A stretch of DNA of 64,000 nucleotides from Pseudonocardia sp. (GTDB lineage Bacteria > Actinomycetota > Actinomycetes > Mycobacteriales > Pseudonocardiaceae), in contig NZ_JAODNI010000102.1 in the NCBI RefSeq assembly GCF_025465255.1, positions 1 through 64,000 on the forward strand. The letters run 5' to 3'. The notes under the pieces are model-generated. The model was not told where the DNA came from. It saw only the letters and a list, made by a program, of their open reading frames with translations, and ran no database searches. Shown here one piece after another: positions 1 to 64,000 of this stretch (the stretch's first letter is position 1; every line of letters starts with the position of its first letter). A program made the translations under genes and the position numbers.

Positions 1-737
1 ACCACCCGCTGTCCTCGCACTTCGAGGAGGCGGACTGCCTCGTCGTGTTCGACGACGTGCTGGTGCCGTGGGACCGGGTGTTCCTGCACGGCGACGTGGA
101 ACTGGCCAACGCCCTCTACGCCGAGACCGACCTGCGCCAGCACACCGCGCACCAGACCGGCGTCCGCGGCCTGGTCAAGCTGCAGTTCGTCACCGGGCTG
201 GCGATGAAGCTCAGCCAGTCGGTGAAGATCGACGGTTTCCTGCACGTGCAGCAGAAGCTCGGCGAGTGCATCGCCGCCGTCGAGCAGGCGCACGCGCTGC
301 TCGTCGCGGCGGAGGCCGAGTACGAGACCACCGCGACCGGCACGGTCCGACCCCGGTTCAACGCGCTGCAGACGCTGCGGGTGGTGCTGGCCACGCAGTA
401 CCCCAAGCTGGTCGAGGTGCTGCAGACCCTCGGTGCGGGCGGCCTGCTGATGATGCCCTCGGCCGAGGACTTCGGCTCGCCGATCGCCGAGGACATCGCG
501 CGCTACTACCGCGGCGCCGAGATGTCCGCGGTGGACCGGATCCGGCTCTACAAGCTGGCCTGGGACCTGTGCGGCGACGCGTTCGGGCAGCGCGCCGTGC
601 AGTACGAGCGCTACTACGCCGGCGACCCGGTGCGCATCCTCGCCATGAACTACCTGGCCTACGACAAGTCCGAGTGCTTCCGTCTGGTCGACCGCGCGCT
701 GGCACTCGCCGGCGATCCCGACACCCCGGCACCGTGA
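1..737 (+). CDS. HpaB-type flavin-dependent aromatic monooxygenase, C-terminal part
   Basis: The gene is cut by the left edge; the frame is open from base 3 and ends with TGA at 735-737. The visible 244 residues resemble the C-terminal half of the 4-hydroxyphenylacetate 3-monooxygenase (HpaB) / 4-hydroxybutyryl-CoA dehydratase family, with the landmark FDDVLVPWDRVF near the edge and a helical C-terminal domain. Members use FADH2 from a separate reductase to hydroxylate phenols or related rings. The next gene, overlapping the stop by 4 bases, encodes such a flavin reductase, which supports a two-component monooxygenase. The substrate cannot be told from this part. The methionine at 45 is internal, not a start. 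Confidence 0.88.
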   Translation, partial: HPLSSHFEEADCLVVFDDVLVPWDRVFLHGDVELANALYAETDLRQHTAHQTGVRGLVKLQFVTGLAMKLSQSVKIDGFLHVQQKLGECIAAVEQAHALLVAAEAEYETTATGTVRPRFNALQTLRVVLATQYPKLVEVLQTLGAGGLLMMPSAEDFGSPIAEDIARYYRGAEMSAVDRIRLYKLAWDLCGDAFGQRAVQYERYYAGDPVRILAMNYLAYDKSECFRLVDRALALAGDPDTPAP

Positions 738-1276
738 CGGCGGCCCCGCGAGCGGTGGAGCCCGGACGCTTCCGCCACGCGCTCGGCCAGTTCGCCACCG
801 GCGTCACCGTGATCACGACGACCACCGCCACGGGGCCGGTCGGCTGCACGGTGAGCGCGTTCTGCTCGCTCTCGCTCGACCCGCCGCTGGTGCTCGCCTG
901 CCTCGGCCGGGACCGGTCGATGCACCGCGCGCTCATGTCGGCGCCGGGGTTCGGGGTCAGCATCCTCGCCTCCGACCAGGGGCCGCTCGCCCGCGACTTC
1001 GCCCGACCGGCGGACCGGTTCGCCGGCGTCGCCCACTCCCCCGGCCGCTACGGCCCGCACCTCGACGGCGCCCTCGCCCACCTCGACTGCGCGGTGCACG
1101 AGATCCGCGAAGGCGGCGACCACGTGATCGTCCTCGGGCTCCTCGACGCGGTGGCGGTGCACGTGGGCGAACCACTGCTCTACGCCCAGGGCGCGTTCCT
1201 GGACCTTCCCGGCCCCGACTGGGAGCGCGCCGCCGCGTCCGCCCCACAGGAATGGTTGCTCTCCGCCCCCTGGTGA
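734..1276 (+). CDS. flavin reductase of a two-component monooxygenase (HpaC-like)
   Basis: Encodes 180 residues starting at GTG 734, inside the stop of the monooxygenase gene (GTGA overlap), a sign of translational coupling. The protein matches the flavin reductase domain family: FRHALGQFATGVTVIT at the N terminus, then GCTVSAFCSLSLDPPLV, the usual FMN/FAD-binding strand-turn, and GRYGPHLDGALAHLDC in the middle. Its expected job is NAD(P)H-dependent reduction of free flavin supplied to the oxygenase upstream. A longer open frame extends upstream but runs through the monooxygenase gene and is not real. Confidence 0.9.
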   Translation: MTAAPRAVEPGRFRHALGQFATGVTVITTTTATGPVGCTVSAFCSLSLDPPLVLACLGRDRSMHRALMSAPGFGVSILASDQGPLARDFARPADRFAGVAHSPGRYGPHLDGALAHLDCAVHEIREGGDHVIVLGLLDAVAVHVGEPLLYAQGAFLDLPGPDWERAAASAPQEWLLSAPW

Positions 1277-1316
1277 GCCGCTCGCACGCCCCTCTCTACC
1301 TGCAAAGGAGCAGTTG

Positions 1317-2390
1317 ATGGAGTTCTTCATCGGCACATGCGCCAAGATCGACCAGGTCGGCATCGTCAAACAGGCCGAGGACGTCGGGGTCACGCACTTC
1401 GGCGCCGGCGAGGGGCCGCTGCTGTTCAGCGACCCCTACCAGTACCTCGCGCTCGCCGCCCGCGAGACCTCCACGATCAACCTCGGCACCTGGGTCACCA
1501 ACCCGCTGACCCGCATCCCCGCCGTGACGGCCAACTCGCACGCCACGCTCAACGCCCTCGCCCCCGGCCGCACCTTCCTCGGCATCGGCACGGCGAACAA
1601 CGCGCTGCGCTCGATGGGCCACAGCCCGGCGAGCATCGCCCAGCTCGACGACGCGCTCCGGGTCACCACCGGCCTGCTCGCCGGCGAGCGGGTCACCGAG
1701 AAGTGGCGGGGCAAGGAGCGCGAGCTGGAGTTCCTCGACAAGGACGGCAGCTGGTACAACCTCGACGACCCGATCCCGGTATGGATGGCCGCCGGTGGCC
1801 CGCGCGGCATCCAGGTCGCCGCCCGCTACGCCGACTACGTGGCCTACTGCCTCGGCCCGGACCCCGAGATGATCAAACTGGTGCGCCGGGAGCTGGACAA
1901 GGCGGTCGCCGACGCCGGCCGCCCGCCCGGCTCGGTCAAGCTCGTCGCGGTCAGCTGGTTCTACCAGCTGCGCAACGGCGAGACCTGGGAGGACGGCGTC
2001 GACCACGGCTTCGCCTCCGGCCCGATCAGCTCGTGCCTGACCAACATCGGGTTCATGCGCCAGCACGCCGCCGAGCTCGACCCCTCGATCGTCGAGGCCA
2101 GCGCGGCCGCGGCCACCGCCTACCTCGGCGACCCGAACACCACCGAGCAACCGCACTACCTCGACACCTGGTCGAAGTACCAGAAGGGGCTCGACGACTC
2201 GCACCGGCCGCTGATCACCAAGCAGCTGTGCGACTACTGGTGCCTCTACGGCTCCCCCGACGAGATCTGGGAGAAGGCCCAGGGCATGGTCGAGGCGGGC
2301 GTGGACATGCTCAGCGTGTTCCTGTCCAACCCGTTCACCGCGGAGCGGGACATCGCCGACATCGGAACCTCGATCCTCGCCCGCGCATAG
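1317..2390 (+). CDS. LLM class flavin- or F420-dependent oxidoreductase
   Basis: Encodes 357 residues of the bacterial luciferase-like fold. Seen: N-terminal MEFFIGTCAKIDQVGIV, a GAGEGPLLFSDPYQYLALAA segment and the strand TSTINLGTWVTNPLTRIPAV typical of the F420-dependent branch. ATG 1317 is chosen because AAAGGAG (1304-1310) sits 6 bases before it; TTG 1314 in the same frame is closer than usual. It follows the flavin reductase by 40 bases and probably belongs to the same aromatic-oxidation operon. Whether the cofactor is FMN or F420 and what it oxidises cannot be determined here. Confidence 0.85.
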   Translation: MEFFIGTCAKIDQVGIVKQAEDVGVTHFGAGEGPLLFSDPYQYLALAARETSTINLGTWVTNPLTRIPAVTANSHATLNALAPGRTFLGIGTANNALRSMGHSPASIAQLDDALRVTTGLLAGERVTEKWRGKERELEFLDKDGSWYNLDDPIPVWMAAGGPRGIQVAARYADYVAYCLGPDPEMIKLVRRELDKAVADAGRPPGSVKLVAVSWFYQLRNGETWEDGVDHGFASGPISSCLTNIGFMRQHAAELDPSIVEASAAAATAYLGDPNTTEQPHYLDTWSKYQKGLDDSHRPLITKQLCDYWCLYGSPDEIWEKAQGMVEAGVDMLSVFLSNPFTAERDIADIGTSILARA

Positions 2391-2519
2391 CTCCTCCCGG
2401 CGATCGGCCGGGGCTCCGGAAACTCGGCCGCCGGCTCAGCCGGGGACCAGCCCGAGCCGGCCACCATCCCGGCAAGATGGGGTTTTCTCGCCGGAGGGTC
2501 GCGAGGACATTCGGGCGGC

Positions 2520-2815
2520 GTGGCCTGGAGAGCGGGCGGCGCGCGGGCCGAGCGCGATGTCGTGCGCCTGTGCCATCGCGGCCTCGACATCGACCGGTTG
2601 CCGCAGCAGCTGCTGCAGTCGCTGCGCCGGGCGGTGTCGATCGACGCGGCGTTCTTCACCACGGCCGACCCCGGGACGCTGCTGTTCACCGGCGCGTACC
2701 AGGAGGAGCCGCTCCCGTCCGCGGGGCTGCTGCTCCTGGACAACGAGTTGGCCGGGGAGGACGTCAACACCTTCACCTCGCTGGCCGGTTCGGCACCGCA
2801 CGTGGCATCCCCGGA
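2520..2815 (+). pseudogene. truncated N-terminal piece of a GAF/LuxR-type transcriptional regulator
   Basis: A frame opening near 2520 gives VVRLCHRGLDIDRLPQQLLQ, then SIDAAFFTTADPGTLLFTGA and LLLLDNELAGEDVNTFTSLA. This is the signature start of actinobacterial HTH regulators whose first domain is GAF-like and whose LuxR-type HTH lies about 250 residues later. Similarity stops around 2805-2815 (after PHVAS) and the frame runs into low-value residues that overlap the end of the opposing FAD oxidase gene. No HTH follows. The gene has therefore lost its 3' two thirds. No clear ribosome site precedes it. The exact breakpoint is an estimate. Confidence 0.6.
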
Positions 2816-2835
2816 CAGGGCTGCACCCCGCCGAA

Positions 2836-4221
2836 TCAGCGAACTCCCGAGGGCGTTTCCGCGCTGCGGCCGGCTCGAGGCCGACTCGGGGCAGGCGCGA
2901 TGTTCTGGTTCAACCGGAAGACGTTCGCGGGATCGTAGACCTGTTTGAGTTCCGCCAACCGCCCGCGATTGGGGCCGTAGGCGGACCGAACGCGGTCGGG
3001 GCCCTCGACACCGAGATTGTTGACGTACACGGCGTCCTCGAGGTGCGGAGCCATTGCGGCGAACGATTCCCGGGCCCAGGCGATGGTCCGCGCAGATTCC
3101 TCCGGATCCGCCCATTGGGCGAGGATCAGGAAGTCGTACTGGTCGGCACGATGCGGGAACGCGGTCGCGGCGACGGGGACCCGGGCGGCCGCTCCGCGCA
3201 GGGCCTGCAGCCCGATCCCGCTCACGCCCGGCGGCATCCCCCGAACGATCTCGAGCAGTGTGCCGATCGCCTCGTCGGTGAGGTGGCGCAGGTAACCGGA
3301 CTTCCAGTAGTGCTGCATGCCGAGCGGGAAGCCCGCATCCGGCGCGCTCTGCAGCGCGACGTACGGCATCACGGTGATCGCATCCAGCGCGGGCCGCCCG
3401 AAGGCGCGCAACGGGCGCAGTACCCGTTCTCCCTCGTCCGGCGATCCGCACCAGCAGACACCGAGGGACAGCATCGGGGCGCCGGAGGGGCCGAGCGCGA
3501 GCGAGACCGCCGTCGTCAGCTCGTCGGGGGCCGCCGCCATGAACTCGTCGTGGAAGCGCAGGACGTCCCCCGCCACGTCCCAGGGAAAGGACAGCCCGCC
3601 CGCGAGCACGGGCCCGACCGGATGCAGGCGATAGCCGAACGAGGTGACGACACCGAAGTTGCCGCCACCACCGCGCAGCCCCCACAGCAGGTCGGTGTGC
3701 TCCTCCGGGCCGACCCGCAGCACCTCTCCGTCGGCGGTCACCACCTCGGCGGCGACGAGGTTGTCGCACGCCAGGCCGTACCGGCCGTTGAGCCACCCGA
3801 GGCCGCCGCCGAGGGTGAGGCCGGCGATGCCGGTCCTGGACATCACCCCGAGCGGGGTGGCCAGGCCGTGGCGTTGGGTCGCGCGGTCGAGGTCACCCAG
3901 CAGCAGCCCGGCTCCGGCCTGTGCGAGACGGCGCTCCGGGTCGACGCGCACCCCCGTCATCGGTGACAGGTCCAGCATGATCCCGCCGTCGCAGACGGCG
4001 CTGCCCGCGACGTTGTGCCCGCCGCCGCGGACGGAGAGCACGAGGTCGTGATCGCGCGCGAACGCGATGCCGCGTACGACGTCCGCGGCGTCGTGGCACC
4101 GGACGACGGCCAGCGGCCTCCGGTCGATCATCGCGTTGAACACGGCACGGGCGGAGTCGTACCCGGCGTCGCCGGGCCTGAGCACATCGCCCGGGACGTC
4201 GAGGGTCGGTTGCGTGGTCAC
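2836..4221 (-). CDS. FAD-linked oxidoreductase, berberine bridge enzyme type
   Basis: Encodes 461 residues. Domains: PCMH-type FAD-binding domain (about 35-210) with SVRGGGHN, whose His69 is the usual covalent 8-alpha-histidyl FAD site, and GIAGLTLGGGLGWLNGRYGL; then the substrate domain and a C-terminal berberine-bridge segment YDPANVFRLNQNI. The second cysteine that makes FAD bicovalent in some members is not seen (LGVMSR at that place). Such enzymes oxidise alcohols, sugars or antibiotic intermediates and release H2O2. The start is GTG 4221, with GGGAGC about 8 bases ahead. It lies 59 bases behind the SARP regulator gene on the same strand and is its probable target. Confidence 0.88.
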   Translation of the reverse strand: MTTQPTLDVPGDVLRPGDAGYDSARAVFNAMIDRRPLAVVRCHDAADVVRGIAFARDHDLVLSVRGGGHNVAGSAVCDGGIMLDLSPMTGVRVDPERRLAQAGAGLLLGDLDRATQRHGLATPLGVMSRTGIAGLTLGGGLGWLNGRYGLACDNLVAAEVVTADGEVLRVGPEEHTDLLWGLRGGGGNFGVVTSFGYRLHPVGPVLAGGLSFPWDVAGDVLRFHDEFMAAAPDELTTAVSLALGPSGAPMLSLGVCWCGSPDEGERVLRPLRAFGRPALDAITVMPYVALQSAPDAGFPLGMQHYWKSGYLRHLTDEAIGTLLEIVRGMPPGVSGIGLQALRGAAARVPVAATAFPHRADQYDFLILAQWADPEESARTIAWARESFAAMAPHLEDAVYVNNLGVEGPDRVRSAYGPNRGRLAELKQVYDPANVFRLNQNIAPAPSRPRAGRSAETPSGVR

Positions 4222-4280
4222 GGCATGCTCCCGGTTGTCGGAGTGGGCCGCCGAGTGTCGGCGGCCCGGCTAACCGGCGG

Positions 4281-7172
4281 CTAACCGTGCGGGGCGTGGA
4301 GCGGCCGGGTGGGAAGGGGGACGCCGATCTCGGCCCGCAGCGCCGCGGCGTCGGCGAGCAGGCCGGCCGCCGTCCGGTCGTCGCCCCCGGCGGTCGCGAC
4401 GCCGGCGAGGCCCTCGAGCGCCGCCGCCGTCCCGGCACGGTGACCGATCCGCCGGCACAGCTCCAACGAGCGCCCGAAGGCCGCACGGGCGGGCGCGCGC
4501 TCGCGCGCGGCCAGCGCGATCCGCCCGGCCAGGTGCAGCGCGGAGGCCTCGCCCTCCCGGTAGCCCACGAGCCGGTAGTGGCCGAGGGCCTCCTCCACCA
4601 GCCGCCGGGCCTCGGACACGTCGCCCCAGCGGTGCTCCAGCGAGGCGAGGACGTCGACGGCCAGTCCGCGCGCCAGCTCCTCCCCCACCTCGTCGGCGTG
4701 GGCCAGAGATCGGACCGCCACCGCCCTGGCCGCGTCCGGCTCGTTCCGGTCGCGGTGCAGCCGGGCCAGCTGTGCCTCCGCCATCGCTGCCCGCCACAGG
4801 TCGCCACCGGCGATCGAGGCTTCCACGGCGTCCTCGTAGAGCTGCCGAGCCCGGTCGAACCGGGCACGCGCCCACTCCACCGTGGCCTCCATCGCGAGCG
4901 CGTCCCCCTCCCACGCACGCTCCCCGGTGGTGCGCGCCAGCCGGAGCTGCTCGCCGGCCAGTACCGCGCTGGCCTCGAACTCGGCCCGGCCGAGATGCAT
5001 CAGGGCTCCGGCCGAGAGCAGGGGCAGGCGGTCCGACGGCCGGTCGGCGCCGACCGCATCGAGACCGGCGTGCACCCAGTGCAGTCCCTCGTCGCGTGCC
5101 CCCCGCAGATCCCAGTAGTGCCACAGGCATCCGACGAGCTGCGCCCCGGACTCGGGGTCGCCGCCCCGCCCGAACGACCATTCCAGCGCGGACCGGAAGT
5201 TGTCGCTCTCGCGGTGCAGCCGGGCCAGCCAGGGGGCGGAGTCCGCTCCGAACAGGTGCGCCCCGGATTCGGTCGCCCACACGAGGTAGTGGCGGGCGTG
5301 CCGCTCCCGCAGCAGGGGGAGTTCGCCGTCGGCGAGCCGCTCGCGGGCGAACCGGCGGGTGGTCTCCAGCAGGTGGTAGCGCATCTCGCCACCCACTCCT
5401 TCGTCGAGCTGGACCGTGCTGCATGCCACCAGCCGGGAGAGGAGCCGGGCGACATCGGCGCCGACGAGCTCGCCGCCTCCGGCCACCGCCTCCGCGGCGT
5501 CGAGCCCGAAGGCCGCAGGAAACACCGCGACCCGGGTCAGGAGCACCCGCTCGGCCGTCGCCAGCAGGTCATGGCTCCAGGCCACGGTCGCGGCCAGGCT
5601 GCGGTGCCGCGGGTCCGCGGTCCGGGTGGCGGAGTCGAGCAGCCGGAAACGGTTGTCGAGCCGGTCGGCGAGGTCCCGCAGCGGCATCGACGCCGCGCGG
5701 GCGGCCGCGAGCTCGAGAGCGAGCGGCAGCCCGTCGAGGCGACGGCACACGTCCAGCACGAGACGTGCGTTGTCCGCCGTGACGGCGAACCCGGGACGGG
5801 CCGCCGCCGCGCGCTCGGCGAACAGACGCACCGCCTCACACGACGCGATACGGCGCCAGTCGTCGTGCTCCGCGGCCAGCCCCAGCGGCCGCACCGGGTG
5901 GACCTGCTCCCCCGGCACGCCCAGTCGCTCGCGGCTGGTCGCGAGCAGTCGCATCCGCCCGACGCGGGCGAGCACGGCCTGGACGAAGGCCGCACAGTCC
6001 TCCACGAGGTGCTCACAGTTGTCGAGGACGATCAGGGTGTCGCGTCCGGACAGGGCCGCCGCGATCGTCGCGGTGAGGGCCTGGCCGGGCTCGGCGTGGA
6101 CGCCCAGCGCGGCGGCGAGGGTCTCGTCGAACAGCGCCGACGCCGTCAGCGGTGTCAGGTCGACGAGGAACGCCTCGGCCGCACCACCGTCGGCGAGCCG
6201 GCCGGCCACCTCCAGGGCGAGCCTGGTCTTGCCGGAACCACCGGGCCCGGTGAGGGTGACGAGACGATGCGTCCCGAGCAGCGCCGCCACCTCGTCCCGC
6301 TCGCGTGCCCGCCCGATGAAAGTGCTGACGGGCGCGGGAAGCCCGCTGCCGGGACGCCGGCCCTCCACCCGGGCCCGCAGCTCCAGGTCCCCGCTCTGCC
6401 GCAGGATCTCCCGCTCGAGACGTCGCAGATGCGGGCCGGGCTCCAGGCCGAGGTCGGCGGCCAGCCTCCGCCGCACCGCCCGGTACGTCTCCAGTGCCTC
6501 GGACTGCCGGCCGCAGCGGTACAGGGCGACCATGAGCCGGCCCCGCAGCCCCTCCCGCAACGGATGCGCCGCCACCAGAGCCTCCAGGTCCGCGACCACC
6601 TCGTGGTGGCGGCCCAGCCCCAGCTCGGCGTCCACCCGGAGCTCGGCGCACTGCACGCGGAGCTCGTCGAGGCGTACGGCCGCGTCCCGGGCGAATCCCT
6701 CCTCGAGACCGTCCAGCGCGGGCCCACGCCACAGGCCGAGTGCCTCGGCAAGTACCGGCGCCGCCCGCGCCGGGGCCCCTTCGACCAGCCGTCGCCCCTC
6801 CGCGAGAAGCGTCTCGAATCGGGAAGCGTCCAGCTGCTCCGGACGCACCTGCAGGGCGTACCCGCCGCCACGGGTGAGGAGCAGCGGCGGCTCCCCGCTC
6901 CCGCGAGGTCCCGCGACGGCCCTGCGGAGCCCGGCGATCGCGCCGTGCACCATCGTCGACGCGGTCGGCGGGGCGACACCGGGCCAGAGCATGTCGACCA
7001 GCTGATCGACCGGGACCGTGCGGCCGGCCTGGACCAGGAGCGCGGCGAGCACCGCACGCCGGCGCGTCGACCCCAACGCCAGCGACGTCCCGGTGGCGTC
7101 GTACGCGGTGACGGCGCCGAGGAGACCGAACGTCACCCTGCCCGGCCCGGCGTCCCCCGCTGCCCCGCCCAT
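4281..7172 (-). CDS. AfsR/SARP-family regulator with NB-ARC ATPase and TPR region
   Basis: Encodes 963 residues from ATG 7172, preceded by GGTGGAG; an in-frame ATG at 7256 would add 28 residues without better support. Domain order: OmpR-like winged helix (about 12-95; RRAVLAALLVQAGRTVPVDQ), bacterial transcriptional activator domain (about 100-245), NB-ARC ATPase (about 290-560) with Walker A GPGGSGKTRLA and Walker B LIVLDNCEHL, then TPR-type helices to the end. The large AfsR-type members activate secondary-metabolite or transport genes in response to phosphorylation or nucleotide. No biosynthetic cluster is nearby; the only candidate co-transcribed target is the FAD oxidase downstream. Confidence 0.9.
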   Translation of the reverse strand: MGGAAGDAGPGRVTFGLLGAVTAYDATGTSLALGSTRRRAVLAALLVQAGRTVPVDQLVDMLWPGVAPPTASTMVHGAIAGLRRAVAGPRGSGEPPLLLTRGGGYALQVRPEQLDASRFETLLAEGRRLVEGAPARAAPVLAEALGLWRGPALDGLEEGFARDAAVRLDELRVQCAELRVDAELGLGRHHEVVADLEALVAAHPLREGLRGRLMVALYRCGRQSEALETYRAVRRRLAADLGLEPGPHLRRLEREILRQSGDLELRARVEGRRPGSGLPAPVSTFIGRARERDEVAALLGTHRLVTLTGPGGSGKTRLALEVAGRLADGGAAEAFLVDLTPLTASALFDETLAAALGVHAEPGQALTATIAAALSGRDTLIVLDNCEHLVEDCAAFVQAVLARVGRMRLLATSRERLGVPGEQVHPVRPLGLAAEHDDWRRIASCEAVRLFAERAAAARPGFAVTADNARLVLDVCRRLDGLPLALELAAARAASMPLRDLADRLDNRFRLLDSATRTADPRHRSLAATVAWSHDLLATAERVLLTRVAVFPAAFGLDAAEAVAGGGELVGADVARLLSRLVACSTVQLDEGVGGEMRYHLLETTRRFARERLADGELPLLRERHARHYLVWATESGAHLFGADSAPWLARLHRESDNFRSALEWSFGRGGDPESGAQLVGCLWHYWDLRGARDEGLHWVHAGLDAVGADRPSDRLPLLSAGALMHLGRAEFEASAVLAGEQLRLARTTGERAWEGDALAMEATVEWARARFDRARQLYEDAVEASIAGGDLWRAAMAEAQLARLHRDRNEPDAARAVAVRSLAHADEVGEELARGLAVDVLASLEHRWGDVSEARRLVEEALGHYRLVGYREGEASALHLAGRIALAARERAPARAAFGRSLELCRRIGHRAGTAAALEGLAGVATAGGDDRTAAGLLADAAALRAEIGVPLPTRPLHAPHG

Positions 7173-7302
7173 GAGCGCTCCACCCTCGACCGCCCCGACC
7201 CCGGCGGCCGCCCGGTGGAGAATCCCGCGACTCACCCGGCCTGACAAGACGCCCATGCCCCCGGCCGCCTCGGTGGCGGACCCGGAGCGATCGGGGCTCC
7301 CG

Positions 7303-8493
7303 TCACCCCTGGAGGTCGCGGAGCCGCTTCTCGATCTCCTCGCGGAGCCGGTCGAGGCCTTCGCCGGTCGCCGCGGAGACGGGGACCGACCCCGGGTAGG
7401 CGTGCTCCAGGGCGGCGACCCGGTCGGGTTCGGCGACGTCGATCTTGTTGAGGGCGAGCAGCTCTGGCCGGTGTGCGGCCTCGATGTCGTGCAGGACGCC
7501 CCGGACCGTCGTGATCTGGTCGATCGCGTCGGGAGCCGAGGCGTCGACGACGTGCAGGACGAGGTCGGCGGCGGCGATCTCGTCGAGGGTGGACCGGAAC
7601 GCGTCGATGAGCTGGTGGGGCAGATGCCGGACGAAGCCGACGGTGTCGATGAGGGTGGCGGTGGTGCCGTCCGGGAGGCGGGTGCGGCGCACCAGCGGGT
7701 CGAGGGTCGCGAACAGGGCGTCCTCGACCAGCGCGTCCGCCGTGGCGAGCCGGTTGAGCAGTGAGGACTTGCCCGCGTTGGTGTAGCCGCTGATGGCCAC
7801 CGACGGGACGCGGTTGCGGGAGCGGCGGGCGCGGGTGGTCTCCCGGCGACGCGCGAGCCTGCCGATCTGGTCGCGCAGCACGGACATCCGCTGCCGCAAC
7901 CGCCGGCGCTGCGTCTCCAGGCGCTGTTCGCCCGGGCCGCGGACGCCGATGCCGGCGCCGCCCGCCACCCGGCCGCCGCCGACCCGGGACAGGCCCTGTC
8001 CGCTGCCGCGCAACCTGGGCAGCTGGTAGGCCAGCTGGGCGAGCTCGACCTGGGCCTTGCCCTCGCGGGAGTGCGCGTGCTCGGCGAAGATGTCCAGGAT
8101 CAGGGCGGTCCGGTCGGCGACCCGCACCCCCGTGCGGTCCTCGAGTCCGCGGACCTGGGCCGGGGTCGGCTCGCCGTCGACGATCACCAGGTCCGCCGCC
8201 TCCTGCTCCACCAGCCGGGCGAGCTCCTCGACCTTCCCGGACCCCAGGTAGGTCGCGGGATCGGGAGACCGGCGGTTCTGGGTGAGCTCGCCGACGACCG
8301 CCAGCCCGTCGGTCTCGGCGAGCCGGGCCAGCTCGGCGAGGGAGGGGTCGCCGTCGTCGTCGCCGTCGGTACCCGGACGGGGCCCGGCCGGGCGGAGCGC
8401 CAGCAGGACCGCGCGAGGGGGCTCGGTCCGGATCTCGCCGGCCTCCCCGCCGTCGGACCCGGTCCGCTGTCCCAGGAGCCAGGTTCCGGGCAT
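7303..8493 (-). CDS. hflX: ribosome-associated GTPase HflX
   Basis: Encodes 396 residues. The N-terminal HflX domain carries GELTQNRRSPDPATYLGSGK, the linker has the QLAYQLPRLRGSGQGLSR and GGAGIGVRGPGE hallmarks, and the G domain has G1 GYTNAGKSSLL, G3 DTVGF and G4 NKID. HflX binds the 50S subunit and splits or rescues stalled ribosomes under heat and antibiotic stress. The start is a minus-strand ATG at 8493 with a purine-rich GGAGGAGGAGAC stretch just upstream. This short form is near the usual 400-430 residues. Neighbours on both sides are unrelated, so it is probably its own transcript. Confidence 0.95.
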   Translation of the reverse strand: MPGTWLLGQRTGSDGGEAGEIRTEPPRAVLLALRPAGPRPGTDGDDDGDPSLAELARLAETDGLAVVGELTQNRRSPDPATYLGSGKVEELARLVEQEAADLVIVDGEPTPAQVRGLEDRTGVRVADRTALILDIFAEHAHSREGKAQVELAQLAYQLPRLRGSGQGLSRVGGGRVAGGAGIGVRGPGEQRLETQRRRLRQRMSVLRDQIGRLARRRETTRARRSRNRVPSVAISGYTNAGKSSLLNRLATADALVEDALFATLDPLVRRTRLPDGTTATLIDTVGFVRHLPHQLIDAFRSTLDEIAAADLVLHVVDASAPDAIDQITTVRGVLHDIEAAHRPELLALNKIDVAEPDRVAALEHAYPGSVPVSAATGEGLDRLREEIEKRLRDLQG

Positions 8494-8589
8494 CAGCGTC
8501 TCCTCCTCCTGGTGTGGACTCCTCAGACCGGGCGGCTACCCCGTCGCGCGACCGTGATGCGCCGACGCGGCGACTTTGCGCCCAGCGCC

Positions 8590-8619
8590 GCCCGCCCGGG
8601 TCGACGGGCCCGGGCGGGC
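8590..8619 (-). terminator. GC-rich hairpin behind the hemerythrin-like gene
   Basis: Perfect 11-base arms GCCCGCCCGGG (8590-8600) and CCCGGGCGGGC (8609-8619) enclose an 8-base loop. It starts 14 bases past the stop of the minus-strand gene that ends at 8633 and lies in front of hflX. No U tract follows, as is common in high-GC actinobacteria. Assignment as a terminator is inference. Confidence 0.55.
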
Positions 8620-8632
8620 TGCGCGGTGGACG

Positions 8633-9196
8633 TCAGCCCGTGTCGCGGCCGGTGAGCTTGTCCCGCAGCCGATCCACCAGTCCGACGCCGGGCCCGGCGA
8701 CCTTGTGGAAGAGCTCGTTGTTCGGTGCATTGGGGTGCGGCCGGGTCGGCGCGATCTTCTTCGCCGTGTCCACCTTCTCCCGGAGCTCGACGAGCTTGTC
8801 GCGCGGAACCGACTCGCGCAACCGCGGGAACTGCTCCGTCTCCTCGGCGTTCGCGTGGTGCCGGAGCGTCTCGGTCATGTCCCGGACCAGGGTCTCGAAC
8901 CGGGCGTCGGCCGGGTCGGCCCCCTCGAGCTGCTTCATGATCTTCTCGAGCTGCTTGTGCTCCTCGGCGTCGTGCTCCACGGTCCGCTCGCCGTCGGGCA
9001 GGTGTTCCTTCATCACCGGGTAGACGTACATCTCCTCCGCGACCGAGTGCCGGACCACCTCGGCGATCACGGTGTCCGCGAGGTCCCGCTTCTCGGCGGG
9101 ATCGGTGCTGTTCGTGATCCGCTCGAGCAGCTCGAGCGCCTCGCGGTGGTCCGTAGTCAGCTCGTCGATGACGTCGATCTGGGTGGGCTGGGCCAC
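8633..9196 (-). CDS. hemerythrin HHE domain protein
   Basis: Encodes 187 residues from GTG 9196, with a strong GAGGAGG 5 bases before it; the longer upstream frame lacks support. The histidine/glutamate pattern of the HHE fold is present: DELTTDHREALELL, VVRHSVAEEMYVYPVM, EHDAEEHKQLEKIM, and RHHANAEETEQFPRL. This cation-binding four-helix bundle holds a di-iron centre and is tied in other bacteria to O2, NO or peroxide handling. The C-terminal 40 residues (PHPNAPNNELFHKVAGP) are typical of actinobacterial members. It stands alone between hflX and a DUF1360 gene. Confidence 0.88.
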   Translation of the reverse strand: MAQPTQIDVIDELTTDHREALELLERITNSTDPAEKRDLADTVIAEVVRHSVAEEMYVYPVMKEHLPDGERTVEHDAEEHKQLEKIMKQLEGADPADARFETLVRDMTETLRHHANAEETEQFPRLRESVPRDKLVELREKVDTAKKIAPTRPHPNAPNNELFHKVAGPGVGLVDRLRDKLTGRDTG

Positions 9197-9219
9197 GATG
9201 GCCTCCTCGAAGACGGGTC

Positions 9220-9240
9220 CGCCCCGGCCGTTCCGGGGCG
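9220..9240 (-). repeat. short GC hairpin upstream of the hemerythrin-like gene
   Basis: Arms CGCCCCGG (9220-9227) and CCGGGGCG (9233-9240) with a 5-base loop. It lies 24 bases before the hemerythrin-like start codon and about 90 bases past the end of the DUF1360 gene on the same strand, so it could end that transcript or shape the next leader. Confidence 0.35.
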
Positions 9241-9327
9241 TCGCCGTGGTACCCGCGCGGCGACGGCCCAACCACCACCGGGCGTCCGCGCGAAGTGGGC
9301 CGGCCCGTGGCGCGGGGGCCGTCCGTG

Positions 9328-9849
9328 TCACGCCGACTGCTGGGCCCGGGCGTACGCCAGGTGCAGGAAGTCCGCTCCGGTCAGCGCGGTGAACGCGCCC
9401 ATCACGAAGCGGGTGTGCCGCGGGGCGAAGACGAGCCCCACGGCGAACCCGGTGGCGATCCACAGGTCCAGGCAGAACGGGCACGTGATCAGCTCGCCGA
9501 TGCTGTGCCGCAACCCGTTCGCGGTGCGCACCTCCTCCGTCACCTCCGCGGGCCCGCCCGTCCCCGAGTACTCGGTGAACGGGGCGCGGAGGGGGCTGGT
9601 CACGGCGTCCTTGGTGAGGGTGCGCGACAGCTTGTGGGTGCCGGCGGCCATCAGCAGCAGGTCGCGGCCGTCGAGGCCGGACGGCAGGCGGCGTCCCGTC
9701 GCCGCGGCCAGCCCGGCAGCGCCGGCGACGAGGGCGGCGAACACCGCCATCACCAGGACGTACCCGGTCAACGGGCGGTCCTCGCCCTGACGATAGACGT
9801 CCGCCTCGGCCCGCGCGTCCGCGGTGAGTTCGTGCACGGTCTCGGACAT
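9328..9849 (-). CDS. DUF1360 family membrane protein
   Basis: Encodes 173 residues from ATG 9849 (AAAGGAA 9 bases upstream); the ATG at 9888 adds 13 residues with no ribosome site. A first membrane helix YVLVMAVFAALVAGAAGLAA follows a short charged N terminus; later come the family landmarks GTHKLSRTLTKDAVTSPLRA, ITCPFCLDLWIA with the CxxC pair, and a second hydrophobic stretch. DUF1360 proteins are small inner-membrane proteins of unknown role, in Bacillus linked to sporulation. The function here is unknown. Confidence 0.82.
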   Translation of the reverse strand: MSETVHELTADARAEADVYRQGEDRPLTGYVLVMAVFAALVAGAAGLAAATGRRLPSGLDGRDLLLMAAGTHKLSRTLTKDAVTSPLRAPFTEYSGTGGPAEVTEEVRTANGLRHSIGELITCPFCLDLWIATGFAVGLVFAPRHTRFVMGAFTALTGADFLHLAYARAQQSA

Positions 9850-9913
9850 TCGGATTCCTTTCGTCGGGCCCGCATACCCGTTCCGCACCCCTTGACCCGC
9901 CGACCGCGCGACC

Positions 9914-10316
9914 TCAGGAGGCGACCCGGAACGCGTGCCACACCGCCGCCATGTCCTCGGCGTCGTGGCCGGCGCCCGCCGCCGCGGCGAACTGCGCGTA
10001 CAGGGCCTCCATCGGGGTGTCGTCGGTGCCCGCGGCGCGCATCGCGTCGGCGACGAGCGACGAGTCCTTCATCGCGCCGCCCAGGATGAACGCGGGCACG
10101 AACTTCCGCGATCATCGCCTTCGCCTTGAGCCGCGTGTAGTCGCAGTCCAGCGGCCCGCCGGCGATCGAGTCGAGGAAGAGCGACGGGCCGGAGAGCGCT
10201 CGGGCCTTCTCCGGGCTGCGGTTCCACACGGTCACGTCCGGCCCGGCGGAAGCGAGGTCGCGCGCCATCCCGGCGCCCATGGTCCCCGTCCCCAGCACGG
10301 TCACGGTCTTGATCAC
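9914..10316 (-). pseudogene. internally deleted, frameshifted 3-hydroxyisobutyrate-dehydrogenase-like gene
   Basis: The start at 10316 gives VTVLGTGTMGAGMARDLASA, the GxGxxG Rossmann start of the 6-phosphogluconate/3-hydroxyisobutyrate dehydrogenase family, then NRSPEKARALSG. The next residues, PSLFLDSIAGGPLDCDYTRL and KAKAMIAE, belong to the C-terminal domain roughly 120-140 residues further on in intact enzymes. After MIAE the frame shifts by one base and continues as KFVPAFILGGAMKDSSLVAD down to HAFRVAS (stop at 9914). Both the deletion and the frameshift remove the catalytic lysine region, so no active enzyme is possible. Confidence 0.8.
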
Positions 10317-10370
10317 GTCGTCTCCCGCCGCCGTCCCGCCGGCGGACGGTGCGCCGCCAACCGGCGGCTA

Positions 10371-10408
10371 CCCGTCCCGGGCCGTCCCACTCCTGCCGCC
10401 GGGACGGG
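10371..10408. repeat. inverted repeat upstream of the DUF3040 gene
   Basis: Perfect 10-base arms CCCGTCCCGG (10371-10380) and CCGGGACGGG (10399-10408) with an 18-base spacer, 72 bases before the DUF3040 start. It could be an operator or a terminator for the decayed gene on the other strand; sequence does not decide. Confidence 0.35.
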
Positions 10409-10480
10409 CAATCCCCCGCACGAGGGGATGGCCGCCGTCTCGTGGGGTAGCTCAAGCGCTATCAGGAGAGGGGAAGCAGT

Positions 10481-10849
10481 GTGCTCAGCGGTGACGAGAA
10501 GCGCGCGCTCAGAGACATCGAGCAACGCATGGAACGTGACGACCCGGGCCTGGCCCGCCAACTGGCGCGCCTCGCTCCGGAGAAGCCGCCGGGCGAGCCC
10601 GTCCGCGCGGCCGGTGCCCCGCCGTACGGGCGGTCGCGCGGTGGCGACGGTGGCTCGGACCGGTACGCGGAGCTGCTGGGTGCCGGGGTGCTCATCCTGG
10701 TCGGCACCGTCGGCATCCTCGCCGGCGTGACGACGATGACGCTCAGCACCTTCCTGTGGGGTGCCGCCGCCGGAACGCTCGGCAGTCTGTGGTGGGCGTC
10801 GGCCCGTCGATCACGACGCTCGGACCGGACAGACGGCGACCCCCCGTGA
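10481..10849 (+). CDS. DUF3040 membrane protein
   Basis: Encodes 122 residues, GTG start at 10481 with AGGAGAGGGG upstream. The opening MLSGDEKRALRDIEQRMERD is the standard DUF3040 start (acidic amphipathic helix, normally MxLSExEqrxLxeIExxLxxdDP). Two short hydrophobic segments follow (LLGAGVLILVGTVGILAGV and TLSTFLWGAAAGTLGSLWWA), then a basic tail. DUF3040 proteins are common in actinobacteria and their role is unknown. It heads the row of stress-linked genes. Confidence 0.85.
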   Translation: MLSGDEKRALRDIEQRMERDDPGLARQLARLAPEKPPGEPVRAAGAPPYGRSRGGDGGSDRYAELLGAGVLILVGTVGILAGVTTMTLSTFLWGAAAGTLGSLWWASARRSRRSDRTDGDPP

Positions 10850-10889
10850 CGGCGGGAGCGTGCCGCTCGTCCTCACCTGGCGCGAGGCC

Positions 10890-11828
10890 TCAGCCGAGGC
10901 GGCGGACCCGGTCGAGGATCTCGGTGAGCACCGCGTCGGTGTCGGCGTCCAGCGCCACGTGCACGGCCGGGCCCACCGCATCCGGACGGCCGTCCGGGAT
11001 CGTCGCCCCGCGGGCCGGCCCGAGGTCGCAGGCGACCCTGATCGGCATCGACGTCGTCCGCAACGTCCCGGGGAGGATCGCCTCCAGGACCGCCAGCGCG
11101 TCGTGCAACGCCACCGCGTCGACGCCGTAGCGCTCCCGGAACGCCGCGCGGTAGAGCTCCAGGACTCCTGCCAGCGTCGCGCACCGCGGTCCGCTCGCGG
11201 CCAGCGCGTCGAGCCACGTCGCGCCGGCGAGGCAGCGCATCGTGAGGTCCAGCGGCACCAGCGTCACCGGGACGTCCGGCTGGGTGAGCACCCGGTGCGC
11301 AGCCTCGGGGTCCGCCGAGACGTTGAACTCGGCGCGGCCGCGGGTGTTGCCCGCCCCGAGCGAGCCCGCCATCGCCACGATGCGGCTGATCCGGGGCGCC
11401 AGCTCGGGGTGCACCGCCAGCAGCAGCGCCACGTTGGTCAGGGGCCCGATCGTCGCGATCGTGACCGGTTCGGTGGCCTCCGCCAGCACGTCGGCCATCA
11501 GCGCGACCGCGCTCCGCGGGTCTGCGGCGACGGGGGCCGGGAAGTCCGCGGACCGCATGCCCAGACCGTCGGCGCCGTGCCACTCCGGCGCCCACTCGTC
11601 CTGCAGGTGGACGAGCGACCTCGCCGCCCCCGCCGCGACGGGCACGTCGGTGCGGCCGGCGAGCGCGAGCACGCGTCGGGCGTTGAGGAACGTCTTCTCG
11701 ATCTCGACGTTGCCGAACGGGACCGTCACCGCCCGGACGTCCGCCTCGGGACTCTGCATCGCGAGGACCAGCGCCACCGCATCGTCCACGCCCGGGTCGG
11801 TGTCGATGATCAGCGGGATGCGCGGCAT
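10890..11828 (-). CDS. inosine/uridine-preferring nucleoside hydrolase
   Basis: Encodes 312 residues. The N terminus IPLIIDTDPGVDDAVALVLA holds the aspartate cluster DxDxxxDD that binds calcium and the ribose in this family; VTVPFGNVEIEKTFLNARRV and TIATIGPLTNVALLLAVHPE are further hallmarks. The enzyme hydrolyses the N-glycosidic bond of nucleosides for purine/pyrimidine salvage. No signal peptide, so it is cytosolic. ATG 11828. It sits alone on the minus strand inside the stress island; a second, secreted member of the fold lies at 43067-44083. Confidence 0.92.
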   Translation of the reverse strand: MPRIPLIIDTDPGVDDAVALVLAMQSPEADVRAVTVPFGNVEIEKTFLNARRVLALAGRTDVPVAAGAARSLVHLQDEWAPEWHGADGLGMRSADFPAPVAADPRSAVALMADVLAEATEPVTIATIGPLTNVALLLAVHPELAPRISRIVAMAGSLGAGNTRGRAEFNVSADPEAAHRVLTQPDVPVTLVPLDLTMRCLAGATWLDALAASGPRCATLAGVLELYRAAFRERYGVDAVALHDALAVLEAILPGTLRTTSMPIRVACDLGPARGATIPDGRPDAVGPAVHVALDADTDAVLTEILDRVRRLG

Positions 11829-11924
11829 CGGGTCGTGCTCTCCTTCGTCCGGTTCGTACTCCCCGGGGACTTTATGGCAGCACGGGTGACGGCCGCGGAG
11901 CGGTCGGCGAAGAGGCCGGGCGGA

Positions 11925-12125
11925 TCAGGTCGGCAGGTCGGGCCCGGCGTCACCCCGCCATTCGCCGCTCACGCCGGAGTCGGGCCCGCCCTCCTTGGGC
12001 CGCCGCTCCTGCTCGGACTCCTCGGTCTCGCCACCGTCCCCCTCGTCGTCGGCGACGGCGAGGTCGTCGACGTGGTCCTCGTGCAGCGGGGACGCCGGTT
12101 CCGGCTCGGTCGGGTCATCAGCCAT
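11925..12125 (-). CDS. small acidic hypothetical protein
   Basis: A 66-residue frame starting at ATG 12125. Composition is strongly acidic (HEDHVDDLAVADDEGDGGET) with no hydrophobic core, so probably disordered. Third codon positions are almost all G or C, as in real genes here, but no good ribosome site precedes the ATG. It is the nearest minus-strand gene to the nucleoside hydrolase, 96 bases ahead of it. Not recognised as a family; a chance frame remains possible. Confidence 0.45.
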   Translation of the reverse strand: MADDPTEPEPASPLHEDHVDDLAVADDEGDGGETEESEQERRPKEGGPDSGVSGEWRGDAGPDLPT

Positions 12126-12226
12126 GGCCGGGGATTCTGCCCGCCCGGGGCGCGCCGGCCAACCGGCCGCCTCCGGGTGCGACCCGGCCTGGCGGACCGA
12201 GCGAACCGGCCGCGGTTGGCCGTCCC

Positions 12227-12664
12227 ATGACGGTGCGCACGCGGGCCGGCGTTCCCAGGATGTCGGGCGTGGAGCGCGAGGACGTGGGGCCGGGTGTGCA
12301 CGAGGAGGTGGCGGACCTCGGACGTCCGATCGCCTACCTCGCGCTCGCCGAGGGCACTCCCGTCCTCGACCCGGACCGTCGCCGGGTCGGGGTGGTCGAC
12401 CACGTGGTCGCCGACGTCGACCTCGACCTCTTCCACGGCGTCGTCGTGCACACGCACCCGCTGCCCGGAGCGCACCGCTACGCCGATCGCGACCAGATCG
12501 CCGGGCTCCACGAGCGCGCGGTGCTGCTGGCGGTCGGGGTCGATGACCTGCACGAGCCCACCGAGCCCGGTCCTCCGCGCCGGGACGACCATCCCCGCGG
12601 GCCCGAGACCCCGCTCGAGGCCGGGCTGCGCCGGGCCTGGGACTGGATCACCGGCCGACGCTGA
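12227..12664 (+). CDS. PRC-barrel domain protein
   Basis: Encodes up to 145 residues. DLGRPIAYLALAEGTPVLDP followed by DRRRVGVVDHVVADVDLDLF is the PRC-barrel beta pattern seen in RimM and photosynthetic reaction centre H subunits; stand-alone actinobacterial versions have no known role. ATG 12227 and ATG 12260 are both possible and neither has a clear ribosome site. The C-terminal third (PGPPRRDDHPRGPET) is low complexity and ends in an amphipathic LEAGLRRAWDWITGRR. The DUF2267 gene follows by 15 bases. Confidence 0.7.
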   Translation: MTVRTRAGVPRMSGVEREDVGPGVHEEVADLGRPIAYLALAEGTPVLDPDRRRVGVVDHVVADVDLDLFHGVVVHTHPLPGAHRYADRDQIAGLHERAVLLAVGVDDLHEPTEPGPPRRDDHPRGPETPLEAGLRRAWDWITGRR

Positions 12665-12679
12665 CGCAGGAGGAGCGCG

Positions 12680-13447
12680 ATGGACCACCAGCAGTTCCTG
12701 ACCATGGTCGCCCAGATCGCCGAGGCCGACCCGGACACCGCCGAGCGCGCGTCCGAGGCCGTCCTCACGGTGCTGGGACGGCACGTGACCCGCGGCGAGG
12801 CCGCCGACGTGCTGCGGCGCCTCCCCCCGGAGCTGCAGCCGTTCGCCTGGTCGCCCGGCAGCCCCGAGTCCTTCCCGCCGGAGGAGTTCCTGCGCCGCGT
12901 CGGCGAGCAGGAGGGTACCGATCCGGTCACCGCCGAGCGGCACACCCGGGCCGTGTTCATCGCGTTGCGGCAGACCATCGGCGACGACGAGTACGCCGAC
13001 GTCCGGGCCCAGCTCGGGAGGCACTACGACGCCCTGCTGGACGCGGAGACGTTCGTGCCGTCCGTCGAGGCCGTCGTCGGCGCGGTCGCCGCGAAGAGCG
13101 GGCTCGACCAGGACGCCGCGCGGAGGCTGACCGAGGCGGTGCTCGAGACCCTTGCCGAACGTATCGCCCCCGGCGACTCCGACGACCTCGCGACCCGGCT
13201 GCCGGTGGCCCTGCACCCCCCGCTGCACCGCGGCCGCGACGCCGACGACCTGTCCCGCCGGATGGAACTCGAAGAGTTCGTCCAGCGCGTCGCCCGGCGG
13301 GCCGACCTGCCGCTGGGCGACGCGGTACGCCGCACCCCTGCGGTGTTCGCCGTGCTGCGCACCATCGTCGGTGACGAGTTCTTCGACATCACCGTGCAGC
13401 TGCCGGACGACTACCGCCCGCTGCTCGGCGCCGCCCGGACCGGCTGA
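12680..13447 (+). CDS. protein with tandem DUF2267 repeats
   Basis: Encodes 255 residues, ATG 12680 with GGAGGAGCG ahead. DUF2267 units repeat: FLTMVAQIAEADPDTAERAS with VLRRLPPELQPF, FLRRVGEQEGTDPVTAERHT, SVEAVVGAVAAKSGLDQDAA, and EEFVQRVARRADLPLGDAVR. Each unit is a helical segment with a conserved leucine/arginine LPxxL pattern; three to four units are visible where most proteins have one or two. Function unknown; the family is typical of stress and dormancy loci in actinobacteria. Followed by 12 bases and the MBL gene, so probably one operon. Confidence 0.8.
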   Translation: MDHQQFLTMVAQIAEADPDTAERASEAVLTVLGRHVTRGEAADVLRRLPPELQPFAWSPGSPESFPPEEFLRRVGEQEGTDPVTAERHTRAVFIALRQTIGDDEYADVRAQLGRHYDALLDAETFVPSVEAVVGAVAAKSGLDQDAARRLTEAVLETLAERIAPGDSDDLATRLPVALHPPLHRGRDADDLSRRMELEEFVQRVARRADLPLGDAVRRTPAVFAVLRTIVGDEFFDITVQLPDDYRPLLGAARTG

Positions 13448-13459
13448 GGAGGAGGGGCC

Positions 13460-14089
13460 GTGCTCCCACGTATCGATCGGGTGGTCACCGCCGCGACGAT
13501 CGCGACCGACGACGGGCAGCGGACCGTGGAGACCACCACGTGGCTGCTCGGCGACGAGGAGCAGGTCCTCGTGGTCGACGCCGCGCACGACGCCGCGCCG
13601 ATCCGCGCCGCGGTCGGCGACCGGCGCGTGGTCGGGGTCGCGTGCACGCACGGCCACCGTAACCATGCAGACCAGGCCGTGGCGCTGGCCGATGCGGTCG
13701 GGGCGCCGACGATGGTGAACGAGGAGGACCGGCCCCTGTGGGACGAGGTCCACCCCGACCACGGACCCGACGAGGACCTCGCGCACGAGGAGGAGATCGC
13801 CGTCGCGCACGTCCAGGTCCGGGTGCTGCACACCCCGGGCCACACGCCCGGCTCGGTGTGCCTGTACGTGCCGGCCCTCGACGTCGTGTTCACCGGCGAC
13901 ATGCTGCTCAAGGGCGGCCCGCTGCGCGTGGACCGGACGCTGAGCCGCTACCCGCCGATCACCCGGTCGCTGCGCGAACGGGTGCTGGGGCTCCCGCCGC
14001 AGACGCGCGTCCTGCCCGGGCACGGGGACGAGACGACGATCGGCGACGAGCGCGACCTCCCGGAACTCGTGCCGCCGCTGGAACCCTGA
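13460..14089 (+). CDS. MBL-fold metallohydrolase with Asn in the metal motif
   Basis: Encodes 209 residues from GTG 13460 (GGAGGAGGGG ahead). The beta-lactamase fold motifs are VACTHGHRNHA (His64, His66, His69), LHTPGHTPGSVCLY (His128), FTGDMLLKGG (Asp147) and LPGHGDETTIG (His188). The usual HxHxDH carries Asp, which binds the second metal; here it is Asn68. The overall layout resembles actinobacterial thiol-linked hydrolases related to glyoxalase II and to MscR-partner proteins. The substrate is unknown. The frame is intact and the other ligands are kept, so the protein is probably functional, perhaps with one metal. Confidence 0.85.
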   Translation: MLPRIDRVVTAATIATDDGQRTVETTTWLLGDEEQVLVVDAAHDAAPIRAAVGDRRVVGVACTHGHRNHADQAVALADAVGAPTMVNEEDRPLWDEVHPDHGPDEDLAHEEEIAVAHVQVRVLHTPGHTPGSVCLYVPALDVVFTGDMLLKGGPLRVDRTLSRYPPITRSLRERVLGLPPQTRVLPGHGDETTIGDERDLPELVPPLEP

Positions 14090-14179
14090 CGGGACCGACC
14101 TCCGAGGGCCAACGGCGGCGCGGCACCTGGGCTCGCCGGACCGGTGACCGGTTGGGCCGCCGCGAGCAGCATCGTCGGC

Positions 14180-14755
14180 ATGTCTGCGAGCCGAGCCGCC
14201 GCCCCACCGGTCCGTGTCCCGCGCGGCGCCACCCCCGAGGGGGACGGCATCGTCGTCGGTGCCGGGCCGGTGGACGTCGAGGCCTACATCGACTTCGGTT
14301 GTCCCTTCTGCAAGCAGTTCGAGCTGATGGCGGGGCCGACCCTGGACCGGCTGCTCGAGGACCGGATCATCAGCTTCGTCCGCCACCCGATGGACTTCCT
14401 CGACGCGGTCTCCACCACCGAGTACTCGACGCGCGCCGCCGCGGCCTCGGGGGCGGCCTCGGACGCGGGCAGGTTCCACCAGTACGCCCAGACCCTGTTC
14501 GAGTACCAGCCGCCCGAGGGCGGGCCCGGCCTCACGGACGGGCAGCTCGTCGAACTCGGCCAGACGATCGGGATCACGGACCCCCAGTTCCCCGAGACGA
14601 TCCGGCAGGGCACCTACCTGCCCTGGCCGCCGTTCGTCACCCAGCGCGCCACCGAGCGGGGCGTGGCGGGGACGCCGAGCGTCTTCGTGCGCGGCGTCGC
14701 GGTGCCGGCCCGGCCGGGTCCGATCCTGGCCGCGGTCGAGTCCGCGCTCGCCTGA
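14180..14755 (+). CDS. DsbA-family thioredoxin-fold protein
   Basis: Encodes 191 residues from ATG 14180; an in-frame GTG 14144 adds 12 residues. Motif DFGCPFCKQFELMA gives a CPFC active site; the cis-proline loop is GTPSVFVRGVAVPA. This is the DsbA/thioredoxin_4 arrangement, thiol oxidase or disulfide isomerase. No convincing signal peptide or lipobox is present, so unlike many DsbA-like proteins it may act in the cytosol. The spacing to the upstream MBL gene is 90 bases. It fits a redox-stress function with the universal stress protein downstream. Confidence 0.85.
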   Translation: MSASRAAAPPVRVPRGATPEGDGIVVGAGPVDVEAYIDFGCPFCKQFELMAGPTLDRLLEDRIISFVRHPMDFLDAVSTTEYSTRAAAASGAASDAGRFHQYAQTLFEYQPPEGGPGLTDGQLVELGQTIGITDPQFPETIRQGTYLPWPPFVTQRATERGVAGTPSVFVRGVAVPARPGPILAAVESALA

Positions 14756-14802
14756 GCGGCACCGAGAAGGTTCCGTCGTCGATCCGCCCTCGGGAGGTCC
14801 CC

Positions 14803-15000
14803 GTGCGACCGCACGACATGCAGGCCTTCGAGGAGGCCCGCAGCGAGGCCTACCGGCTGCTCGGCGATGTCCAGGACCTGCTCGACACCGACTTCTCGCC
14901 GGGAACGGCGCCGACCGGGCTGGCCGCCGCCGCGCTCGCGGAGGCGCTGCGGCACATCGACGCCGCCGAGGACGCGCTGGACCGGGCAGGGCTCGGGTGA
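14803..15000 (+). CDS. small helical hypothetical protein
   Basis: A 65-residue frame with GTG 14803, GGGAGG 5 bases ahead. The sequence MQAFEEARSEAYRLLGDVQD, then LAAAALAEALRHIDAAEDAL, predicts two amphipathic helices joined by a Gly/Pro turn. Codon use is normal for the locus. Not recognised as a known domain. It sits between the DsbA-like and universal stress protein genes, so a role in stress is only guilt by neighbourhood. Confidence 0.65.
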   Translation: MRPHDMQAFEEARSEAYRLLGDVQDLLDTDFSPGTAPTGLAAAALAEALRHIDAAEDALDRAGLG

Positions 15001-15115
15001 GCCTGCGACCGTCCTGCCGGGCCGAGCCGCCGACGCCGGGTTCGCCCGTACAGGTCGACGCACCGCCGGGCCGTGGACGCCACCGTTGCCCGGGAACCGG
15101 CGGAAGGAGCTCGCG

Positions 15116-15616
15116 ATGGCATCGGGACCGGCAGTGATCGGGTTCGACGGGACCGCGGCGGCGGAGCGGGCGGTGCGCGAGGCGGGAGAGCTGCTCGCCC
15201 CGCGCCAGGTGCTCGTGGTGGTCGTCGTCGAGGAGGGGGAGACGTTCGGGTCGGCGGTGGCTCCGATGTTCGCCGCCGGGCTGCCGGTCACCGAGGTGGA
15301 GATCCGCAACGCGCTGCTGGCCGAGGAGGAGGTGGTGCAGCAGGCGAAGCGACTGACGCAGAGGGGCGTCGTCCTCGCCCTGGAGGCGGGGCTCAAGGCC
15401 GTCGGCCTCACCGTCGCCGACGACGTCCCGATCGCGACGACCCTGCTCCGGGTGGCCGAGGAGCAGGACGCGCCGGTGGTCGTGGTCGGTGCGCACCGGC
15501 GCGGGGCCCTCAGCGAGCTGCTCGTCGGCAGCACGACGAAGGACCTGCTCAAAAGGGCCACGATCCCCGTGCTGGTGGTGCGCGAACCGGACGACGACGA
15601 GCGCGCGGACGGCTGA
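15116..15616 (+). CDS. universal stress protein (UspA fold)
   Basis: Encodes 166 residues, ATG 15116 with GGAAGGAG 6 bases ahead. The fold signature is present: GPAVIGFDGTAAAERAVREA at the N terminus and APVVVVGAHRRGALSELLVG then STTKDLLKRATIPVLVV at the C terminus. The GxxHRxG / GSTT pattern is the ATP-binding kind (G2xG9xGST), so it probably binds ATP. Single-domain USPs of actinobacteria rise under hypoxia and starvation. It precedes zwf by 51 bases. Confidence 0.9.
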   Translation: MASGPAVIGFDGTAAAERAVREAGELLAPRQVLVVVVVEEGETFGSAVAPMFAAGLPVTEVEIRNALLAEEEVVQQAKRLTQRGVVLALEAGLKAVGLTVADDVPIATTLLRVAEEQDAPVVVVGAHRRGALSELLVGSTTKDLLKRATIPVLVVREPDDDERADG

Positions 15617-15667
15617 GGCCCGCGTCCCCTGCGCGGCACGTGTCGATCACCGAGGAAGGGTCGTGCA

Positions 15668-17131
<1,464 letters not shown>

Positions 17132-17316
17132 GGAGCCGGTGCCGCCCGTCCTGGACCTGCCGGGGCGACCGGGAGCCGGCAGTTCGGCCATGCCGGGCCG
17201 ATCAGCGCGCCCCGCCGCGCTGGCACCGTAGGCGCCGCCGGCAGGGAGCCGGCCGCCGAGCCGCACGCGCTGACGATCATCCTCGACGGGGTGCCGGTCA
17301 GCGGAGGAGGACCGTG

Positions 17317-18459
17317 ATGCTGGAGGTCGAGACGGTCGACCGGATCCTGCGGGTGCACGGTGACGGGCTGCCGGTGCTGAGCCTGTACGCCCGGTTCGAC
17401 CCCGACGACCGCAGGGCCTTCCCGAGCCGGGTGGACGAGCAGCTGCACGAGGTGCGTCTGCTCCTCAAGGACCCCGCGCTGAACCGGGACGCCCGGCTGT
17501 CGCTGCGCGGCGACGTGGCGCGCATCGAGGAGGCCGTGACGGAGGAACGCCTGCACCCGCAGGCGGTCGCGTTCTTCTCCTGCTCCGGACGGGACCTCTT
17601 CGAGGACGTCGAGCTGCCCCGCCCGGTGCACGACCGGCTCGTGACCGACGAGACGGCCTGGGTCCGGCCGCTCGTGGCGGTCCTCGACGAGTACCACCGC
17701 TGCCGGGTCGTGCTGGTCGACCGCGGCCTCGCCCGGTTCTTCGACCTCTACCAGGACGAGCTGGTGGAGCGTGGTGGGCCGCTCCGGGACCGGGCGCTGC
17801 GCAAGCCCGACTACGCGGCCGGGATGCGGGAGCACACCACGCAGAACAAGGCCGAGCTGCTGGCGAAGCGGCACTACCGCGCCGTGGCCGAGCGACTGGA
17901 CGAGGAGGCCCGCCGGCACGAGTTCGACATCGTCGCCGTCGGCGGCCACGAGCACGAGATCCCGGAGTTCCTCGACCACCTCCCGGCGGCCGTGCGCGAG
18001 CGCGTCGCCGGGACGTTCTCCGTGCACCCGCGCGAGGACGACCTCGGGACGATCCGCGGCCGTGCCGAGGAGGTGGTGCAGCGCTACGAGCGGGCGGAGG
18101 AGCAGCGGCTCGTGGCCGAGACCCTCGAGCGGTGCGCGGCAGGCGGGCTCGCGGTCGCCGGGCTGCCGGACTGCCTGTGGGCCGGTGCCACCGCCGCCGT
18201 CGGGCAGCTGCTCGTGCAGGACGAGGTCGTGCAGCCGGGGCTGGTCTGCGACACCGACGGCTACCTGGCGGTCGAGGGCGAGCGGTGCCCGGTGTGCGGC
18301 CGGGAGCTCCGCCGGACCCCGGACGTCATCGACGAGCTCGTCCAGGCCGTCATCGACGAGGGCGGGGGCGTCGAGCACGTCGAGGCGGACACGCCGCTGC
18401 GCGAGCACGTCACCGCCGCCTCGCTCCGTTTCCCCCTGCCTGCACGCCCGGCGAGCTGA
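17317..18459 (+). CDS. baeRF/Vms1-type release-factor-like protein (Rv2629-like)
   Basis: Encodes 380 residues, ATG 17317 with GGAGGAGG 6 bases ahead. The opening VDRILRVHGDGLPVLSLYAR, the central VRPLVAVLDEYHRCRVVLVD and the later FDIVAVGGHEHEIPEFLDHL follow the bacterial eRF1-like (baeRF) family, related to the ribosome rescue factor Vms1/ANKZF1 and to mycobacterial Rv2629. A CPVC pair sits in the last 80 residues. A role in peptidyl-tRNA release or ribosome rescue is inferred from the family only. Followed closely by the thioredoxin-like gene. Confidence 0.75.
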   Translation: MLEVETVDRILRVHGDGLPVLSLYARFDPDDRRAFPSRVDEQLHEVRLLLKDPALNRDARLSLRGDVARIEEAVTEERLHPQAVAFFSCSGRDLFEDVELPRPVHDRLVTDETAWVRPLVAVLDEYHRCRVVLVDRGLARFFDLYQDELVERGGPLRDRALRKPDYAAGMREHTTQNKAELLAKRHYRAVAERLDEEARRHEFDIVAVGGHEHEIPEFLDHLPAAVRERVAGTFSVHPREDDLGTIRGRAEEVVQRYERAEEQRLVAETLERCAAGGLAVAGLPDCLWAGATAAVGQLLVQDEVVQPGLVCDTDGYLAVEGERCPVCGRELRRTPDVIDELVQAVIDEGGGVEHVEADTPLREHVTAASLRFPLPARPAS

Positions 18460-18475
18460 CCCGCAGGGAGGCTCG

Positions 18476-19048
18476 GTGACCGCCCCGGCACGCGATCGTC
18501 TCGAGAGTCTGATCCTCGTCGAGGCGCCGAGGGACCCCTACCTCGCCGCGTTGGAGCAGGTCTTCCGACGGCTCGGCGAGAGCGTCGCGGCGGCCGAGAC
18601 GCGCTCGGGCGTCGTCGGCTGCCTGCGGTGCGGACGGCGCAACCGCGTCCCCGCCGCCGGGACAGGGGTGCCCGTGTGCGGGAACTGCCGGCACGCGCTG
18701 CCGTGGGTCGCCGCCGCGCGCGACGACGACTTCGCGCCGGTCGCCGAGCAGGCGTCGCTGCCGGTGCTCGTGGCGCTGTGGGCGCCCTGGTGCGGGCTCA
18801 GCTGGCTGGTGCGGCCGGTCGTCGAGCGGTTGGCTCTCGGCCGCCCCGGCGAGGTCAAGCTGGTGGAGGTGGACGTGACCGCCGCGCCGCGGCAGGCACA
18901 GCGCCTCGTGGTGCGCGCCGTCCCGACGCTGCTGGTGCTGCGGCGTGGGGAGGTCGTCGCCCGCCGCTACGGCGTCGCGCCCGCCGCCGAGCTGCGCGAC
19001 TGGGTGGACGCGGCACTGCCGGGCGCGCGCGTCGACGAGAGAACGTGA
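18476..19048 (+). CDS. thioredoxin-2-like protein with zinc ribbon and WCGLS active site
   Basis: Encodes 190 residues from GTG 18476 (GGGAGG ahead). Residues 45-75 form a zinc-ribbon with C49-x2-C52 and C68-x2-C71, as in thioredoxin 2 (TrxC). The thioredoxin domain follows with ALWAPWCGLSWLVRPV and cis-Pro150 in RAVPTLLVLRRGE. The canonical WCGPC is changed: the Pro is Leu108 and the resolving cysteine is Ser109. A monothiol site cannot work as a normal disulfide reductase; it may act through mixed disulfides or as a binding protein. Adjacent to baeRF and stress genes. Confidence 0.85.
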   Translation: MTAPARDRLESLILVEAPRDPYLAALEQVFRRLGESVAAAETRSGVVGCLRCGRRNRVPAAGTGVPVCGNCRHALPWVAAARDDDFAPVAEQASLPVLVALWAPWCGLSWLVRPVVERLALGRPGEVKLVEVDVTAAPRQAQRLVVRAVPTLLVLRRGEVVARRYGVAPAAELRDWVDAALPGARVDERT

Positions 19049-19098
19049 CCGAGCGGGTTCCTCCCGCTGCGGGTCCGGTTCCGGCTGGTGGCCGGACG

Positions 19099-19329
19099 TC
19101 AGACTTGGCTCGCGCCGCTCCCGTCCCGCCCGCCGCTCGCCCGCTCGTGGGCGAGCAGCAGACGGCCGGCGAACCACACGAGGGTCCGCCCCGACGTGTC
19201 GACGCCCGGCATCAGGCGCAGCGACTCGTAGGCGGTCTCGACGCAGCGCACCAGGAGGAGCCGCTCCCGCTCGATGGCGGCCGCGACCTCCTCGGTCTCG
19301 GCGAAGGGGTCCTGGCGGGTCGAGGTCAT
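19099..19329 (-). CDS. small helical hypothetical protein
   Basis: A 76-residue frame starting at ATG 19329, with AAAGG 8 bases ahead. The sequence EVAAAIERERLLLVRCVETA and LVWFAGRLLLAHERASGG predicts two helices. It lies on the minus strand between the thioredoxin-like and HdeD-like genes. No family recognised. The longer frame to 19590 lacks a ribosome site and is less likely. Confidence 0.55.
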   Translation of the reverse strand: MTSTRQDPFAETEEVAAAIERERLLLVRCVETAYESLRLMPGVDTSGRTLVWFAGRLLLAHERASGGRDGSGASQV

Positions 19330-19664
19330 GAGTATCGCCTTTGCGGAGGATGGGTCGGGCAGGGCAGGACGATGGTCGACCGCGGCGCGCCCGTCCGCAC
19401 GGTTCCGGTGGGACGAAGACCCGCGAGGCGAGTCGGCCCGACGGGGCAGGACGCCGTTGCCTGCTCCCTCCCGGTCGCGCCGATTCACCCGGCCGGCGGG
19501 AGGCGGTGTCGAGGCCCGTGCGCCGGCGAGCGGCATCCGCCCGTCCCGGCGGGGCAGCCCGGGCGCCGGACGTCGCTCTCCCAGGCTCATGCCACGGGTG
19601 CGACCGCGGTCGCATCATTTCCCCCGGGTGTGCGCGTGCACCGCGTGTCCTCAGGAGGTGCCTC
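19330..19664. other. non-coding stretch upstream of the HdeD-like gene
   Basis: These 335 bases separate the small minus-strand gene from the HdeD-like gene. No coding frame with family features is seen. It holds the palindrome at 19599-19614 and the AGGAGGTG ribosome site of the following gene. Confidence 0.5.
19599..19614. promoter_or_regulatory. 16-base perfect palindrome upstream of the HdeD-like gene
   Basis: TGCGACCG-CGGTCGCA is a gapless dyad, 50 bases before the ATG of the DUF308 gene. The position suits an operator. No regulator gene is adjacent, and GC-rich sequence makes chance dyads more likely. Confidence 0.35.
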
Positions 19665-20252
19665 ATGAAGCTGAAGAACTCGGCCCCACCGCTCATCGAC
19701 GATCCGTTGACCGACCCGCTGGTACGGGGGGTCACCTCGGCCCGCACGGTCCTCGTCGTCCGGGCCGTCCTGGCGGTGGCCTTCGGACTCGTCGCGCTCT
19801 CGTGGCCCGGCCTGACGGTGCTGGCCCTGGCCATCGCGTTCGGGATCTACGCGATCCTCGAGGGCGTGGCGAGCGTGGTCGACGCGGTCCGGAACCGCGG
19901 GCGGTCGCGTTGGTGGTGGGGCCTTCTGAGCGGACTCGCGGGCGTCGCGGCCGGTGTGCTGGCGCTCCTCTGGCCGAGCATCACCGTGATCGTCCTCGCC
20001 GTCGTCGTGGGTGTCTGGGCCCTGGTGACGGGGGCGACGGAGATCGGTACGGCGTTCCGGTTGCGGAGGGCCGGCGGCCGCGTCCGGCTGCTCGCGCTGG
20101 CCGGCGTCCTCGCGGTGGTCGCGGGAGTCCTCATCCTGCTCCAGCCGGCGGTGGGCGCGATCGGGCTGGCGGTGCTGCTCGGGGCGTTCGCGGTGGTCTA
20201 CGGCGCGACGCTCGCGGTGCTCGCCGTGACTCTCCGCCCCGCGGTTCCGTGA
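19665..20252 (+). CDS. HdeD-family (DUF308) membrane protein
   Basis: Encodes 195 residues, ATG 19665 with AGGAGGTG ahead. Six hydrophobic segments are visible, beginning TVLVVRAVLAVAFGLVALSW and LALAIAFGIYAILEGVASVV, in the three-fold repeated two-helix layout of DUF308. E. coli HdeD supports acid resistance; actinobacterial members have no proven role. Its stop overlaps the GTG of the next gene by 4 bases, so the two are probably translated together. Confidence 0.88.
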   Translation: MKLKNSAPPLIDDPLTDPLVRGVTSARTVLVVRAVLAVAFGLVALSWPGLTVLALAIAFGIYAILEGVASVVDAVRNRGRSRWWWGLLSGLAGVAAGVLALLWPSITVIVLAVVVGVWALVTGATEIGTAFRLRRAGGRVRLLALAGVLAVVAGVLILLQPAVGAIGLAVLLGAFAVVYGATLAVLAVTLRPAVP

Positions 20253-20842
20253 CGGAGCCGGGCGGTCCGGTCTCGGTCTTCCGGCTGGACCCCGAGCTGG
20301 TCGACGCCGTCGTCAGCGGCGACGCCGACCCGCAGGCCGTCGCCGCGCTCGCCGACCAGGTGGCCACCGTGCTGCCGTGGCACGCCTCGCTGCCGCCCGA
20401 CATCGCCGGGCACCTGACCCGGCTCGTCCGGCACCTCGGCGGGGACGACGCCCTGCTCGGCTGGCTCGACGAGCATCCTGGCCGGCCGCGCGTGGCGGCG
20501 CGGCTCTACCGGCTGATCGGGCTCCTCGACGGGATCAGCGGCTCGAGCGCGGTCATCACCGCGCTGCGCGAGCTGCGCGAGCGCACCCCGTACCCGGCAG
20601 GGCTCGAGGGCTACCTCGTGCCCGACACCGACTCGTCGACACTGGGCTCCCTCGCCCAGCAGATCGAGGAGCTGCTCGGAAACGGCCGTCCCGACGACGC
20701 CGTGGCGCTCTCGCTCGCCACGATCGCCGCGCTGCGCGACGTGGTGCCGCGCGCCGTCGAGCTCGACCCGGAACTCCAGGGTCTGGACACGCTGCTGGAG
20801 CAGGTCCGACGCGGGGTCGAGGAGGCCGGGCAGCCCGGCTGA
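20249..20842 (+). CDS. helical hypothetical protein coupled to the HdeD-like gene
   Basis: Encodes 197 residues from GTG 20249, overlapping the upstream stop (GTGA). It is mostly helical: VFRLDPELVDAVVSGDADPQ, HLTRLVRHLGGDDALLGWLD, and a C-terminal LEQVRRGVEEAG. Charged and leucine-rich, without membrane segments, cysteines or catalytic motifs. Not recognised. The tight overlap suggests a shared function with the membrane protein, perhaps as a soluble partner (inference). Confidence 0.7.
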   Translation: MTEPGGPVSVFRLDPELVDAVVSGDADPQAVAALADQVATVLPWHASLPPDIAGHLTRLVRHLGGDDALLGWLDEHPGRPRVAARLYRLIGLLDGISGSSAVITALRELRERTPYPAGLEGYLVPDTDSSTLGSLAQQIEELLGNGRPDDAVALSLATIAALRDVVPRAVELDPELQGLDTLLEQVRRGVEEAGQPG

Positions 20843-20874
20843 GGGGTCTCGACCCGGCGGGGTGAGCGGCCTCG

Positions 20875-20888
20875 CGGACGTTCGTCCC
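20875..20888. promoter_or_regulatory. dyad upstream of hsp20, loosely DosR-box-like
   Basis: CGGAC-GTTC-GTCCC at 20875-20888, about 105 bases before the Hsp20 start. The half-sites and 4-base gap match the mycobacterial DosR box (GGGAC-N4-GTCCC) with one mismatch, but the centre GTTC does not fit its TWWA. Hsp20 is a classic DosR target, which is the reason for noting it. Confidence 0.3.
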
Positions 20889-20993
20889 GCGGGACCGGTT
20901 CGACGGCGGCGCCTGCGCTGCCATCGTGAACCGCCGGTCCGGGCGCCCCGGGCGCCCGGACACCGCACCACCGACCCGCTCTGGGAGAGCACG

Positions 20994-21494
20994 ATGACAC
21001 TGATGCGATTCGACCCGTTCCGCGAGCTCGACCGCCTGGCCGAGCAGGCGCTCGCCGTCGGGGCGAGGGCGACGCGCAGCATGCCGATGGAGGCGCTGCG
21101 CCGGGGCGAGGAGTTCCTCGTGTTCCTCGATCTGCCGGGTGTCCAGCGCGACGACGTCGACGTGACGGTGGAGCGCAACGTCGTCTCGATCCGGGCCCGC
21201 CGTGTCCCGCAGCGCCAGGAGGACGACGAGGTGATCGTCGACGAGCGGCCGTACGGGGAGTTCGCCCGCCAGCTGTTCCTCGGGGAGAACCTCGACCCCG
21301 GCGGCCTGACGGCCGACATGGACAACGGCGTGCTGACCATGCGCATCCCGGTCAGCGAGGCGAGCAAGCCGCGCCGGGTGTCGCTGGGCTCGTCCGAGAC
21401 CTCGCAGGAGAACGCGGGCTCGACGGAGGGCGACCGCGCGTCCACCTCCGCGTCCACCTCCGCGTCCAAGAACGCCACCACGACGAGCTCGTAG
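20994..21494 (+). CDS. Hsp20/alpha-crystallin small heat-shock protein
   Basis: Encodes 166 residues from ATG 20994. The alpha-crystallin domain runs about 38-130, with FLVFLDLPGVQRDDVDVTVE and MDNGVLTMRIPVSEASKPRR, where the GVL motif is the family mark. The N terminus MTLMRFDPFRELDRLAEQ is typical of actinobacterial members. The C-terminal tail is Ser/Thr-rich, with two copies of the RASTSAS/TSASTSAS kind of repeat, and lacks a clear IxI motif. An ATP-independent holdase. It lies between unknown and DUF1931 genes in the stress island. Confidence 0.93.
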   Translation: MTLMRFDPFRELDRLAEQALAVGARATRSMPMEALRRGEEFLVFLDLPGVQRDDVDVTVERNVVSIRARRVPQRQEDDEVIVDERPYGEFARQLFLGENLDPGGLTADMDNGVLTMRIPVSEASKPRRVSLGSSETSQENAGSTEGDRASTSASTSASKNATTTSS

Positions 21495-21519
21495 CCGGCC
21501 GTCCTCCGGGAGCCCTGCC

Positions 21520-21585
21520 ATGACCGAGGAACCGCGCACCGGCACCGTGGCCGGCCGAGCGACGAGGGTGGAGGCGACGGCATGA
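21520..21585 (+). CDS. 21-residue leader ORF coupled to the DUF1931 gene
   Basis: ATG 21520 opens a 21-codon frame (MTEEPRTGTVAGRATRVEAT plus Ala) preceded by GGGAGC. Its TGA stop overlaps the ATG of the DUF1931 gene (ATGA at 21582-21585). The arrangement is that of a translationally coupled leader. No conservation evidence is available, so this may be chance. Confidence 0.35.
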   Translation: MTEEPRTGTVAGRATRVEATA

Positions 21586-22034
21586 CCCGTCCGGCGGGGA
21601 TACCGGTGTTCGAGCGTTTCTTCCGGTCCGTGGGGCGGGTCGACATCGACAAGGACGACGTGCGCCGGTACAGGCGCTTCGTCGACGACAAGATCGACGA
21701 CATCGCGATCGCCGGGCGCAACTCCGCGAAGTGGAACGGGCGGGACGTGATCGCCCCTCAGGACCTGCCGATCACGAAGGGCCTGCAGGAGCGTATGCGC
21801 GACTTCGACAAGCTCGACGTGGCGGACGAGGTCCGGGAGCTGCTGCGCCAGTCGATCCGCAGGCCCCCGGCGGACGTCACGTTCGCCGAGGACACCGAGG
21901 AGATGCTGCCGGAGGTGTTCGGGGGGTTGAGCGTCGCGCTGGCTCGGTCGTTCCGGGTGCTGGACCCGAACCTGTCCAACCCGGCGACCGAGCACTGGGA
22001 CCGGGCCTTCGAGATGTTCGATCTGATCTTCTGA
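21582..22034 (+). CDS. DUF1931 histone-fold protein
   Basis: Encodes 150 residues from ATG 21582. PVFERFFRSVGRVDIDKDDV and FVDDKIDDIAIAGRNSAKWN are the DUF1931 landmarks; IAPQDLPITKGLQERMRDFD follows. The Aquifex member aq_328 showed a doubled histone fold in one chain, so this is a candidate DNA- or nucleic-acid-associated architectural protein; no function has been shown for actinobacterial members. ATG overlaps the stop of a short upstream frame. It lies directly behind hsp20. Confidence 0.82.
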   Translation: MTRPAGIPVFERFFRSVGRVDIDKDDVRRYRRFVDDKIDDIAIAGRNSAKWNGRDVIAPQDLPITKGLQERMRDFDKLDVADEVRELLRQSIRRPPADVTFAEDTEEMLPEVFGGLSVALARSFRVLDPNLSNPATEHWDRAFEMFDLIF

Positions 22035-22081
22035 CGGGCCGGGCTCGAGGGCCTCGTGCCGGCCGCCGCTAGGGTGGCGGC

Positions 22082-22558
22082 GTGGGCGTGGCGGGACGAC
22101 GGAGCTGGAGGCAGGTGCTCCTGCTGTTGACCATCGTCCTCGGTGTGGTGCTCATGCACTCGCCCGTCGCGGGCCCCGCCGCCCCGGCCGCCACGGACCC
22201 GGTGTCGCCCGGGCCGATGGCGGTCGCGCCGATGCCCCTGGACCAGAGGCCGCCCGGCGTCGTCCTCACGACGGGCACGGGCCTCGCCTCCGTCGTGGAC
22301 GCGCACCTGTCAGGTACGCAGGGCGGGTCTGTCGGCGGCCACGACTCGATGCCGGCGGGCGCGCTGCACGAGCTGATGCACTTGTGCCTGGCCGTGCTCG
22401 CCGGGCTCGTCGTGCTCGGGCTCGTGGGCCTGGCCTTCCTGCTCCGCCGGCCGACCCGCTCGGCCGCCGCTCTCCTCCCGGCCCCTGTGGTCGTCCCGCC
22501 CAGGCCGCCGCCGCGGACGGCGGTTCGTCTGGCCCAACTCTGCGTACTGCGGAACTGA
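22082..22558 (+). CDS. DUF6153-like membrane protein
   Basis: Encodes 158 residues from GTG 22082. An N-terminal hydrophobic segment (VLLLLTIVLGVVLMHSPVAG) serves as signal or anchor; a second helix follows LHELMHLCLAVLAGLVVLGL. The ELMHLCLAVL motif and the location just before a DUF305 gene match the DUF6153 group often found beside copper- or DUF305-linked loci in actinobacteria. A proline-rich cytosolic tail ends in RLAQLCVLRN. The role is unknown; metal binding by His/Met/Cys of the motif is a guess. Confidence 0.65.
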   Translation: MGVAGRRSWRQVLLLLTIVLGVVLMHSPVAGPAAPAATDPVSPGPMAVAPMPLDQRPPGVVLTTGTGLASVVDAHLSGTQGGSVGGHDSMPAGALHELMHLCLAVLAGLVVLGLVGLAFLLRRPTRSAAALLPAPVVVPPRPPPRTAVRLAQLCVLRN

Positions 22559-22620
22559 GTCGACCAGCGCGATCCGCTGGCTCGATTCGCTGACGCACGT
22601 CCACAGAGGAGTACACGCAC

Positions 22621-23247
22621 GTGAACCGCACTTCCGTCCTCGGCATGCTCGCCGCCGCCTCGACCGCCGTCGTCCTCGCCGGCTGCAGCAACTCCGAGAC
22701 ACCCTCCACCAGCACGGTCACCGCGACCCCGACCACCGTGGCCGCTCCGTCCGTGAGCGGGTCGACGTCGGCCCACGACGACGCCGACGTCGCCTTCGCG
22801 CAGGGCATGATCCCCCACCACAGCCAGGCCGTGGACATGGCGGGACTCGCCGCGGACCGGGCCGGCAACGACCGGGTGAAGCAGCTCGCGGCCTCCGTCG
22901 AGAACGCCCAGGGACCGGAGATCGAGCAGCTGCGCGGCTTCCTGGCGGCCTGGGGGCAGCCGGAAGCCCCCGCCGGAACGGACCACGCCGGCATGGGCCA
23001 CAGCAGCACGGGTGGGAGCGGGATGACGACCGACGCCCAGATGCAGCAGCTCGAGCAGGCCCGGGGCGCGGACTTCGACCGCATGTTCCTGCAGATGATG
23101 ACCGCGCACCACGAGGGCGCCGTCGAGATGGCCCGGACCGAGCTCGCCGGCGGTCGGAACCCCGAGGCGAAGGCGCTCGCCCAGAAGATCATCGACGAGC
23201 AGCAGGCCGAGATCGCCACGATGGCGAACCTGCTGAGCACCCTGTGA
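22621..23247 (+). CDS. DUF305 ferritin-like lipoprotein
   Basis: Encodes 208 residues. A lipoprotein signal ends in VVLAGC (lipobox, Cys22), followed by a Ser/Thr-rich linker and two DUF305 halves: MIPHHSQAVDMAGLAAD and MMTAHHEGAVEMARTELAGG. The paired HH motifs belong to a four-helix ferritin-like bundle. These extracytoplasmic proteins sit near copper export or cytochrome genes and may bind metal. The codon at 22621 is GTG, with GAGGAG 10 bases ahead. Probably an operon with the upstream DUF6153-like gene. Confidence 0.88.
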   Translation: MNRTSVLGMLAAASTAVVLAGCSNSETPSTSTVTATPTTVAAPSVSGSTSAHDDADVAFAQGMIPHHSQAVDMAGLAADRAGNDRVKQLAASVENAQGPEIEQLRGFLAAWGQPEAPAGTDHAGMGHSSTGGSGMTTDAQMQQLEQARGADFDRMFLQMMTAHHEGAVEMARTELAGGRNPEAKALAQKIIDEQQAEIATMANLLSTL

Positions 23248-23252
23248 TCCCG

Positions 23253-23289
23253 GGGCGGGGTGGTCGGTCCCGGACCGCCCACCCCGCCC
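23253..23289. terminator. strong hairpin between the DUF305 gene and the decayed response regulator
   Basis: Arms GGGCGGGGTGG (23253-23263) and CCACCCCGCCC (23279-23289) pair perfectly, and after one mismatch the stem continues CGGTC/GACCG around a tiny loop. It starts 6 bases past the DUF305 stop, between convergent genes, and could end transcripts from both sides. Confidence 0.7.
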
Positions 23290-23305
23290 GCACGGGCTCC
23301 CGCAG

Positions 23306-23725
23306 TCACCCGGGGTCGGCCGGGTCCGCGTACCGCATCCCGCTGTACGTCAACGCCGCCTGCGTCCGGTCGGTGACACCGAGGCGTCGGTAAGCGCTGG
23401 TGAGGTGGCTCTTCACGGTGCGCAGGTAACCGATCGCGCCCGCGCGCAGGGCCTCGCGGATGCGCTCCTGGTCGAAGAACGCCGTGAGCACCACGACGGC
23501 CGTGTCCGGCAGCGCCGCGGTGATCGTGGCGGTCGCCGTCTCGCCGGACATCCCGGGCATGGACATGTCCATCAGGACGAGGTCGGGCTTCCCCACGCGC
23601 ACCGGACTCCCTCGGCGCCGTCGGCGGCGGTGGCGACCACGGTCATGTCGGTTTCGGCGTTCGATCAGGGGGGCCAGCCCGGCGCGGACGAGCTGGTGGT
23701 CGTCGACCAGGAGCACCCGGATCAT
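23306..23725 (-). pseudogene. decayed NarL-type response regulator
   Basis: The frame from ATG 23725 starts as a receiver (MIRVLLVDDHQLVRAGLAPL) and later has KPDLVLMDMSMPGMSGETAT with the phospho-acceptor Asp. Between them, the stretch RRNRHDRGRHRRRRRRG is out of frame: the neighbouring frame reads DMTVVATAADGAEGV, the expected receiver sequence, so two compensating shifts exist. Later GAIGYL jumps to RTVKSHLTSAYRRLGVTDRT, skipping the receiver end, the linker and half of the LuxR HTH. The frame is open, but no functional regulator results. Confidence 0.75.
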
Positions 23726-23797
23726 CGGGGCACCTCCAGCCGGACGCGCGTTCCCCGGCCCCGGTGCGGAGTCGAGCGTCAGGGCGGCGGCGCCGTG
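23722..23797 (-). pseudogene. C-terminal remnant of the partner histidine kinase
   Basis: Just upstream of the response regulator remnant the minus strand reads AAALTLDSAPGPG and then, after a one-base shift, GTRVRLEVPR followed by TGA at 23722-23724. This is the usual end of a histidine kinase ATPase domain (LxSxPGxGTxVxxxVP). Its stop overlaps the regulator ATG, the normal kinase-regulator arrangement. Nothing recognisable of the rest of the kinase remains. Confidence 0.5.
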
Positions 23798-24051
23798 GGG
23801 GGACCGGACAGGCTCATCGGAGGGGCACCTCCTGCTCGCCGCGCATCCGTCCGCCGTGGCCCGTGGAGGCCGAACCGCCGACGTCGATCGCTACCCACAC
23901 GGTGTCCTCGCCACCCGGGAGTCGTCCTCGCGCCGCCGGACAGCCGCACGCGGTGCGGCGGCGGAGAGTGACCGCTCACAGACCGCCCGGTCAGCCGGGC
24001 ACGTCATGGCACCGTGGAGTGCACGAGTTCCCCGTCTGAAAGCAGCTCCCC
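23798..24051. other. intergenic stretch behind the decayed kinase
   Basis: No gene with family features is seen on either strand. The segment may contain unrecognisable kinase sequence. Confidence 0.35.
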
Positions 24052-24372
24052 GTGTTCGAATCCTCGCCCGAGAGGGCGGTCCCCCGTCCGTCCCGCCCGA
24101 CGCCCCGCGAGACCCCCACGGTCACCTTCGAGGAATGGCTGGTGACCCAGACCGACGCGCCCCGCCCGCGTCGCACGATCGCGCGGCTCGCCCTCGACCG
24201 TCGGCTGCACGAGGTGGACTTCGGTGCCCGCCTCGTCCGGGCGGAGTTCCGCCGCATGCTCGACGACTTCGAGGCCGCCACCCGTGGCCTGCCGGTACGC
24301 AGCACGCCCTTGCCCTTCCGCTCCGCCCGCCAGGGCCGCCGCCCGGCCCTCGACCTTCCCGGGCGGGACTGA
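24052..24372 (+). CDS. small basic hypothetical protein
   Basis: A 106-residue frame with GTG 24052; the ribosome site is weak. The core FEEWLVTQTDAPRPRRTIAR and LHEVDFGARLVRAEFRRMLD predicts helices rich in arginine and acidic residues, with a low-complexity N terminus. Codon positions fit the genome pattern. No family recognised. It lies between the decayed two-component system and a convergent ABM-like gene. Confidence 0.5.
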   Translation: MFESSPERAVPRPSRPTPRETPTVTFEEWLVTQTDAPRPRRTIARLALDRRLHEVDFGARLVRAEFRRMLDDFEAATRGLPVRSTPLPFRSARQGRRPALDLPGRD

Positions 24373-24477
24373 CCCACCCGGCCGTCCCGCCGCGTCCCGG
24401 GCCGCCGTCGGGTCGGGCCGGGACGGCGGCGCGGGTGCGCCGGTCGTCCCCCACGACCGGCCCGCGTGGACGGGCGG

Positions 24478-25068
24478 CTACGACGGCATCGTCAGGTCGA
24501 ACAGGGCCAGTTCCATCTCGTGGACCTCCGATGCCGCCGGCCCGTCGGGAGCCGCGCCGCGTGCGGCGACGAGCGCGTCATGTCCCGTGAACGCCTCGAC
24601 GCACTGCACGAGGCCGTTCTCGCGGTCGACCATCCCGAGGATCATCGCGGCCCCGTCGCGCGCCGAGAACGACGGGACCGCGTCGGCCAGGAAGGACGAG
24701 GCCGCCGTGTCGGGGTCCGCCGTCGGCTCGAAGCGGGTCACCCGGGCCCAGAGGTCCCCCGGACGGTCGGGGCGGTGGCCGTCCATGCCGATCACCTCGA
24801 AGAGCTCGACCGTCGTCTCGCCGGAGCCGATCTCCCGCCCGGCCGAGGCCCGCCTGGCGACGACGGCCTGATGGCTCGCGTCGAGCGACGCCCGGTCCTC
24901 CCAGCACGTCAGGACGGCCGCCCGCCCCGACGATCGGTCCACACCCATGACCAGTCCGAGGCTGCCCTTCATCTTGCTCGTGAAGGGCAGGACCTCGTCC
25001 CGGACGAAGACGATCCCGGCGTCGACGCGCTCGGGGTCGCCGCGGAAGACCGTGACGCGTACCCACAT
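24478..25068 (-). CDS. two-domain ABM-like (dimeric alpha/beta barrel) protein
   Basis: Encodes 196 residues from ATG 25068. Two related halves are seen, WVRVTVFRGDPERVDAGIVF and WARVTRFEPTADPDTAASSF, each followed by a GLVMGVDRSSGRAAVLTCWE or MILGMVDRENGLVQCVEAF segment. That doubling fits a fused ferredoxin-like (antibiotic biosynthesis monooxygenase type) pair. Members range from haem degraders to structural or detoxifying proteins; no catalytic residue stands out. It is divergent from the rsbQ gene. Confidence 0.65.
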   Translation of the reverse strand: MWVRVTVFRGDPERVDAGIVFVRDEVLPFTSKMKGSLGLVMGVDRSSGRAAVLTCWEDRASLDASHQAVVARRASAGREIGSGETTVELFEVIGMDGHRPDRPGDLWARVTRFEPTADPDTAASSFLADAVPSFSARDGAAMILGMVDRENGLVQCVEAFTGHDALVAARGAAPDGPAASEVHEMELALFDLTMPS

Positions 25069-25257
25069 GATCCGACCGCCCTCGTACGCCGGCCAGGTCG
25101 TGCCGTGGCCGTGGGCTGCTCAGGGTCTCCCGACGAGCGTGGGCTGGCAATACGCTTCCGAGTGCGTTGCCGCTCAGGGTGCCGGTCGGCTCCCGGCGCG
25201 ATGCCTCGCCCACGGACGCAGGGCGAGGCGCTCGGTACGCGGTGGGAGGATGGGCCG

Positions 25258-26061
25258 GTGGACGTGCTCAGGAGGAACCACGTCGTCCTGACCGGGCCGG
25301 AGGACGGCCCGCCGGTGCTGCTCGCCCACGGGTTCGGCTGCGACCAGCACATGTGGCGGCTCGTCGAGCCGATGCTCTCCGCGACCTGCCGGGTGATCAT
25401 GTTCGACTTCGTCGGCGCCGGCCGGTCGGATCGAACCGAGTGGAGTGCTGCGCGGTACTCGACGCTGGACGGGTACGCCCGGGACGTCGCCGAGATCTGC
25501 CGCGACCTGGACCTGCGCGACGTGGTGTTCGTCGGGCACTCCGTCAGCGCCATGATCGGCCTGCTGGCCGACCAACTCGAGCCGGACCGCTTCTCGAAGC
25601 TGGTCATGGTCACTCCCTCCCCCTGCTACCTCGACGACGGGGAGTACCGCGGCGGGTTCAGCCGGGCGGACATCGACGAGCTGCTGGAGTCCCTCGACAG
25701 CAACTACCTGGGGTGGTCGGCGGCGATGGCACCGATCATCATGGGCAATCCGGACCGCCCGGAGCTGGGCCGGGAGCTGACCAACAGCTTCTGCCGGATG
25801 GATCCCCGCATCGCGCAGGTCTTCGCCCGCGCCACGTTCCTGTCTGACAACCGGCCGGACCTGGCCGCCGTGCGGGTGCCCACGCTGATCCTGCAGTGCG
25901 CCCAGGATGCCATCGCCCCACCCGAGGTCGGCGCCTACGTGCACGCCTCCATCCCCGGAAGCACGCTGGTGACACTGGACGCCACAGGACACTGCCCGCA
26001 ACTGAGCGCGCCGGCCCAGACGGCGTCCGCGATCCGGTCTTTCATCGATGAACCACGATGA
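25258..26061 (+). CDS. rsbQ: RsbQ-type alpha/beta hydrolase
   Basis: Encodes 267 residues from GTG 25258, with GGGAGGA ahead; the long frame upstream is not real. LLAHGFGCDQHMWRLVEPML and MFDFVGAGRSDRTEWSAARY are nearly signature for RsbQ (and plant KAI2/D14 relatives), the nucleophile is Ser95 in VGHSVSAM, the acid lies in CAQDAIAPP and the His in TGHCPQ. In Bacillus, RsbQ is required with RsbP for the energy-stress branch of sigma-B activation. Its 3' end overlaps the RsbP-like gene by 14 bases, keeping the pair together. Confidence 0.92.
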   Translation: MDVLRRNHVVLTGPEDGPPVLLAHGFGCDQHMWRLVEPMLSATCRVIMFDFVGAGRSDRTEWSAARYSTLDGYARDVAEICRDLDLRDVVFVGHSVSAMIGLLADQLEPDRFSKLVMVTPSPCYLDDGEYRGGFSRADIDELLESLDSNYLGWSAAMAPIIMGNPDRPELGRELTNSFCRMDPRIAQVFARATFLSDNRPDLAAVRVPTLILQCAQDAIAPPEVGAYVHASIPGSTLVTLDATGHCPQLSAPAQTASAIRSFIDEPR

Positions 26062-27346
26062 CGCTCCGGGCGGCGCCCCTGTGAGGCGTCCGCCCGCTCC
26101 CGTACCGGCACCCGGCACCGCCGGAGCTGCAGACACCGAGCACGAGGCCGTGGATCGACGTCGCGCGCAGATCGACGCGGCCGTCGCCGAGGAGAACGCC
26201 GGCTCCGACGCGCTCTACGAGGACGCGCCGTGCGGCCACCTGTCCACGCTCCCCGACGGCACGATCATCAGGATGAACGACACGTTGCTGTCCTGGCTCG
26301 GGCGCGCGCGCGAGGACCTGGTCGGGTGGCGCCGGTTCAGCGATCTGCTCACCGTCGGTGGACGAATCCACTACGAGACGCACCTCGCACCGTTGCTGGC
26401 CATGCAGGGGACCGTGGGTGAGATCGCAGTCGAGCTCCGCACGGCGGACGGCGCACGGCTCCCCGTCCTCATGTCCTCCGTCGCCACCCGGGATGACGAC
26501 GGGAACCTGAGCCGGATCCGTTCCGTGGTGTTCGAGGCCCGCGACCGCCGCACCTACGAGAGCGAGCTGCTGCGCGCTCGCCGAGAGGCCGACGGGGAAC
26601 GGGACCGTTTCCAGCGCCTGGCCGGCGTGTTGCAACGAACGCTGCTGCCGCCGCAGCTGCCGGAGGTCCCGGCTATCGAGACCGCCGCCTACTACCACCC
26701 TGCTTCCCTCGACGAGGTCGGCGGCGACTTCTACGACCTGTTTCGGTTGCCCGACCAACGATGGGGCTTCTTCCTGGGCGACGTCTGCGGCAAAGGCGCC
26801 TCGGCCGCGGCGCTGACCTCGCTGGCCCGCTACACCCTGCGATCGGCCGCGGTCCACGACCCCGACCCCGTCGCGGTGCTCACGAACCTGAACTCCGTCC
26901 TGGCCCAGGAGCAGGACGGGTTCAACCCCAGGTTCTGCACGGTGCTCTTCGGAATCCTCGCTCCCGCGCCGGACCACGCCACGATCACCCTCGCCGGTGG
27001 CGGCCACCCACCGCCCCTGGTGCTCCGCGCCGACGGAACAGCCGATTTCGTGGACCTCGCCGGCGGCCAGCTCGTCGGCGCGCTCGCGGACCCCGTGTTC
27101 GTCCGCGCCGACGTCGACCTCGCCCCCGGCGACACGCTCCTGCTCTACACCGACGGCCTCACCGAGGCTCGTGTCGATACAGCCAGGAATCGCTACGACG
27201 AGCACGATCTCCGCCGGCTCGCCGGATCGCTCGCTCCGGCCTCGGCGGCCGGGATCGTCGGGTCGCTCACCGGGCTGCTCGAGGGGTTCGGTGACGGCCT
27301 CGACGACGACGCGGCCCTCCTCGCCATCGGGGTCGCCCGAACCTGA
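26048..27346 (+). CDS. rsbP: PAS-SpoIIE phosphatase, RsbP-like
   Basis: Encodes 432 residues. A proline-rich N terminus (1-35) leads to a PAS domain (about 55-165; YEDAPCGHLSTLPDGTIIRM), a coiled linker (about 165-195; ESELLRARREADGERDRFQR) and a PP2C/SpoIIE domain (about 205-430) with DEVGGDFYDLF, LGDVCGKGASAA, LLYTDGLTEAR and DDDAALLAIGV. It should dephosphorylate an anti-sigma antagonist (STAS protein) on an energy signal. No antagonist, anti-sigma or sigma gene lies in the window. The 14-base overlap with rsbQ implies coupled translation. Confidence 0.92.
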   Translation: MNHDDAPGGAPVRRPPAPVPAPGTAGAADTEHEAVDRRRAQIDAAVAEENAGSDALYEDAPCGHLSTLPDGTIIRMNDTLLSWLGRAREDLVGWRRFSDLLTVGGRIHYETHLAPLLAMQGTVGEIAVELRTADGARLPVLMSSVATRDDDGNLSRIRSVVFEARDRRTYESELLRARREADGERDRFQRLAGVLQRTLLPPQLPEVPAIETAAYYHPASLDEVGGDFYDLFRLPDQRWGFFLGDVCGKGASAAALTSLARYTLRSAAVHDPDPVAVLTNLNSVLAQEQDGFNPRFCTVLFGILAPAPDHATITLAGGGHPPPLVLRADGTADFVDLAGGQLVGALADPVFVRADVDLAPGDTLLLYTDGLTEARVDTARNRYDEHDLRRLAGSLAPASAAGIVGSLTGLLEGFGDGLDDDAALLAIGVART

Positions 27347-27437
27347 GGGCGCGATCCTCGTGTCGCCACCGCCGTCCGGGGCGGCGCTGTCGAACGCGGA
27401 CCGGGAGGAGGGCCTCCCCCTCCGGCCGGCTGGCAGC

Positions 27438-28304
27438 ATGAGGGTCGTGGGCACCAACGGCGGTACGGCCATCGTCCTGGGCGGGGGCGGCGTGCTCGGC
27501 GCCGTACAGGCGGGCATGCTCCGCGCGCTGCTCGAGTTCGGCGTCCAGCCGGACCTGGTCGTGGGCACCTCGGTCGGGGCACTCAACGGAGCGGTACTCG
27601 CGGCCCTGCCCCGGGACGAGGTGGCCGACCGGCTCGAGGCGCTGTGGCTCTCCCCCGAGGCGCAAAGCCTGTTCGCGGCGGGGACGGTACGACGGCTGCG
27701 CACGCTCGCCCACAGCGGCGTGGCCGCCCACTCCCCCGAGCCGCTGAGGCGGGCGGCGAGCACGGTTCTGGGCGGATGGCGGATCGAGGACCTGCCCGTG
27801 CGCTTCACCTGTTGCGCGGCGAGCATCGAGGACGCCGCGGAGCACTGGTTCGAGCACGGCCCGGCCGTCGACGCCGTGCTCGCGTCGGCCGCGGTACCGG
27901 GCCTGCTCCCGCCTGCGGTCGTCGAGGGGCGCCACTACCTCGACGGCGGCCTGGTCAACAGCATCCCCTTGGGCCGCGCGGTGGAACTGGGCGCCGAGCG
28001 GGTATTCGTCCTGCACGTCGGCCGTGTCGATCAGCCGCTGCGGCCGCCGAGGCGGCCTTGGGAGGTGGGGCTCGTGGCCTTCGAGATCGCCCGTCGACAC
28101 CGTTACGCACGCGATCTGGCCGCCGTGCCCGGGGGCGTCGAGGTGCACGTCCTACCCGCCGGCGAGGGCGGCGCGCCGCGGTGGGACAGCCGCGCCGCCC
28201 TGCGCTACCGCGCCACGACCGCGTCCGCCGATCGGATCGACGCGGCCTACCGGGCGTCGAAGGACTATCTGCGGTCGTGTCTCGGTACCGGAGGCCGGCG
28301 GTGA
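27438..28304 (+). CDS. patatin-like phospholipase
   Basis: Encodes 288 residues from ATG 27438; a GTG at 27361 is possible but gives a low-complexity start. Motifs: oxyanion stretch AIVLGGGGVLGAVQAGML, nucleophile elbow VVGTSVGALNGAV (Ser of GTSVG) and the dyad aspartate in YLDGGLVNSIPLG. The enzyme releases fatty acids from phospholipid or triacylglycerol. It follows rsbP by 91 bases and its stop overlaps the acyltransferase start (GTGA), suggesting lipid remodelling under the RsbQP stress signal; that link is inference. Confidence 0.9.
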   Translation: MRVVGTNGGTAIVLGGGGVLGAVQAGMLRALLEFGVQPDLVVGTSVGALNGAVLAALPRDEVADRLEALWLSPEAQSLFAAGTVRRLRTLAHSGVAAHSPEPLRRAASTVLGGWRIEDLPVRFTCCAASIEDAAEHWFEHGPAVDAVLASAAVPGLLPPAVVEGRHYLDGGLVNSIPLGRAVELGAERVFVLHVGRVDQPLRPPRRPWEVGLVAFEIARRHRYARDLAAVPGGVEVHVLPAGEGGAPRWDSRAALRYRATTASADRIDAAYRASKDYLRSCLGTGGRR

Positions 28305-29305
28305 GCCTGCCCCCACGCTGGGTGCGACGACTGGTCCTCGCTCCTGCCGTGGTCATCGCGACCGTCGCCGTGCTGACGACGTTGCCGCTGTGGCTCCTGG
28401 TCGCCGGGGCGCTGTCGCCGTTCCTTCCGGGCCGCTTCCGCGCGGTACGCGTGCTGTGGGTCGCGGTCGTCGCGCTGGTCATGGAGAGCGTCGTGCTCTG
28501 CGCACTGCTGGGGCTCTGGCTCGCCGCCGGGTTCGGCCTCGCACTGCGCACCCCTTTGCTGCAGTACCTGCACTATCAACTCGTGGGCTGGTACCTCCGA
28601 ACGCTCTATCACGAAGCGGCTCGGGTTCTCCGGCTCCGGGTCGAGATCGAAGGACCGGACCCGGATGAGTACCTCGACCGGCCCCTTCTCGTGTTCTGCC
28701 GGCACGCCGGACCCGGGGACTCCTTCCTGCTCGTCCACGCGTTGGTGAACTGGTACGCGCGAGAACCCCGGATCGTCCTGACCGAGCGGCTGCAGTGGGA
28801 CCCGGCGCTCGACGTGATGCTCAACCGGCTGCCCAACCGGTTCATCCCCGCCGGCGGCGGCGCGGGACTCGAACGCCGCATCTCCGAACTGGCGACCGCA
28901 CTGGACCACAACGACGCCTTCGTGATCTTCCCCGAGGGCGGGAACTTCACCCAACGCCGTCGAACCGCCGGCATCGCCCGCCTGCGGGGGCGCGGACTGG
29001 AGCGCATGGCCCGCCGCTCCGAGGCGATGCGCCACGTCCTCCCGCCCCGCCCCGGCGGTGTCACCGCCGCGCTGGCCGCGGCACCCGACGCCGACGTCGT
29101 GTGGGTGGCCCACGCCGGCCTGGACCATCTCTTCACCGTGGCCGACATCTGGCGTGCGCTACCCCTCGACTCCACCGTGCACATGCGGTGGTGGCGGGTG
29201 CCGGCCTCCGACGTGCCGCACGACGAGGACGACCAGGTGGACTGGCTCTATCGATGGTGGGGACGGATCGACCAGTGGGTGGACACCCACAGGCAGCCGT
29301 CCTGA
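28301..29305 (+). CDS. PlsC-type lysophospholipid acyltransferase
   Basis: Encodes 334 residues from GTG 28301. Two hydrophobic segments near the N terminus (about 12-35 and 48-80: LAPAVVIATVAVLTTLPLWL, then VVALVMESVVLCALLGLWLA) anchor it. The PlsC core has FCRHAGPGDSFLLVHAL (HxxxxD) and VIFPEGGNFTQRR (PEG block). It should reacylate lysophosphatidic acid or a related acceptor. Coupled to the patatin gene: one removes acyl chains, the other adds them, a deacylation-reacylation pair. It ends 18 bases before the convergent merR gene. Confidence 0.85.
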   Translation: MSLPPRWVRRLVLAPAVVIATVAVLTTLPLWLLVAGALSPFLPGRFRAVRVLWVAVVALVMESVVLCALLGLWLAAGFGLALRTPLLQYLHYQLVGWYLRTLYHEAARVLRLRVEIEGPDPDEYLDRPLLVFCRHAGPGDSFLLVHALVNWYAREPRIVLTERLQWDPALDVMLNRLPNRFIPAGGGAGLERRISELATALDHNDAFVIFPEGGNFTQRRRTAGIARLRGRGLERMARRSEAMRHVLPPRPGGVTAALAAAPDADVVWVAHAGLDHLFTVADIWRALPLDSTVHMRWWRVPASDVPHDEDDQVDWLYRWWGRIDQWVDTHRQPS

Positions 29306-29322
29306 GGGTCCGGTCGGTACAG

Positions 29323-29628
29323 CTAGGCGCGCCGGGACGCGCGCCTCGCCTCTTCGAGCTGGTCCTCCAGCACGACGATGCGGCAGGCGGCGTTCAGGGC
29401 CATGCCCTCGTCGAGCAGTTCGCGGACCCGAGCGGCGAGCCTGAGCTCGTGGCGGGTGTAGCGGCGGTGCCCGCCCGAGGAACGCTGCGGGGCGAGCAGC
29501 TTCGCCTCGTCCAGGCTGCGCAGGAACCCGGGGGTGGTGCCGAGAATCTCGGCCGCCCGCCCCATCGTGTAGGCGGGGTAGTGCTCGTCGTCGAACTTGT
29601 CGGCCGCGGTCGGCGGGCCTTGATCCAT
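29323..29628 (-). CDS. short MerR-family regulator
   Basis: Encodes 101 residues from ATG 29628 (GTGGAGGCTCC ahead). The MerR winged helix is clear: YTMGRAAEILGTTPGFLRSL, EAKLLAPQRSSGGHRRYTRH and ELRLAARVRELLDEGMALNA, then a short coiled coil (VVLEDQLEEARRASRRA) and no effector domain. That size resembles the HspR-like or short MerR group. The upstream region carries a hairpin and a dyad that may be its operator. Confidence 0.88.
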   Translation of the reverse strand: MDQGPPTAADKFDDEHYPAYTMGRAAEILGTTPGFLRSLDEAKLLAPQRSSGGHRRYTRHELRLAARVRELLDEGMALNAACRIVVLEDQLEEARRASRRA

Positions 29629-29645
29629 GGAGCCTCCACGAACGA

Positions 29646-29674
29646 GGGGCCCGGTGCAATGTGCACCGGGCCCC
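29646..29674 (-). repeat. 13-base perfect hairpin in the merR leader
   Basis: Arms GGGGCCCGGTGCA (29646-29658) and TGCACCGGGCCCC (29662-29674) around a 3-base loop. It lies 18 bases before the merR start codon, inside the likely leader of that gene. It could act as an attenuator, a terminator or a protein-binding hairpin. Stem strength is well above background for an untranslated leader. Confidence 0.55.
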
Positions 29675-29677
29675 AGG

Positions 29678-29700
29678 GGTTGACATTCACACCATCAACC
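29678..29700. promoter_or_regulatory. MerR-type dyad GGTTGA-N11-TCAACC
   Basis: Half-sites GGTTGA (29678-29683) and TCAACC (29695-29700) flank 11 bases, 50 bases upstream of the merR start. The distance and AT-rich centre suit the operator of a MerR protein that controls itself. Inference from position only. Confidence 0.4.
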
Positions 29701-30046
29701 GACGCTCACGTCGGTCTTCTCGATCCGCCGGACCATGTCCCGCGGCTGTCGCATCCACGCAGTAACTGAAGATCACCTTCCGTTCCGACGAGATTGCGGT
29801 GCCCGCCCGGCCTCGACGGCCGTCACGAGCGATCGGACAGTGTGGGTTCCCTCCTCCTCGATCGAACTCTTTCCACGAACGGCGAGATCTTGTTCCTGAC
29901 GGGGACAAGACTACCGCGGGCGATCTGCGAATGTCTAGACCGGCCAGGACAGATTCTCGCGGCTGAGACGGCGAGGTCGCCGTGGGCCGATGCCGCCGGG
30001 TCCGGCATCGAGAATGATGACCGGAACCTGATCGAAGGAGCACCGC
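29701..30046. other. intergenic region upstream of an LLM gene
   Basis: No gene is supported here. It is lower in GC than its surroundings around 29870-29945 and holds the dyad at 29888-29910; the LLM gene at 30047 starts with GAAGGAGC ahead. Confidence 0.5.
29888..29910. promoter_or_regulatory. operator-like inverted repeat upstream of an LLM gene
   Basis: Arms TCTTGTTCC (29888-29896) and GGGACAAGA (29902-29910), one mismatch, 5-base centre, in an otherwise AT-richer part of the region. It is 136 bases before the LLM start. The form suits a TetR- or MarR-type operator, but no such regulator adjoins. Confidence 0.4.
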
Positions 30047-31072
30047 ATGCCCAAGCCGTCCGAACCGTTGGAGAAGCTCGGCTTCCTCACCATCGGCTCG
30101 TTCGACGGCGACGATCCCCGGCCCGGGCACGAGACGACGCTGCAGGTCATCGAGCTGGGCGAACGGCTCGGCTTCGACAGCGCCTGGGTCCGCCACCGGC
30201 ACCTGCAGTACGGCATCTCCTCCCCCGTCGCGGTGCTGGCGGCCGCCACCCAGCGCACCCGGCGGATCGAGCTCGGCACGGCGGTGATCCCGCTCGGCTG
30301 GGAGAACCCGCTCCGCCTCGCCGAGGACCTCGCCACGGTCGACGTCCTGTCCGGCGGGCGGCTCAACCCCGGCGTCAGCGTGGGTCCCCCCATGCGCTTC
30401 CCCGACGTCCGGGAGGCGCTGTACCCCGACACCGCCGGCGCCGAGGACTTCAGCCACGAGCGCGTCTCCCGGCTGCTCCGGCTGGTCGGCGGCGAGCCGG
30501 CCAGCGGATTCCGGGGAACCGTGGGGATCGAGGAGTTCTCCGACCGGGTGCAGCCCCACTCGCCGGGACTGCGCAGCCGGATGTGGTACGGCGCCGCCAG
30601 CCTCGGCTCGGCCCGCCTCACCGGCGAGCACGGCATGAACCTCCTGACCAGCAGCGTGGTCAAGGCCGAGGGGCCGGGAACCTTCGCGGAGATCCAGGGA
30701 GCCCACATCGCGGCGTTCCGGGCGGCCCACCCCGACGGCACGGACGCCCGGGTCTCGCAGGGACTGGTCGTCATCCCCACCGACAGCGCCACCGCGGCCC
30801 AGCGGGCGAAGTACCGGGCCTACACCGACGCCCGGACCCCACGGACGTCGGAACCCCAGGGACCACAACGCCTGTTGTTCGCCCGGGACATCGTGGGCTC
30901 CTCCGCGCAGATCGCGGAGGAGCTCTACGCGCACGCCGGGTTCCAGCAGGTGCGCGAGGTCGTGTTCGCGCTGCCCTTCAGCTTCGCCCCCGACGACTAC
31001 CTGCAGATCCTCACCGACCTCGCGACCCATCTGGGCCCGACCCTGGGATGGGGGCCGTCGGCCGCGACGTGA
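30047..31072 (+). CDS. LLM class flavin-dependent oxidoreductase
   Basis: Encodes 341 residues, ATG 30047 with GAAGGAGC ahead. LLM features: LGFDSAWVRHRHLQYGISSP, RRIELGTAVIPLGWENPLRL and EDLATVDVLSGGRLNPGVSV. The group is a flavin monooxygenase or reductase; the substrate is unknown. It is alone: preceded by an AT-rich intergenic region with a dyad and facing the convergent FAD reductase gene. It may form a self-standing detoxification unit. Confidence 0.85.
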   Translation: MPKPSEPLEKLGFLTIGSFDGDDPRPGHETTLQVIELGERLGFDSAWVRHRHLQYGISSPVAVLAAATQRTRRIELGTAVIPLGWENPLRLAEDLATVDVLSGGRLNPGVSVGPPMRFPDVREALYPDTAGAEDFSHERVSRLLRLVGGEPASGFRGTVGIEEFSDRVQPHSPGLRSRMWYGAASLGSARLTGEHGMNLLTSSVVKAEGPGTFAEIQGAHIAAFRAAHPDGTDARVSQGLVVIPTDSATAAQRAKYRAYTDARTPRTSEPQGPQRLLFARDIVGSSAQIAEELYAHAGFQQVREVVFALPFSFAPDDYLQILTDLATHLGPTLGWGPSAAT

Positions 31073-31137
31073 GCGGTGCGGAGCACCCCGCCGAGGTCCC
31101 TCGTGGAGGAACACCGCCGCGGCGCCTCCGGTCGAGC

Positions 31138-31151
31138 GCGAACCGGTTCGC
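31138..31151. repeat. 14-base palindrome between convergent genes
   Basis: GCGAACC-GGTTCGC is a perfect gapless dyad that ends just before the stop codon of the reductase gene. It could be part of a terminator or chance. Confidence 0.25.
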
Positions 31152-31152
31152 C

Positions 31153-32409
31153 TCACAGGACGGCAGTGGCGTGCTCGAGCGGGATGCCGGGGTCTCCGAG
31201 CCGGAGGGTGTCGACCCGCTCACCGGAGCGGATCAGCTCCCGGATCGGGTCACCGACCTCCCAGACGTTCACGTTCATCGCCGCGAGAACTCGTCCGTCG
31301 CTCACCCAGAAGGCGATGAACTCGCGGGCCGGAATGTCGCCGCGGACCACGACCCGGACGTCGCCGACCTCGGGATCGACGTGCCCGGTGTACTCCATGC
31401 CGAGCTCGTACTGGTCGGAGAAGAAGTAGGGAAGACGCTCGTAGGTGGCAGCCTCGCCGAGCATGGTCTTCGCGGCCACGACCGGTTGGTAGAGCGCAGT
31501 GGCCCAGTGTTCGACGCGCAGCTGCCGGCGCAGCAGCGGATGGTAGGCGTTGGCGACGTCGCCGACGGCCAGGATGTCGTCATCCGACGTGACCAGGTGC
31601 CGGTCCACGAGTATGCCGTTGTCGCAGTTCAGGCCGCACGCACGCGCCAGCCCGTCGTTCGGGCTTACCCCGATGCCGACGACGACGGTGTCGGCCTCGA
31701 TCACGGTGCCGTCGGCGAGCCGCACGGCGCCCACCCGCATCGGGTCGGCGGCCGCGGGCTCGATCGCCGAGACGGCGACCCCACAGCGCAGCGTGACGGC
31801 GTGCTCGCGATGCAGGTCGGCGAAGACCTTCGCCATCCGGGAGCCGAGGACCCGCAGCAGGGGCAGCTGGGCCTGCTCGAGCACGGTGACCTCGGCACCG
31901 CGCGCACGGGCTGCCGCGGCGGTCTCCAGGCCGATCCAGCCCGCGCCGACGATGACGACCTTTGCGCCTTCGCCGAGTTCGGCCCTGAGGTCGTCGCAGT
32001 CGTCGAGGCTCCGGAGGCAGCGCACGCCACCGAGATCGGAGCCCGGCACCGTCAGCCGCCGTGGTGAGGCGCCGGTCGCGAGGAGCAGCTTGTCGTAGGG
32101 CAGCCGGTCGCCGTGGCCGGTGGTGACCTCGTGGACGCCGCGGTCGATCCCGACGGCCGCGACGTCGAGCCTCAGTTCGACCTGGTGCTTCTCGTACCAC
32201 TCCGCGGGGTGCACGAAGACCGCGGATCGGTCCGAGCCACCCAGCAGGTATCCCTTGGACAACGGGGGCCGCTCGTACGGCCGGTGCGGCTCGCTCCCGA
32301 GCAGGACGAGGCGACCGTCGAAGCCTTCGGCGCGGAGCGCCTCGGCGGCCTTCGCGCCCGCGAGCCCCGCCCCGATGACGACGAACGTCGGAGAGGACGG
32401 GTCAGCCAC
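31153..32409 (-). CDS. FAD-dependent ferredoxin/rubredoxin reductase
   Basis: Encodes 418 residues from GTG 32409, overlapping the folE stop by 8 bases; an in-frame upstream start is less likely. FAD site FVVIGAGLAGAKAAEALRAE, NAD site KVVIVGAGWIGLETAAAARA, and the second FAD contact DDDILAVGDVANAYHPLL are clear, then a C-terminal reductase domain (LPYFFSDQYELGMEYTGHVD). It should pass electrons from NAD(P)H to a [2Fe-2S] ferredoxin or rubredoxin; no such partner or P450 is nearby. Third gene of the doxX-folE-reductase operon. Confidence 0.92.
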   Translation of the reverse strand: MADPSSPTFVVIGAGLAGAKAAEALRAEGFDGRLVLLGSEPHRPYERPPLSKGYLLGGSDRSAVFVHPAEWYEKHQVELRLDVAAVGIDRGVHEVTTGHGDRLPYDKLLLATGASPRRLTVPGSDLGGVRCLRSLDDCDDLRAELGEGAKVVIVGAGWIGLETAAAARARGAEVTVLEQAQLPLLRVLGSRMAKVFADLHREHAVTLRCGVAVSAIEPAAADPMRVGAVRLADGTVIEADTVVVGIGVSPNDGLARACGLNCDNGILVDRHLVTSDDDILAVGDVANAYHPLLRRQLRVEHWATALYQPVVAAKTMLGEAATYERLPYFFSDQYELGMEYTGHVDPEVGDVRVVVRGDIPAREFIAFWVSDGRVLAAMNVNVWEVGDPIRELIRSGERVDTLRLGDPGIPLEHATAVL

Positions 32410-33046
32410 GACGGCCACCGGTCGCGTCCGCACGCACCGACGTGGCGAGAGCCAGGAACTCGGCACGCGAGCGAGGGTCCTCGCGCAAGGTGCCGAGCAT
32501 GGTCGACGTGACGGTGCTCGTCCCGCCGGCCCGGACGCCGCGAAGAGACATGCACAGGTGCTCGGCTTCGATCACCACGCCGACGCCGCGTGGCTGCAGA
32601 TGAGTCCACAGCCAGTCGGCGACCTGCGTGGTCAACCGCTCCTGGACCTGGGGGCGGCGGGCGAACAGCTCGACCACCCGCGCGAGCTTGGACAGACCGA
32701 GGATCCGTGGACCGGGCAGATAGCCGATGTGGGCGGTGCCGAGGAACGGGAGCATGTGGTGCTCACACACCGAGTGCACGGGGATGCTGCGCGCCACCAC
32801 GAGCTCGTCGTAACCCTCGTCGTTGGCGAACGTGGTGAGGTCGAAGGAACGAGGGCTGAGCATCTCGGCGTAGCCGTGTGCCATGCGGCGAGGGGTGTCC
32901 GTGGTCGCGGCGGTGTCCGTGGGGACGCCGAGGGCGTTCAGGAACGCGGCGGCGGCGCGTTCGGCGCCGGAGAGGTCGATGCCCTTGGCGGGCGGGACGA
33001 CCCGCAACGGCGCGGGTGACGCGGAGGTGACCGGGGCGGCCGACAT
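32402..33046 (-). CDS. folE: GTP cyclohydrolase I
   Basis: Encodes 214 residues from ATG 33046 (GTG 33049 also possible); the start touches the stop of the DoxX gene (TGATG). SIPVHSVCEHHMLPFLGTAH has the zinc site CEHH; VVIEAEHLCMSLRGVRAGGT has the second zinc cysteine and the catalytic region. It makes 7,8-dihydroneopterin triphosphate for folate or tetrahydrobiopterin-like pterins. The gene is not next to other folate genes, so this may be an accessory copy in a redox operon. Confidence 0.95.
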   Translation of the reverse strand: MSAAPVTSASPAPLRVVPPAKGIDLSGAERAAAAFLNALGVPTDTAATTDTPRRMAHGYAEMLSPRSFDLTTFANDEGYDELVVARSIPVHSVCEHHMLPFLGTAHIGYLPGPRILGLSKLARVVELFARRPQVQERLTTQVADWLWTHLQPRGVGVVIEAEHLCMSLRGVRAGGTSTVTSTMLGTLREDPRSRAEFLALATSVRADATGGRRG

Positions 33047-33495
33047 CACGGGGTACGCGTCCGGGGGCCACGGTGGTCGAACGCGACGGCGAGGCGGGCG
33101 AGGGCGAGCGCGCCGACGAACAGCCCGAAGTCGCGCAGGGCGACGTCGAAGAAGTCGCCGAGGAGCAACAGGTCGACGATGATCCCGGCCAACCAGAGCG
33201 CGACGACATACCCGCCGATCCGCGGCAGCACCGCGACCAGCAGCCCGGCCAGGATCTCCACGACCCCGACCGCGAGCATCGCCTGGTGAGCTGACCCGGG
33301 AAGGAGACCGTCGACCTGCGGAGCCAGGTAGCGCTCCCAGCCGGTGAGCAGCCCGAAGAACTTGTCCAGCCCGAAGACCACCGGCGCCACGGTGAACACG
33401 GTTCGCAGCAGCAGGAAGGCCTGCCGGGCCGCCGGGACCGAGCCGATGTGGGGGTTGCCGAGAGCCGGAGCCGGTGGGTCGCGGTGAGTGGTCAT
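33046..33495 (-). CDS. DoxX-family membrane protein
   Basis: Encodes 149 residues from ATG 33495 with GGGAGAGACC ahead. Four hydrophobic segments are seen, among them AMLAVGVVEILAGLLVAVLP and GYVVALWLAGIIVDLLLLGD. The DoxX family are four-helix membrane proteins linked to thiol/quinone oxidation and, in mycobacteria, to a membrane oxidoreductase complex. It opens the operon with folE and the FAD reductase. Upstream lies an operator region shared with the regulator on the opposite strand. Confidence 0.85.
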   Translation of the reverse strand: MTTHRDPPAPALGNPHIGSVPAARQAFLLLRTVFTVAPVVFGLDKFFGLLTGWERYLAPQVDGLLPGSAHQAMLAVGVVEILAGLLVAVLPRIGGYVVALWLAGIIVDLLLLGDFFDVALRDFGLFVGALALARLAVAFDHRGPRTRTP

Positions 33496-33506
33496 GGTCT
33501 CTCCCG

Positions 33507-33538
33507 GTTCTAAAGGACGATAGCGTGAACGCTAGAAC
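33507..33538. promoter_or_regulatory. compound operator between doxX and its regulator
   Basis: Two nested dyads: outer GTTCTA (33507-33512) and TAGAAC (33533-33538), inner TAGCG-TGAA-CGCTA (33521-33534). They lie 12 bases ahead of the doxX start and 49 before the SufR-like gene start, in an AT-richer stretch, so one protein could control both directions. The adjacent regulator is the natural candidate. Confidence 0.55.
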
Positions 33539-33586
33539 CTCGACCCTCTTTAGTCAACGAAACTGTCCGATAGAAGGTGCAGATCG

Positions 33587-34276
33587 ATGGACGACTTCGT
33601 CTCGCAGGTCAACGGCGTCGGCGCGCTCGCCGAACCGGCCCGGCGGGCGCTGTATCTCTACGTGGCCGCGCAGTCGGAGCCGGTGAGCCGGGACCGCGCC
33701 GCCGAAGGCGTCGACCTGCCTCGGCACACCGCCAAGTTCCACCTCGACAAGCTGGTCAAGGAGGGCCTGCTCGACACGGAGTTCCGACGCCTGTCGGGGC
33801 GACGCGGCCCTGGCGCCGGCCGTCCGACGAAGCTCTACCGGCGCTCCGCGCGACAGGTGACGGTGACGCTCCCGGAACGGCGCTACGACCTGGCCGGCCA
33901 GATCCTCGCCGCCGGCGTCGACCTCGCAGCCGGCGAGGGCACACCGGTCCTGGACGCCGTCCGCCGCGCGGCGACCGCCGCGGGGCGCCGCCTCGGCGCC
34001 GCGCAGAACCGGCGAGCCGGCGCCTCCGCCGCGGTGACACCCGACGACGTCATGACGGCCCTGGCCGCCCTCGGTTACGAACCTCGCCCGCAGGGCGACG
34101 TCACCGTGCTGGCGAACTGCCCGTTCCACGCGCTGGCCCGCGAGCACACCGCACTCGTGTGCGGCATGAACCTGCAGCTCATCGAGGCGATGCTCGACGA
34201 GCTCGGGAACCCTTCGGTACAGGCCCGGCTCGACCCGGCCCCCGAGCGGTGCTGCGTGACGCTGACCCGCGAGTGA
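33587..34276 (+). CDS. HTH regulator with C-terminal cysteines, SufR-like
   Basis: Encodes 229 residues from ATG 33587. An N-terminal winged helix (about 12-90; EPARRALYLYVAAQSEPVSR and LPRHTAKFHLDKLVKEGLLD) is followed by the COG2345 C-terminal domain with Cys178 (LANCPFHALA), Cys192 (VCGMNLQLIE) and Cys222/Cys223. In the iron-sulfur regulator SufR the same region holds the cluster ligands, so a redox- or Fe-S-sensing repressor is likely. Divergent from doxX-folE-reductase, the presumed regulated operon. Confidence 0.82.
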   Translation: MDDFVSQVNGVGALAEPARRALYLYVAAQSEPVSRDRAAEGVDLPRHTAKFHLDKLVKEGLLDTEFRRLSGRRGPGAGRPTKLYRRSARQVTVTLPERRYDLAGQILAAGVDLAAGEGTPVLDAVRRAATAAGRRLGAAQNRRAGASAAVTPDDVMTALAALGYEPRPQGDVTVLANCPFHALAREHTALVCGMNLQLIEAMLDELGNPSVQARLDPAPERCCVTLTRE

Positions 34277-34297
34277 GACCGCGCTCTCCGTGGCCGG

Positions 34298-34690
34298 TCA
34301 GGTCAGGCGTGCCCCGTCCGCCCCGCGGATCTGCATCCCCGGCCTGCGTCCGTGCACGGTGAGATAGGCGAGACCGTCGACACCGGTGGTGAAGCCGCGG
34401 GTCGAGCCGTGCGGCAGCCACACCACCGCGCCCGGGAGGAGCGGCCGCGCGCCGTCGTCGGTGTTCATCGTCGCGCTGCCGGCGACGACCACCATGAGGA
34501 CATCGAGATCGGGTTCGGCGTGCGCCTCGATGACCGTGCAGGGAGGCAGGTTCAGGACGTTGGCGTCGAGCTGACGTCCGGCCTCGGCGAGCCGCCACAC
34601 CACCCCCGCGGGAACGGCCGTGTTGTCGGCGACGGTGGGCTGCATGTCGTGCAGCACGCGCGGGATGTTCTGCGTCACCGTCTTACGCAT
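34298..34690 (-). CDS. cupin domain protein
   Basis: Encodes 130 residues from ATG 34690. LPPCTVIEAHAEPDLDVLMV and GAVVWLPHGSTRGFTTGVDG are cupin motifs 1 and 2; His and Glu ligands are reduced (HAEPDLD, WLPHGS), so metal binding is possible but not certain. Function unknown; the Ser/Thr-free small cupin is often an isomerase or dioxygenase or a mere sensor. It lies between the SufR-like gene (convergent) and the SPFH gene on the same strand. Confidence 0.75.
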   Translation of the reverse strand: MRKTVTQNIPRVLHDMQPTVADNTAVPAGVVWRLAEAGRQLDANVLNLPPCTVIEAHAEPDLDVLMVVVAGSATMNTDDGARPLLPGAVVWLPHGSTRGFTTGVDGLAYLTVHGRRPGMQIRGADGARLT

Positions 34691-34742
34691 ACCAGGCCGA
34701 GGACCCGTACCCGTCGGCGTGGGCCAGGTTCACGCATCCGCG

Positions 34743-35693
34743 TCACGAGCCGTTCTTGGCCGGGGCGGCCGGCCCCGGGCGGAGCTGCGCGATCGTCTCC
34801 GCGATCTGGCCGGCGGTCCCGACGACGTCCGCCGGAACGGTCTCCCCCACCGGCCGGGCCTCCGGCACGTCATCGGACCTCACGGGAGCAGGGGCGTTCC
34901 CGTCGGTGGAGGCCGTGCCGGCAGGTGCACCGCCCGGGGGCGTGGACCGCTCGAGAAAGCGGAGCAGCTCGACGGGGAAGGGCAGCACGAGGGTCGAGTT
35001 CTTCTCCGCCGCGACCTCGACGACGGTCTGCAGCAGCCGCAGCTGCAGCGCGGCCGGATGCGCGGCCATCACCTCGGCCGCCTCGGCGAGTTGCCTGGAG
35101 GCCTGCAGCTCCCCCTCGGCCGTGATCACCCGGGACCGCCGCTCGCGCTCGGCCTCGGCCTGCCGGGACATCGACCGTTTCATCGATTCGGGCAACAGGA
35201 CGTCCTTGATCTCGACGCGGTCGATGTGCACCCCCCAGCCGACGGCCGGATTGTCGAGCATCAGCTCGAGTCCCTGGTTGAGGCGTTCGCGGTTGGACAG
35301 CAGGTCGTCGAGCTCGCTCTTGCCGATGATCGACCGCAACGACGCCTGGGCGACCTGCAGGATCGCGGAGCCGTAGTCCTGGACGTCGACCGCGACGCGG
35401 AGCGGGTCCTCGACGCGGTAGTAGACGACGGCGTCGACGCGCACGGTGACGTTGTCGGACGTGATGCCGTCCTGGGCGGGGATCGGGAGCGTGACGATCT
35501 GCAGGTTGACCTTCTGCATCCGGTCCGCGATCGGCACGAGCACGGCGAGGCCGGGACCGCGGGTCTGCGGCTGGACCCGTCCGAACCGGAACACCACGCC
35601 CCGTTCGAACTGCTGGACGACCCGCATGCTCGTCGCCGCGCCGACCAGCAGGCAGAGGACTCCACTGACGATGAGAACCCAGAGAACGAACAT
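34743..35693 (-). CDS. SPFH domain (stomatin/slipin) membrane protein
   Basis: Encodes 316 residues from ATG 35693, AGGAGG 5 bases ahead; the upstream extension has no support. An N-terminal membrane segment (FVLWVLIVSGVLCLLVGAAT) precedes the stomatin domain (MRVVQQFERGVVFRFGRVQP, DNVTVRVDAVVYYRVEDPLR) and a helical region EAERERRSRVITAEGELQAS. The tail (about 255-310) is proline/alanine-rich and disordered. Stomatins scaffold membrane microdomains and often pair with an NfeD protease; no nfeD is seen here. Upstream is the MarR operator. Confidence 0.9.
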   Translation of the reverse strand: MFVLWVLIVSGVLCLLVGAATSMRVVQQFERGVVFRFGRVQPQTRGPGLAVLVPIADRMQKVNLQIVTLPIPAQDGITSDNVTVRVDAVVYYRVEDPLRVAVDVQDYGSAILQVAQASLRSIIGKSELDDLLSNRERLNQGLELMLDNPAVGWGVHIDRVEIKDVLLPESMKRSMSRQAEAERERRSRVITAEGELQASRQLAEAAEVMAAHPAALQLRLLQTVVEVAAEKNSTLVLPFPVELLRFLERSTPPGGAPAGTASTDGNAPAPVRSDDVPEARPVGETVPADVVGTAGQIAETIAQLRPGPAAPAKNGS

Positions 35694-35725
35694 CACGCCT
35701 CCTGGCGTCTGTGATGCCGGCTTTG

Positions 35726-35740
35726 TATCGTAACACGATA
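35726..35740. promoter_or_regulatory. MarR-type operator TATCGT-AAC-ACGATA
   Basis: A perfect 6-base dyad with a 3-base centre, in the 97-base gap between the SPFH gene (33 bases to its ATG) and the MarR gene (51 bases to its GTG). Form and AT content are those of MarR-family operators, so the MarR protein next door probably controls both genes. Confidence 0.65.
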
Positions 35741-35790
35741 GAAAGCGGCCGGGAAGCCCCGCAGACCCCGGCACGTGGTCTCATGACGGC

Positions 35791-36228
35791 GTGACGGTGC
35801 AGGACAACGGCTCACCGATGTCGAGACCGCTGACGAAGCAGGACTTCGAGGCCCTGGCACGGTTCCGCTTCGGCATCCGGCGGTATCTCCGATTCAGCGA
35901 GGAGGCGGTTCGCGGCCACGGGCTGACCCCTCAGCAGTACCAACTCCTGCTGGCTCTGAAGGGCTTTCCCGGCCGCGAGTGGGCGACCGTCGGGGAGCTG
36001 GCCGAGCGGTTGCAACTGCGCCACCACAGCACGGTCGAACTGGTCAACCGGGCTCAGGGCCAGGAGCTGGTGGACAGGGCCGCGCATCCGGACGACGCCC
36101 GCGTCGTCCGGGTGGTCCTGACCCCTCAGGGCGAACAGGTGCTCGGGGAGCTCAGTGCGCTGCACCGCGACGAGCTCAGCCGGATGCGCAGCGTCCTCGC
36201 CCCGCCGCTGTGGCAGGAGCCCGGATAG
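35791..36228 (+). CDS. MarR-family transcriptional regulator
   Basis: Encodes 145 residues from GTG 35791. The MarR core is clear: LTPQQYQLLLALKGFPGREW, TVGELAERLQLRHHSTVELV for the recognition helix, and RAAHPDDARVVRVVLTPQGE for the wing. It faces the SPFH gene across a perfect TATCGT dyad. The ligand is unknown. The C terminus (LHRDELSRMRSVLAPP) is the dimer helix. Confidence 0.9.
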   Translation: MTVQDNGSPMSRPLTKQDFEALARFRFGIRRYLRFSEEAVRGHGLTPQQYQLLLALKGFPGREWATVGELAERLQLRHHSTVELVNRAQGQELVDRAAHPDDARVVRVVLTPQGEQVLGELSALHRDELSRMRSVLAPPLWQEPG

Positions 36229-36273
36229 CGTCGCCGGCCAGCGGTTCGGCGGCGGCGCCCCTAGCCTCGCGGT

Positions 36274-37371
36274 GTGCCTGCCGCTTCCTCGACCCCGGAT
36301 CCGCGCACAGCCCGGGCGGCCGTCGTGGCCGGCGTGCTCGTCGCCGCCGTCGTGTTCGTCGCGACCCTGTTGTGGGCGAAGTGGCTGCCGTACGCGGCCC
36401 GGGTGAGCGACCTGCGGGCCGGCGGGGCGTGGAGCGGGTCGAGCGTCCTGGGTGTCGGAGGAGTCCGACCCGGTGACCCGCCGTCCTGGCACGCGGCCAC
36501 GTCGTTCACCGCCGCCTACGTCCAGGCGGTGTGGAAGGCGCTCGTCGCCGCCCTGCTGATCAGCGCCGCGCTCCAGTCGCTCGTGCCGCGGGCCTGGCTG
36601 CTGCGGCTGCTCAACCGCCGTGGCCGGATGAGCAGCGCGCTGGCCGGCGGGCTGTGCAGCACGCCGTCGATGATGTGCACCTGCTGCACCGCGCCGGTCG
36701 CGGTCTCCCTGCGCCGGTCCGGCGTGTCGACCCCTGCCGCGGTGGCGTACTGGCTGGGCAACCCCCTGCTCAACCCCGCGGTCCTGGTGTTCCTCCTGCT
36801 CGTCGCGCCATGGCAGTGGACCGTGACGCGCCTCGTCGTCGGCGCGCTGGTCGTCGTCGGCGGCGCCGCTCTCGTCGCCCGGCTCACCGACGGCCGGCGG
36901 GAGACGGTCACCCCGGCCGCGTCGTCACTCGCCGGGAACGACGAGCCGGAACCGGTCGGCACCGAACGGCTGTCCCGAGCGCCGGCTCGCTTCGGTCGCG
37001 CCCTGCTCCGGCTGTCGCTCGTCCTGGTGCCGGAGTACCTGGTGATCGTGCTGCTGATCGGGGCCCTCCGCGGCTGGCTGTTCCCGCTCGGCGCCGGCCT
37101 GAGCTCGGGGTTGCTCGTCGTGCTGACGGCCGCGGTCGTCGGCACGCTGCTGGTCATCCCGACCGCCGGGGAGATCCCGGTTCTGCAGGGCCTGGCCCTC
37201 GCGGGCGTCGCGGCCGGTCCGATCGGCGCACTGCTGATCACCCTCCCTGCGGTGAGCGTGCCGGGGATCGTCATGGTCGGCCGCGCCCTGGAATGGCGGA
37301 CCACCGCCGCGACGGCCGCGATGGTCGCTGCGGGCGGGCTGCTCGGCGCGGGCCTGCTTGCAGTGCTCTGA
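36274..37371 (+). CDS. permease with CTCC motif (ArsP/DUF318-like)
   Basis: Encodes 365 residues from GTG 36274. About eight hydrophobic segments are visible; after the first (AAVVAGVLVAAVVFVATLLW) a short extracytoplasmic loop follows. The family mark is MMCTCCTAPVAVSLRRSGVS with Cys135, Cys137 and Cys138, then NPLLNPAVLVFLLLVAP. Relatives include ArsP, a trivalent organoarsenical efflux permease, and putative permeases that move other soft-metal or organic compounds. Substrate unknown. The MarR gene precedes it, though a shared transcript is not certain. Confidence 0.8.
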   Translation: MPAASSTPDPRTARAAVVAGVLVAAVVFVATLLWAKWLPYAARVSDLRAGGAWSGSSVLGVGGVRPGDPPSWHAATSFTAAYVQAVWKALVAALLISAALQSLVPRAWLLRLLNRRGRMSSALAGGLCSTPSMMCTCCTAPVAVSLRRSGVSTPAAVAYWLGNPLLNPAVLVFLLLVAPWQWTVTRLVVGALVVVGGAALVARLTDGRRETVTPAASSLAGNDEPEPVGTERLSRAPARFGRALLRLSLVLVPEYLVIVLLIGALRGWLFPLGAGLSSGLLVVLTAAVVGTLLVIPTAGEIPVLQGLALAGVAAGPIGALLITLPAVSVPGIVMVGRALEWRTTAATAAMVAAGGLLGAGLLAVL

Positions 37372-37777
37372 TTCCGGGGCGTACTCCACCGGGGCCCACT
37401 CTCAGACTTCCCTTGTATAGGCCGTCGACACCGCGCCACTGCAGGAGGCCGACCTCTGGATGGGGCGGTCCCGCCACCTGTGGGGCCGTCATCTGGACGC
37501 GTTGGCCACCGAGATCGCTCGCGGGAAGCGCGAGCGGCGCGACGAGCTTCGTCACCCTCACGCTGAGCCCCGCCGGGAACGGAACACAGCTCCGCCTCGA
37601 GCGCACCGTGCCTCTCGCCTTGGTGGGGAGCGTGGCCGGCGCCCTGTTCGTCGGACCCGGGTGGGACGAGTCAGCTCGGCGCGGATCGGCGCGGCCGCGG
37701 GCGTGTTCGTGGTCGACTCGCCGGCCTTTGGCGTCGTTCACCATCCGGTCGTCGAGAACGTCCCCGTCGACGGGGAG
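37372..37777. other. stretch without an intact gene, SRPBCC remnant inside
   Basis: This 406-base gap between the permease and the small minus-strand gene holds no intact frame with support. A plus-strand region around 37440-37560 reads LWGRHLDALATEIARGKRER, protein-like but not assigned. Confidence 0.45.
37531..37680 (+). pseudogene. possible remnant of an SRPBCC/AHSA1-like domain
   Basis: The plus strand reads SFVTLTLSPAGNGTQLRLER and soon after GALFVGPGWDESARR. The sequence resembles the last strands and helix of AHSA1-type SRPBCC proteins (VxxxLxxxGxGTxLxLxH...GWD). Upstream and downstream sequences are not consistent with a full domain. Weak evidence; a chance reading is possible. Confidence 0.3.
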
Positions 37778-38017
37778 TCAGCCCTGCGCGGGAGGGCGGT
37801 AGCTGGTCGAGATGCGCTGGATCCGCTCGAGCATGTCGTTGCTCGGGAAGCCGGACTCGCCGGCCTTGTCGATCAGCACCTGCACGTAGTCGGGGACCAT
37901 CTCGACCGGGATCGACTCCTCGATGAGGTCGAGCTGCTCCCTGCTCGGGTAGGGGTCCGCACGGACCTTGTCCAGAAGGAACTGCACGAACGACGACCTG
38001 GGCTCGTCTGACGTCAT
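37778..38017 (-). CDS. small helical protein with repeated PYPS/FPS motif
   Basis: Encodes 79 residues from ATG 38017, GGGAGCG ahead; a start at 38074 would add 19 unsupported residues. Two similar units are seen: KVRADPYPSREQLDLIEESI and KAGESGFPSNDMLERIQRIS, each a helix with a YPS/FPS turn. Similar small proteins occur widely in Pseudonocardia and Frankia-type genomes, and their role is unknown (recalled, not checked here). It lies between two degenerate regions and seems intact. Confidence 0.7.
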   Translation of the reverse strand: MTSDEPRSSFVQFLLDKVRADPYPSREQLDLIEESIPVEMVPDYVQVLIDKAGESGFPSNDMLERIQRISTSYRPPAQG

Positions 38018-38771
38018 TGCCGCGCTCCCGTTCGGTGGTCGTTTCGGCCGGGCCTGCAGGGGAGTACCCGGCACGGCGACGAACTACGCGGGCCGGGAGA
38101 ACGGAATGGTTCAGCCCCGCGGTCGACCCGGATCCGGCCTTCGTACTCCTGCGCCCGCGCTCCCTCCGACCACACCACTGTCCAGGTCCGCCTGGCAGCG
38201 CCTCCGGCGGACGCTCACGGCCGGCCTGTTCGTGGTGGCGACCGTCGCCGGGATCGGCGTCGGGCTCCCCGAGGGCGTCGGTCTCGCCGGTATCGCCCGC
38301 CGTGGCCGCCGCGGTGGCCCCGATGACGGCCGACGTCCACGGTGCGCACACCGGCCACAGGCCGCACCGATGAGCTCTCGCTCCGGTTCGCCCGGGGTCT
38401 CGCGCTGGTCGGCGTCCCCGCTCCTCCACCGGGCGTCGAGCCCGAGCGACGCCCGGGCTCTCGCAGGCCGTACGCACGGCTCTCCACGACGCCGGCCTTC
38501 CCCGAGGCCGGCTGCACGAGGAGGTCTTCGCGTTCTCAGACGGCACCGTCTCGTCGGTGACCACCGGGCGCCGGGCTGCGACGACGCGGCGCCGTCGATC
38601 CTCACAGCCGGTGCACAGCAAGCACAGAACCGGAGCCCACCCTCCGCGACGACCATCATCTGCGGTCACCTCCTGAAGCGGCGCCGCCGGCCCCGCGACC
38701 ACCCACCGCAGACGTCTACGGCAGAGCCGGCGAACAGCAGGCTCACGTCCGCCTGATGCCGAAGGAACATC
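38018..38771. other. decayed sequence between a small gene and the reductase operon
   Basis: A 754-base stretch without an intact gene. Plus-strand frames hold protein-like pieces in different frames: a hydrophobic LTAGLFVVATVAGIGVGL near 38215-38270 and the FNR-type tail at 38455-38550. The pattern suits a former ferredoxin-reductase-like gene lost by deletion and frameshift. Confidence 0.5.
38455..38550 (+). pseudogene. C-terminal remnant of an FNR-type FAD/NAD reductase
   Basis: Frame 1 reads GLSQAVRTALHDAGLPRGRL then HEEVFAFSDGTVSS. The order (G)LxxAVRxALxDAGxPxxRxHxExFAF is the usual end of FNR-superfamily reductases (CGPPG helix then the final strand). No start, FAD motif or nucleotide motif remains in frame. 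The intact reductase downstream at 38855 is of the same general class, so this could be a decayed relative. Confidence 0.5.
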
Positions 38772-38858
38772 GTGAGCAACGACTTCTCCACCGGCGGGTC
38801 CCGCCGGGAACCGCGTTCCGGCGCTGGTGGGATCGACGCGCCGGGGCCGTCCACGTGA
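38772..38858 (+). CDS. 28-residue ORF overlapping the reductase start
   Basis: GTG 38772 with GAAGGAA ahead opens a 28-codon frame (MSNDFSTGGSRREPRSGAGG...) whose TGA (38856-38858) overlaps the GTG start of the reductase (GTGA). It may be a coupled leader peptide, or the true N terminus of a reductase gene carrying a frameshift. No conservation evidence. Confidence 0.35.
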   Translation: MSNDFSTGGSRREPRSGAGGIDAPGPST

Positions 38859-40252
38859 GCGTCACCCTCGAACCGAGGCGCCACGGCTCGGGTGTGGACA
38901 CCCGCGCGGCGCGCACCGACTCGGTGGTGCGCTACGTGGCCGGAGTCCTGGTGGCGGCGAGCCTCGCCTTCGTCACCTCCCTGTGGATCACCGGCGGAGG
39001 CGTCGGCGACCTCGGGGGCTGGGCCGACGGCCTGACCTCGGTGGGCCGGTGGACCGGTCTGCTCGCCTCGGATCTGTTGCTGGTCCAGGTGCTGCTGATG
39101 GCGCGCATCCCGCTGGTGGAGCGCGCGGTCGGGCAGGACCGGCTGGCCCGGACGCACCGCTGGGTCGGGTTCACCTCGTTCACCCTGATGCTCGCCCACG
39201 TCGGCCTGATCACCTGGGGGTACGCCGCGGGCCGCCTCGGCGCCGTCCCGGGCACCTTCTGGGACCTGACCGTCGACCATCCGGGCATGCTGCTGGCGCT
39301 GGCCGGCACGCTTTGCCTGGTCCTCGTCGTGGCCACCAGCGTCCGGGCCGCCCGCAGCCGGCTGCGCTACGAGTCCTGGCACCTGCTGCACCTCTACGCC
39401 TACCTCGGGGTCGGGCTCGCGCTGCCGCACCAGCTGTGGACCGGGCAGGAGTTCCTGTCCTCCACCGCGGCCACCGCCTTCTGGTGGACGCTGTGGGCCG
39501 CCGCGGCCGGCGCGGTCCTCGTCTGGCGCCTCGGCGCACCGCTGTTCCGCACGCTGCGCCACGACCTCCGGGTCACCGCGGTGGTGCCCGAGGACCACGA
39601 CGTGGTCTCGGTCCACGTGACCGGACGGCACCTGGACCAGCTACCCGTGACGGCGGGACAGTTCCTCACCTGGCGGTTCCTCACCGGCCCCGGCTGGACC
39701 CGCGCCCACCCCTACTCGCTGTCCGCCGCCCCGGACGGGCGCAGCCTGCGCATCACCGTCAAGGACCTCGGCGACGGCAGCGCCCTCGTGCGCAGCCTGC
39801 GTCCCGGGGTCCGGGTGGTGATCGAAGGCCCCTACGGGCGGCTCACCGAGCGGCCCCGGACCCGCGACAAGATCGCCTTCATCGGTGCCGGTGTCGGCGT
39901 CACCCCGCTGCGGGCCCTGGCCGAGGGGTTGCCCTACGCCCCCGGCGACGCCGTACTGCTGCAGCGCGGCACCCGCCGGCCCCTGTTCGCCCCCGAGTTC
40001 GACACCCTCGCTCGCGAACGCGGCCTGCGGGTGCACTGGCTCCCGGGGCGCCGGCGCTCCGCGGACTCCTGGCTCGGCGACGGCGCCGGATCCGCCGACG
40101 ACCTCACCCTGCTGCTCGGCTGGGTGCCCGACATCGCCCGGCGCGACGTCTACGTCTGCGGCCCCGAGGCATGGACCGACTCGGTCCGCCGCACCCTCTC
40201 CGCCGCCCGGGTCCCCGACACCCGGCTCCACGTCGAGAACTTCGGATGGTGA
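38855..40252 (+). CDS. ferric-reductase-type membrane flavohaem reductase
   Basis: Encodes 465 residues from GTG 38855; an in-frame ATG 38756 would give 498 residues but has no ribosome site. Six membrane helices (about 25-215) hold likely haem histidines in LARTHRWVGFTSFTLMLAHV and WHLLHLYAYLGVGLALPHQL. The cytosolic half is FNR-like: AHPYSLSAAPDGRSL (FAD), FIGAGVGVTPLRALAEG (NAD(P)) and VYVCGPEAWTD. It should move electrons from NAD(P)H across the membrane. Next come an FMN-binding protein and ApbE, the probable acceptors. Confidence 0.88.
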   Translation: MSVTLEPRRHGSGVDTRAARTDSVVRYVAGVLVAASLAFVTSLWITGGGVGDLGGWADGLTSVGRWTGLLASDLLLVQVLLMARIPLVERAVGQDRLARTHRWVGFTSFTLMLAHVGLITWGYAAGRLGAVPGTFWDLTVDHPGMLLALAGTLCLVLVVATSVRAARSRLRYESWHLLHLYAYLGVGLALPHQLWTGQEFLSSTAATAFWWTLWAAAAGAVLVWRLGAPLFRTLRHDLRVTAVVPEDHDVVSVHVTGRHLDQLPVTAGQFLTWRFLTGPGWTRAHPYSLSAAPDGRSLRITVKDLGDGSALVRSLRPGVRVVIEGPYGRLTERPRTRDKIAFIGAGVGVTPLRALAEGLPYAPGDAVLLQRGTRRPLFAPEFDTLARERGLRVHWLPGRRRSADSWLGDGAGSADDLTLLLGWVPDIARRDVYVCGPEAWTDSVRRTLSAARVPDTRLHVENFGW

Positions 40253-40256
40253 CCGG

Positions 40257-40715
40257 ATGAGACGCCTCCTCACCTGGATCCTGAGCACCGTCGCCGTCGT
40301 CGTGCTCCTCTTCGGCTACAAGACCTCCACCGGCAGCGCCGTGCAGCCCACCGGCACCGTCGTCGCCGCACCCGGCACCGGCACGACCACCGCCCCCGCC
40401 CCGGCCCCGGCCACGAGCGGGTCGACCGCGGGGACCGGCCGGACCTACACCGGTGCGGCCGCCCAGACCCATTGGGGAACCGTGCAGGTCTCGATCACCG
40501 TCACCGACGGGAAGATCACCGACGTCACGGTCCCCCTGTACCCGAGCGGAAACGACAAGGACCAGCGGATCAACGCCCGCGCGCTGCCGATCCTCACCCA
40601 GAACACGCTCACCAACCAGAACGCGGACATCGACATGATCAGCGGCGCCACCGTCACCTCCGACGGCTACGTCCAGTCCCTGCAGAGCGCCCTGGACCAG
40701 GCAGGCCTCGCATGA
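40257..40715 (+). CDS. exported FMN-binding domain protein, flavinylated
   Basis: Encodes 152 residues from ATG 40257, 4 bases after the reductase stop. A signal anchor (LLTWILSTVAVVVLLFGY) and a Thr/Ala/Pro-rich linker (residues 28-62) lead to one FMN_bind domain (about 65-152). The motif DIDMISGATVTSDGYVQSLQ has SGAT (129-132), where ApbE attaches FMN to Thr132. The protein should carry electrons outside the membrane. Its stop overlaps the ApbE gene by 4 bases. Confidence 0.9.
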   Translation: MRRLLTWILSTVAVVVLLFGYKTSTGSAVQPTGTVVAAPGTGTTTAPAPAPATSGSTAGTGRTYTGAAAQTHWGTVQVSITVTDGKITDVTVPLYPSGNDKDQRINARALPILTQNTLTNQNADIDMISGATVTSDGYVQSLQSALDQAGLA

Positions 40716-41503
40716 CCCTCACCCCGGCGATCCCCTCGGCGGCGAGCGGGGCCCCGCGCCCGGTCCGCCACGTCGAGCAGGTCATGGGCATGCCGATCAG
40801 CGTCGCGTTCCGCGGCCGCCACGCCGCCGACGCCCGCGCCCACGCGGCCTGGACCGGCGCGCTGGCCGTCCTGCGCGAGGCCGACCGGGTGTTCAGCGCT
40901 TATCGCGCCGACTCCGTGATCTCTCGACTCGACCGCGGCGAGCTCGCCCTCGCCGACTGTCCGCCCGAGGTCGGCGAGGTGCTCGCCCTCGGAGAGAGGG
41001 CACGACGCGACTCCGACGGCGCCTTCGACGTCCGCCGCGGCGGCCGGCTCGACCCCTCCGGTGTCGTGAAGGGCTGGGCCGCCGAACGGGCGGCCGCCCA
41101 CCTCGCACAGCTGCCGGACACCGACTTCTGCCTCTCCGCCGGCGGCGACCTGACCTGCCGCACCCTGAACCCCGACGACCCGCCCTGGCGGATCGGCATC
41201 GAGGACCCGCACGACCCGAGCCGGCTCGTCGCCGTCGTCCCCATCCACACCGGCGCCGTCGCTACCTCCGGCACCGCCCGCCGCGGCGCCCACATCCTCG
41301 ACGCACGCACCGGACGGGCCCCGTCCGGGATCGCCTCCGTCACCGTGATCGGCACCTCGTTGACGGAGGTCGACATCGACGCCACCGCCGCTTTCGCCCG
41401 CGGCCCCGACGCCGCTCGCTGGCTCGACATCCGCGGCCGGACGGCGCTCATCGTCCGCACCGACGGATCCACCGTGCTCCTCTCCCACGACAGCGGCGGC
41501 TGA
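40712..41503 (+). CDS. apbE: FAD:protein FMN transferase ApbE
   Basis: Encodes 263 residues from ATG 40712. Motifs: EQVMGMPISVAFRG, LREADRVFSAYRADSVISRL, LDPSGVVKGWAAERAAAHLA, LSAGGDLTCR and VATSGTARRGAHILDARTGR, all ApbE landmarks. It transfers FMN from FAD to Thr/Ser in the SGAT-type motif of the FMN-binding protein just upstream. No signal peptide is obvious, so it would act in the cytosol before export, unless a signal was missed. Its place in the operon ties it to the reductase triad. Confidence 0.92.
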   Translation: MTLTPAIPSAASGAPRPVRHVEQVMGMPISVAFRGRHAADARAHAAWTGALAVLREADRVFSAYRADSVISRLDRGELALADCPPEVGEVLALGERARRDSDGAFDVRRGGRLDPSGVVKGWAAERAAAHLAQLPDTDFCLSAGGDLTCRTLNPDDPPWRIGIEDPHDPSRLVAVVPIHTGAVATSGTARRGAHILDARTGRAPSGIASVTVIGTSLTEVDIDATAAFARGPDAARWLDIRGRTALIVRTDGSTVLLSHDSGG

Positions 41504-41555
41504 CCGCGCCGAGCGAGCCGGCGCCCACACGACCGGGTCCGGACGAAGGATCCTC

Positions 41556-41573
41556 CGGGGCATCCGTGCCCCG
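41556..41573 (+). terminator. hairpin behind the apbE operon
   Basis: CGGGGCA (41556-41562) and TGCCCCG (41567-41573) enclose a TCCG loop, 52 bases after the apbE stop and before an LLM gene with its own upstream region. Plausible terminator without a U tract. Confidence 0.45.
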
Positions 41574-41619
41574 CCCGCAAAGCCCGAATCGTGGGCGTGC
41601 GGTGGGGTAACCGCTGACG

Positions 41620-42675
41620 ATGAGCTCTCTCACCGACCCTGCGGCCACCCCGATCGAACGTGTGCCGCTGTCCGTCCTCGATCTGGCACCCGTGTCGAGC
41701 GGCCAGGACGTCGCCGAGGCACTCGAGAACACCACCCGGCTCGCCCGGACCGTGGACGACCTCGGGTACCAGCGCTTCTGGCTCGCCGAGCACCACAACA
41801 GCGACACCTTCGCCAGCTCCGCCACGGCGCTGCTCATCGAACGGGTGGCGTCGGCGACGTCCCGGATGCGCGTCGGATCCGGTGGCATCATGTTGCCCAA
41901 CCACGCGCCGCTCACCGTCGCCGAGCAGTTCGGGACGCTCGCGACGCTGCATCCGGGACGCATCGACCTGGGCCTCGGCCGGGCGCCGGGCACCGACCCG
42001 CGCACCGCCCAGGCGCTGCGCCGCGGCGCCGCGAACACCGACAGCTTCCCCCAGGACGTGCAGACGCTCGCCGGGTACCTGGCGCCGGCCGGGCCGGAGC
42101 GGAGCCCGGTGCGGGCGATCCCCGGGCAGGGCACGGAGGTCCCGCTGTGGATGCTGGGCTCGTCCGTGGCGAGCGCGGAGCTGGCGGGAAGGCTCGGGCT
42201 CCCCTACGCGTTCGCGAGCCACTTCGCGCCGTACCAGCTCGACGAGGCGCTCGCCGTGTACCGCGCGAACTTCGACCCCTCCGGCCCGCTCGCGTCCGTC
42301 GACCGGCCGACGGTGATGGCCGGGGTCAACGTCATGGTCGCCGACGACCAGGAGAGCGCCGAGGCGTTGTTCACCACCATCCAGCAGATGTTCCTGCGGC
42401 TCGCCTCCGGTGCCCCGGCACCACTGGACCCGCCGCTGCCGGAGCTGCGGAACATGCTCGACGCCCAGCAGGCCGCCGCCATGGAGGGCCCGCTCGGGGT
42501 CTCCTTCGTCGGCACCCCGGACGTGGTGCGCGACGGCCTGGACGAGTTCGTCGCCCGGACCGGAGCCGATGAGCTCCTCGTCGTCACCTACGCGCACGAT
42601 CCGGTCGCGCGCCGGCACTCCTACGAGCTGCTCGCTGACGCCTGGGGGCTCCGCGGGCAGAACGCCGCGGCCTGA
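41620..42675 (+). CDS. LLM class flavin-dependent oxidoreductase (MsnO8-like subgroup)
   Basis: Encodes 351 residues from ATG 41620. [20 protein letters not shown] then [20 protein letters not shown], and [20 protein letters not shown] with [20 protein letters not shown], are signature for the TIGR03558-type luciferase-like group. It has an LLM FMN-type fold and may use FMN; substrates are unknown. Upstream is a hairpin after apbE, so it is probably an independent gene. Confidence 0.9.
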
Positions 42676-42819
42676 GGCGCGCCCTCGACCGGCGGTTCCC
42701 GGCCTCTCCGCCGCGTTCCGAGGATCCGCGGTGCGCGCGCTCCCACGAGCAGTGAATCTCCGGGTGCCGGCCGGGGTATCCCTCGGAGCAGCGATCGACA
42801 TCAGGGGTAGGGAGAGAAG

Positions 42820-43008
42820 ATGCAGGGCCCCAGCGCCGTCGTGCCCACGCCGCACGGCACCGAACCACCGCTTCCCGATCCACCGATCCCGCCCGGCCCG
42901 GAGCCGCAGCCGCCCGGTCCCGGGCCGCTCCCGGGCCCGCCGCCCAGCCCGATCCCGCCTCCCGGGCCACTGCCCCCGATACCACCTGATCCAGGTCCGA
43001 TTCCGTGA
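42820..43008 (+). CDS. 62-residue polyproline peptide
   Basis: ATG 42820 is preceded by a good GGGAGAGAAG site. After MQGPSAVVPTPHGTEPPL the sequence is almost only Pro, Gly, Ile/Leu and Ser in PP-x-P and PGP patterns, for example GPEPQPPGPGPLPGPPPSPI. No signal peptide or hydrophobic helix. Translation would need EF-P. Whether it is translated is uncertain since GC-rich sequence can make such frames, but the strong start context makes a real gene reasonable. Confidence 0.5.
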   Translation: MQGPSAVVPTPHGTEPPLPDPPIPPGPEPQPPGPGPLPGPPPSPIPPPGPLPPIPPDPGPIP

Positions 43009-43039
43009 TCGCCACCCGTGTCGGGTGAGCGAGCCGGAT

Positions 43040-43077
43040 CCCCGGCCTGGTGCCGGTGGAGCGCCGTCAGGCCGGGG
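43040..43077. terminator. inverted repeat at the end of the secreted nucleoside hydrolase gene
   Basis: CCCCGGCCTG (43040-43049) and CAGGCCGGGG (43068-43077) pair perfectly with an 18-base loop. The right arm overlaps the stop codon region of the minus-strand gene that ends at 43067, and the left arm lies behind the convergent polyproline gene. Possible bidirectional terminator. Confidence 0.45.
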
Positions 43078-44083
43078 AGGCCGGCCGCGGAGCCTGGACC
43101 ATGAGCGCCTGAAGGCGGTCGGCGACCGTGCTCGGGGGGGCCGCCGCGACCAGGTAGTGCTGGGTGCCGTCGGGCGCGGCGGTCCAGGTGTTCGCCCCGT
43201 CCGGGGCGACGGTGTTGCGCCCCGCCCCGCTCAGCTCGAACAGCCCCGCCGTCCCCTTCGCGGCGACGTGGACCGCGGTCTGGTCCCAGCTGGCGCGATC
43301 GACCCCGGCGCCGGCGTAGATCTCGTAGGCCCGGCGCACGGGATTCGTCGTGGGTGTCCGCGCCAGCGTGGATCCGGTCTGGATCTCGACGCCGATCTCG
43401 AATCCGCTGAAGATCACCGGAGTCGGCCAGTCGTTGACGGCCCGGACCGCGGCGGACGGATCCATGAGGAAGTTCGACTCCCTGCCCTGCGGGTACCGGC
43501 CGCCCATCAGCACGAGTCTGCCGACCTTCCGGGCGACGAGCTGGCGCCCGGTGAGCGAGCTGACCGCGTCGGCGGGGGAGTCGAGCAGGTCGGCGAGGTT
43601 CGTCTCCGCGCCGATGGCCGCGATGACGACGCCGTGGTCGGGCTGGGCGGCGAGTAGCCGTCGGTAGAGCCCGACGGCTTCGGGGGCCCGCGCGCCGTCG
43701 GCCAGGTTGTGGGGGAACTCGCGCGCCAGCGGCCGGGCGTAGTCCTGCGCGGCGACGCTGTCGTCGACGGGCTTGAGGGCCCCCACCGGGACGTCCCCGT
43801 GCCCGTACCAGGTGTTGATCGCATCGACGGCGGGGGCGCCCCACCGGCTCCGCGAGTTCACCATGACCCCGAGCAGCCGGACGCCTCCCTGGTCCTGCAG
43901 CGCGTGGGCGACCGCAAGGGCGCCCGCGTCGTCGGCGTCACTGAACAGGTCGGTGTCGACGATCAACCGAACCGGAGCACCCGTCGGCGGCGCGGCGCCG
44001 GCCGGCCCGGCACCGGTGAGCATCAGTGTGGATACACCGATCGCGACGGCGAGGGCACCGGTGATCCGTCGTCTTCTCGTCAC
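43067..44083 (-). CDS. secreted nucleoside-hydrolase-like protein
   Basis: Encodes 338 residues from ATG 44083. A Sec signal is visible: RRRRITGALAVAIGVSTLML then AGPAGAAPPTGAPV, with likely cleavage after AGA. The mature part starts RLIVDTDLFSDADDAGALAV, a modified form of the nucleoside hydrolase DTDPGxDDAxA site, with extra residues between the aspartates. LVLMGGRYPQGRESNFLMDP keeps the family mark for the ligand-binding Asn. The protein may salvage nucleosides or cleave other N-ribosides outside the cell. Confidence 0.8.
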   Translation of the reverse strand: MTRRRRITGALAVAIGVSTLMLTGAGPAGAAPPTGAPVRLIVDTDLFSDADDAGALAVAHALQDQGGVRLLGVMVNSRSRWGAPAVDAINTWYGHGDVPVGALKPVDDSVAAQDYARPLAREFPHNLADGARAPEAVGLYRRLLAAQPDHGVVIAAIGAETNLADLLDSPADAVSSLTGRQLVARKVGRLVLMGGRYPQGRESNFLMDPSAAVRAVNDWPTPVIFSGFEIGVEIQTGSTLARTPTTNPVRRAYEIYAGAGVDRASWDQTAVHVAAKGTAGLFELSGAGRNTVAPDGANTWTAAPDGTQHYLVAAAPPSTVADRLQALMVQAPRPASPA

Positions 44084-44213
44084 GTCGCCGCCCCTTCGTC
44101 CTCGGGCGCACCATCATCGGGGTGATCCCGGTCCGACGCAACGAGCCACCGTCGATCGCCTCGCTCCGGCACGCCGCCGCTTCCGTGCGTCTCCGCGGCG
44201 TTCGGGCACCCTC

Positions 44214-45248
44214 TCAGGACGCGAACGCCGGGATGACCTCCTTCGCGAACAACCGCGCCGAGGACATCGCCTGGTCCCGGGTGATGCCCGGCAGCTGCGT
44301 CCAGCACTGCATCTCGGTCACGCCGAGCTCGTCCCGCAGCCGCGTGACGTGCGCGACCGCGTCGTCCGGGGTGCCGATGATGTAGCGGTCCTTGAAGGTC
44401 TCGAAACTGACGGTGTCCGCGTCCGCGACGACGCTGCCGTCGTCGGCCCGCAGGACCCGCTCGCCCGACGCCGACTTCTTGCCGTAGAGCTCGCGGAACA
44501 GGTGGGTCACGGCGGGGGCCGCGATCTCCTCCGCCTTCTCGCGGGTCTCGGCGATGAACCCGCCCCGCATCACCGGGCGCTCGGCCGGGACGTACCCGAC
44601 TTCGGCGGCGGCCGCGTCGTAGGCGGCGAGGTGTTCCGCCAGCTCGGCAAAGCCGTGCCGGGGTGAGCACACCAGCGGGCAGTGACGCTCGGCCGCCTTG
44701 CGAAGCAGCTTCGGCCCGGACACGCCGTACCAGATCGGCGGGTGCGGCGCCTGCACCGGCTTCGGGGAGAGCCGTGTCTCCGGGACGTGCACGAACCGCC
44801 CGTCCATGCTGAACGTCTCCTGCGTCCACGCCGCCTGGAGCACGTCCAGGTACTCCTCGAAGCGGCTGGCGCGGTCGTCGTAGGACACCTGCAGGCCCGC
44901 GAACTCCTCCCGCACGTAGCCGGGTGCCACGCCGAGCGTGAACCGCCCGCCGGAGAGGTTGTCCAGCACGGCCACGTCCTCGGCGAGCTTCACCGGGTTG
45001 TACAGCGGCGCCAGCAGCACGTTGGTGCCCAGCGTGATCCGGTTCGTGACGGCCGCGGCGGCCGCCAGCACCATGAGCGGGCTCGGGTTGTGCCCGTCCG
45101 CCTGGAAGTGGTGCTCGGTCACCTGCAGGGAGTCGTAGCCCAGGTCCTCGACCTCGGGGGCGACCTGCACGAAGTCCTGGACGGCATCCGCCCACGTCAT
45201 CCCGCTCCCGGCGGGGGTCACCATGCCGAACACCATTCCGAAACGCAC
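44214..45248 (-). CDS. LLM class flavin-dependent oxidoreductase
   Basis: Encodes 344 residues from GTG 45248 (AGGAGG 7 bases ahead); the much longer frame is antisense to the pxpA gene. VEDLGYDSLQVTEHHFQADG, then ITLGTNVLLAPLYNPVKLAE and VAVLDNLSGGRFTLGVAPGY, are LLM motifs. It may oxidise an alkane-type or other organic substrate using FMNH2. It is divergent from the pxpABC-acc operon, with a 195-base shared upstream region, so regulation could be common. Confidence 0.88.
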   Translation of the reverse strand: MRFGMVFGMVTPAGSGMTWADAVQDFVQVAPEVEDLGYDSLQVTEHHFQADGHNPSPLMVLAAAAAVTNRITLGTNVLLAPLYNPVKLAEDVAVLDNLSGGRFTLGVAPGYVREEFAGLQVSYDDRASRFEEYLDVLQAAWTQETFSMDGRFVHVPETRLSPKPVQAPHPPIWYGVSGPKLLRKAAERHCPLVCSPRHGFAELAEHLAAYDAAAAEVGYVPAERPVMRGGFIAETREKAEEIAAPAVTHLFRELYGKKSASGERVLRADDGSVVADADTVSFETFKDRYIIGTPDDAVAHVTRLRDELGVTEMQCWTQLPGITRDQAMSSARLFAKEVIPAFAS

Positions 45249-45443
45249 GGTCGGCCTCCTGTCGTCCTCGGCCCGGCTCCGGGTGCGGCCCACACTCCGG
45301 GCCCGGCTCCGGCGGCGCCACTGGCGGATACGCAGTGTGCGCCGCGGCGAATTGGGGAATCCGAGATTGCCCAGCTCATCGACGTGAGGAAGCCTTCGGC
45401 ATCGTCCGACCACCTCCTCGGCGCACCTCCGGAAGGAGCCAGC

Positions 45444-46232
45444 ATGACGGACCACCAGGCCCTGCGGGCCGTGGACATCAACTGCGACATCGGCGAGGGC
45501 TTCGGCAACTGGGCCATGGGCGCCGACGCCGAGATCATGCCCCTGATCACGACCGCGAACGTCGCTTGCGGCTTCCACGCCGGCGATCCGGTGATCATGG
45601 GTCGCACCGTCGAGCTGGCCGACCAGCACGGCGTCGTCGTGGGCGCGCACCCCGGGTACCAGGACCTGATGGGCTTCGGCCGCCGCCCGATACCGCTCGC
45701 CCCGGAGGAGGTCGCGGCCATCGTGACGTACCAGGTGGGGGCGCTGACCGGGTTCCTCCGGGCGCGGGACATGCCGCTCAACCACGTGAAGCCGCACGGC
45801 GCGCTGTACGCGTACCTGCGCGACAACGCCGAGGCCGGCGCCGCCGCCGCGGGCGCGGTCCACCGACTCGCGCCGGAGGCGAAGGTCTACTGGCCCGCCC
45901 CGACGACGGGCGCGGTGTTCTGCGAGGAGCTCGCGGAGCTGGGCCACGAGGTCATCGGCGAGATCTACCCGGACCTCAGCTACTCCCCCGACGGCCACCT
46001 CGTGATCCAGAAGCAGAAGCTCCGCACGGACGTCGCGTTCGCGGCGTCGCAGGTCAAGCGCTTCCTGGCCGAGGGCGTCGTGCAGGCGGAGGACGGCACC
46101 CTGCTGCCGCGCGAGGCGCGCAGCGTGTGCATCCACTCGGACGGACCCAACGCGGTCGACGTCGCGCTGGCCGTCCGCACCGCGATCACCGAGTCCGGCG
46201 CGACCATCGCGGCCGTCGGGGCCGACGCGTGA
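45444..46232 (+). CDS. pxpA: 5-oxoprolinase subunit A (LamB/YcsF family)
   Basis: Encodes 262 residues from ATG 45444 (GGAAGGAG ahead). VDINCDIGEGFGNWAMGADA, TTANVACGFHAGDPVIMGRT, MPLNHVKPHGALYAYLRDNA and EARSVCIHSDGPNAVDVALA are canonical for PxpA. With PxpB and PxpC it hydrolyses 5-oxoproline to glutamate using ATP. First gene of a five-gene operon. No signal peptide. Confidence 0.95.
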   Translation: MTDHQALRAVDINCDIGEGFGNWAMGADAEIMPLITTANVACGFHAGDPVIMGRTVELADQHGVVVGAHPGYQDLMGFGRRPIPLAPEEVAAIVTYQVGALTGFLRARDMPLNHVKPHGALYAYLRDNAEAGAAAAGAVHRLAPEAKVYWPAPTTGAVFCEELAELGHEVIGEIYPDLSYSPDGHLVIQKQKLRTDVAFAASQVKRFLAEGVVQAEDGTLLPREARSVCIHSDGPNAVDVALAVRTAITESGATIAAVGADA

Positions 46233-47143
46233 CGGCGGCGGCCCGCCCCGAGCTGGCTCCCGGGCCCGACGGCAGCCTCTACACCTTCGGCGGCGACGAG
46301 TGGATCGTCGCGCAGCTGTCGGAGTCGATGAGCCTGCGGGCCAACCTCCGCGCCCAGGCCGTCACGCGGCGGCTGGCGGAGCTGGCCCTGCCCGGCGTCG
46401 TGGAGATCTGCCCGTCGAACGCGGCCTACATGGTGCGGATCGACCCGGACGTCGTGCACCCACGAGCCATGCTCGAGCGGCTGAAGGAGCTCGCCGAGGA
46501 GGTCGGCGAAGCCGAGGACTTCGTCCTGCAGACCCGCATCGTGGACGTCCCGGTGCTGTTCCGGGACGAGTGGACGCACGAGACCGTGATGCGCTTCCGC
46601 GACCGGCACCAGACCCCGGACCGCACGGACCTGGAGTTCGCGGCCGAGCTCAACGGCTACCCCGACACGGACTCCTTCATCGCCGCGATGGTCGGCGCCC
46701 CGTTCATCGTCTCCATGATCGGGTTCGTCCCGGCCGTGCCCTGGGGCTACCAGCTGGTGCCCGCCGACCGGCAGATCGAGGTGCCGAAGTACGTCCGCCC
46801 GCGCACCTTCACCCCGGAGCGGGCCTTCGGCTGGGGCGGCGGCTTCTCCGCGATCTACCCGGTCGACGGCGCCGGCGGCTACCAGCTGTTCGGGATCTGC
46901 CCGGGGCCGATCGTCGACCCGGCGCAGCGGCTCGCGGACTTCCGGGAGCAGTTCACCTTCCCGCGTCCCGGCGACATCTTCCGGTACCGCGCGATCGAGC
47001 GCGCCGAGTACGACGCCATCCGCGCGACCGTCGAGGACGGCACCTTCCGGTACCGGCAACGCGAGGTCGAATTCGTCCCGCACGACTGGTTCGCCGACCC
47101 GGACGGCACCGTCCGGCGGCTGGAGGGAGTGCTCGATGCTTAG
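46229..47143 (+). CDS. pxpB: 5-oxoprolinase subunit B (KipI family)
   Basis: Encodes 304 residues from GTG 46229 (GTGA overlap with pxpA). LAELALPGVVEICPSNAAYM, MVGAPFIVSMIGFVPAVPWG, YQLVPADRQIEVPKYVRP and FGWGGGFSAIYPVDGAGGYQ match the carboxyltransferase subdomain A/B type, KipI/PxpB. It is longer than the 230-residue E. coli form, mostly in the N-terminal part. It probably forms the carboxyltransferase-like complex with PxpC. Confidence 0.92.
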   Translation: MTAAARPELAPGPDGSLYTFGGDEWIVAQLSESMSLRANLRAQAVTRRLAELALPGVVEICPSNAAYMVRIDPDVVHPRAMLERLKELAEEVGEAEDFVLQTRIVDVPVLFRDEWTHETVMRFRDRHQTPDRTDLEFAAELNGYPDTDSFIAAMVGAPFIVSMIGFVPAVPWGYQLVPADRQIEVPKYVRPRTFTPERAFGWGGGFSAIYPVDGAGGYQLFGICPGPIVDPAQRLADFREQFTFPRPGDIFRYRAIERAEYDAIRATVEDGTFRYRQREVEFVPHDWFADPDGTVRRLEGVLDA

Positions 47144-48110
47144 GGTCCACCGCCCCGGCCTGATGACCACCGTGCAGGACGCCGGCAGGGTCGGCGCTTA
47201 CCACCTGGGCATGCCGCCCTCGGGCGCCATGGACCGGTTCTCCTTCTCGGTGGCGAACCTGCTGGTCGGCAACACCGACGCGCACGCGGCGCTGGAGTGC
47301 ACCTACCTCGGCCCGGAGATCGAGTTCACCGAGCCCGCGCACATCGCCGTCACCGGGGCGGACATGCCGCTGAAGATCAACGGAGAGCCGGTCGACGGCT
47401 GGACCTGCCACGCGGTCTCCCCCGGCGAGGTCGTGTCGTTCGACTTCCTCAAGGCCGGTGCCCGCGCCTACCTCGCCGTCTCCGGTGGGATCGACGTGCC
47501 GCCGGTGCTCGGCAGCCGCTCGACCTACACCCTGACCGGCACCGGCGGGCTCGACGGCCGCGCGCTGCGGGAGGGCGACGAGCTCAAGACCGGTGCCGCG
47601 GCCACCTCCGCCGCCGCGGGCGCGAGCGTGCCCGAGGAGCTGCGGACCGTGCACCCGTCGCAGGTGGAGCTGCGTGTGGTGGTGGGCCTGGCCAGCTACC
47701 GGCTGGTCCCGGAGAGCCTCGCCGCCTTCTTCACCACGGACTGGCGGGTCACCCCGGACGCGAACCGGGTGGGCTACCGCTACCGCGGCGGCGCCATCGA
47801 GTTCGTCGACCGCACACCGCCGGCGGGCGCCGGGAGCGATCCGGCCAACGTCGTCGACATCGGCTATCCCGTCGGGTCGATCCAGGTACCGGGCGGCTCG
47901 GAGCCGATCGCCCTGCTGCACGACGCCGTGACCGCCGGCGGGTACGCGACGATCGCCACGATCATCAGCGCGGACCTCGGCCGGGCCGGCCAGTCCAGGA
48001 CCAACGACGTCACCCGGTTCGTCGAGGTCACTCTCGAGGAGGCCCTGACGGCCCGCCACGAGCTCGCCGCCCGGCTCACCCGCGTCCACGAGGCGCTCGG
48101 CGCCGGTTGA
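47136..48110 (+). CDS. pxpC: 5-oxoprolinase subunit C (biotin-dependent carboxyltransferase family, KipA)
   Basis: Encodes 324 residues from ATG 47136, overlapping pxpB by 8 bases. RVHRPGLMTTVQDAGRVGAY, MPPSGAMDRFSFSVANLLVG, AGARAYLAVSGGIDVPPVLG and SRSTYTLTGTGGLDGRALRE are KipA/PxpC landmarks; GYATIATIISADLGRAGQSR closes the domain. The family is the same fold as the urea carboxylase carboxyltransferase domain, which matters because biotin carrier and biotin carboxylase genes follow. Confidence 0.93.
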   Translation: MLRVHRPGLMTTVQDAGRVGAYHLGMPPSGAMDRFSFSVANLLVGNTDAHAALECTYLGPEIEFTEPAHIAVTGADMPLKINGEPVDGWTCHAVSPGEVVSFDFLKAGARAYLAVSGGIDVPPVLGSRSTYTLTGTGGLDGRALREGDELKTGAAATSAAAGASVPEELRTVHPSQVELRVVVGLASYRLVPESLAAFFTTDWRVTPDANRVGYRYRGGAIEFVDRTPPAGAGSDPANVVDIGYPVGSIQVPGGSEPIALLHDAVTAGGYATIATIISADLGRAGQSRTNDVTRFVEVTLEEALTARHELAARLTRVHEALGAG

Positions 48111-48139
48111 CCCCCCACCCGCATCCCCGAGGAGGCCCC

Positions 48140-48379
48140 ATGGCCGAGCACATCGTCCACGCCCCGTTCCCCGGCGTGTTCTACCGGCGCCCCGACCCGG
48201 AGTCGCCGCCCTTCGTCAACGAGTCGGACACCGTCGCCTCCGGTTCGGTGGTCGGGCTGATCGAGGTGATGAAGATGTTCCAGGAGATCCGGTCCGAGGC
48301 CGACGGCACCGTGACCGAGTTCCTGGTCGAGAACGAGGCGGCGGTCGACGCGGGCCAGCCGCTGATGCGGCTCACCTGA
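48140..48379 (+). CDS. biotin carboxyl carrier protein
   Basis: Encodes 79 residues from ATG 48140 (GAGGAGG ahead). PFPGVFYRRPDPESPPFVNE and VGLIEVMKMFQEIRSEADGT contain the biotin attachment motif EVMKM (Lys in MKM). It is a short carrier made of the biotinyl domain alone, without the long AccB N terminus. It ends one base into the following carboxylase start (TGATG). It probably shuttles carboxyl groups for the PxpBC-type carboxyltransferase. Confidence 0.92.
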   Translation: MAEHIVHAPFPGVFYRRPDPESPPFVNESDTVASGSVVGLIEVMKMFQEIRSEADGTVTEFLVENEAAVDAGQPLMRLT

Positions 48380-49737
48380 TGGGCGCGGCCTCCCTCCCCC
48401 GGAAGGTCCTGGTCGCCAACCGTGGCGAGATCGCGGTGCGGGTGATCCGGGCCTGCCAGGACCTCGGCGTCACCGCCGTCGCCGTGCACTCCGAGGCGGA
48501 CACCGACGCGCTGCACGTCGCCCTCGCCGACGAGGCGGTCGCGATCGGCCCGGCGCCGGCGCGCAGCAGCTACCTGGACGTCGGGCGGATCGTCGACGCC
48601 GCCCGCACCGCCGGGTGCGACGCCGTCCACCCGGGCTACGGCTTCCTGTCCGAGAACGCTGCGCTCCCGCGGGCTCTCGCGGAAGCGGGGATCGCGTTCG
48701 TGGGCCCCCCGGCCGAGGTGATCGAGCAGGTCGGGGACAAGGTGGCCGCCCGCGGCGCGGCGAAGGCCGCCGCCGTCCCGGTCGTGCCCGGCAGCGACCG
48801 GCTCGACACCGCCGAGGAGGCCCTCGGCTTCGCCACGGACGTCGGGTTCCCGGTCCTGCTCAAGGCGGCGGCGGGGGGCGGCGGTCGCGGGATCCGCCGC
48901 GTCGACGAGCCCGACGAGCTGGCCACGGCCTTCGCCGAGGCGTCCCGGGAGGCGGAGGCGGCCTTCGGCGACGGCGGCGTGTTCGTGGAGAAGTGCATCA
49001 TCGACGCCCGGCACGTCGAGGTGCAGATCCTCGCCGACGCGCACGGCGCGGTGGTGCACCTGGGCGAACGGGAGTGCTCGCTGCAGCGCCGCCGGCAGAA
49101 GCTGGTGGAGGAGAGCCCGGCGCCGGGGCTGCCCGCGGGGCTGCGCAAGGAGCTCGGCGCGGCGGCCGTCCGGCTCGCCACCGAGGTCGGGTACCGCGGC
49201 GCGGGCACGGTCGAGTTCCTGGTCGACCCGCACACCTGGAGCTTCTACTTCATCGAGGTCAACGCGCGGATCCAGGTCGAGCACGGGGTGACCGAGCTCG
49301 TCACCGGCGTCGACCTCGTCGTCGAGCAGCTCCGGATCGCGGGCGGCCTCCCGCTCCCGCTGGCCCAGGACGAGATCTCCTGGTCCGGCGCGGCGATCGA
49401 GTTCCGGATCAACGCCGAGGATCCCGAGCGCGGGTTCTTCCCGTCGCCGGGCCGGCTCACGCTGCTCCGGCTGCCCGCGGGGCCCGGCGTGCGGGTGGAC
49501 ACCGGGTTCGAGACGGGCCGCAGCATCCCGCCCTACTACGACTCGCTCATCGCGAAGGTGATGGTGTGGGGCTCGGACCGGGAGCAGGCGCTGGCCCGGG
49601 CCCGCCGCGCGCTGGCCGAGCTGGCGGTGGACGGGGTGGCCAGCACGGCCCCGTTGCATCGCAGGATCGTCGGCTGGGACGCCTTCCGTAGCGGGCAGTT
49701 CCACACCGGTTCGCTGGAACGGTTCCTGGCGGGCTGA
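48379..49737 (+). CDS. biotin carboxylase (AccC-type)
   Basis: Encodes 452 residues from ATG 48379. KVLVANRGEIAVRVIRACQD, DAVHPGYGFLSENAALPRAL, LLKAAAGGGGRGIRRVDEPD, EVNARIQVEHGVTELVTGVD and IEFRINAEDPERGFFPSPGR are biotin carboxylase landmarks (ATP-grasp). It carboxylates biotin on the carrier with bicarbonate and ATP. The catalytic site appears complete; VNARIQVEH keeps Arg and Glu. Last gene of the pxp operon; stop is 3 bases from the convergent pucR stop. Confidence 0.94.
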   Translation: MGAASLPRKVLVANRGEIAVRVIRACQDLGVTAVAVHSEADTDALHVALADEAVAIGPAPARSSYLDVGRIVDAARTAGCDAVHPGYGFLSENAALPRALAEAGIAFVGPPAEVIEQVGDKVAARGAAKAAAVPVVPGSDRLDTAEEALGFATDVGFPVLLKAAAGGGGRGIRRVDEPDELATAFAEASREAEAAFGDGGVFVEKCIIDARHVEVQILADAHGAVVHLGERECSLQRRRQKLVEESPAPGLPAGLRKELGAAAVRLATEVGYRGAGTVEFLVDPHTWSFYFIEVNARIQVEHGVTELVTGVDLVVEQLRIAGGLPLPLAQDEISWSGAAIEFRINAEDPERGFFPSPGRLTLLRLPAGPGVRVDTGFETGRSIPPYYDSLIAKVMVWGSDREQALARARRALAELAVDGVASTAPLHRRIVGWDAFRSGQFHTGSLERFLAG

Positions 49738-49740
49738 GGG

Positions 49741-51279
49741 TCAGGCCGCCCCGGCCGTCTCCCCCGGAACCGCGTCGCGCAGCATCAACGCGACGTAGAT
49801 CTCGGCCAACCGGGGCGCCGAGTGCAGGTCGAAGCCGAGCAGCGTCCGCACCCGGTTCAGCCGGTGGCGGACGCTGTTCTCGTGCACGTGCAGCGCCCGG
49901 GCCGTCGCCGGCACGTTCAGCGAGGTCCGCAGGTAGACACGCAGGGTGTCCAGCAGGTGGTCGTGCCCCTCGAGCGGGCGCAGGACGTCGAGCACCCGTT
50001 CGCGCACGGACTCCACCCCCGCGCTCAGCACCAGCCACTCCATCAGGCCCAGGTCGCCGTAGCGGACCACGGCCGGGCCGTCGCCGCCCGGTACCGCGGA
50101 GAGCGCCGCGCAGGAGAAGGCGACCATCGCGTCGTCGTAGGAGGTCCGGACGCCGTCCGGGCCGCCCGCGGGGCGTCCGACGCCGAGCGGCTCGGCGCCG
50201 GCCGCCCGGCCCGCCTCGGCGAGCAGACCGTCGTCGACGTCCGCCGGCAGGCGCAGCACGAGCATGCCCTGCCGGCAGGTCAGCAGGTGCGGGACGCGCG
50301 AGCGGTTGAGCAGATCCTCGACGGGGGCGGGGGACGCATCCGTCCTGCCCACGGCGACGACCCCGGGCGTCCCGAGGTCGACGCCCAGTTCGGCCGCGCG
50401 GTCCTCGCTGTCGAGGATGCGCGGGTCGCGGACGCGTTCCGCCAGGGGCCGCAGGAGCTCGTCGAGGAGCTCTCCGCGAGCCGAGCGACGCAGCCCGCTC
50501 CGTCGCCCGCGCACGCCGAGCAGCCCGTCGAGCAGCCGGCCGGTGACGGTGAGGGCCCGCAGGATCAGCGGGACGGCCAGCGAGCCCCGGGACACCTCGA
50601 GGACCACCCACGCGACCACCGCGCCGTCGACCTCGACGGCCGTGGCGAAGAGCCCGTCCGCCACGATCTGGACCGGCGGCGCCGAGAGGGGCAGCTCCCG
50701 CAGACGCTGCCAGCGCTCTGCGGTGTCCGCCGCGGAGGTGGAGCTGTAGAGGACGGTCCCGTCGGAGCGGTGCAGCGAGGCCTCGCACCGCAGCAGCCTG
50801 GCCAGGCTCGCGACGAGCGCCCGCTCCGGGTCGGGGTCCCCGAGCGCCTGGACGAGCGTGTCCGTGATGGACGCGGACCGGCGGAGGGTCTGCAGGTCCC
50901 GGGCCACGAGATCCGCGTCGACCATGCGGACGATGTCCCGGAACGGGGTCTCCTCGGGTACGGCGAACAGCGGCAGCCCGTGCCGCTCCGCCTCCTGGAC
51001 GATCGCGCGGGGGACCGTCTCGAACGCGATGCCGGTGCCGAAGCCGAGCGCGACCACCCCGTTGCCGGCGAGCTCGGCGACGAGCGCCCGCTGCGCGGCG
51101 ACGTTGCGCCGCAGCCGCATGCCCGTGGTGAGGACGATCCACTGCGGCGGGACCCAGCGTGAGGGGTTCTCCGTCTCGATGGCATGGGCGCCGAGCACCA
51201 CGCGCCGCCGTTCGTCGTCGCCGCTGACCAGCAGTTCCAGCTTGAAGTCCGGGTGCGCCAGGACGTCGCCGAGAATCAT
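49741..51279 (-). CDS. PucR-family transcriptional regulator
   Basis: Encodes 512 residues from ATG 51279, with GGAGGTGG ahead. An N-terminal PucR domain (about 8-125; MILGDVLAHPDFKLELLVSG, WIVLTTGMRLRRNVAAQRAL), a GGDEF-like middle (about 280-400) and C-terminal HTH_30 (LRTSLNVPATARALHVHENS, VRHRLNRVRTLLGFDLH). PucR proteins regulate purine, amino-acid or polyamine catabolism. It is divergent from a class III aminotransferase gene and convergent with the pxp-acc operon, both plausible targets for amine or amino-acid use. Confidence 0.92.
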   Translation of the reverse strand: MILGDVLAHPDFKLELLVSGDDERRRVVLGAHAIETENPSRWVPPQWIVLTTGMRLRRNVAAQRALVAELAGNGVVALGFGTGIAFETVPRAIVQEAERHGLPLFAVPEETPFRDIVRMVDADLVARDLQTLRRSASITDTLVQALGDPDPERALVASLARLLRCEASLHRSDGTVLYSSTSAADTAERWQRLRELPLSAPPVQIVADGLFATAVEVDGAVVAWVVLEVSRGSLAVPLILRALTVTGRLLDGLLGVRGRRSGLRRSARGELLDELLRPLAERVRDPRILDSEDRAAELGVDLGTPGVVAVGRTDASPAPVEDLLNRSRVPHLLTCRQGMLVLRLPADVDDGLLAEAGRAAGAEPLGVGRPAGGPDGVRTSYDDAMVAFSCAALSAVPGGDGPAVVRYGDLGLMEWLVLSAGVESVRERVLDVLRPLEGHDHLLDTLRVYLRTSLNVPATARALHVHENSVRHRLNRVRTLLGFDLHSAPRLAEIYVALMLRDAVPGETAGAA

Positions 51280-51594
51280 CGCCCACCTCCGCCTTGCGAG
51301 ATCACGGCGTTGACGAAAACACAGAGCTGTTGCCGCGGTGTTGCGGAATCCACCAGGAGTGACTGACGGTTCAGAAGTGACGCACGAGATCATCCGGCGG
51401 GGTCCGCGCCGTCTCCGTCGAGGAGCGGGTTCGGCCGCGGGCAGTGTCGGCACAGAATCCCCCGGTGGCCATCGTCGATTCCCCGATTCCCCGCTCCCGC
51501 GTTGTCGTTTCCCCTCACCACCGGGCGCGGCCGCGCACCTACGGTCCAGAGGACCACCACCAGCGCGACGCACGAGCCCACCGGAGGGACACCA
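51280..51594. promoter_or_regulatory. divergent control region of pucR and the aminotransferase gene
   Basis: A 315-base gap with AT-richer parts near 51310-51370. It holds a tandem 8-base repeat CGATTCCC at 51476-51491. No coding frame is supported. The PucR operator is presumably here, but no strong dyad was seen. Confidence 0.45.
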
Positions 51595-52857
51595 GTGCAC
51601 GACCCCGCCGACCATCCCCTCTGGCACCCGTTCGCCGCCATGGACCGGGTCCGCCACCACCGGACGGTGATCTCCCGGGCCGAGGACGTCTGGGTCTTCG
51701 ACGACACCGGCAAGCGGTACCTGGACGGCACCGCGGCCCTCTGGTACTCGAATGTCGGCCACGGTCGTCGTGAGATCATCGACGCCATCCGCGATCAGCT
51801 CGACACGCTCGACGCCTACCAGGTCTTCAACGACTTCGCGAACGAGCCGGCCCTGCGGCTGGCCGGGGAGCTCGCCGAGCGGGCGCCCATGGACGGCGCG
51901 AAGATCTTCTTCACCAGCGGTGGCGGGGACTCCATCGACACCGCCGCCAAGATGGCCCGCGCCTACTTCGCCGCGATCGGGCAGCCGGACCGCACGATCC
52001 TGCTCCACCGCGAACACAGCTACCACGGCACGCACGGCCTGGGCACCTCGCTGGCCGGCATCCCCGGCAACCGGGTCGCGCCGCCCTTCGTCCCCGACGT
52101 CGTGCAGACCGCCTGGAACGACGCCGAGATGCTCGAGGAGACCATCCGCGAGCTCGGCGCGGAGCGGGTGGCCGCCTTCTTCTGCGAGCCGGTCATCGGC
52201 GCCGGCGGCGTGCTCCCGCCCCCACCCGGATACCTCGAGGCGGCAGCCGAGGTCTGCGCGCGGCACGGCGTGCTGTTCGTCGCCGACGCCGTCATCTGCG
52301 GGTTCGGCCGGCTGGGCAACTGGTTCGGCATCGAGCGGTTCGGGGTGCGCCCGGACCTGGTGGTCTTCGCGAAGGGCGTCACGTCCGGGTACCAGCCGCT
52401 CGGCGGGGTCGTCGTGTCCGGTCGCGTCGCCGAGCCCTTCTGGGATCGCCCCGGCCAGGTGTTCAAGCACGGCCAGACCTATTCCGGACACCCGGTCGCC
52501 TGCGCCGCCGCACTCGCCACCATCGGGGTGCTGGAGCGCGACGGGCTGCTCGAGCGGGCACGGCAGACGGAGGAGACCCTCGCCCAGGTCCTGAAGAGCC
52601 TCGCCGACCACCCGCTCGTCGACCATGTGCGGGCCGGAACCGGCGTACTGGGTGCCCTCGAGCTCGACGATCGACAGCTCACCGCCCGCCCCGACCTGCC
52701 GGCCGTGCTGTTCGCGGCCATCCGGGAACGAGGCGTCCTCGTCCGTCCCATGGGATCATCGCTCGGCTTCTCCCCGCCCCTCACCGTCACCGACGAGCAC
52801 CTGGACCTGATGGCCGACGCCGTGCGGATCGGACTCGACTCCGTCGGGGTCGTCTGA
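51595..52857 (+). CDS. class III PLP-dependent aminotransferase
   Basis: Encodes 420 residues from GTG 51595, GGAGGGAC 6 bases ahead; the extension upstream is not real. HPLWHPFAAMDRVRHHRTVI opens as in omega-amino-acid or diaminopelargonate-type enzymes; FTSGGGDSIDTAAKMARAYF, VLFVADAVICGFGRLGNWFG and VFAKGVTSGYQPLGGVVVSG hold the PLP-binding Asp and catalytic Lys. Substrate unknown: likely a beta-, gamma- or polyamine-type amine. Divergent from pucR, the probable regulator. Confidence 0.9.
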   Translation: MHDPADHPLWHPFAAMDRVRHHRTVISRAEDVWVFDDTGKRYLDGTAALWYSNVGHGRREIIDAIRDQLDTLDAYQVFNDFANEPALRLAGELAERAPMDGAKIFFTSGGGDSIDTAAKMARAYFAAIGQPDRTILLHREHSYHGTHGLGTSLAGIPGNRVAPPFVPDVVQTAWNDAEMLEETIRELGAERVAAFFCEPVIGAGGVLPPPPGYLEAAAEVCARHGVLFVADAVICGFGRLGNWFGIERFGVRPDLVVFAKGVTSGYQPLGGVVVSGRVAEPFWDRPGQVFKHGQTYSGHPVACAAALATIGVLERDGLLERARQTEETLAQVLKSLADHPLVDHVRAGTGVLGALELDDRQLTARPDLPAVLFAAIRERGVLVRPMGSSLGFSPPLTVTDEHLDLMADAVRIGLDSVGVV

Positions 52858-52885
52858 GCGGTGGTTCTCGACGGGCAGCGTCGCG

Positions 52886-52906
52886 CCCGGGTCGGACGGA
52901 TCCGGG
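52886..52906. terminator. imperfect hairpin between convergent genes
   Basis: CCCGGGTC (52886-52893) and GATCCGGG (52899-52906) pair with one mismatch around 5 bases, between the aminotransferase stop and the end of the minus-strand MetE-like gene. Possible bidirectional terminator. Confidence 0.4.
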
Positions 52907-52927
52907 TGGTGCAGAGCGCGACCCCGG

Positions 52928-53980
52928 CTATCCCTGGCGGTTCGACGTGGCGAGTTCCGCGCGCAGCAGACGCGCCGCACCCGCCATGGCGCGCATCTTG
53001 CCCTCCGCGCCGGCCCGGGGCAGGTACTTCATCCCGCAGTCGGTGGCGATCACGACCTGCTCGGGTGGGATCCGGTCGAAGGCCCGGCGGGTCCGCTCGG
53101 CCACGACCTCGGGTGTCTCGACGTCCGGCGTGGACAGGTCGATGACCCCGAGGATGATCGTCTTGTCGGTGAGGTCGGACAGGACGCCGAGGTCCAGCCC
53201 GGACTGGGCGGTCTCGATGGAGATCTGGTCGACCGGGCAGCCGGCCAGCTCGGGCAGGAACGAGTAGCCCTCGGGGCGCTCGTGGACGATCGCGGCGTAG
53301 CCGAAGCAGAGGTGCACGGCGGTCGTGCCGGTGACGCCGTCGAGCGCGGCGTCGAGCGCAGCCAGGCCGTACGCGCGGGCGGCGTCGGGCCGGGCCTGCA
53401 TGTAGGGCTCGTCGATCTGCACGATGTCCGCGCCGGCGGCGAACAGGTCGCGGATCTCGGCGTTGACCGCCGCGGCGTAGCCCATCGCCGCGGCCTCGGC
53501 GTCGGGGTAGTGGTCGTTCTGCGCCTGCTGGCTCATGGTGAACGGCCCCGGCACGGTCATCTTGATCGCCCGGTCGGTGTGTCGGCGGAGGAACCGCAGG
53601 TCGTCGACCTCGATCGGGCGCGGACGGCGGATGGGGCCGGCGATGCGGGGGACCGGGTTGGGGTGTCCGCTGCGGTCCAGCGCGGTCCCGGGGTTGTCGA
53701 TGTCGACGCCGTCGAGTGCGGTGGCGAAGTGGTTGGAGTAGCTCTCCCGGCGGATCTCCCCGTCGGTGATGATGTCCAGCCCCGCGTCCTCCTGGGCCCG
53801 GATCGCGAGCAGGGTCGCGTCGTCCTGGGCCTGGGCGAGGTACTCGGGGTCGATCCGCCACAGTTCCTCGGCCCGCACCCGGGGCGGGAACCGGCCGGCG
53901 AGCTTGGCGCGGTCGATCAGCCAGTCGGGCTGGGCGTAGCTGCCGACCAGGGACGTCGGCAGCAGCGGCGACGGTGACAT
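52928..53980 (-). CDS. MetE-like cobalamin-independent methyltransferase, C-terminal domain type
   Basis: Encodes 350 residues from ATG 53980 with GGAGG ahead. PTSLVGSYAQPDWLIDRAKL is the standard start of the single-domain UROD/MetE family; KMTVPGPFTMSQQAQNDHYP, IVQIDEPYMQARPDAARAYG and zinc-type residues HLC (VHLCFGY) and Cys in ATDCGMKYLPR are visible. It may transfer a methyl group to a thiol or O-demethylate an aromatic. The partner N-terminal MetE domain is missing, as in archaeal and catabolic versions. Last gene of the minus-strand catabolic operon. Confidence 0.88.
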   Translation of the reverse strand: MSPSPLLPTSLVGSYAQPDWLIDRAKLAGRFPPRVRAEELWRIDPEYLAQAQDDATLLAIRAQEDAGLDIITDGEIRRESYSNHFATALDGVDIDNPGTALDRSGHPNPVPRIAGPIRRPRPIEVDDLRFLRRHTDRAIKMTVPGPFTMSQQAQNDHYPDAEAAAMGYAAAVNAEIRDLFAAGADIVQIDEPYMQARPDAARAYGLAALDAALDGVTGTTAVHLCFGYAAIVHERPEGYSFLPELAGCPVDQISIETAQSGLDLGVLSDLTDKTIILGVIDLSTPDVETPEVVAERTRRAFDRIPPEQVVIATDCGMKYLPRAGAEGKMRAMAGAARLLRAELATSNRQG

Positions 53981-54000
53981 GGAGAACCTCCAGGGGCCGT

Positions 54001-54960
54001 TCAGGGAACGAGCACGATCCGGCCGGCGGCGGCTCCGGAGGCCTGGCGCTGCCAGGCCGCGGCGACGTCGTCGAGCGGCACGATCTCGTGGGCGACGGTG
54101 AGCGCGCCACGAGCGGCATGCTCGGCGACGATCCTGAGAGCCGCGCCGCGCTGCTCGGGGGTGAGCGCGTTGTTGGTGTAGCCCAGCAGCCGCAGCGACC
54201 GGCTGCGCAGTGTGGAGGAGTCGATCGGGCAGGTCTCCCCCGCCGAGCTGCCCAGGTTGACCAGCCGCCCGCCCGGGCGCAGCGTCCGGGCCGCGGCGGC
54301 GGCAGGCGCGCCGAACAGCGGGTCGAGCACCAGGTCCACAGGGCCGTCGCAGGCCGCCTCGAACCGGGCGGTCAGCTCGGTGACGTCGTCGGTGTCGAGG
54401 GCGACGACGGCGTCGGCACCGGCCTGCTTCGCCCGGTCCTGCCCGGCGGCCGAGCGGGCGCCCGCGACCACCCGGCGGGCCCCGCCCGCACGCGCCAGCT
54501 GCACGGCGGCCTGCCCGACCACCCCGCCCGCGCCCAGCACCACAACCTGCTCCCCCGCCGTCAGCTCGCCGCGCCAGGTGAGCGCCATGTGCGCAGCTAC
54601 GGCCGAGAGCCCCAGCGCTGCGACGAGCACCGGGTCCGCACCGTCGGGCAGCGGGACGAGATCGGCCCGCAGGACCGCGGCGAGTGCGGCCATGCTGCCG
54701 TCGCCCGGCGCCATCCCGGCCGTGGTGGGGAACCACACCGGTCGGCCGTCCAGCGTGCCGACCCCCTGGATGCCGGGCACGTAGGGCGTCACCGGGACGC
54801 CGAAGTAGGACGTGCCGGACGCGCACAGCAGGTCGAGCGGGGTGATCGGCGCCGCGGTGACCTCGACCGGCACCTGCTCCGGCGTGGCATCGGGCGGCTC
54901 CCGGTCGACCACTGCGGGCGGTCGACCGGGCGCCTCGATCACGGCGGCGCGCACGGTCAC
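54001..54960 (-). CDS. MDR-family NAD(P)H oxidoreductase (quinone-oxidoreductase-like)
   Basis: Encodes 319 residues from GTG 54960, overlapping the LigA-like stop by 4 bases. VRAAVIEAPGRPPAVVDREP opens a medium-chain dehydrogenase; EQVVVLGAGGVVGQAAVQLA is the NAD(P) site; the GHE zinc motif is replaced by PGIQGVGTLD, so catalytic zinc is not expected. It may reduce an enone or quinone made by ring cleavage. Not recognised further. Confidence 0.85.
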   Translation of the reverse strand: MTVRAAVIEAPGRPPAVVDREPPDATPEQVPVEVTAAPITPLDLLCASGTSYFGVPVTPYVPGIQGVGTLDGRPVWFPTTAGMAPGDGSMAALAAVLRADLVPLPDGADPVLVAALGLSAVAAHMALTWRGELTAGEQVVVLGAGGVVGQAAVQLARAGGARRVVAGARSAAGQDRAKQAGADAVVALDTDDVTELTARFEAACDGPVDLVLDPLFGAPAAAAARTLRPGGRLVNLGSSAGETCPIDSSTLRSRSLRLLGYTNNALTPEQRGAALRIVAEHAARGALTVAHEIVPLDDVAAAWQRQASGAAAGRIVLVP

Positions 54961-55319
54961 GTGGCGATGTCGGGATAGGGCAGGGAGAAGTGCGAGAGCC
55001 GCTGCGCGTACTCCTTCTGGAACCCGAGCGGCTCGGCGTGGTCCCGTTCGAACACCGCGATGAACAGCGTCAGGGTCAGGAACGGGTGCGCGCCGAGCTC
55101 GAACAGCGTCGGATAGTCGTGCGCGGCGAGCGCGGCCCGCTCCGTGTCGTCGAAGCGCAGCCAGGTGCTGGACTCGCCGTCGTGGCAGTTGAGGATGCGG
55201 TTGGCCTGCTCGGCCTCCCACCACGCGACGGTTCCCGCGGGGTCCTCGCGGTAGCGCTCGACCAGCTCCGGGTCCCGGTCCACGGTGAACAGGAACTTGT
55301 CCAACAGGTACCTGCTCAC
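54957..55319 (-). CDS. LigA-like alpha subunit of class III extradiol dioxygenase
   Basis: Encodes 120 residues from GTG 55319 (GAGGGAGAGCG ahead). LLDKFLFTVDRDPELVERYR and LGAHPFLTLTLFIAVFERDH follow LigA of protocatechuate 4,5-dioxygenase; the alpha subunit is a small helical cap over the LigB active site. 62 bases separate it from LigB-like upstream. Its stop overlaps the MDR gene start. Confidence 0.85.
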   Translation of the reverse strand: MSRYLLDKFLFTVDRDPELVERYREDPAGTVAWWEAEQANRILNCHDGESSTWLRFDDTERAALAAHDYPTLFELGAHPFLTLTLFIAVFERDHAEPLGFQKEYAQRLSHFSLPYPDIAT

Positions 55320-55381
55320 CGCTCTCCCTCGCTACGCTCGGTCGGCGTTCGCGGAGGCGCTGTGCCGAATGGTTCGCTCGC

Positions 55382-56245
55382 TCACAGGCCGGCTCCGTTC
55401 GGGTACCAGGTGAAGTACGCCTCCATGGTGTGGAACAGGTCGAAGGTGTCGACGTAGTCGGCCTTCCGCCCCTCCCCCGCCACACCCATCATCAGCATGA
55501 AGTCCATGAAGCCGTGGGTGGCGTTACCCGGGGCGTGCAGGCTGTCCAGGCTCACCTCGGCCAGGCAACCCTCGATGTCCCCCGACGAGATCCACTCGAC
55601 CGCCTTCTGGTCGAACTGCGGGTCCGGGCCGTGCAGGCCGAACTGCCGCGGCCCGCCCAGCTCCAGCGACAGGTGCCCGGTACCGATCACCGCGACCCGC
55701 TGGTCCGACGGCCAGGACTCGATCAGCTGCCGGATCGTCCGTCCCAACTGGACGAACCGCTTCGGTTGCGGCAGTGGCGGGGCGAAGATGTTGGTGTAGA
55801 CCGGCACGATCGGCAGGTCGTTCTGCGGGCGCAGCGTGATGATCGGGCAGGTGATCGAGTGGTCGATCCGCAGCTCGTTGGAGAACGCCAGGTCGAACCC
55901 CGCGTCCAGGCCTTCGCGCAGCACGTACGCCGAGAGGTCCTCCTGGCCTTTCAGCACCATCTTCGGCAGCCCGAACTCGCGCTCCTCGTTGTAGAAGTTC
56001 GCGTCGTAGAACGGGGCCTTGCCCACCAGGAACTGCGGCATGTTGTCCAGCCACAGCTGGTGGAAGTGGTCGGATCCCACCATCACCAGCACGTCCGGGC
56101 GGGCGCGCGTCAGGGTCTCCCGGAACGCCTCCACCTTGCGCACCCACTCGTCGGCGAACGGCGGGCGGTTCTCGCCGGTCGACGTGCTGGCGCGGTGGTA
56201 GAAGGGATGGTGGGTGGACGCGATCACCGCGACCAGCTCAGCCAT
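55382..56245 (-). CDS. LigB-like class III extradiol ring-cleavage dioxygenase
   Basis: Encodes 287 residues from ATG 56245. VAVIASTHHPFYHRASTSTG supplies His12; VLVMVGSDHFHQLWLDNMPQ supplies His60/62, the iron ligands of the LigB fold with a late Glu. VIGTGHLSLELGGPRQFG has a conserved His. With LigA-like it should cleave a catechol-type ring, next to a hydroxyl group. The substrate could be a catecholic acid such as protocatechuate or gallate, or another catechol; sequence alone cannot tell. It overlaps the citryl-CoA-lyase-like stop by 8 bases. Confidence 0.88.
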   Translation of the reverse strand: MAELVAVIASTHHPFYHRASTSTGENRPPFADEWVRKVEAFRETLTRARPDVLVMVGSDHFHQLWLDNMPQFLVGKAPFYDANFYNEEREFGLPKMVLKGQEDLSAYVLREGLDAGFDLAFSNELRIDHSITCPIITLRPQNDLPIVPVYTNIFAPPLPQPKRFVQLGRTIRQLIESWPSDQRVAVIGTGHLSLELGGPRQFGLHGPDPQFDQKAVEWISSGDIEGCLAEVSLDSLHAPGNATHGFMDFMLMMGVAGEGRKADYVDTFDLFHTMEAYFTWYPNGAGL

Positions 56246-57080
56246 GCGAACCTCCGTCGGCGAACGGCTCGGGAGCGACGGACCGGTTGTTCAGGTCCAC
56301 CGACAGGAAGATCTCGTTGCCCACCGGCCGGCGCAGCTCCTCGGCGAGCTGCCCGATCAGGCCGGCCGTGCGGGCGAGCAGGGCGAACCCGCGCAGCAGC
56401 TCCAGCGGCAGGCCGAGGTCGGCCAGCGCGGCCCCGCAGACCCCGGCGCCGTTGAGCGGCAGGGTCTTGCCCAGTACTTGGGGGTGGACCCGGCCGATCG
56501 CGGCGAACAGCGACAGGTGCGGCCCGAACAGGCCCTCCTCGGCCGCGATCTGCATCAGCCGCGGGGTGCGGGGATCGCCCTCCTTGTGCACGTGGTGGCC
56601 CAGCCCGGGGACGAACCGCTTCGCCTCCCGCTCCGCCTGCAGCGTCGCCAGCGCGAGGGCGTCCCAGCCCTCGTCGTCGCCCGGCAGCTCGCCGTCCGCC
56701 GAGGTGAGCACGTCGTGCAGGAACCGGCCGCAGTCCTCGGTGACCCCGAGGAACCGCGACCCGCCGCCGAGCAGCCCGGCCGCCAGCGCCCCTTGGATCG
56801 AGTCCGGCGCGGACAGATAGGTCAGCCGGGTGACGATCGCGGTCGGGGTGAAGCCGTGGTCGGCGAGGGCGGCGAGCACCGCCTCGAAGACCCGCACCTC
56901 CCCCGGCGCCGGACGACGCTGGGTGGCCAGCCAGAACGCCAGCTCGCCGAACCCGACGGTGCCCATCACGTCCTCGGCGAGGTCCTGGCCGAGCAGGGTG
57001 ATCGTCTTGAGGTCCGAGGCACCGAGTGCGGTCGGGTACTCGGGCCTGTCGATCCGGGGCCGGTCGCTCTGGTCAGCCAC
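56238..57080 (-). CDS. citryl-CoA-lyase-like protein (citrate synthase fold)
   Basis: Encodes 280 residues from GTG 57080, with AGGAGG about 6 bases ahead; it overlaps the CoA-transferase gene by 8 bases. RFVPGLGHHVHKEGDPRTPR is the GHxxHKxxDPR motif of the citrate synthase/citryl-CoA lyase fold; NGAGVCGAALADLGLPLELL follows. Short single-domain members of this fold cleave 3-hydroxy-acyl-CoA-type thioesters. Together with the CoA transferase it suggests activation of a hydroxy acid and its cleavage to acyl-CoA and a keto acid. Confidence 0.75.
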   Translation of the reverse strand: MADQSDRPRIDRPEYPTALGASDLKTITLLGQDLAEDVMGTVGFGELAFWLATQRRPAPGEVRVFEAVLAALADHGFTPTAIVTRLTYLSAPDSIQGALAAGLLGGGSRFLGVTEDCGRFLHDVLTSADGELPGDDEGWDALALATLQAEREAKRFVPGLGHHVHKEGDPRTPRLMQIAAEEGLFGPHLSLFAAIGRVHPQVLGKTLPLNGAGVCGAALADLGLPLELLRGFALLARTAGLIGQLAEELRRPVGNEIFLSVDLNNRSVAPEPFADGGSHG

Positions 57081-58263
57081 GGTCGTCCTCCTGCGGGGTG
57101 GTGAGCCATTTGCGCAGCTCCACGCCGTGCTCGTCGAGTTCCGGCGGCGGCAGCCGGTAGGCGGCCGGCGTCTCCGAGAACCGGATCGGGTGCCGGGTGG
57201 TCGGGACGGCACGCTCGCCCTCGCCGACCTCGACGATCGGGTCGAGCTCGAAGCGCTCGGCCATGGCGAACCCGCCGTCGATGGTGTTGATCGGCCCGCA
57301 GGGCACCCCGGCGTCGACGAGCAGCTCGAACCACTCGACCGCACCGCGCTCGCGCAGCCGCTCGGTCAGGATCGGGCGCAGCTCCTCGCGGTGGGCCGTG
57401 CGGTCGGCGTTGCGCGCGAAGCGCGGGTCGTCGGCGACGTCGGGGATGCCGAGGACCTGGCAGAGCTTGCGGAACTGGCCGTCGTTGGCCGCGGCGACGA
57501 TGAGGTCGTTGTCCGCGGTGGGCAACGGCTCGTAGGGGAACACGCTCGGGTGCGCGTTGCCCATCCGGTAGGGCACCACCCCGCCGGCGGCATAGGCCGA
57601 GCTGTGGTTGACCAGCCCGGTCAGTGCGGAGGACAGCAGGTTCACCTCGACGTGCTGGCCCGCACCCGTCGCGTCGCGGTGCCGTAGGGCCGCCAGGATG
57701 CCGATCACCGCGTGGTTGCCGGCCATCACGTCGAACACCGAGATGCCGGCCCGGTACGGCGGCCCGTCCGGGTCCCCGGTCAGGCTCATCAGCCCCGAGA
57801 TGGCCTGCACCATCAGGTCGTAGCCGGGGACCTTCCTGCCCGCGCCCGAGCCGAAGCCGCTGATCGAGGCGTAGACGACCCCGGGGTTGGCCGTGCGTAC
57901 CGACTCGAAGTCCAGCCCGTACCTGGCCAGCCCGCCCGGCTTGAAGTTCTCGATCAGCACGTCGGCGCGACGGGCGAGCTCGCGGGCCACCTCGGCGTCC
58001 GCGGAGTCCCGCAGGTCCAGCGCGATCGAGCGCTTGCCCCGGTTGACGCCCAGGTAGTACGTGGACACCTCGTCCCGGACCGGCGGCATCCAGCTGCGGG
58101 TCTCGTCACCCTGCGGGCCCTCGACCTTGATCACCTCGGCGCCGAGGTCCGCGAGCAGCATCGTGGCGTACGGGCCGGCCAGCACCCGCGAGAAGTCGGC
58201 GACCACCAGCCCCGACAGCGGCCCGCCCGCCCCGCGCTCGTCCCGCGCTGCGCCGTCCGCCAT
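57073..58263 (-). CDS. CaiB/BaiF (family III) CoA transferase
   Basis: Encodes 396 residues from ATG 58263. LSGLVVADFSRVLAGPYATM opens the family; DLGAEVIKVEGPQGDETRSW, RADVLIENFKPGGLARYGLD and KVPGYDLMVQAISGLMSLTG, whose Asp is the expected catalytic carboxylate, follow. It transfers CoA between carboxylates. First gene of the minus-strand catabolic operon; an operator-like dyad lies 22 bases upstream. Confidence 0.94.
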   Translation of the reverse strand: MADGAARDERGAGGPLSGLVVADFSRVLAGPYATMLLADLGAEVIKVEGPQGDETRSWMPPVRDEVSTYYLGVNRGKRSIALDLRDSADAEVARELARRADVLIENFKPGGLARYGLDFESVRTANPGVVYASISGFGSGAGRKVPGYDLMVQAISGLMSLTGDPDGPPYRAGISVFDVMAGNHAVIGILAALRHRDATGAGQHVEVNLLSSALTGLVNHSSAYAAGGVVPYRMGNAHPSVFPYEPLPTADNDLIVAAANDGQFRKLCQVLGIPDVADDPRFARNADRTAHREELRPILTERLRERGAVEWFELLVDAGVPCGPINTIDGGFAMAERFELDPIVEVGEGERAVPTTRHPIRFSETPAAYRLPPPELDEHGVELRKWLTTPQEDDRG

Positions 58264-58284
58264 CCAGGGCCTCCATGTCCGTCT

Positions 58285-58302
58285 GGCGGACTTCTGTCCG
58301 CC
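58285..58302. promoter_or_regulatory. operator-like dyad in front of the CoA-transferase operon
   Basis: GGCGGAC-TTCT-GTCCGCC, perfect arms with a 4-base gap, 22 bases before the CoA transferase start. The same core GCGGAC-N4-GTCCG recurs at 59335 and 62563. Presumed site of the adjacent IclR protein. Confidence 0.65.
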
Positions 58303-58363
58303 CAGCCGGGATTGTTCGCCCAGGGGGACCGCCCGTCAAGACGACGGCCGGCCACGACGGCGA

Positions 58364-59170
58364 CTACGAGGCGGTCACCGTCACGTGCGGCACCGTCTCC
58401 AGGCGTGCGAAGTCCGCACTGATGTCCCCGGCCGTCTGCAGCAGCAGCGGAAGGTGGTGCTCGAGCAGCCGCTCGAGTGGCGTCTCCGCGGCGTGGGTGT
58501 TGACATTGATGCCCGCGATCACCCCGCCGGCACCGTCGCGCAGCGGCGCGGCGACCGACCGGATGCCCCGGGTGAGCTGCTCGTCGGTCAGCGCCCATCC
58601 CCGGGCCCGCACCTCCCGGAGCTCGGCGTCGCGCTCGGCGCGATCCGGCTGCCAGCGCGGCACCAGGCCCGAGCGGCTCGGCTCGGCCAGCACCCGGTCC
58701 AGCTCGCCGGTGGGCAGCGCCGCCAGCTGCACCTTGCCGAGCGACGTCTGCAGCGCCGGGAACCGGGTGCCGATCTGGACCGCCAACGACACGATCTTCG
58801 GCACCGCGACCCGGGCGACGTAGACGATGTCCGAGCCGTCGAGCTGGGCGATCGAGCACGACTCGTCGGTCCGGGCGACCAGGCGCTCCATGTGCGGGCG
58901 GGCGACGTCCCACAGCCCCATCGACCGCACGTAGGCCACGCCCAGCTCCAGCACCCGGGGGGTCAGCGCGAATCCGCGCTCCCCCGAGCGCACGTACCCG
59001 AGCTCGGTGAGGGTGAGCAGGATGCGCCGCGCCGTCGGCCTGGCGAGCCCGGTCGCGGTGGCGACCTCGGTCAGCGACATCGTCGGCCGGCCGGGCCCGA
59101 AGGCGGCGATGACCTCCAGCCCACGGGCCAGCGCCTCGATGAAATCCGGTCCGGTGCCCTCGCGCGACAT
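58364..59170 (-). CDS. IclR-family transcriptional regulator
   Basis: Encodes 268 residues from ATG 59170. The winged helix (about 8-80) holds MSLTEVATATGLARPTARRI and LLTLTELGYVRSGERGFALT; the effector domain contains CSIAQLDGSDIVYVARVAVP and LTRGIRSVAAPLRDGAGGVI. This resembles the PcaR/PcaU-type regulators of aromatic catabolism. It lies between the CoA-transferase operon and the amidohydrolase gene and should control both. Confidence 0.93.
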   Translation of the reverse strand: MSREGTGPDFIEALARGLEVIAAFGPGRPTMSLTEVATATGLARPTARRILLTLTELGYVRSGERGFALTPRVLELGVAYVRSMGLWDVARPHMERLVARTDESCSIAQLDGSDIVYVARVAVPKIVSLAVQIGTRFPALQTSLGKVQLAALPTGELDRVLAEPSRSGLVPRWQPDRAERDAELREVRARGWALTDEQLTRGIRSVAAPLRDGAGGVIAGINVNTHAAETPLERLLEHHLPLLLQTAGDISADFARLETVPHVTVTAS

Positions 59171-59220
59171 GACACGGCTCCTCAGCTCGACGGCGCGTTC
59201 CCGGCAGGGTAGTCACCCGC

Positions 59221-59237
59221 TGTCCGCAGAGCGGACA
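59221..59237. promoter_or_regulatory. inverted-order dyad TGTCCGC-AGA-GCGGACA upstream of iclR
   Basis: Perfect 7-base arms around AGA, 51 bases before the iclR start. The half-sites are the same GTCCGC/GCGGAC words as the other sites but face the other way. It may serve self-regulation. Confidence 0.55.
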
Positions 59238-59334
59238 TGCCCGGCCGGAAGTTGCGGACGCAGCGTGCAGGAAGTGGATTGACAGCGGGACGCCGGGTCG
59301 GCGACAGTGACGCCGGCCTCCTGCTGACCGTACT

Positions 59335-59349
59335 GCGGACAAGGGTCCG
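59335..59349. promoter_or_regulatory. operator-like dyad in front of the amidohydrolase gene
   Basis: GCGGAC-AAGG-GTCCG, the same core and 4-base spacing as at 58286-58301, 35 bases before the ATG of the amidohydrolase gene. Confidence 0.6.
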
Positions 59350-59383
59350 ACTCCGACGACGCCACCGCGAAGGAGCGAGAGCG

Positions 59384-60832
59384 ATGAGCGATCCGAAGGG
59401 CTTCGACGCCGGCCGGCCGGTGGTGCTCCGGGGCGGCACCGTGCTCACCATGGACGACGCCGAGCAGGTGTTGTCCGGCTGCGACGTCCTGGTCGTCGGC
59501 GACCGGATCGCCGCGGTCGGCCCGGCCCTGGCCGTGCCCGAGGGCACCGTCGAGATCGACGCGAGCGACGGCGTCGTCATGCCCGGCATGATCGACACCC
59601 ATCGGCACATGTGGCAGACCGCGATGCGCGGCTACGGCGCCGACTGGACCCTGACCCAGTACTTCGTCTGGTACTACCTGGAGTGGGGCAAGGCCTTCCG
59701 CCCGGAGGACATCCACGCCGGCAACCTGCTCGGCGCCATCGAGGCGATCGACGCGGGCGTTACCACCACCGTCGACTGGTCCCACGGCCTGCAGACGACC
59801 CAGCACGCCGACGCGGCCGTCGACGCGCTGCAGGCGGTGCCCGGCCGGTTCGTGCTGGCCTACGGCAACATCCAGCAGGCCCCGGGCGAGTGGACCGCCG
59901 CCCCCGAGTTCCGCGACTTCGTGAATCGGCGCATCACCGGCGACGACATGCTCGGCTTCCAGCTCGCCTTCGACGTCACCGGCGACCCGGCCTTCCCCGA
60001 GAAGCCCGCCTTCGAGGTCGCCCGGGACCTGGGCGTCGCCGTCACGACCCACGCCGGGGTCTGGGGCGCCACCGGCGACGACGGCATCCGGCTCATGCAC
60101 GACCACGGCTTCATGACCCCCGAGACCGTCTACGTGCACAGCGCCTCGCTGGCCGCCGACTCCTACCACCGCATCGCCGCCACCGGCGGGTCGGTCTCGA
60201 TCTCCACCGAGAGCGAGCAGAGCGCCGGCCAGGGCTACCCGCCCACCTGGGCGCTGCGGGCCCACGACATCCCGGTGTCGCTGTCCATGGACACGACGGT
60301 GTGGTGGAGCGGCGACCTGTTCTCCGCCATGCGCACCACCTTGGGCGCCGACCGCTCCCGCGAGCACCTCGAGGCGCACGCCAAGGGCGAGACCGTGACC
60401 CACTGCTCGCTGCGCGCCGACCAGGTCGTCGAGTGGGCGACCCGCGGCGGAGCCCGCGCCCTGGGCCGCGACGCCGATCTGGGCAGCGTCGAGGTGGGCA
60501 AGAAGGCAGACCTCGTGCTGATCAAGAACGACCGGTCGCCGGTGATGTTCCCGCTGCTCAACCCGTACGGGCATGTGGCGTTCCAGGCCCAGCGCGGCGA
60601 CGTGCACACCGTGCTCGTCGACGGCCGCGTGGTCAAGCACGACCACGAGCTCGTCGGGATCGACCTGGCCGCCGCGCGGCGGACGGTCGAGCAGACCGTC
60701 GACCACCTGCGCGCGACCCTCGGCGCCGAGGCCTGGGAGAAGGGGATGAACCCCGACGTCCCCGAGACCACGATCCTCGACAACCCCTACACCTACACCG
60801 ACTACCGCAGCGCCAGCACCCACGGGCACTGA
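59384..60832 (+). CDS. metal-dependent amidohydrolase (TrzN/AtzA-type subfamily)
   Basis: Encodes 482 residues from ATG 59384, with AAGGAG about 8 bases ahead. GMIDTHRHMWQTAMRGYGAD holds the HxH (His73, His75) metal site; VAVTTHAGVWGATGDDGIRL, VYVHSASLAADSYHRIAATG and SLSMDTTVWWSGDLFSAMRT follow, with the metal Asp in SMD. The subfamily includes chlorotriazine hydrolases and guanine-type deaminases, so the enzyme may remove an amino or halide group from a ring. No signal peptide. Confidence 0.88.
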   Translation: MSDPKGFDAGRPVVLRGGTVLTMDDAEQVLSGCDVLVVGDRIAAVGPALAVPEGTVEIDASDGVVMPGMIDTHRHMWQTAMRGYGADWTLTQYFVWYYLEWGKAFRPEDIHAGNLLGAIEAIDAGVTTTVDWSHGLQTTQHADAAVDALQAVPGRFVLAYGNIQQAPGEWTAAPEFRDFVNRRITGDDMLGFQLAFDVTGDPAFPEKPAFEVARDLGVAVTTHAGVWGATGDDGIRLMHDHGFMTPETVYVHSASLAADSYHRIAATGGSVSISTESEQSAGQGYPPTWALRAHDIPVSLSMDTTVWWSGDLFSAMRTTLGADRSREHLEAHAKGETVTHCSLRADQVVEWATRGGARALGRDADLGSVEVGKKADLVLIKNDRSPVMFPLLNPYGHVAFQAQRGDVHTVLVDGRVVKHDHELVGIDLAAARRTVEQTVDHLRATLGAEAWEKGMNPDVPETTILDNPYTYTDYRSASTHGH

Positions 60833-60857
60833 ACCACCCTGGATGAGGAGTCATGCC

Positions 60858-61424
60858 ATGACCCGGACCGTCGGTTCCGCCGCGGACACCCCGCTCGCCT
60901 CGACGTTGCCGTCCCGGCTGCACCACAACGCCTACGTCACCCGCGACCAGGAGGCGACCCGCGCCTTCTACGAGGACGTCGTCGGGCTGCCCCTCGTCGC
61001 CACCTGGAAGGAGGCCGACGAGCTCTTCGGCGCCGTCCGCACCTACTGCCACACCTTCTACGGCCTCGGGGACGGCAGCGCGCTGGCCTTCTTCCAGTTC
61101 GCCGATCCGGCCGACCAGGAGCAGTTCGGTCCGCAGATGCCGTTCTCCCCGTTCCAGCACATCGCCCTCAAGGTCACCGACGAGGTGCAGAACGCCATCG
61201 CGAAGCGGCTCGCGGACAGCGGCTGGAAGCCCGAGGAGACCTACGTCCTCGAACACGGCTACTGCCGCTCGCTCTACACCTCCGACCCCAACGGCCTGCT
61301 GCTGGAGTTCACCGCGGACAGCCCCGGGGTCGAGGACTCCGACGCCGCGCGGCGCAGGACCGCCCGCGCCGAGCTGAAGGCCTGGCTGGAGGGCGACCAC
61401 ACCAGCAACAACACCTGGCGGTGA
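60858..61424 (+). CDS. VOC-family metalloenzyme
   Basis: Encodes 188 residues from ATG 60858 (GAGGAG 7 bases ahead; ATG 60843 is less likely). The VOC fold is seen in LHHNAYVTRDQEATRAFYED, FSPFQHIALKVTDEVQNAIA and SLYTSDPNGLLLEFTADSPG; a likely metal triad is His23, His101 and Glu150. Members include extradiol dioxygenases and glyoxalases. The gene follows the amidohydrolase by 26 bases, so they are probably co-transcribed. Substrate unknown. Confidence 0.88.
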   Translation: MTRTVGSAADTPLASTLPSRLHHNAYVTRDQEATRAFYEDVVGLPLVATWKEADELFGAVRTYCHTFYGLGDGSALAFFQFADPADQEQFGPQMPFSPFQHIALKVTDEVQNAIAKRLADSGWKPEETYVLEHGYCRSLYTSDPNGLLLEFTADSPGVEDSDAARRRTARAELKAWLEGDHTSNNTWR

Positions 61425-61522
61425 CCGGGCACCTCCTGCTGGTTGACGCGTTGAGGAGCCTTGACGCTGTGGCGGCCTGCTCCTGGGCGCGTCGTGGAGC
61501 CATGACGCCGTCGGCCGCGACG

Positions 61523-62548
61523 CTAGCGGCGGAGCGTGTCCGACGGCGACTCGCCGAAGCGCGCCCGGTACGCGGCCGCGAACCGGCCACCGTGGGCGAA
61601 CCCGTGGCCGAGGGCGACCTCGGTGACGGTGTGCGTCCCGTTCGGTTCGAGCCGCAGCAGCTCCTCGTGCACCCGCTCCAGACGCAGGCGCCGCACGTAG
61701 GCCATCGGCGACGCGCCGAGCTGGCGACGGAACGCGGCGTGCAGCGAACGCTCGCTCACCTCGGCGAACGCGGCCAGGTCCGCGACCGTGAAGGCGGTGT
61801 CCGTCGACGCCTCGATCAGCTCGACGACCCGGCCGACGACCCGCGAGGACGGCAGGGCCGGCGGGGCGAAGACCGCGTCGGTGTAGTTGTGGCGTTGCCC
61901 GAACAACAGCGCGGACACCACGCTGTGCTCGACCTCCGCGGCCAGCACCGGTGACGGTCCGCCCGGACCACACGTGGCCAACGCGCGGCGCAGGGTCGAC
62001 ACCGCCGCGACGACACCGCGCCCGTCGCCGTCGAGGTCGAGTCCGACGTCGAACCGGACGGGTTCGCGCAGCGGCTCGTTCAGCAACCGGCGGAGGAACG
62101 TCTCGATGCGGGACTTCCCGATCGTCAGCATGAGCTGCTCGGCCCCGGCCGGCCACCGCATCGTCACGCCCCGGTCGTAGGACAGCACCGCCGCGCGCGA
62201 GGAACCGACCGGCGCGGTGTCGGCGCCACGCTGGGTGAAGGCCGCCGTGCCACCGGCCATGAAGCTCACCGTGACCCACGGGATCGGCGGCACACAGACG
62301 ATCTCGACCGACGGCCCGTACGTCGACGACATCAGCCCGAAGCCGTCCATCGACGCGTGCCTCACCCGCGCCCGGAAAGGGCTTGCGCGATCGAGCACCG
62401 CCATCGTGTGCCGGCAGTTCAGCATGTCCTCGGTGCGGCACTTCGCCTCGTGCGGATCTCGCGTGGAGAACTCCGTGGCCCGACCGGAACCGGGGCCGAT
62501 GCCGTCAGGGAGCTCCGTCGACGTCCTCGGCTCCGGAAACCTGCCCAT
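61523..62548 (-). CDS. AraC-family transcriptional regulator
   Basis: Encodes 341 residues; ATG 62548 has GGAGG 5 bases ahead, which favours it over ATG 62560. An N-terminal AraC-binding-like domain (about 55-190) is followed by two HTHs at about 245-340: FTVADLAAFAEVSERSLHAA and RRQLGASPMAYVRRLRLERV then EVALGHGFAHGGRFAAAYRA. It is likely to respond to an aromatic or related effector. A dyad of the shared class sits just before its start, so the IclR protein may control this regulator. Confidence 0.93.
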   Translation of the reverse strand: MGRFPEPRTSTELPDGIGPGSGRATEFSTRDPHEAKCRTEDMLNCRHTMAVLDRASPFRARVRHASMDGFGLMSSTYGPSVEIVCVPPIPWVTVSFMAGGTAAFTQRGADTAPVGSSRAAVLSYDRGVTMRWPAGAEQLMLTIGKSRIETFLRRLLNEPLREPVRFDVGLDLDGDGRGVVAAVSTLRRALATCGPGGPSPVLAAEVEHSVVSALLFGQRHNYTDAVFAPPALPSSRVVGRVVELIEASTDTAFTVADLAAFAEVSERSLHAAFRRQLGASPMAYVRRLRLERVHEELLRLEPNGTHTVTEVALGHGFAHGGRFAAAYRARFGESPSDTLRR

Positions 62549-62561
62549 GCTCGCCTCCATT

Positions 62562-62579
62562 GGCGGACATCTGTCCGTA
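62562..62579. promoter_or_regulatory. operator-like dyad in front of the araC gene
   Basis: GGCGGAC-ATCT-GTCCGTA, 14 bases before ATG 62548. The first 16 positions differ from the 58285 site at one base, which is more than chance would give in this small set. Confidence 0.6.
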
Positions 62580-62712
62580 TGCCGTCAGATTTATCGGCGA
62601 TCATCACGAAGTCAAGCTCGCGACCCTCCCGAATTCGATGCAGGAACCGGCCGAGGGCTGCGGGAAGCGGCTCGCGGATCCGCCCCACCCCGCCCTAGCG
62701 TCTGCCTCATCC

Positions 62713-62734
62713 GGTGTGAGGCGCGCCTCACACC
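62713..62734. promoter_or_regulatory. 22-base perfect palindrome upstream of the alpha/beta hydrolase
   Basis: Arms GGTGTGAGGCG (62713-62723) and CGCCTCACACC (62724-62734) are a gapless dyad, 80 bases before the GTG of the hydrolase. It is unlike the GCGGAC sites, so another regulator, perhaps the AraC protein or a GntR/TetR-type factor, may bind it. Confidence 0.6.
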
Positions 62735-62814
62735 TCGGCGCACCCGGCACGAGCCCGCGGGACCCGCCCGCCCCGGCCGGGCCGAGAGCGGCGCCTCGTC
62801 GAACAGGAGGACCT

Positions 62815-63609
62815 GTGACGACCGTCGATCAGCCCGCCGCCGCCCCCGCGCGGCGCCTGGACATCGGGAGCGGCTCCGTCAGCTACTTCCGCGCGGGGTC
62901 GGGGCGCCCGGTGTTCTTCCTGCACGCCGCCGGCGGGGCCGGCGAATGGGGGCCGCACCACCAGCTCCTCAGCGAGCGGTGCGACCTGATCGCCCCGGAC
63001 CACCCGGGCTTCGGGTTGTCCGACGACCTCCCGGAGGTCCGGGCGATGGACGACCTCGTCTATCACTACCTCGACGTCCTGGACCGGCTCGGTCTCGACC
63101 AGGTCGACCTCGTCGGCGCGTCGTTCGGGGGCTGGATCGCCGCCGAGCTCGCCGTGCACTCGCCACACCGGGTGCGCAGGCTCGCCCTGCTCGGCCCGGC
63201 CGGGCTGCGCCTTCCCGAACACCCGGTGGCCGACCTGTTCATCATGACCCCGCCGCAGCTGCTGGGGGCCCTGTTCCACGACCCCGGGATCGTCGAGAGC
63301 CTGCTCGCCACCGAGCCCGGCGTCGAGGACATCCTGCGGTCCTACCGCGATCTCGGCGCGCTGGCCCGCTTCGGCTGGAAGCCCTACCTGAGCAACCCGA
63401 AGCTGGAAGGCCGGCTCCGGCGCATCTCGGCACCCACGCGGGTGGTGGCCGCCGAGCACGACCGGATCATCCCCCGGGCGCACTGCGAGCGCTACGCCGC
63501 CGCGATCCCCGACGCGGAACTCGTCGTCGTCGACGACTGCGGGCACGCCCTCTACGGCGAGCGCCCGGACGCCGTCACCGCCGCCGTGACCGACTTCCTG
63601 GCCGACTGA
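62815..63609 (+). CDS. alpha/beta hydrolase (ring-cleavage-product hydrolase type)
   Basis: Encodes 264 residues from GTG 62815 (AGGAGG 4 bases ahead). RPVFFLHAAGGAGEWGPHHQ is the oxyanion strand; DLVGASFGGWIAAELAVHSP has the nucleophile Ser103; VVAAEHDRIIPRAHCERYAA the Asp; VVVDDCGHALYGERPDAVTA the His. Meta-cleavage-product hydrolases such as BphD and HsaD share this layout, so a carbon-carbon hydrolase for a ring-cleavage product is plausible; an ester hydrolase is the alternative. It precedes an LLM gene by 29 bases. Confidence 0.88.
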   Translation: MTTVDQPAAAPARRLDIGSGSVSYFRAGSGRPVFFLHAAGGAGEWGPHHQLLSERCDLIAPDHPGFGLSDDLPEVRAMDDLVYHYLDVLDRLGLDQVDLVGASFGGWIAAELAVHSPHRVRRLALLGPAGLRLPEHPVADLFIMTPPQLLGALFHDPGIVESLLATEPGVEDILRSYRDLGALARFGWKPYLSNPKLEGRLRRISAPTRVVAAEHDRIIPRAHCERYAAAIPDAELVVVDDCGHALYGERPDAVTAAVTDFLAD

Positions 63610-63638
63610 GCCCCGCACCCGCGACCGGAGAGCTGATC

Positions 63639-64000
63639 ATGAAGTTCAACTTCTTCCACCTCATGCCCTACCCCTACCTGCCCGAGGACTTCGACGACGT
63701 CGAGAAGTACCCGTCGATGTCCCTGACGTTCTCCAACTCCCACTTCGACCCGGCCAAGGGCGTGGACCTGTACCACCGCTACCTCGACGAGCTCGAGTAC
63801 GCCGACGAGCTGGGCTACGACGGCATCGTCGTGAACGAGCACCACCAGTCCGGCTACGGGATGATGCCCTCGCCGAACGTGATGGCCGCGGCCCTGGCCC
63901 GGCGCACCTCCCGCTCGAAGATCATGGTGCTCGGCAACGCCATCCCGCTCCGGGGCAACCCGCTGCGGGTGGCGGAGGAGATCGCGATGCTCGACCACCT
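63639..64000 (+). CDS. LLM class flavin-dependent monooxygenase, N-terminal part
   Basis: The gene runs off the right edge. ATG 63639 follows GGAG. The 120 residues visible (MKFNFFHLMPYPYLPEDFDD, LEYADELGYDGIVVNEHHQS, SKIMVLGNAIPLRGNPLRVA) are the LLM fold start. It is close to the alpha/beta hydrolase and probably belongs to the catabolic cluster. A reductase partner would be expected outside the window. Confidence 0.85.
   Translation, partial: MKFNFFHLMPYPYLPEDFDDVEKYPSMSLTFSNSHFDPAKGVDLYHRYLDELEYADELGYDGIVVNEHHQSGYGMMPSPNVMAAALARRTSRSKIMVLGNAIPLRGNPLRVAEEIAMLDH

Follow-up and report, generated by a model that had tools for sequence, protein, structure and literature searches.

The window examined here is a 64,000-nucleotide stretch of Pseudonocardia DNA. 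Near its middle, three genes run together on the minus strand and face the gene of a regulator on the other. The features are these:

31153..32409, minus strand: gene of an FAD-dependent ferredoxin-reductase-type oxidoreductase (RED), GTG start, Pyr_redox_2 and Reductase_C domains
32402..33049, minus strand: folE, an apparent second GTP cyclohydrolase I (the FolE paralog), start at GTG 33049 or ATG 33046, PF01227
33046..33495, minus strand: gene of a DoxX-like, putatively four-helix membrane protein with 4 hydrophobic segments; weak DoxX Pfam matches in relatives only
33508..33537, no strand: operator TTCTA-N20-TAGAA, conserved in relatives' regulator promoters
33521..33534, within the operator: inner palindrome TAGCGT-GA-ACGCTA
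33529..33534, minus strand: predicted -10 box TAGCGT, inside the operator, 17-nt spacer
33552..33557, minus strand: -35 box predicted for the doxX promoter, TTGACT
33567..33575, no strand: third half-site of the TTCTA type (minus strand TTCTATCGG), upstream of where the regulator gene starts
33587..34276, plus strand: gene of a winged-helix regulator (REG) resembling ArnR, HTH_20, with C178, C192, C222 and C223

The three minus-strand genes lie end to end with overlapping stops and starts, at the coordinates that the initial annotation gave them. The doxX-like gene overlaps folE by 4 nt if folE begins at its GTG, or by 1 nt if at its ATG, and folE overlaps the reductase gene by 8 nt. Two of the identities assigned there agree with Pfam. 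The FolE paralog matches PF01227 at 206.6 bits (cutoff 27), fits the NCBIfam model as well, and has PDB matches to GTP cyclohydrolase I. RED matches Pyr_redox_2 at 222.3 bits and Reductase_C at 49.9 bits, as do Rieske/ferredoxin reductases of the putidaredoxin reductase type, and among its best matches of known structure are putidaredoxin and dioxygenase ferredoxin reductases. The third identity, DoxX, is weak for the window protein, which finds no Pfam match even at E=1. PF07681 is matched at E<=1 by 10 of 22 aligned members of the family (best 5.3e-5), the window protein not being among them, and a Rhodococcus opacus homolog is annotated 'DoxX family'. Mycobacteria have a DoxX-SseA-SodA membrane oxidoreductase complex (PMC10501769), also a redox-protection setting for a DoxX-type membrane protein. 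The similarity is weak, and unlike that case no sseA or sodA was recognised among the window neighbours scanned beside the doxX-like gene.

There is a compound operator between the divergent genes, as first annotated at 33507-33538, and its conservation is far above chance. Of 128 distinct regulator promoters (gene starts from a later set of home-made gene calls), 73 contain TTCTA-N20-TAGAA with at most one mismatch, as against 0.24 in shuffles that preserve base composition only, 7 of 786 other intergenic regions and, at one mismatch, 3 of 193 divergent control regions. It is absent at that threshold from the other 55 promoters, 21 having two mismatches and 34 three or more. The predicted -10 box of doxX lies within the site. 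Promoter-like sequence is common in the same intergenic regions: TTGAC is found in 104 of the 128, and TTGAC-N17-19-(TAnnnT or TCTAnC) in 79. Many relatives have, as judged by eye, an element similar to the third half-site in the corresponding position. The strain's own assembly (92.5% complete) holds no exact match to the operator apart from that in the window, and 3 further places at one mismatch; the reversed control pattern occurs at seven places. In each of the ten genomes scanned the reversed control outnumbers the 30-mer, so no wider regulon is visible by this measure. The sister genome contains one additional exact match at a distant position.

The initial annotation called the combination of genes unusual. 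This was wrong, since the same layout recurs in many actinobacteria. I collected 160 loci by similarity to the window proteins, of which 154 remained once 6 whose regulator DNA duplicated another's had been removed; no regulator match exists in 13 of these. They include 20 loci of the genus, which were chosen for their high scores from 33 matching genomes, and 40 of the order, a selection of regulator hits at E<=1e-40 not fetched via DoxX, some being second copies within a genome. A further set of 16 genomes was also picked, and consists mostly of carriers. Genes were counted by tblastn because the home-made gene calls had mis-called some folE genes. The gene order is kept elsewhere: folE is divergent to the regulator in 66 of the 154 loci (truncated remnants L039, L049 and L131 included) and the reductase in 43. 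In 48 loci DoxX alone, of the genes tested, faces the regulator, so folE and the reductase are accessory. Two loci without the reductase, L120 and L122, have at its position a DUF2231-Rieske protein and a ferric-reductase-like protein, assigned by gene cluster and, for L122, by a test besides. In the sister species, whose regulator is 93% identical, the reductase and most of folE are deleted. The layout of regulator and folE is also seen on plasmids. In open-licence PMC literature no paper was found that joins DoxX and GTP cyclohydrolase, with or without actinobacteria, and among the matches listed no title or abstract start describes a doxX-folE-reductase operon.

What kind of regulator faces these genes? 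Its cysteines 178, 192 and 222/223 are where they were first reported, and all four are invariant in 31 aligned rows. The pattern CX13C-X28-31-CC is found in 39 of 39 orthologs, 35 with X29 and the other 4 with X28, X30 or X31; that of the window regulator is exactly CX13C-X29-C. Beyond the HTH_20 match, NCBIfam gives just a weak ArsR-like match, and phmmer finds no solved relatives at E<=0.1. The structural model of the whole regulator (pLDDT 88.6) matched mainly winged-helix domains, and for this reason the C-terminal domain was predicted alone. That model (pLDDT 91.9) matches first TRAPP subunits (Z 9.2, rmsd 3.5, 124-127 aligned), with V4R sensors and H-NOX following, their Z values lower. 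By Foldseek neither model has a match at E 0.001, the best for the C-terminal domain being a modest E 0.01.

Cysteine spacing, profile comparison and fold together suggest that ArnR is the nearest characterised relative of the regulator, closer than SufR. ArnR of Corynebacterium is a [4Fe-4S], NO-responsive regulator, with ligands Cys179, Cys193 and Cys223 in C. glutamicum; single Cys-to-Ala variants lose both the cluster and DNA binding (PMC12343034). C178, C192 and C222 of the window regulator share that spacing. The two proteins also have in common a winged helix followed by a C-terminal domain that is TRAPP-like here and is linked to TRAPPC3 in ArnR (PMC12343034). HHalign aligns the regulator over its full length with seven nar-adjacent regulators (E=1.2e-28), which stand in for ArnR, and over part of its length with a profile of the genus's SufR, built on four sequences that resemble one another, two being partial (E=1.2e-6). 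The stand-ins are themselves nearer SufR (E=1.8e-11) than the window regulator is. There are differences from ArnR. The window regulator has an extra invariant cysteine, giving CC at 222-223, and it faces doxX-folE-reductase, whereas arnR adjoins narKGHJI (PMC12343034) and its product controls narKGHJI/hmp. The window genome has no narH. Among 59 genomes of the order with nar genes, 10 do have a regulator of the family no more than about 10 kb from narH, against a roughly estimated expectation of about 0.3.

The cysteines had at first been likened to the Fe-S ligands of SufR. Three plausible ligand positions survive from that comparison, but the first cysteine of the SufR motif CX3CX12C is missing, the spacing in the window regulator is 13 rather than 12, and ArnR is nearer. 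The SufR operator also occurs in a CAAC form. In the window there is one chance-level match to the SufR-type sequence (C/GAAC-N6-GTTG), and none at the doxX promoter. The genus has its own SufR next to sufB, and the window genome's suf genes are on another contig. On motif, operator and this separate SufR, I rejected SufR as the family of the regulator. One might still imagine that the regulator senses Fe-S cluster supply in the manner of SufR, with the operon serving Fe-S homeostasis. SufR is a [4Fe-4S] repressor of a neighbouring operon, that of suf, and the GAAC form of its operator is described (PMC11995493); it shares with the window regulator the order of HTH and C-terminal cysteines as well as the profile similarity just given. 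An aminotransferase-V gene follows the regulator in 14 loci, mostly of Arthrobacter and kin; a single member was tested, and it is NifS-like with a score under the curated cut-off. Given the motif, the operator and the SufR beside sufB, I consider this idea distinctly improbable. A different thought is that the cysteines bind zinc, or that C222 and C223 form a thiol/disulfide switch, so that metal, sulfide or electrophiles are sensed. The vicinal pair is invariant throughout the 31 rows, the fold neighbours of the whole model include ArsR-type metal/thiol sensors (mainly over the winged helix), and zinc-bound TRAPPC3 is a template for the ArnR domain (PMC12343034). However, ArnR has the same spacing and binds [4Fe-4S], both cluster and DNA binding being lost in its single Cys-to-Ala variants, and a zinc or thiol sensor seems unlikely.

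Then there is the question of what the second folE is for. The paralog appears to be a complete GTP cyclohydrolase I. Zinc ligands C95, H98 and C166 are intact, and the catalytic residues are as in that enzyme. Linked folE genes form an actinobacterial paralog clade apart from housekeeping FolE, to copies of which the window type is 45-52% identical with the same zinc and catalytic residues. All 77 linked sequences of 170-320 residues, a set that was not deduplicated, retain the three ligands. Since they are the same as in the housekeeping enzyme, the paralog is no zinc-sparing replacement. Supply of a pterin cofactor to an aromatic hydroxylase was also rejected, a pterin-dependent one being found in 0 of 20 genomes (19 with the regulator; G076 has no regulator match).

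That absence of hydroxylases would suit a stress-induced backup isozyme for folate, unrelated to any redox use of pterins, as would an apparently complete enzyme alongside the intact housekeeping gene (seen by eye in an ftsH-folE-folP-folB-folK run). I find this doubtful. The zinc ligands give the paralog no zinc-sparing advantage, an unsystematic look at the neighbouring genes turned up no further recognisable folate gene, and it is a reductase that travels with the regulator in those 43 loci. Might the operon instead provide pterin cofactor and electrons to a bacterial NO synthase, whose NO feeds back on the regulator? The window genome encodes one (472 bits), as do 11 of 19 regulator-bearing genomes (the window's included; 20 searched). 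In the wider sample of the order, 50 of 69 regulator-bearing genomes lack it; 19 of the 37 genomes that have NO synthase carry the regulator, as do 50 of the 163 that lack it (Fisher p=0.02, kinship uncorrected, with 69, 37 and 19 tallied by hand). With an association so weak, and most carriers lacking the enzyme, I rejected NO synthase as an obligate client, and the whole idea seems very unlikely.

I propose, with confidence about evenly balanced, that doxX-folE-reductase is an autoregulated operon derepressed by NO or redox stress, supplying extra pterin and electron transfer. The regulator would be an ArnR-like dimer, an N-terminal winged helix joined to a TRAPP/V4R/H-NOX-like domain, carrying a [4Fe-4S] cluster probably on C178, C192 and C222 and perhaps with C223 as a fourth ligand. 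With its cluster in place it would bind TTCTA-N20-TAGAA over the doxX -10 region and repress the operon, and would probably repress its own gene too, through the third half-site. NO or oxidation would damage the cluster, the DNA would be released and the operon derepressed. The extra GTP cyclohydrolase I may then raise dihydroneopterin triphosphate, and hence reduced pterin, while the NAD(P)H-dependent FAD reductase would serve an unlinked ferredoxin or other acceptor. With its DoxX-like membrane partner, the whole could perform a membrane-linked function in redox protection or repair.

If this is so, then the ArnR-like family, in the sources cited so far a corynebacterial regulator of nitrate respiration, gains a much broader home. 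What recurs across Actinomycetota is an operon of regulator, pterin and redox genes with a defined candidate operator, and it raises the question why a second, regulated GTP cyclohydrolase I should sit by electron-transfer genes without a recognisable pterin-dependent hydroxylase. The boldest answer, speculative and rather improbable, is a widespread, partly plasmid-borne defence module. In it an ArnR-like [4Fe-4S] sensor of NO or redox would induce a dedicated non-folate pterin pathway, consisting of the FolE paralog and sometimes a transaldolase-family enzyme acting as dihydroneopterin aldolase, together with a DoxX or DUF2231 membrane protein and a ferredoxin-reductase chain. The cell would produce a reduced pterin and regenerate it, using it as a small-molecule reductant against NO or oxidants. 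In yeast GTP cyclohydrolase II, another enzyme, has been linked to NO resistance, which is an analogy only. That a transaldolase may serve as dihydroneopterin aldolase was predicted in 2007, unproven there, for clusters with folK (PMC1971073). A transaldolase accompanies the regulator at 10 of the 154 loci, and the three checked against NCBIfam fit the mycobacterial-type transaldolase model.

The operon and its regulator, REG, occupy a short stretch of the window, arranged as follows.

31153-32409, minus strand: FAD reductase gene (a reductase by Pfam)
32402-33049, minus strand: folE, the gene for GTP cyclohydrolase I (FolE by Pfam)
33046-33495, minus strand: gene for a DoxX-like membrane protein, first of the three overlapping genes
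33508-33537, intergenic: operator TTCTA-N20-TAGAA, enclosing TAGCGT-GA-ACGCTA
-10 inside this operator: predicted doxX-directed promoter TTGACT/TAGCGT, with a 17-nt spacer
33567-33575, intergenic: additional TTCTA-type half-site
33587-34276, plus strand: REG, an HTH_20 regulator by Pfam, opposite in direction to the three-gene run

Overlaps join all three minus-strand genes. The name DoxX is a weak label for the window protein, backed by part of its relatives (Pfam) and the annotation of a Rhodococcus opacus homolog.

What kind of regulator is REG? Its cysteines C178, C192, C222 and C223 are invariant across 31 aligned rows, and 35 of 39 orthologs have CX13C, then X29 and CC (X28, X30 or X31 in the other four). 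The initial annotation likened this arrangement to SufR, but the SufR of the genus, encoded upstream of sufB, shows the motif CX3CX12C together with a fourth cysteine. The spacing of three cysteines is instead identical to that of ArnR of C. glutamicum, whose cluster cysteines are 179, 193 and 223 (PMC12343034). According to the same paper, ArnR binds [4Fe-4S], NO abolishes its binding to DNA, and arnR lies directly downstream of narKGHJI (PMC12343034). Profile comparison agrees: REG matches seven ArnR-like regulators adjacent to nar operons, stand-ins for ArnR, over the full length (E=1.2e-28), as against a partial match to four SufR (E=1.2e-6). The nar-adjacent regulators match SufR at E=1.8e-11.

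On two tested features, the cysteine spacing and a winged helix joined to a TRAPP-like C-terminal domain, REG is a member of an ArnR-like family, and it likely works like ArnR, with a predicted cluster and response to NO. REG is distinct from the ArnR that controls nar. Of 59 nar-bearing genomes from the order (Mycobacteriales), 10 have a regulator of the family at most about 10 kb from narH, and three of these ten regulators are REG; in one genome (G175) it adjoins narI, and G225 shares the gene clusters of G175. Seven nar operons spread over several families of the order (L237-L243) have an ArnR-like CX13C regulator nearby, ready candidates for an ArnR set. In a related subgroup (L169, L170, L173, L179, L187), the regulator is followed by a same-strand gene for a protein of 151-156 residues, which is DUF3291 in L169, the one locus of the five examined.

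The whole-REG model (pLDDT 88.6) matches winged-helix proteins. Modelled alone (pLDDT 91.9), the C-terminal domain resembles TRAPP subunits: Foldseek gives a probability as high as 0.99 with E 0.01, and the structural alignments reach Z 9.2 and rmsd 3.5 A over 124-127 residues. V4R aromatic sensors (maximum Z 7.8) and H-NOX (maximum Z 6.2) rank lower. The scores for this predicted likeness are modest, yet TRAPP tops both lists and the whole domain is covered. A resemblance to TRAPPC3 is likewise described for ArnR (PMC12343034).

The operator recurs with the regulator. The comparison covers 128 distinct regulator genes whose divergent neighbour lies at most 400 bp away. Of their promoters, 73 carry the 30-mer at one mismatch or fewer (33 exactly), 21 with two mismatches and 34 with at least three; shuffles predict 0.24 at that one-mismatch threshold, and control intergenic regions of the same loci give 7/786 (3/193 for the divergent subset). 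In 46 loci with TTGAC the operator begins 20-21 nt downstream of it and so covers the -10; in 11 others it is placed 18 nt before TTGAC. The 33508-33537 site is the sole exact match in the window's own genome, and in none of ten genomes scanned was the pattern commoner than its control, which suggests, from this anatomy, that control by REG is probably local and autoregulatory.

Of 16 genomes, most of them chosen as carriers, 13 have at least two FolE genes; the housekeeping copy of the window genome sits in an ftsH-folE-folP-folB-folK run, identified by eye. When 63 rows are placed in a tree, all 15 housekeeping copies fall on one side of a 100/100 branch; 36 rows of FolE linked to REG-type regulators and 12 second copies, overlapping sets with some genes in common, fall on the other. 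Zinc ligands are kept in 77/77 linked sequences. The linked FolE is therefore a dedicated and probably active paralog rather than a zinc-free substitute.

We propose, as the best reading, that cluster-bound REG would repress by sitting over the doxX -10, that NO or oxidation would relieve repression, and that relief would induce pterin synthesis along with a membrane/FAD redox branch. A pterin-dependent hydroxylase was found in none of 20 genomes searched, 19 of them carriers. NO synthase is a pterin enzyme, and the window genome encodes one of the bacterial oxygenase type (472 bits) on another contig (G000:C81:10932-11963); in the order sample, NO synthase is present in 37 of 200 genomes, and in just 19 of the 69 that bear the regulator. 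Live rivals are that the linked FolE is a folate backup and that REG is a sensor working through thiols or a zinc site.

The regulator kind is already known; what sets this case apart is the doxX-folE-reductase operon with its operator, and REG's additional invariant cysteine. No paper in the open-licence library searched has both 'DoxX' and 'GTP cyclohydrolase', and among the matches listed no title or abstract start concerns this operon.

Within the genus, 33 of 60 genomes have a regulator match, paralogs included, and across the order the DoxX subfamily is carried by 25 of 200 genomes, which belong to 14 of 60 genera. A survey of 154 loci non-identical in regulator DNA, 13 of them without a regulator match, found divergent DoxX in 88 (alone in 48), folE in 66, truncated copies included, the reductase in 43 and transaldolase in 10, with the regulator alone in 18. 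Forty loci of the order were chosen through their regulator and all lack a DoxX match; of these, 24 still have divergent folE and 12 the reductase. In this set DUF2231, alone or together with another four-helix protein, can occupy the place of DoxX. At two loci the reductase's position is taken by a DUF2231-Rieske fusion and a ferric-reductase-like protein. A conjugative Nocardioides plasmid has the full set, running from the regulator through the DoxX-like gene and folE to the FAD reductase; a linear Rhodococcus plasmid has DoxX-folE opposite the regulator, with transaldolase and FAD reductase on the regulator's side. A sister species (regulator 93% identical) has lost the reductase and most of folE by deletion, and the cargo is therefore dispensable. 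The deletion is seen at L039 5384-5411, with doxX, operator and regulator retained.

On R. opacus plasmid pLPS8 (L246), a regulator paralog, likewise CX13C, has fdxA-ctaD, for ferredoxin and oxidase subunit I, on one side and DUF488 on the other, adjoining folE-DoxX, transaldolase and FAD reductase. A patatin-like phospholipase gene (26997-28304, 111 bits) is about 3 kb from the window's reductase, and patatin genes also lie downstream of the operon on pNOCA01 and of DoxX in L131, a recurrence that may be coincidence. On the other flank, an ArsP-type permease gene (36274-37371, 83.6 bits) is downstream of a MarR-type gene (35791-36228).
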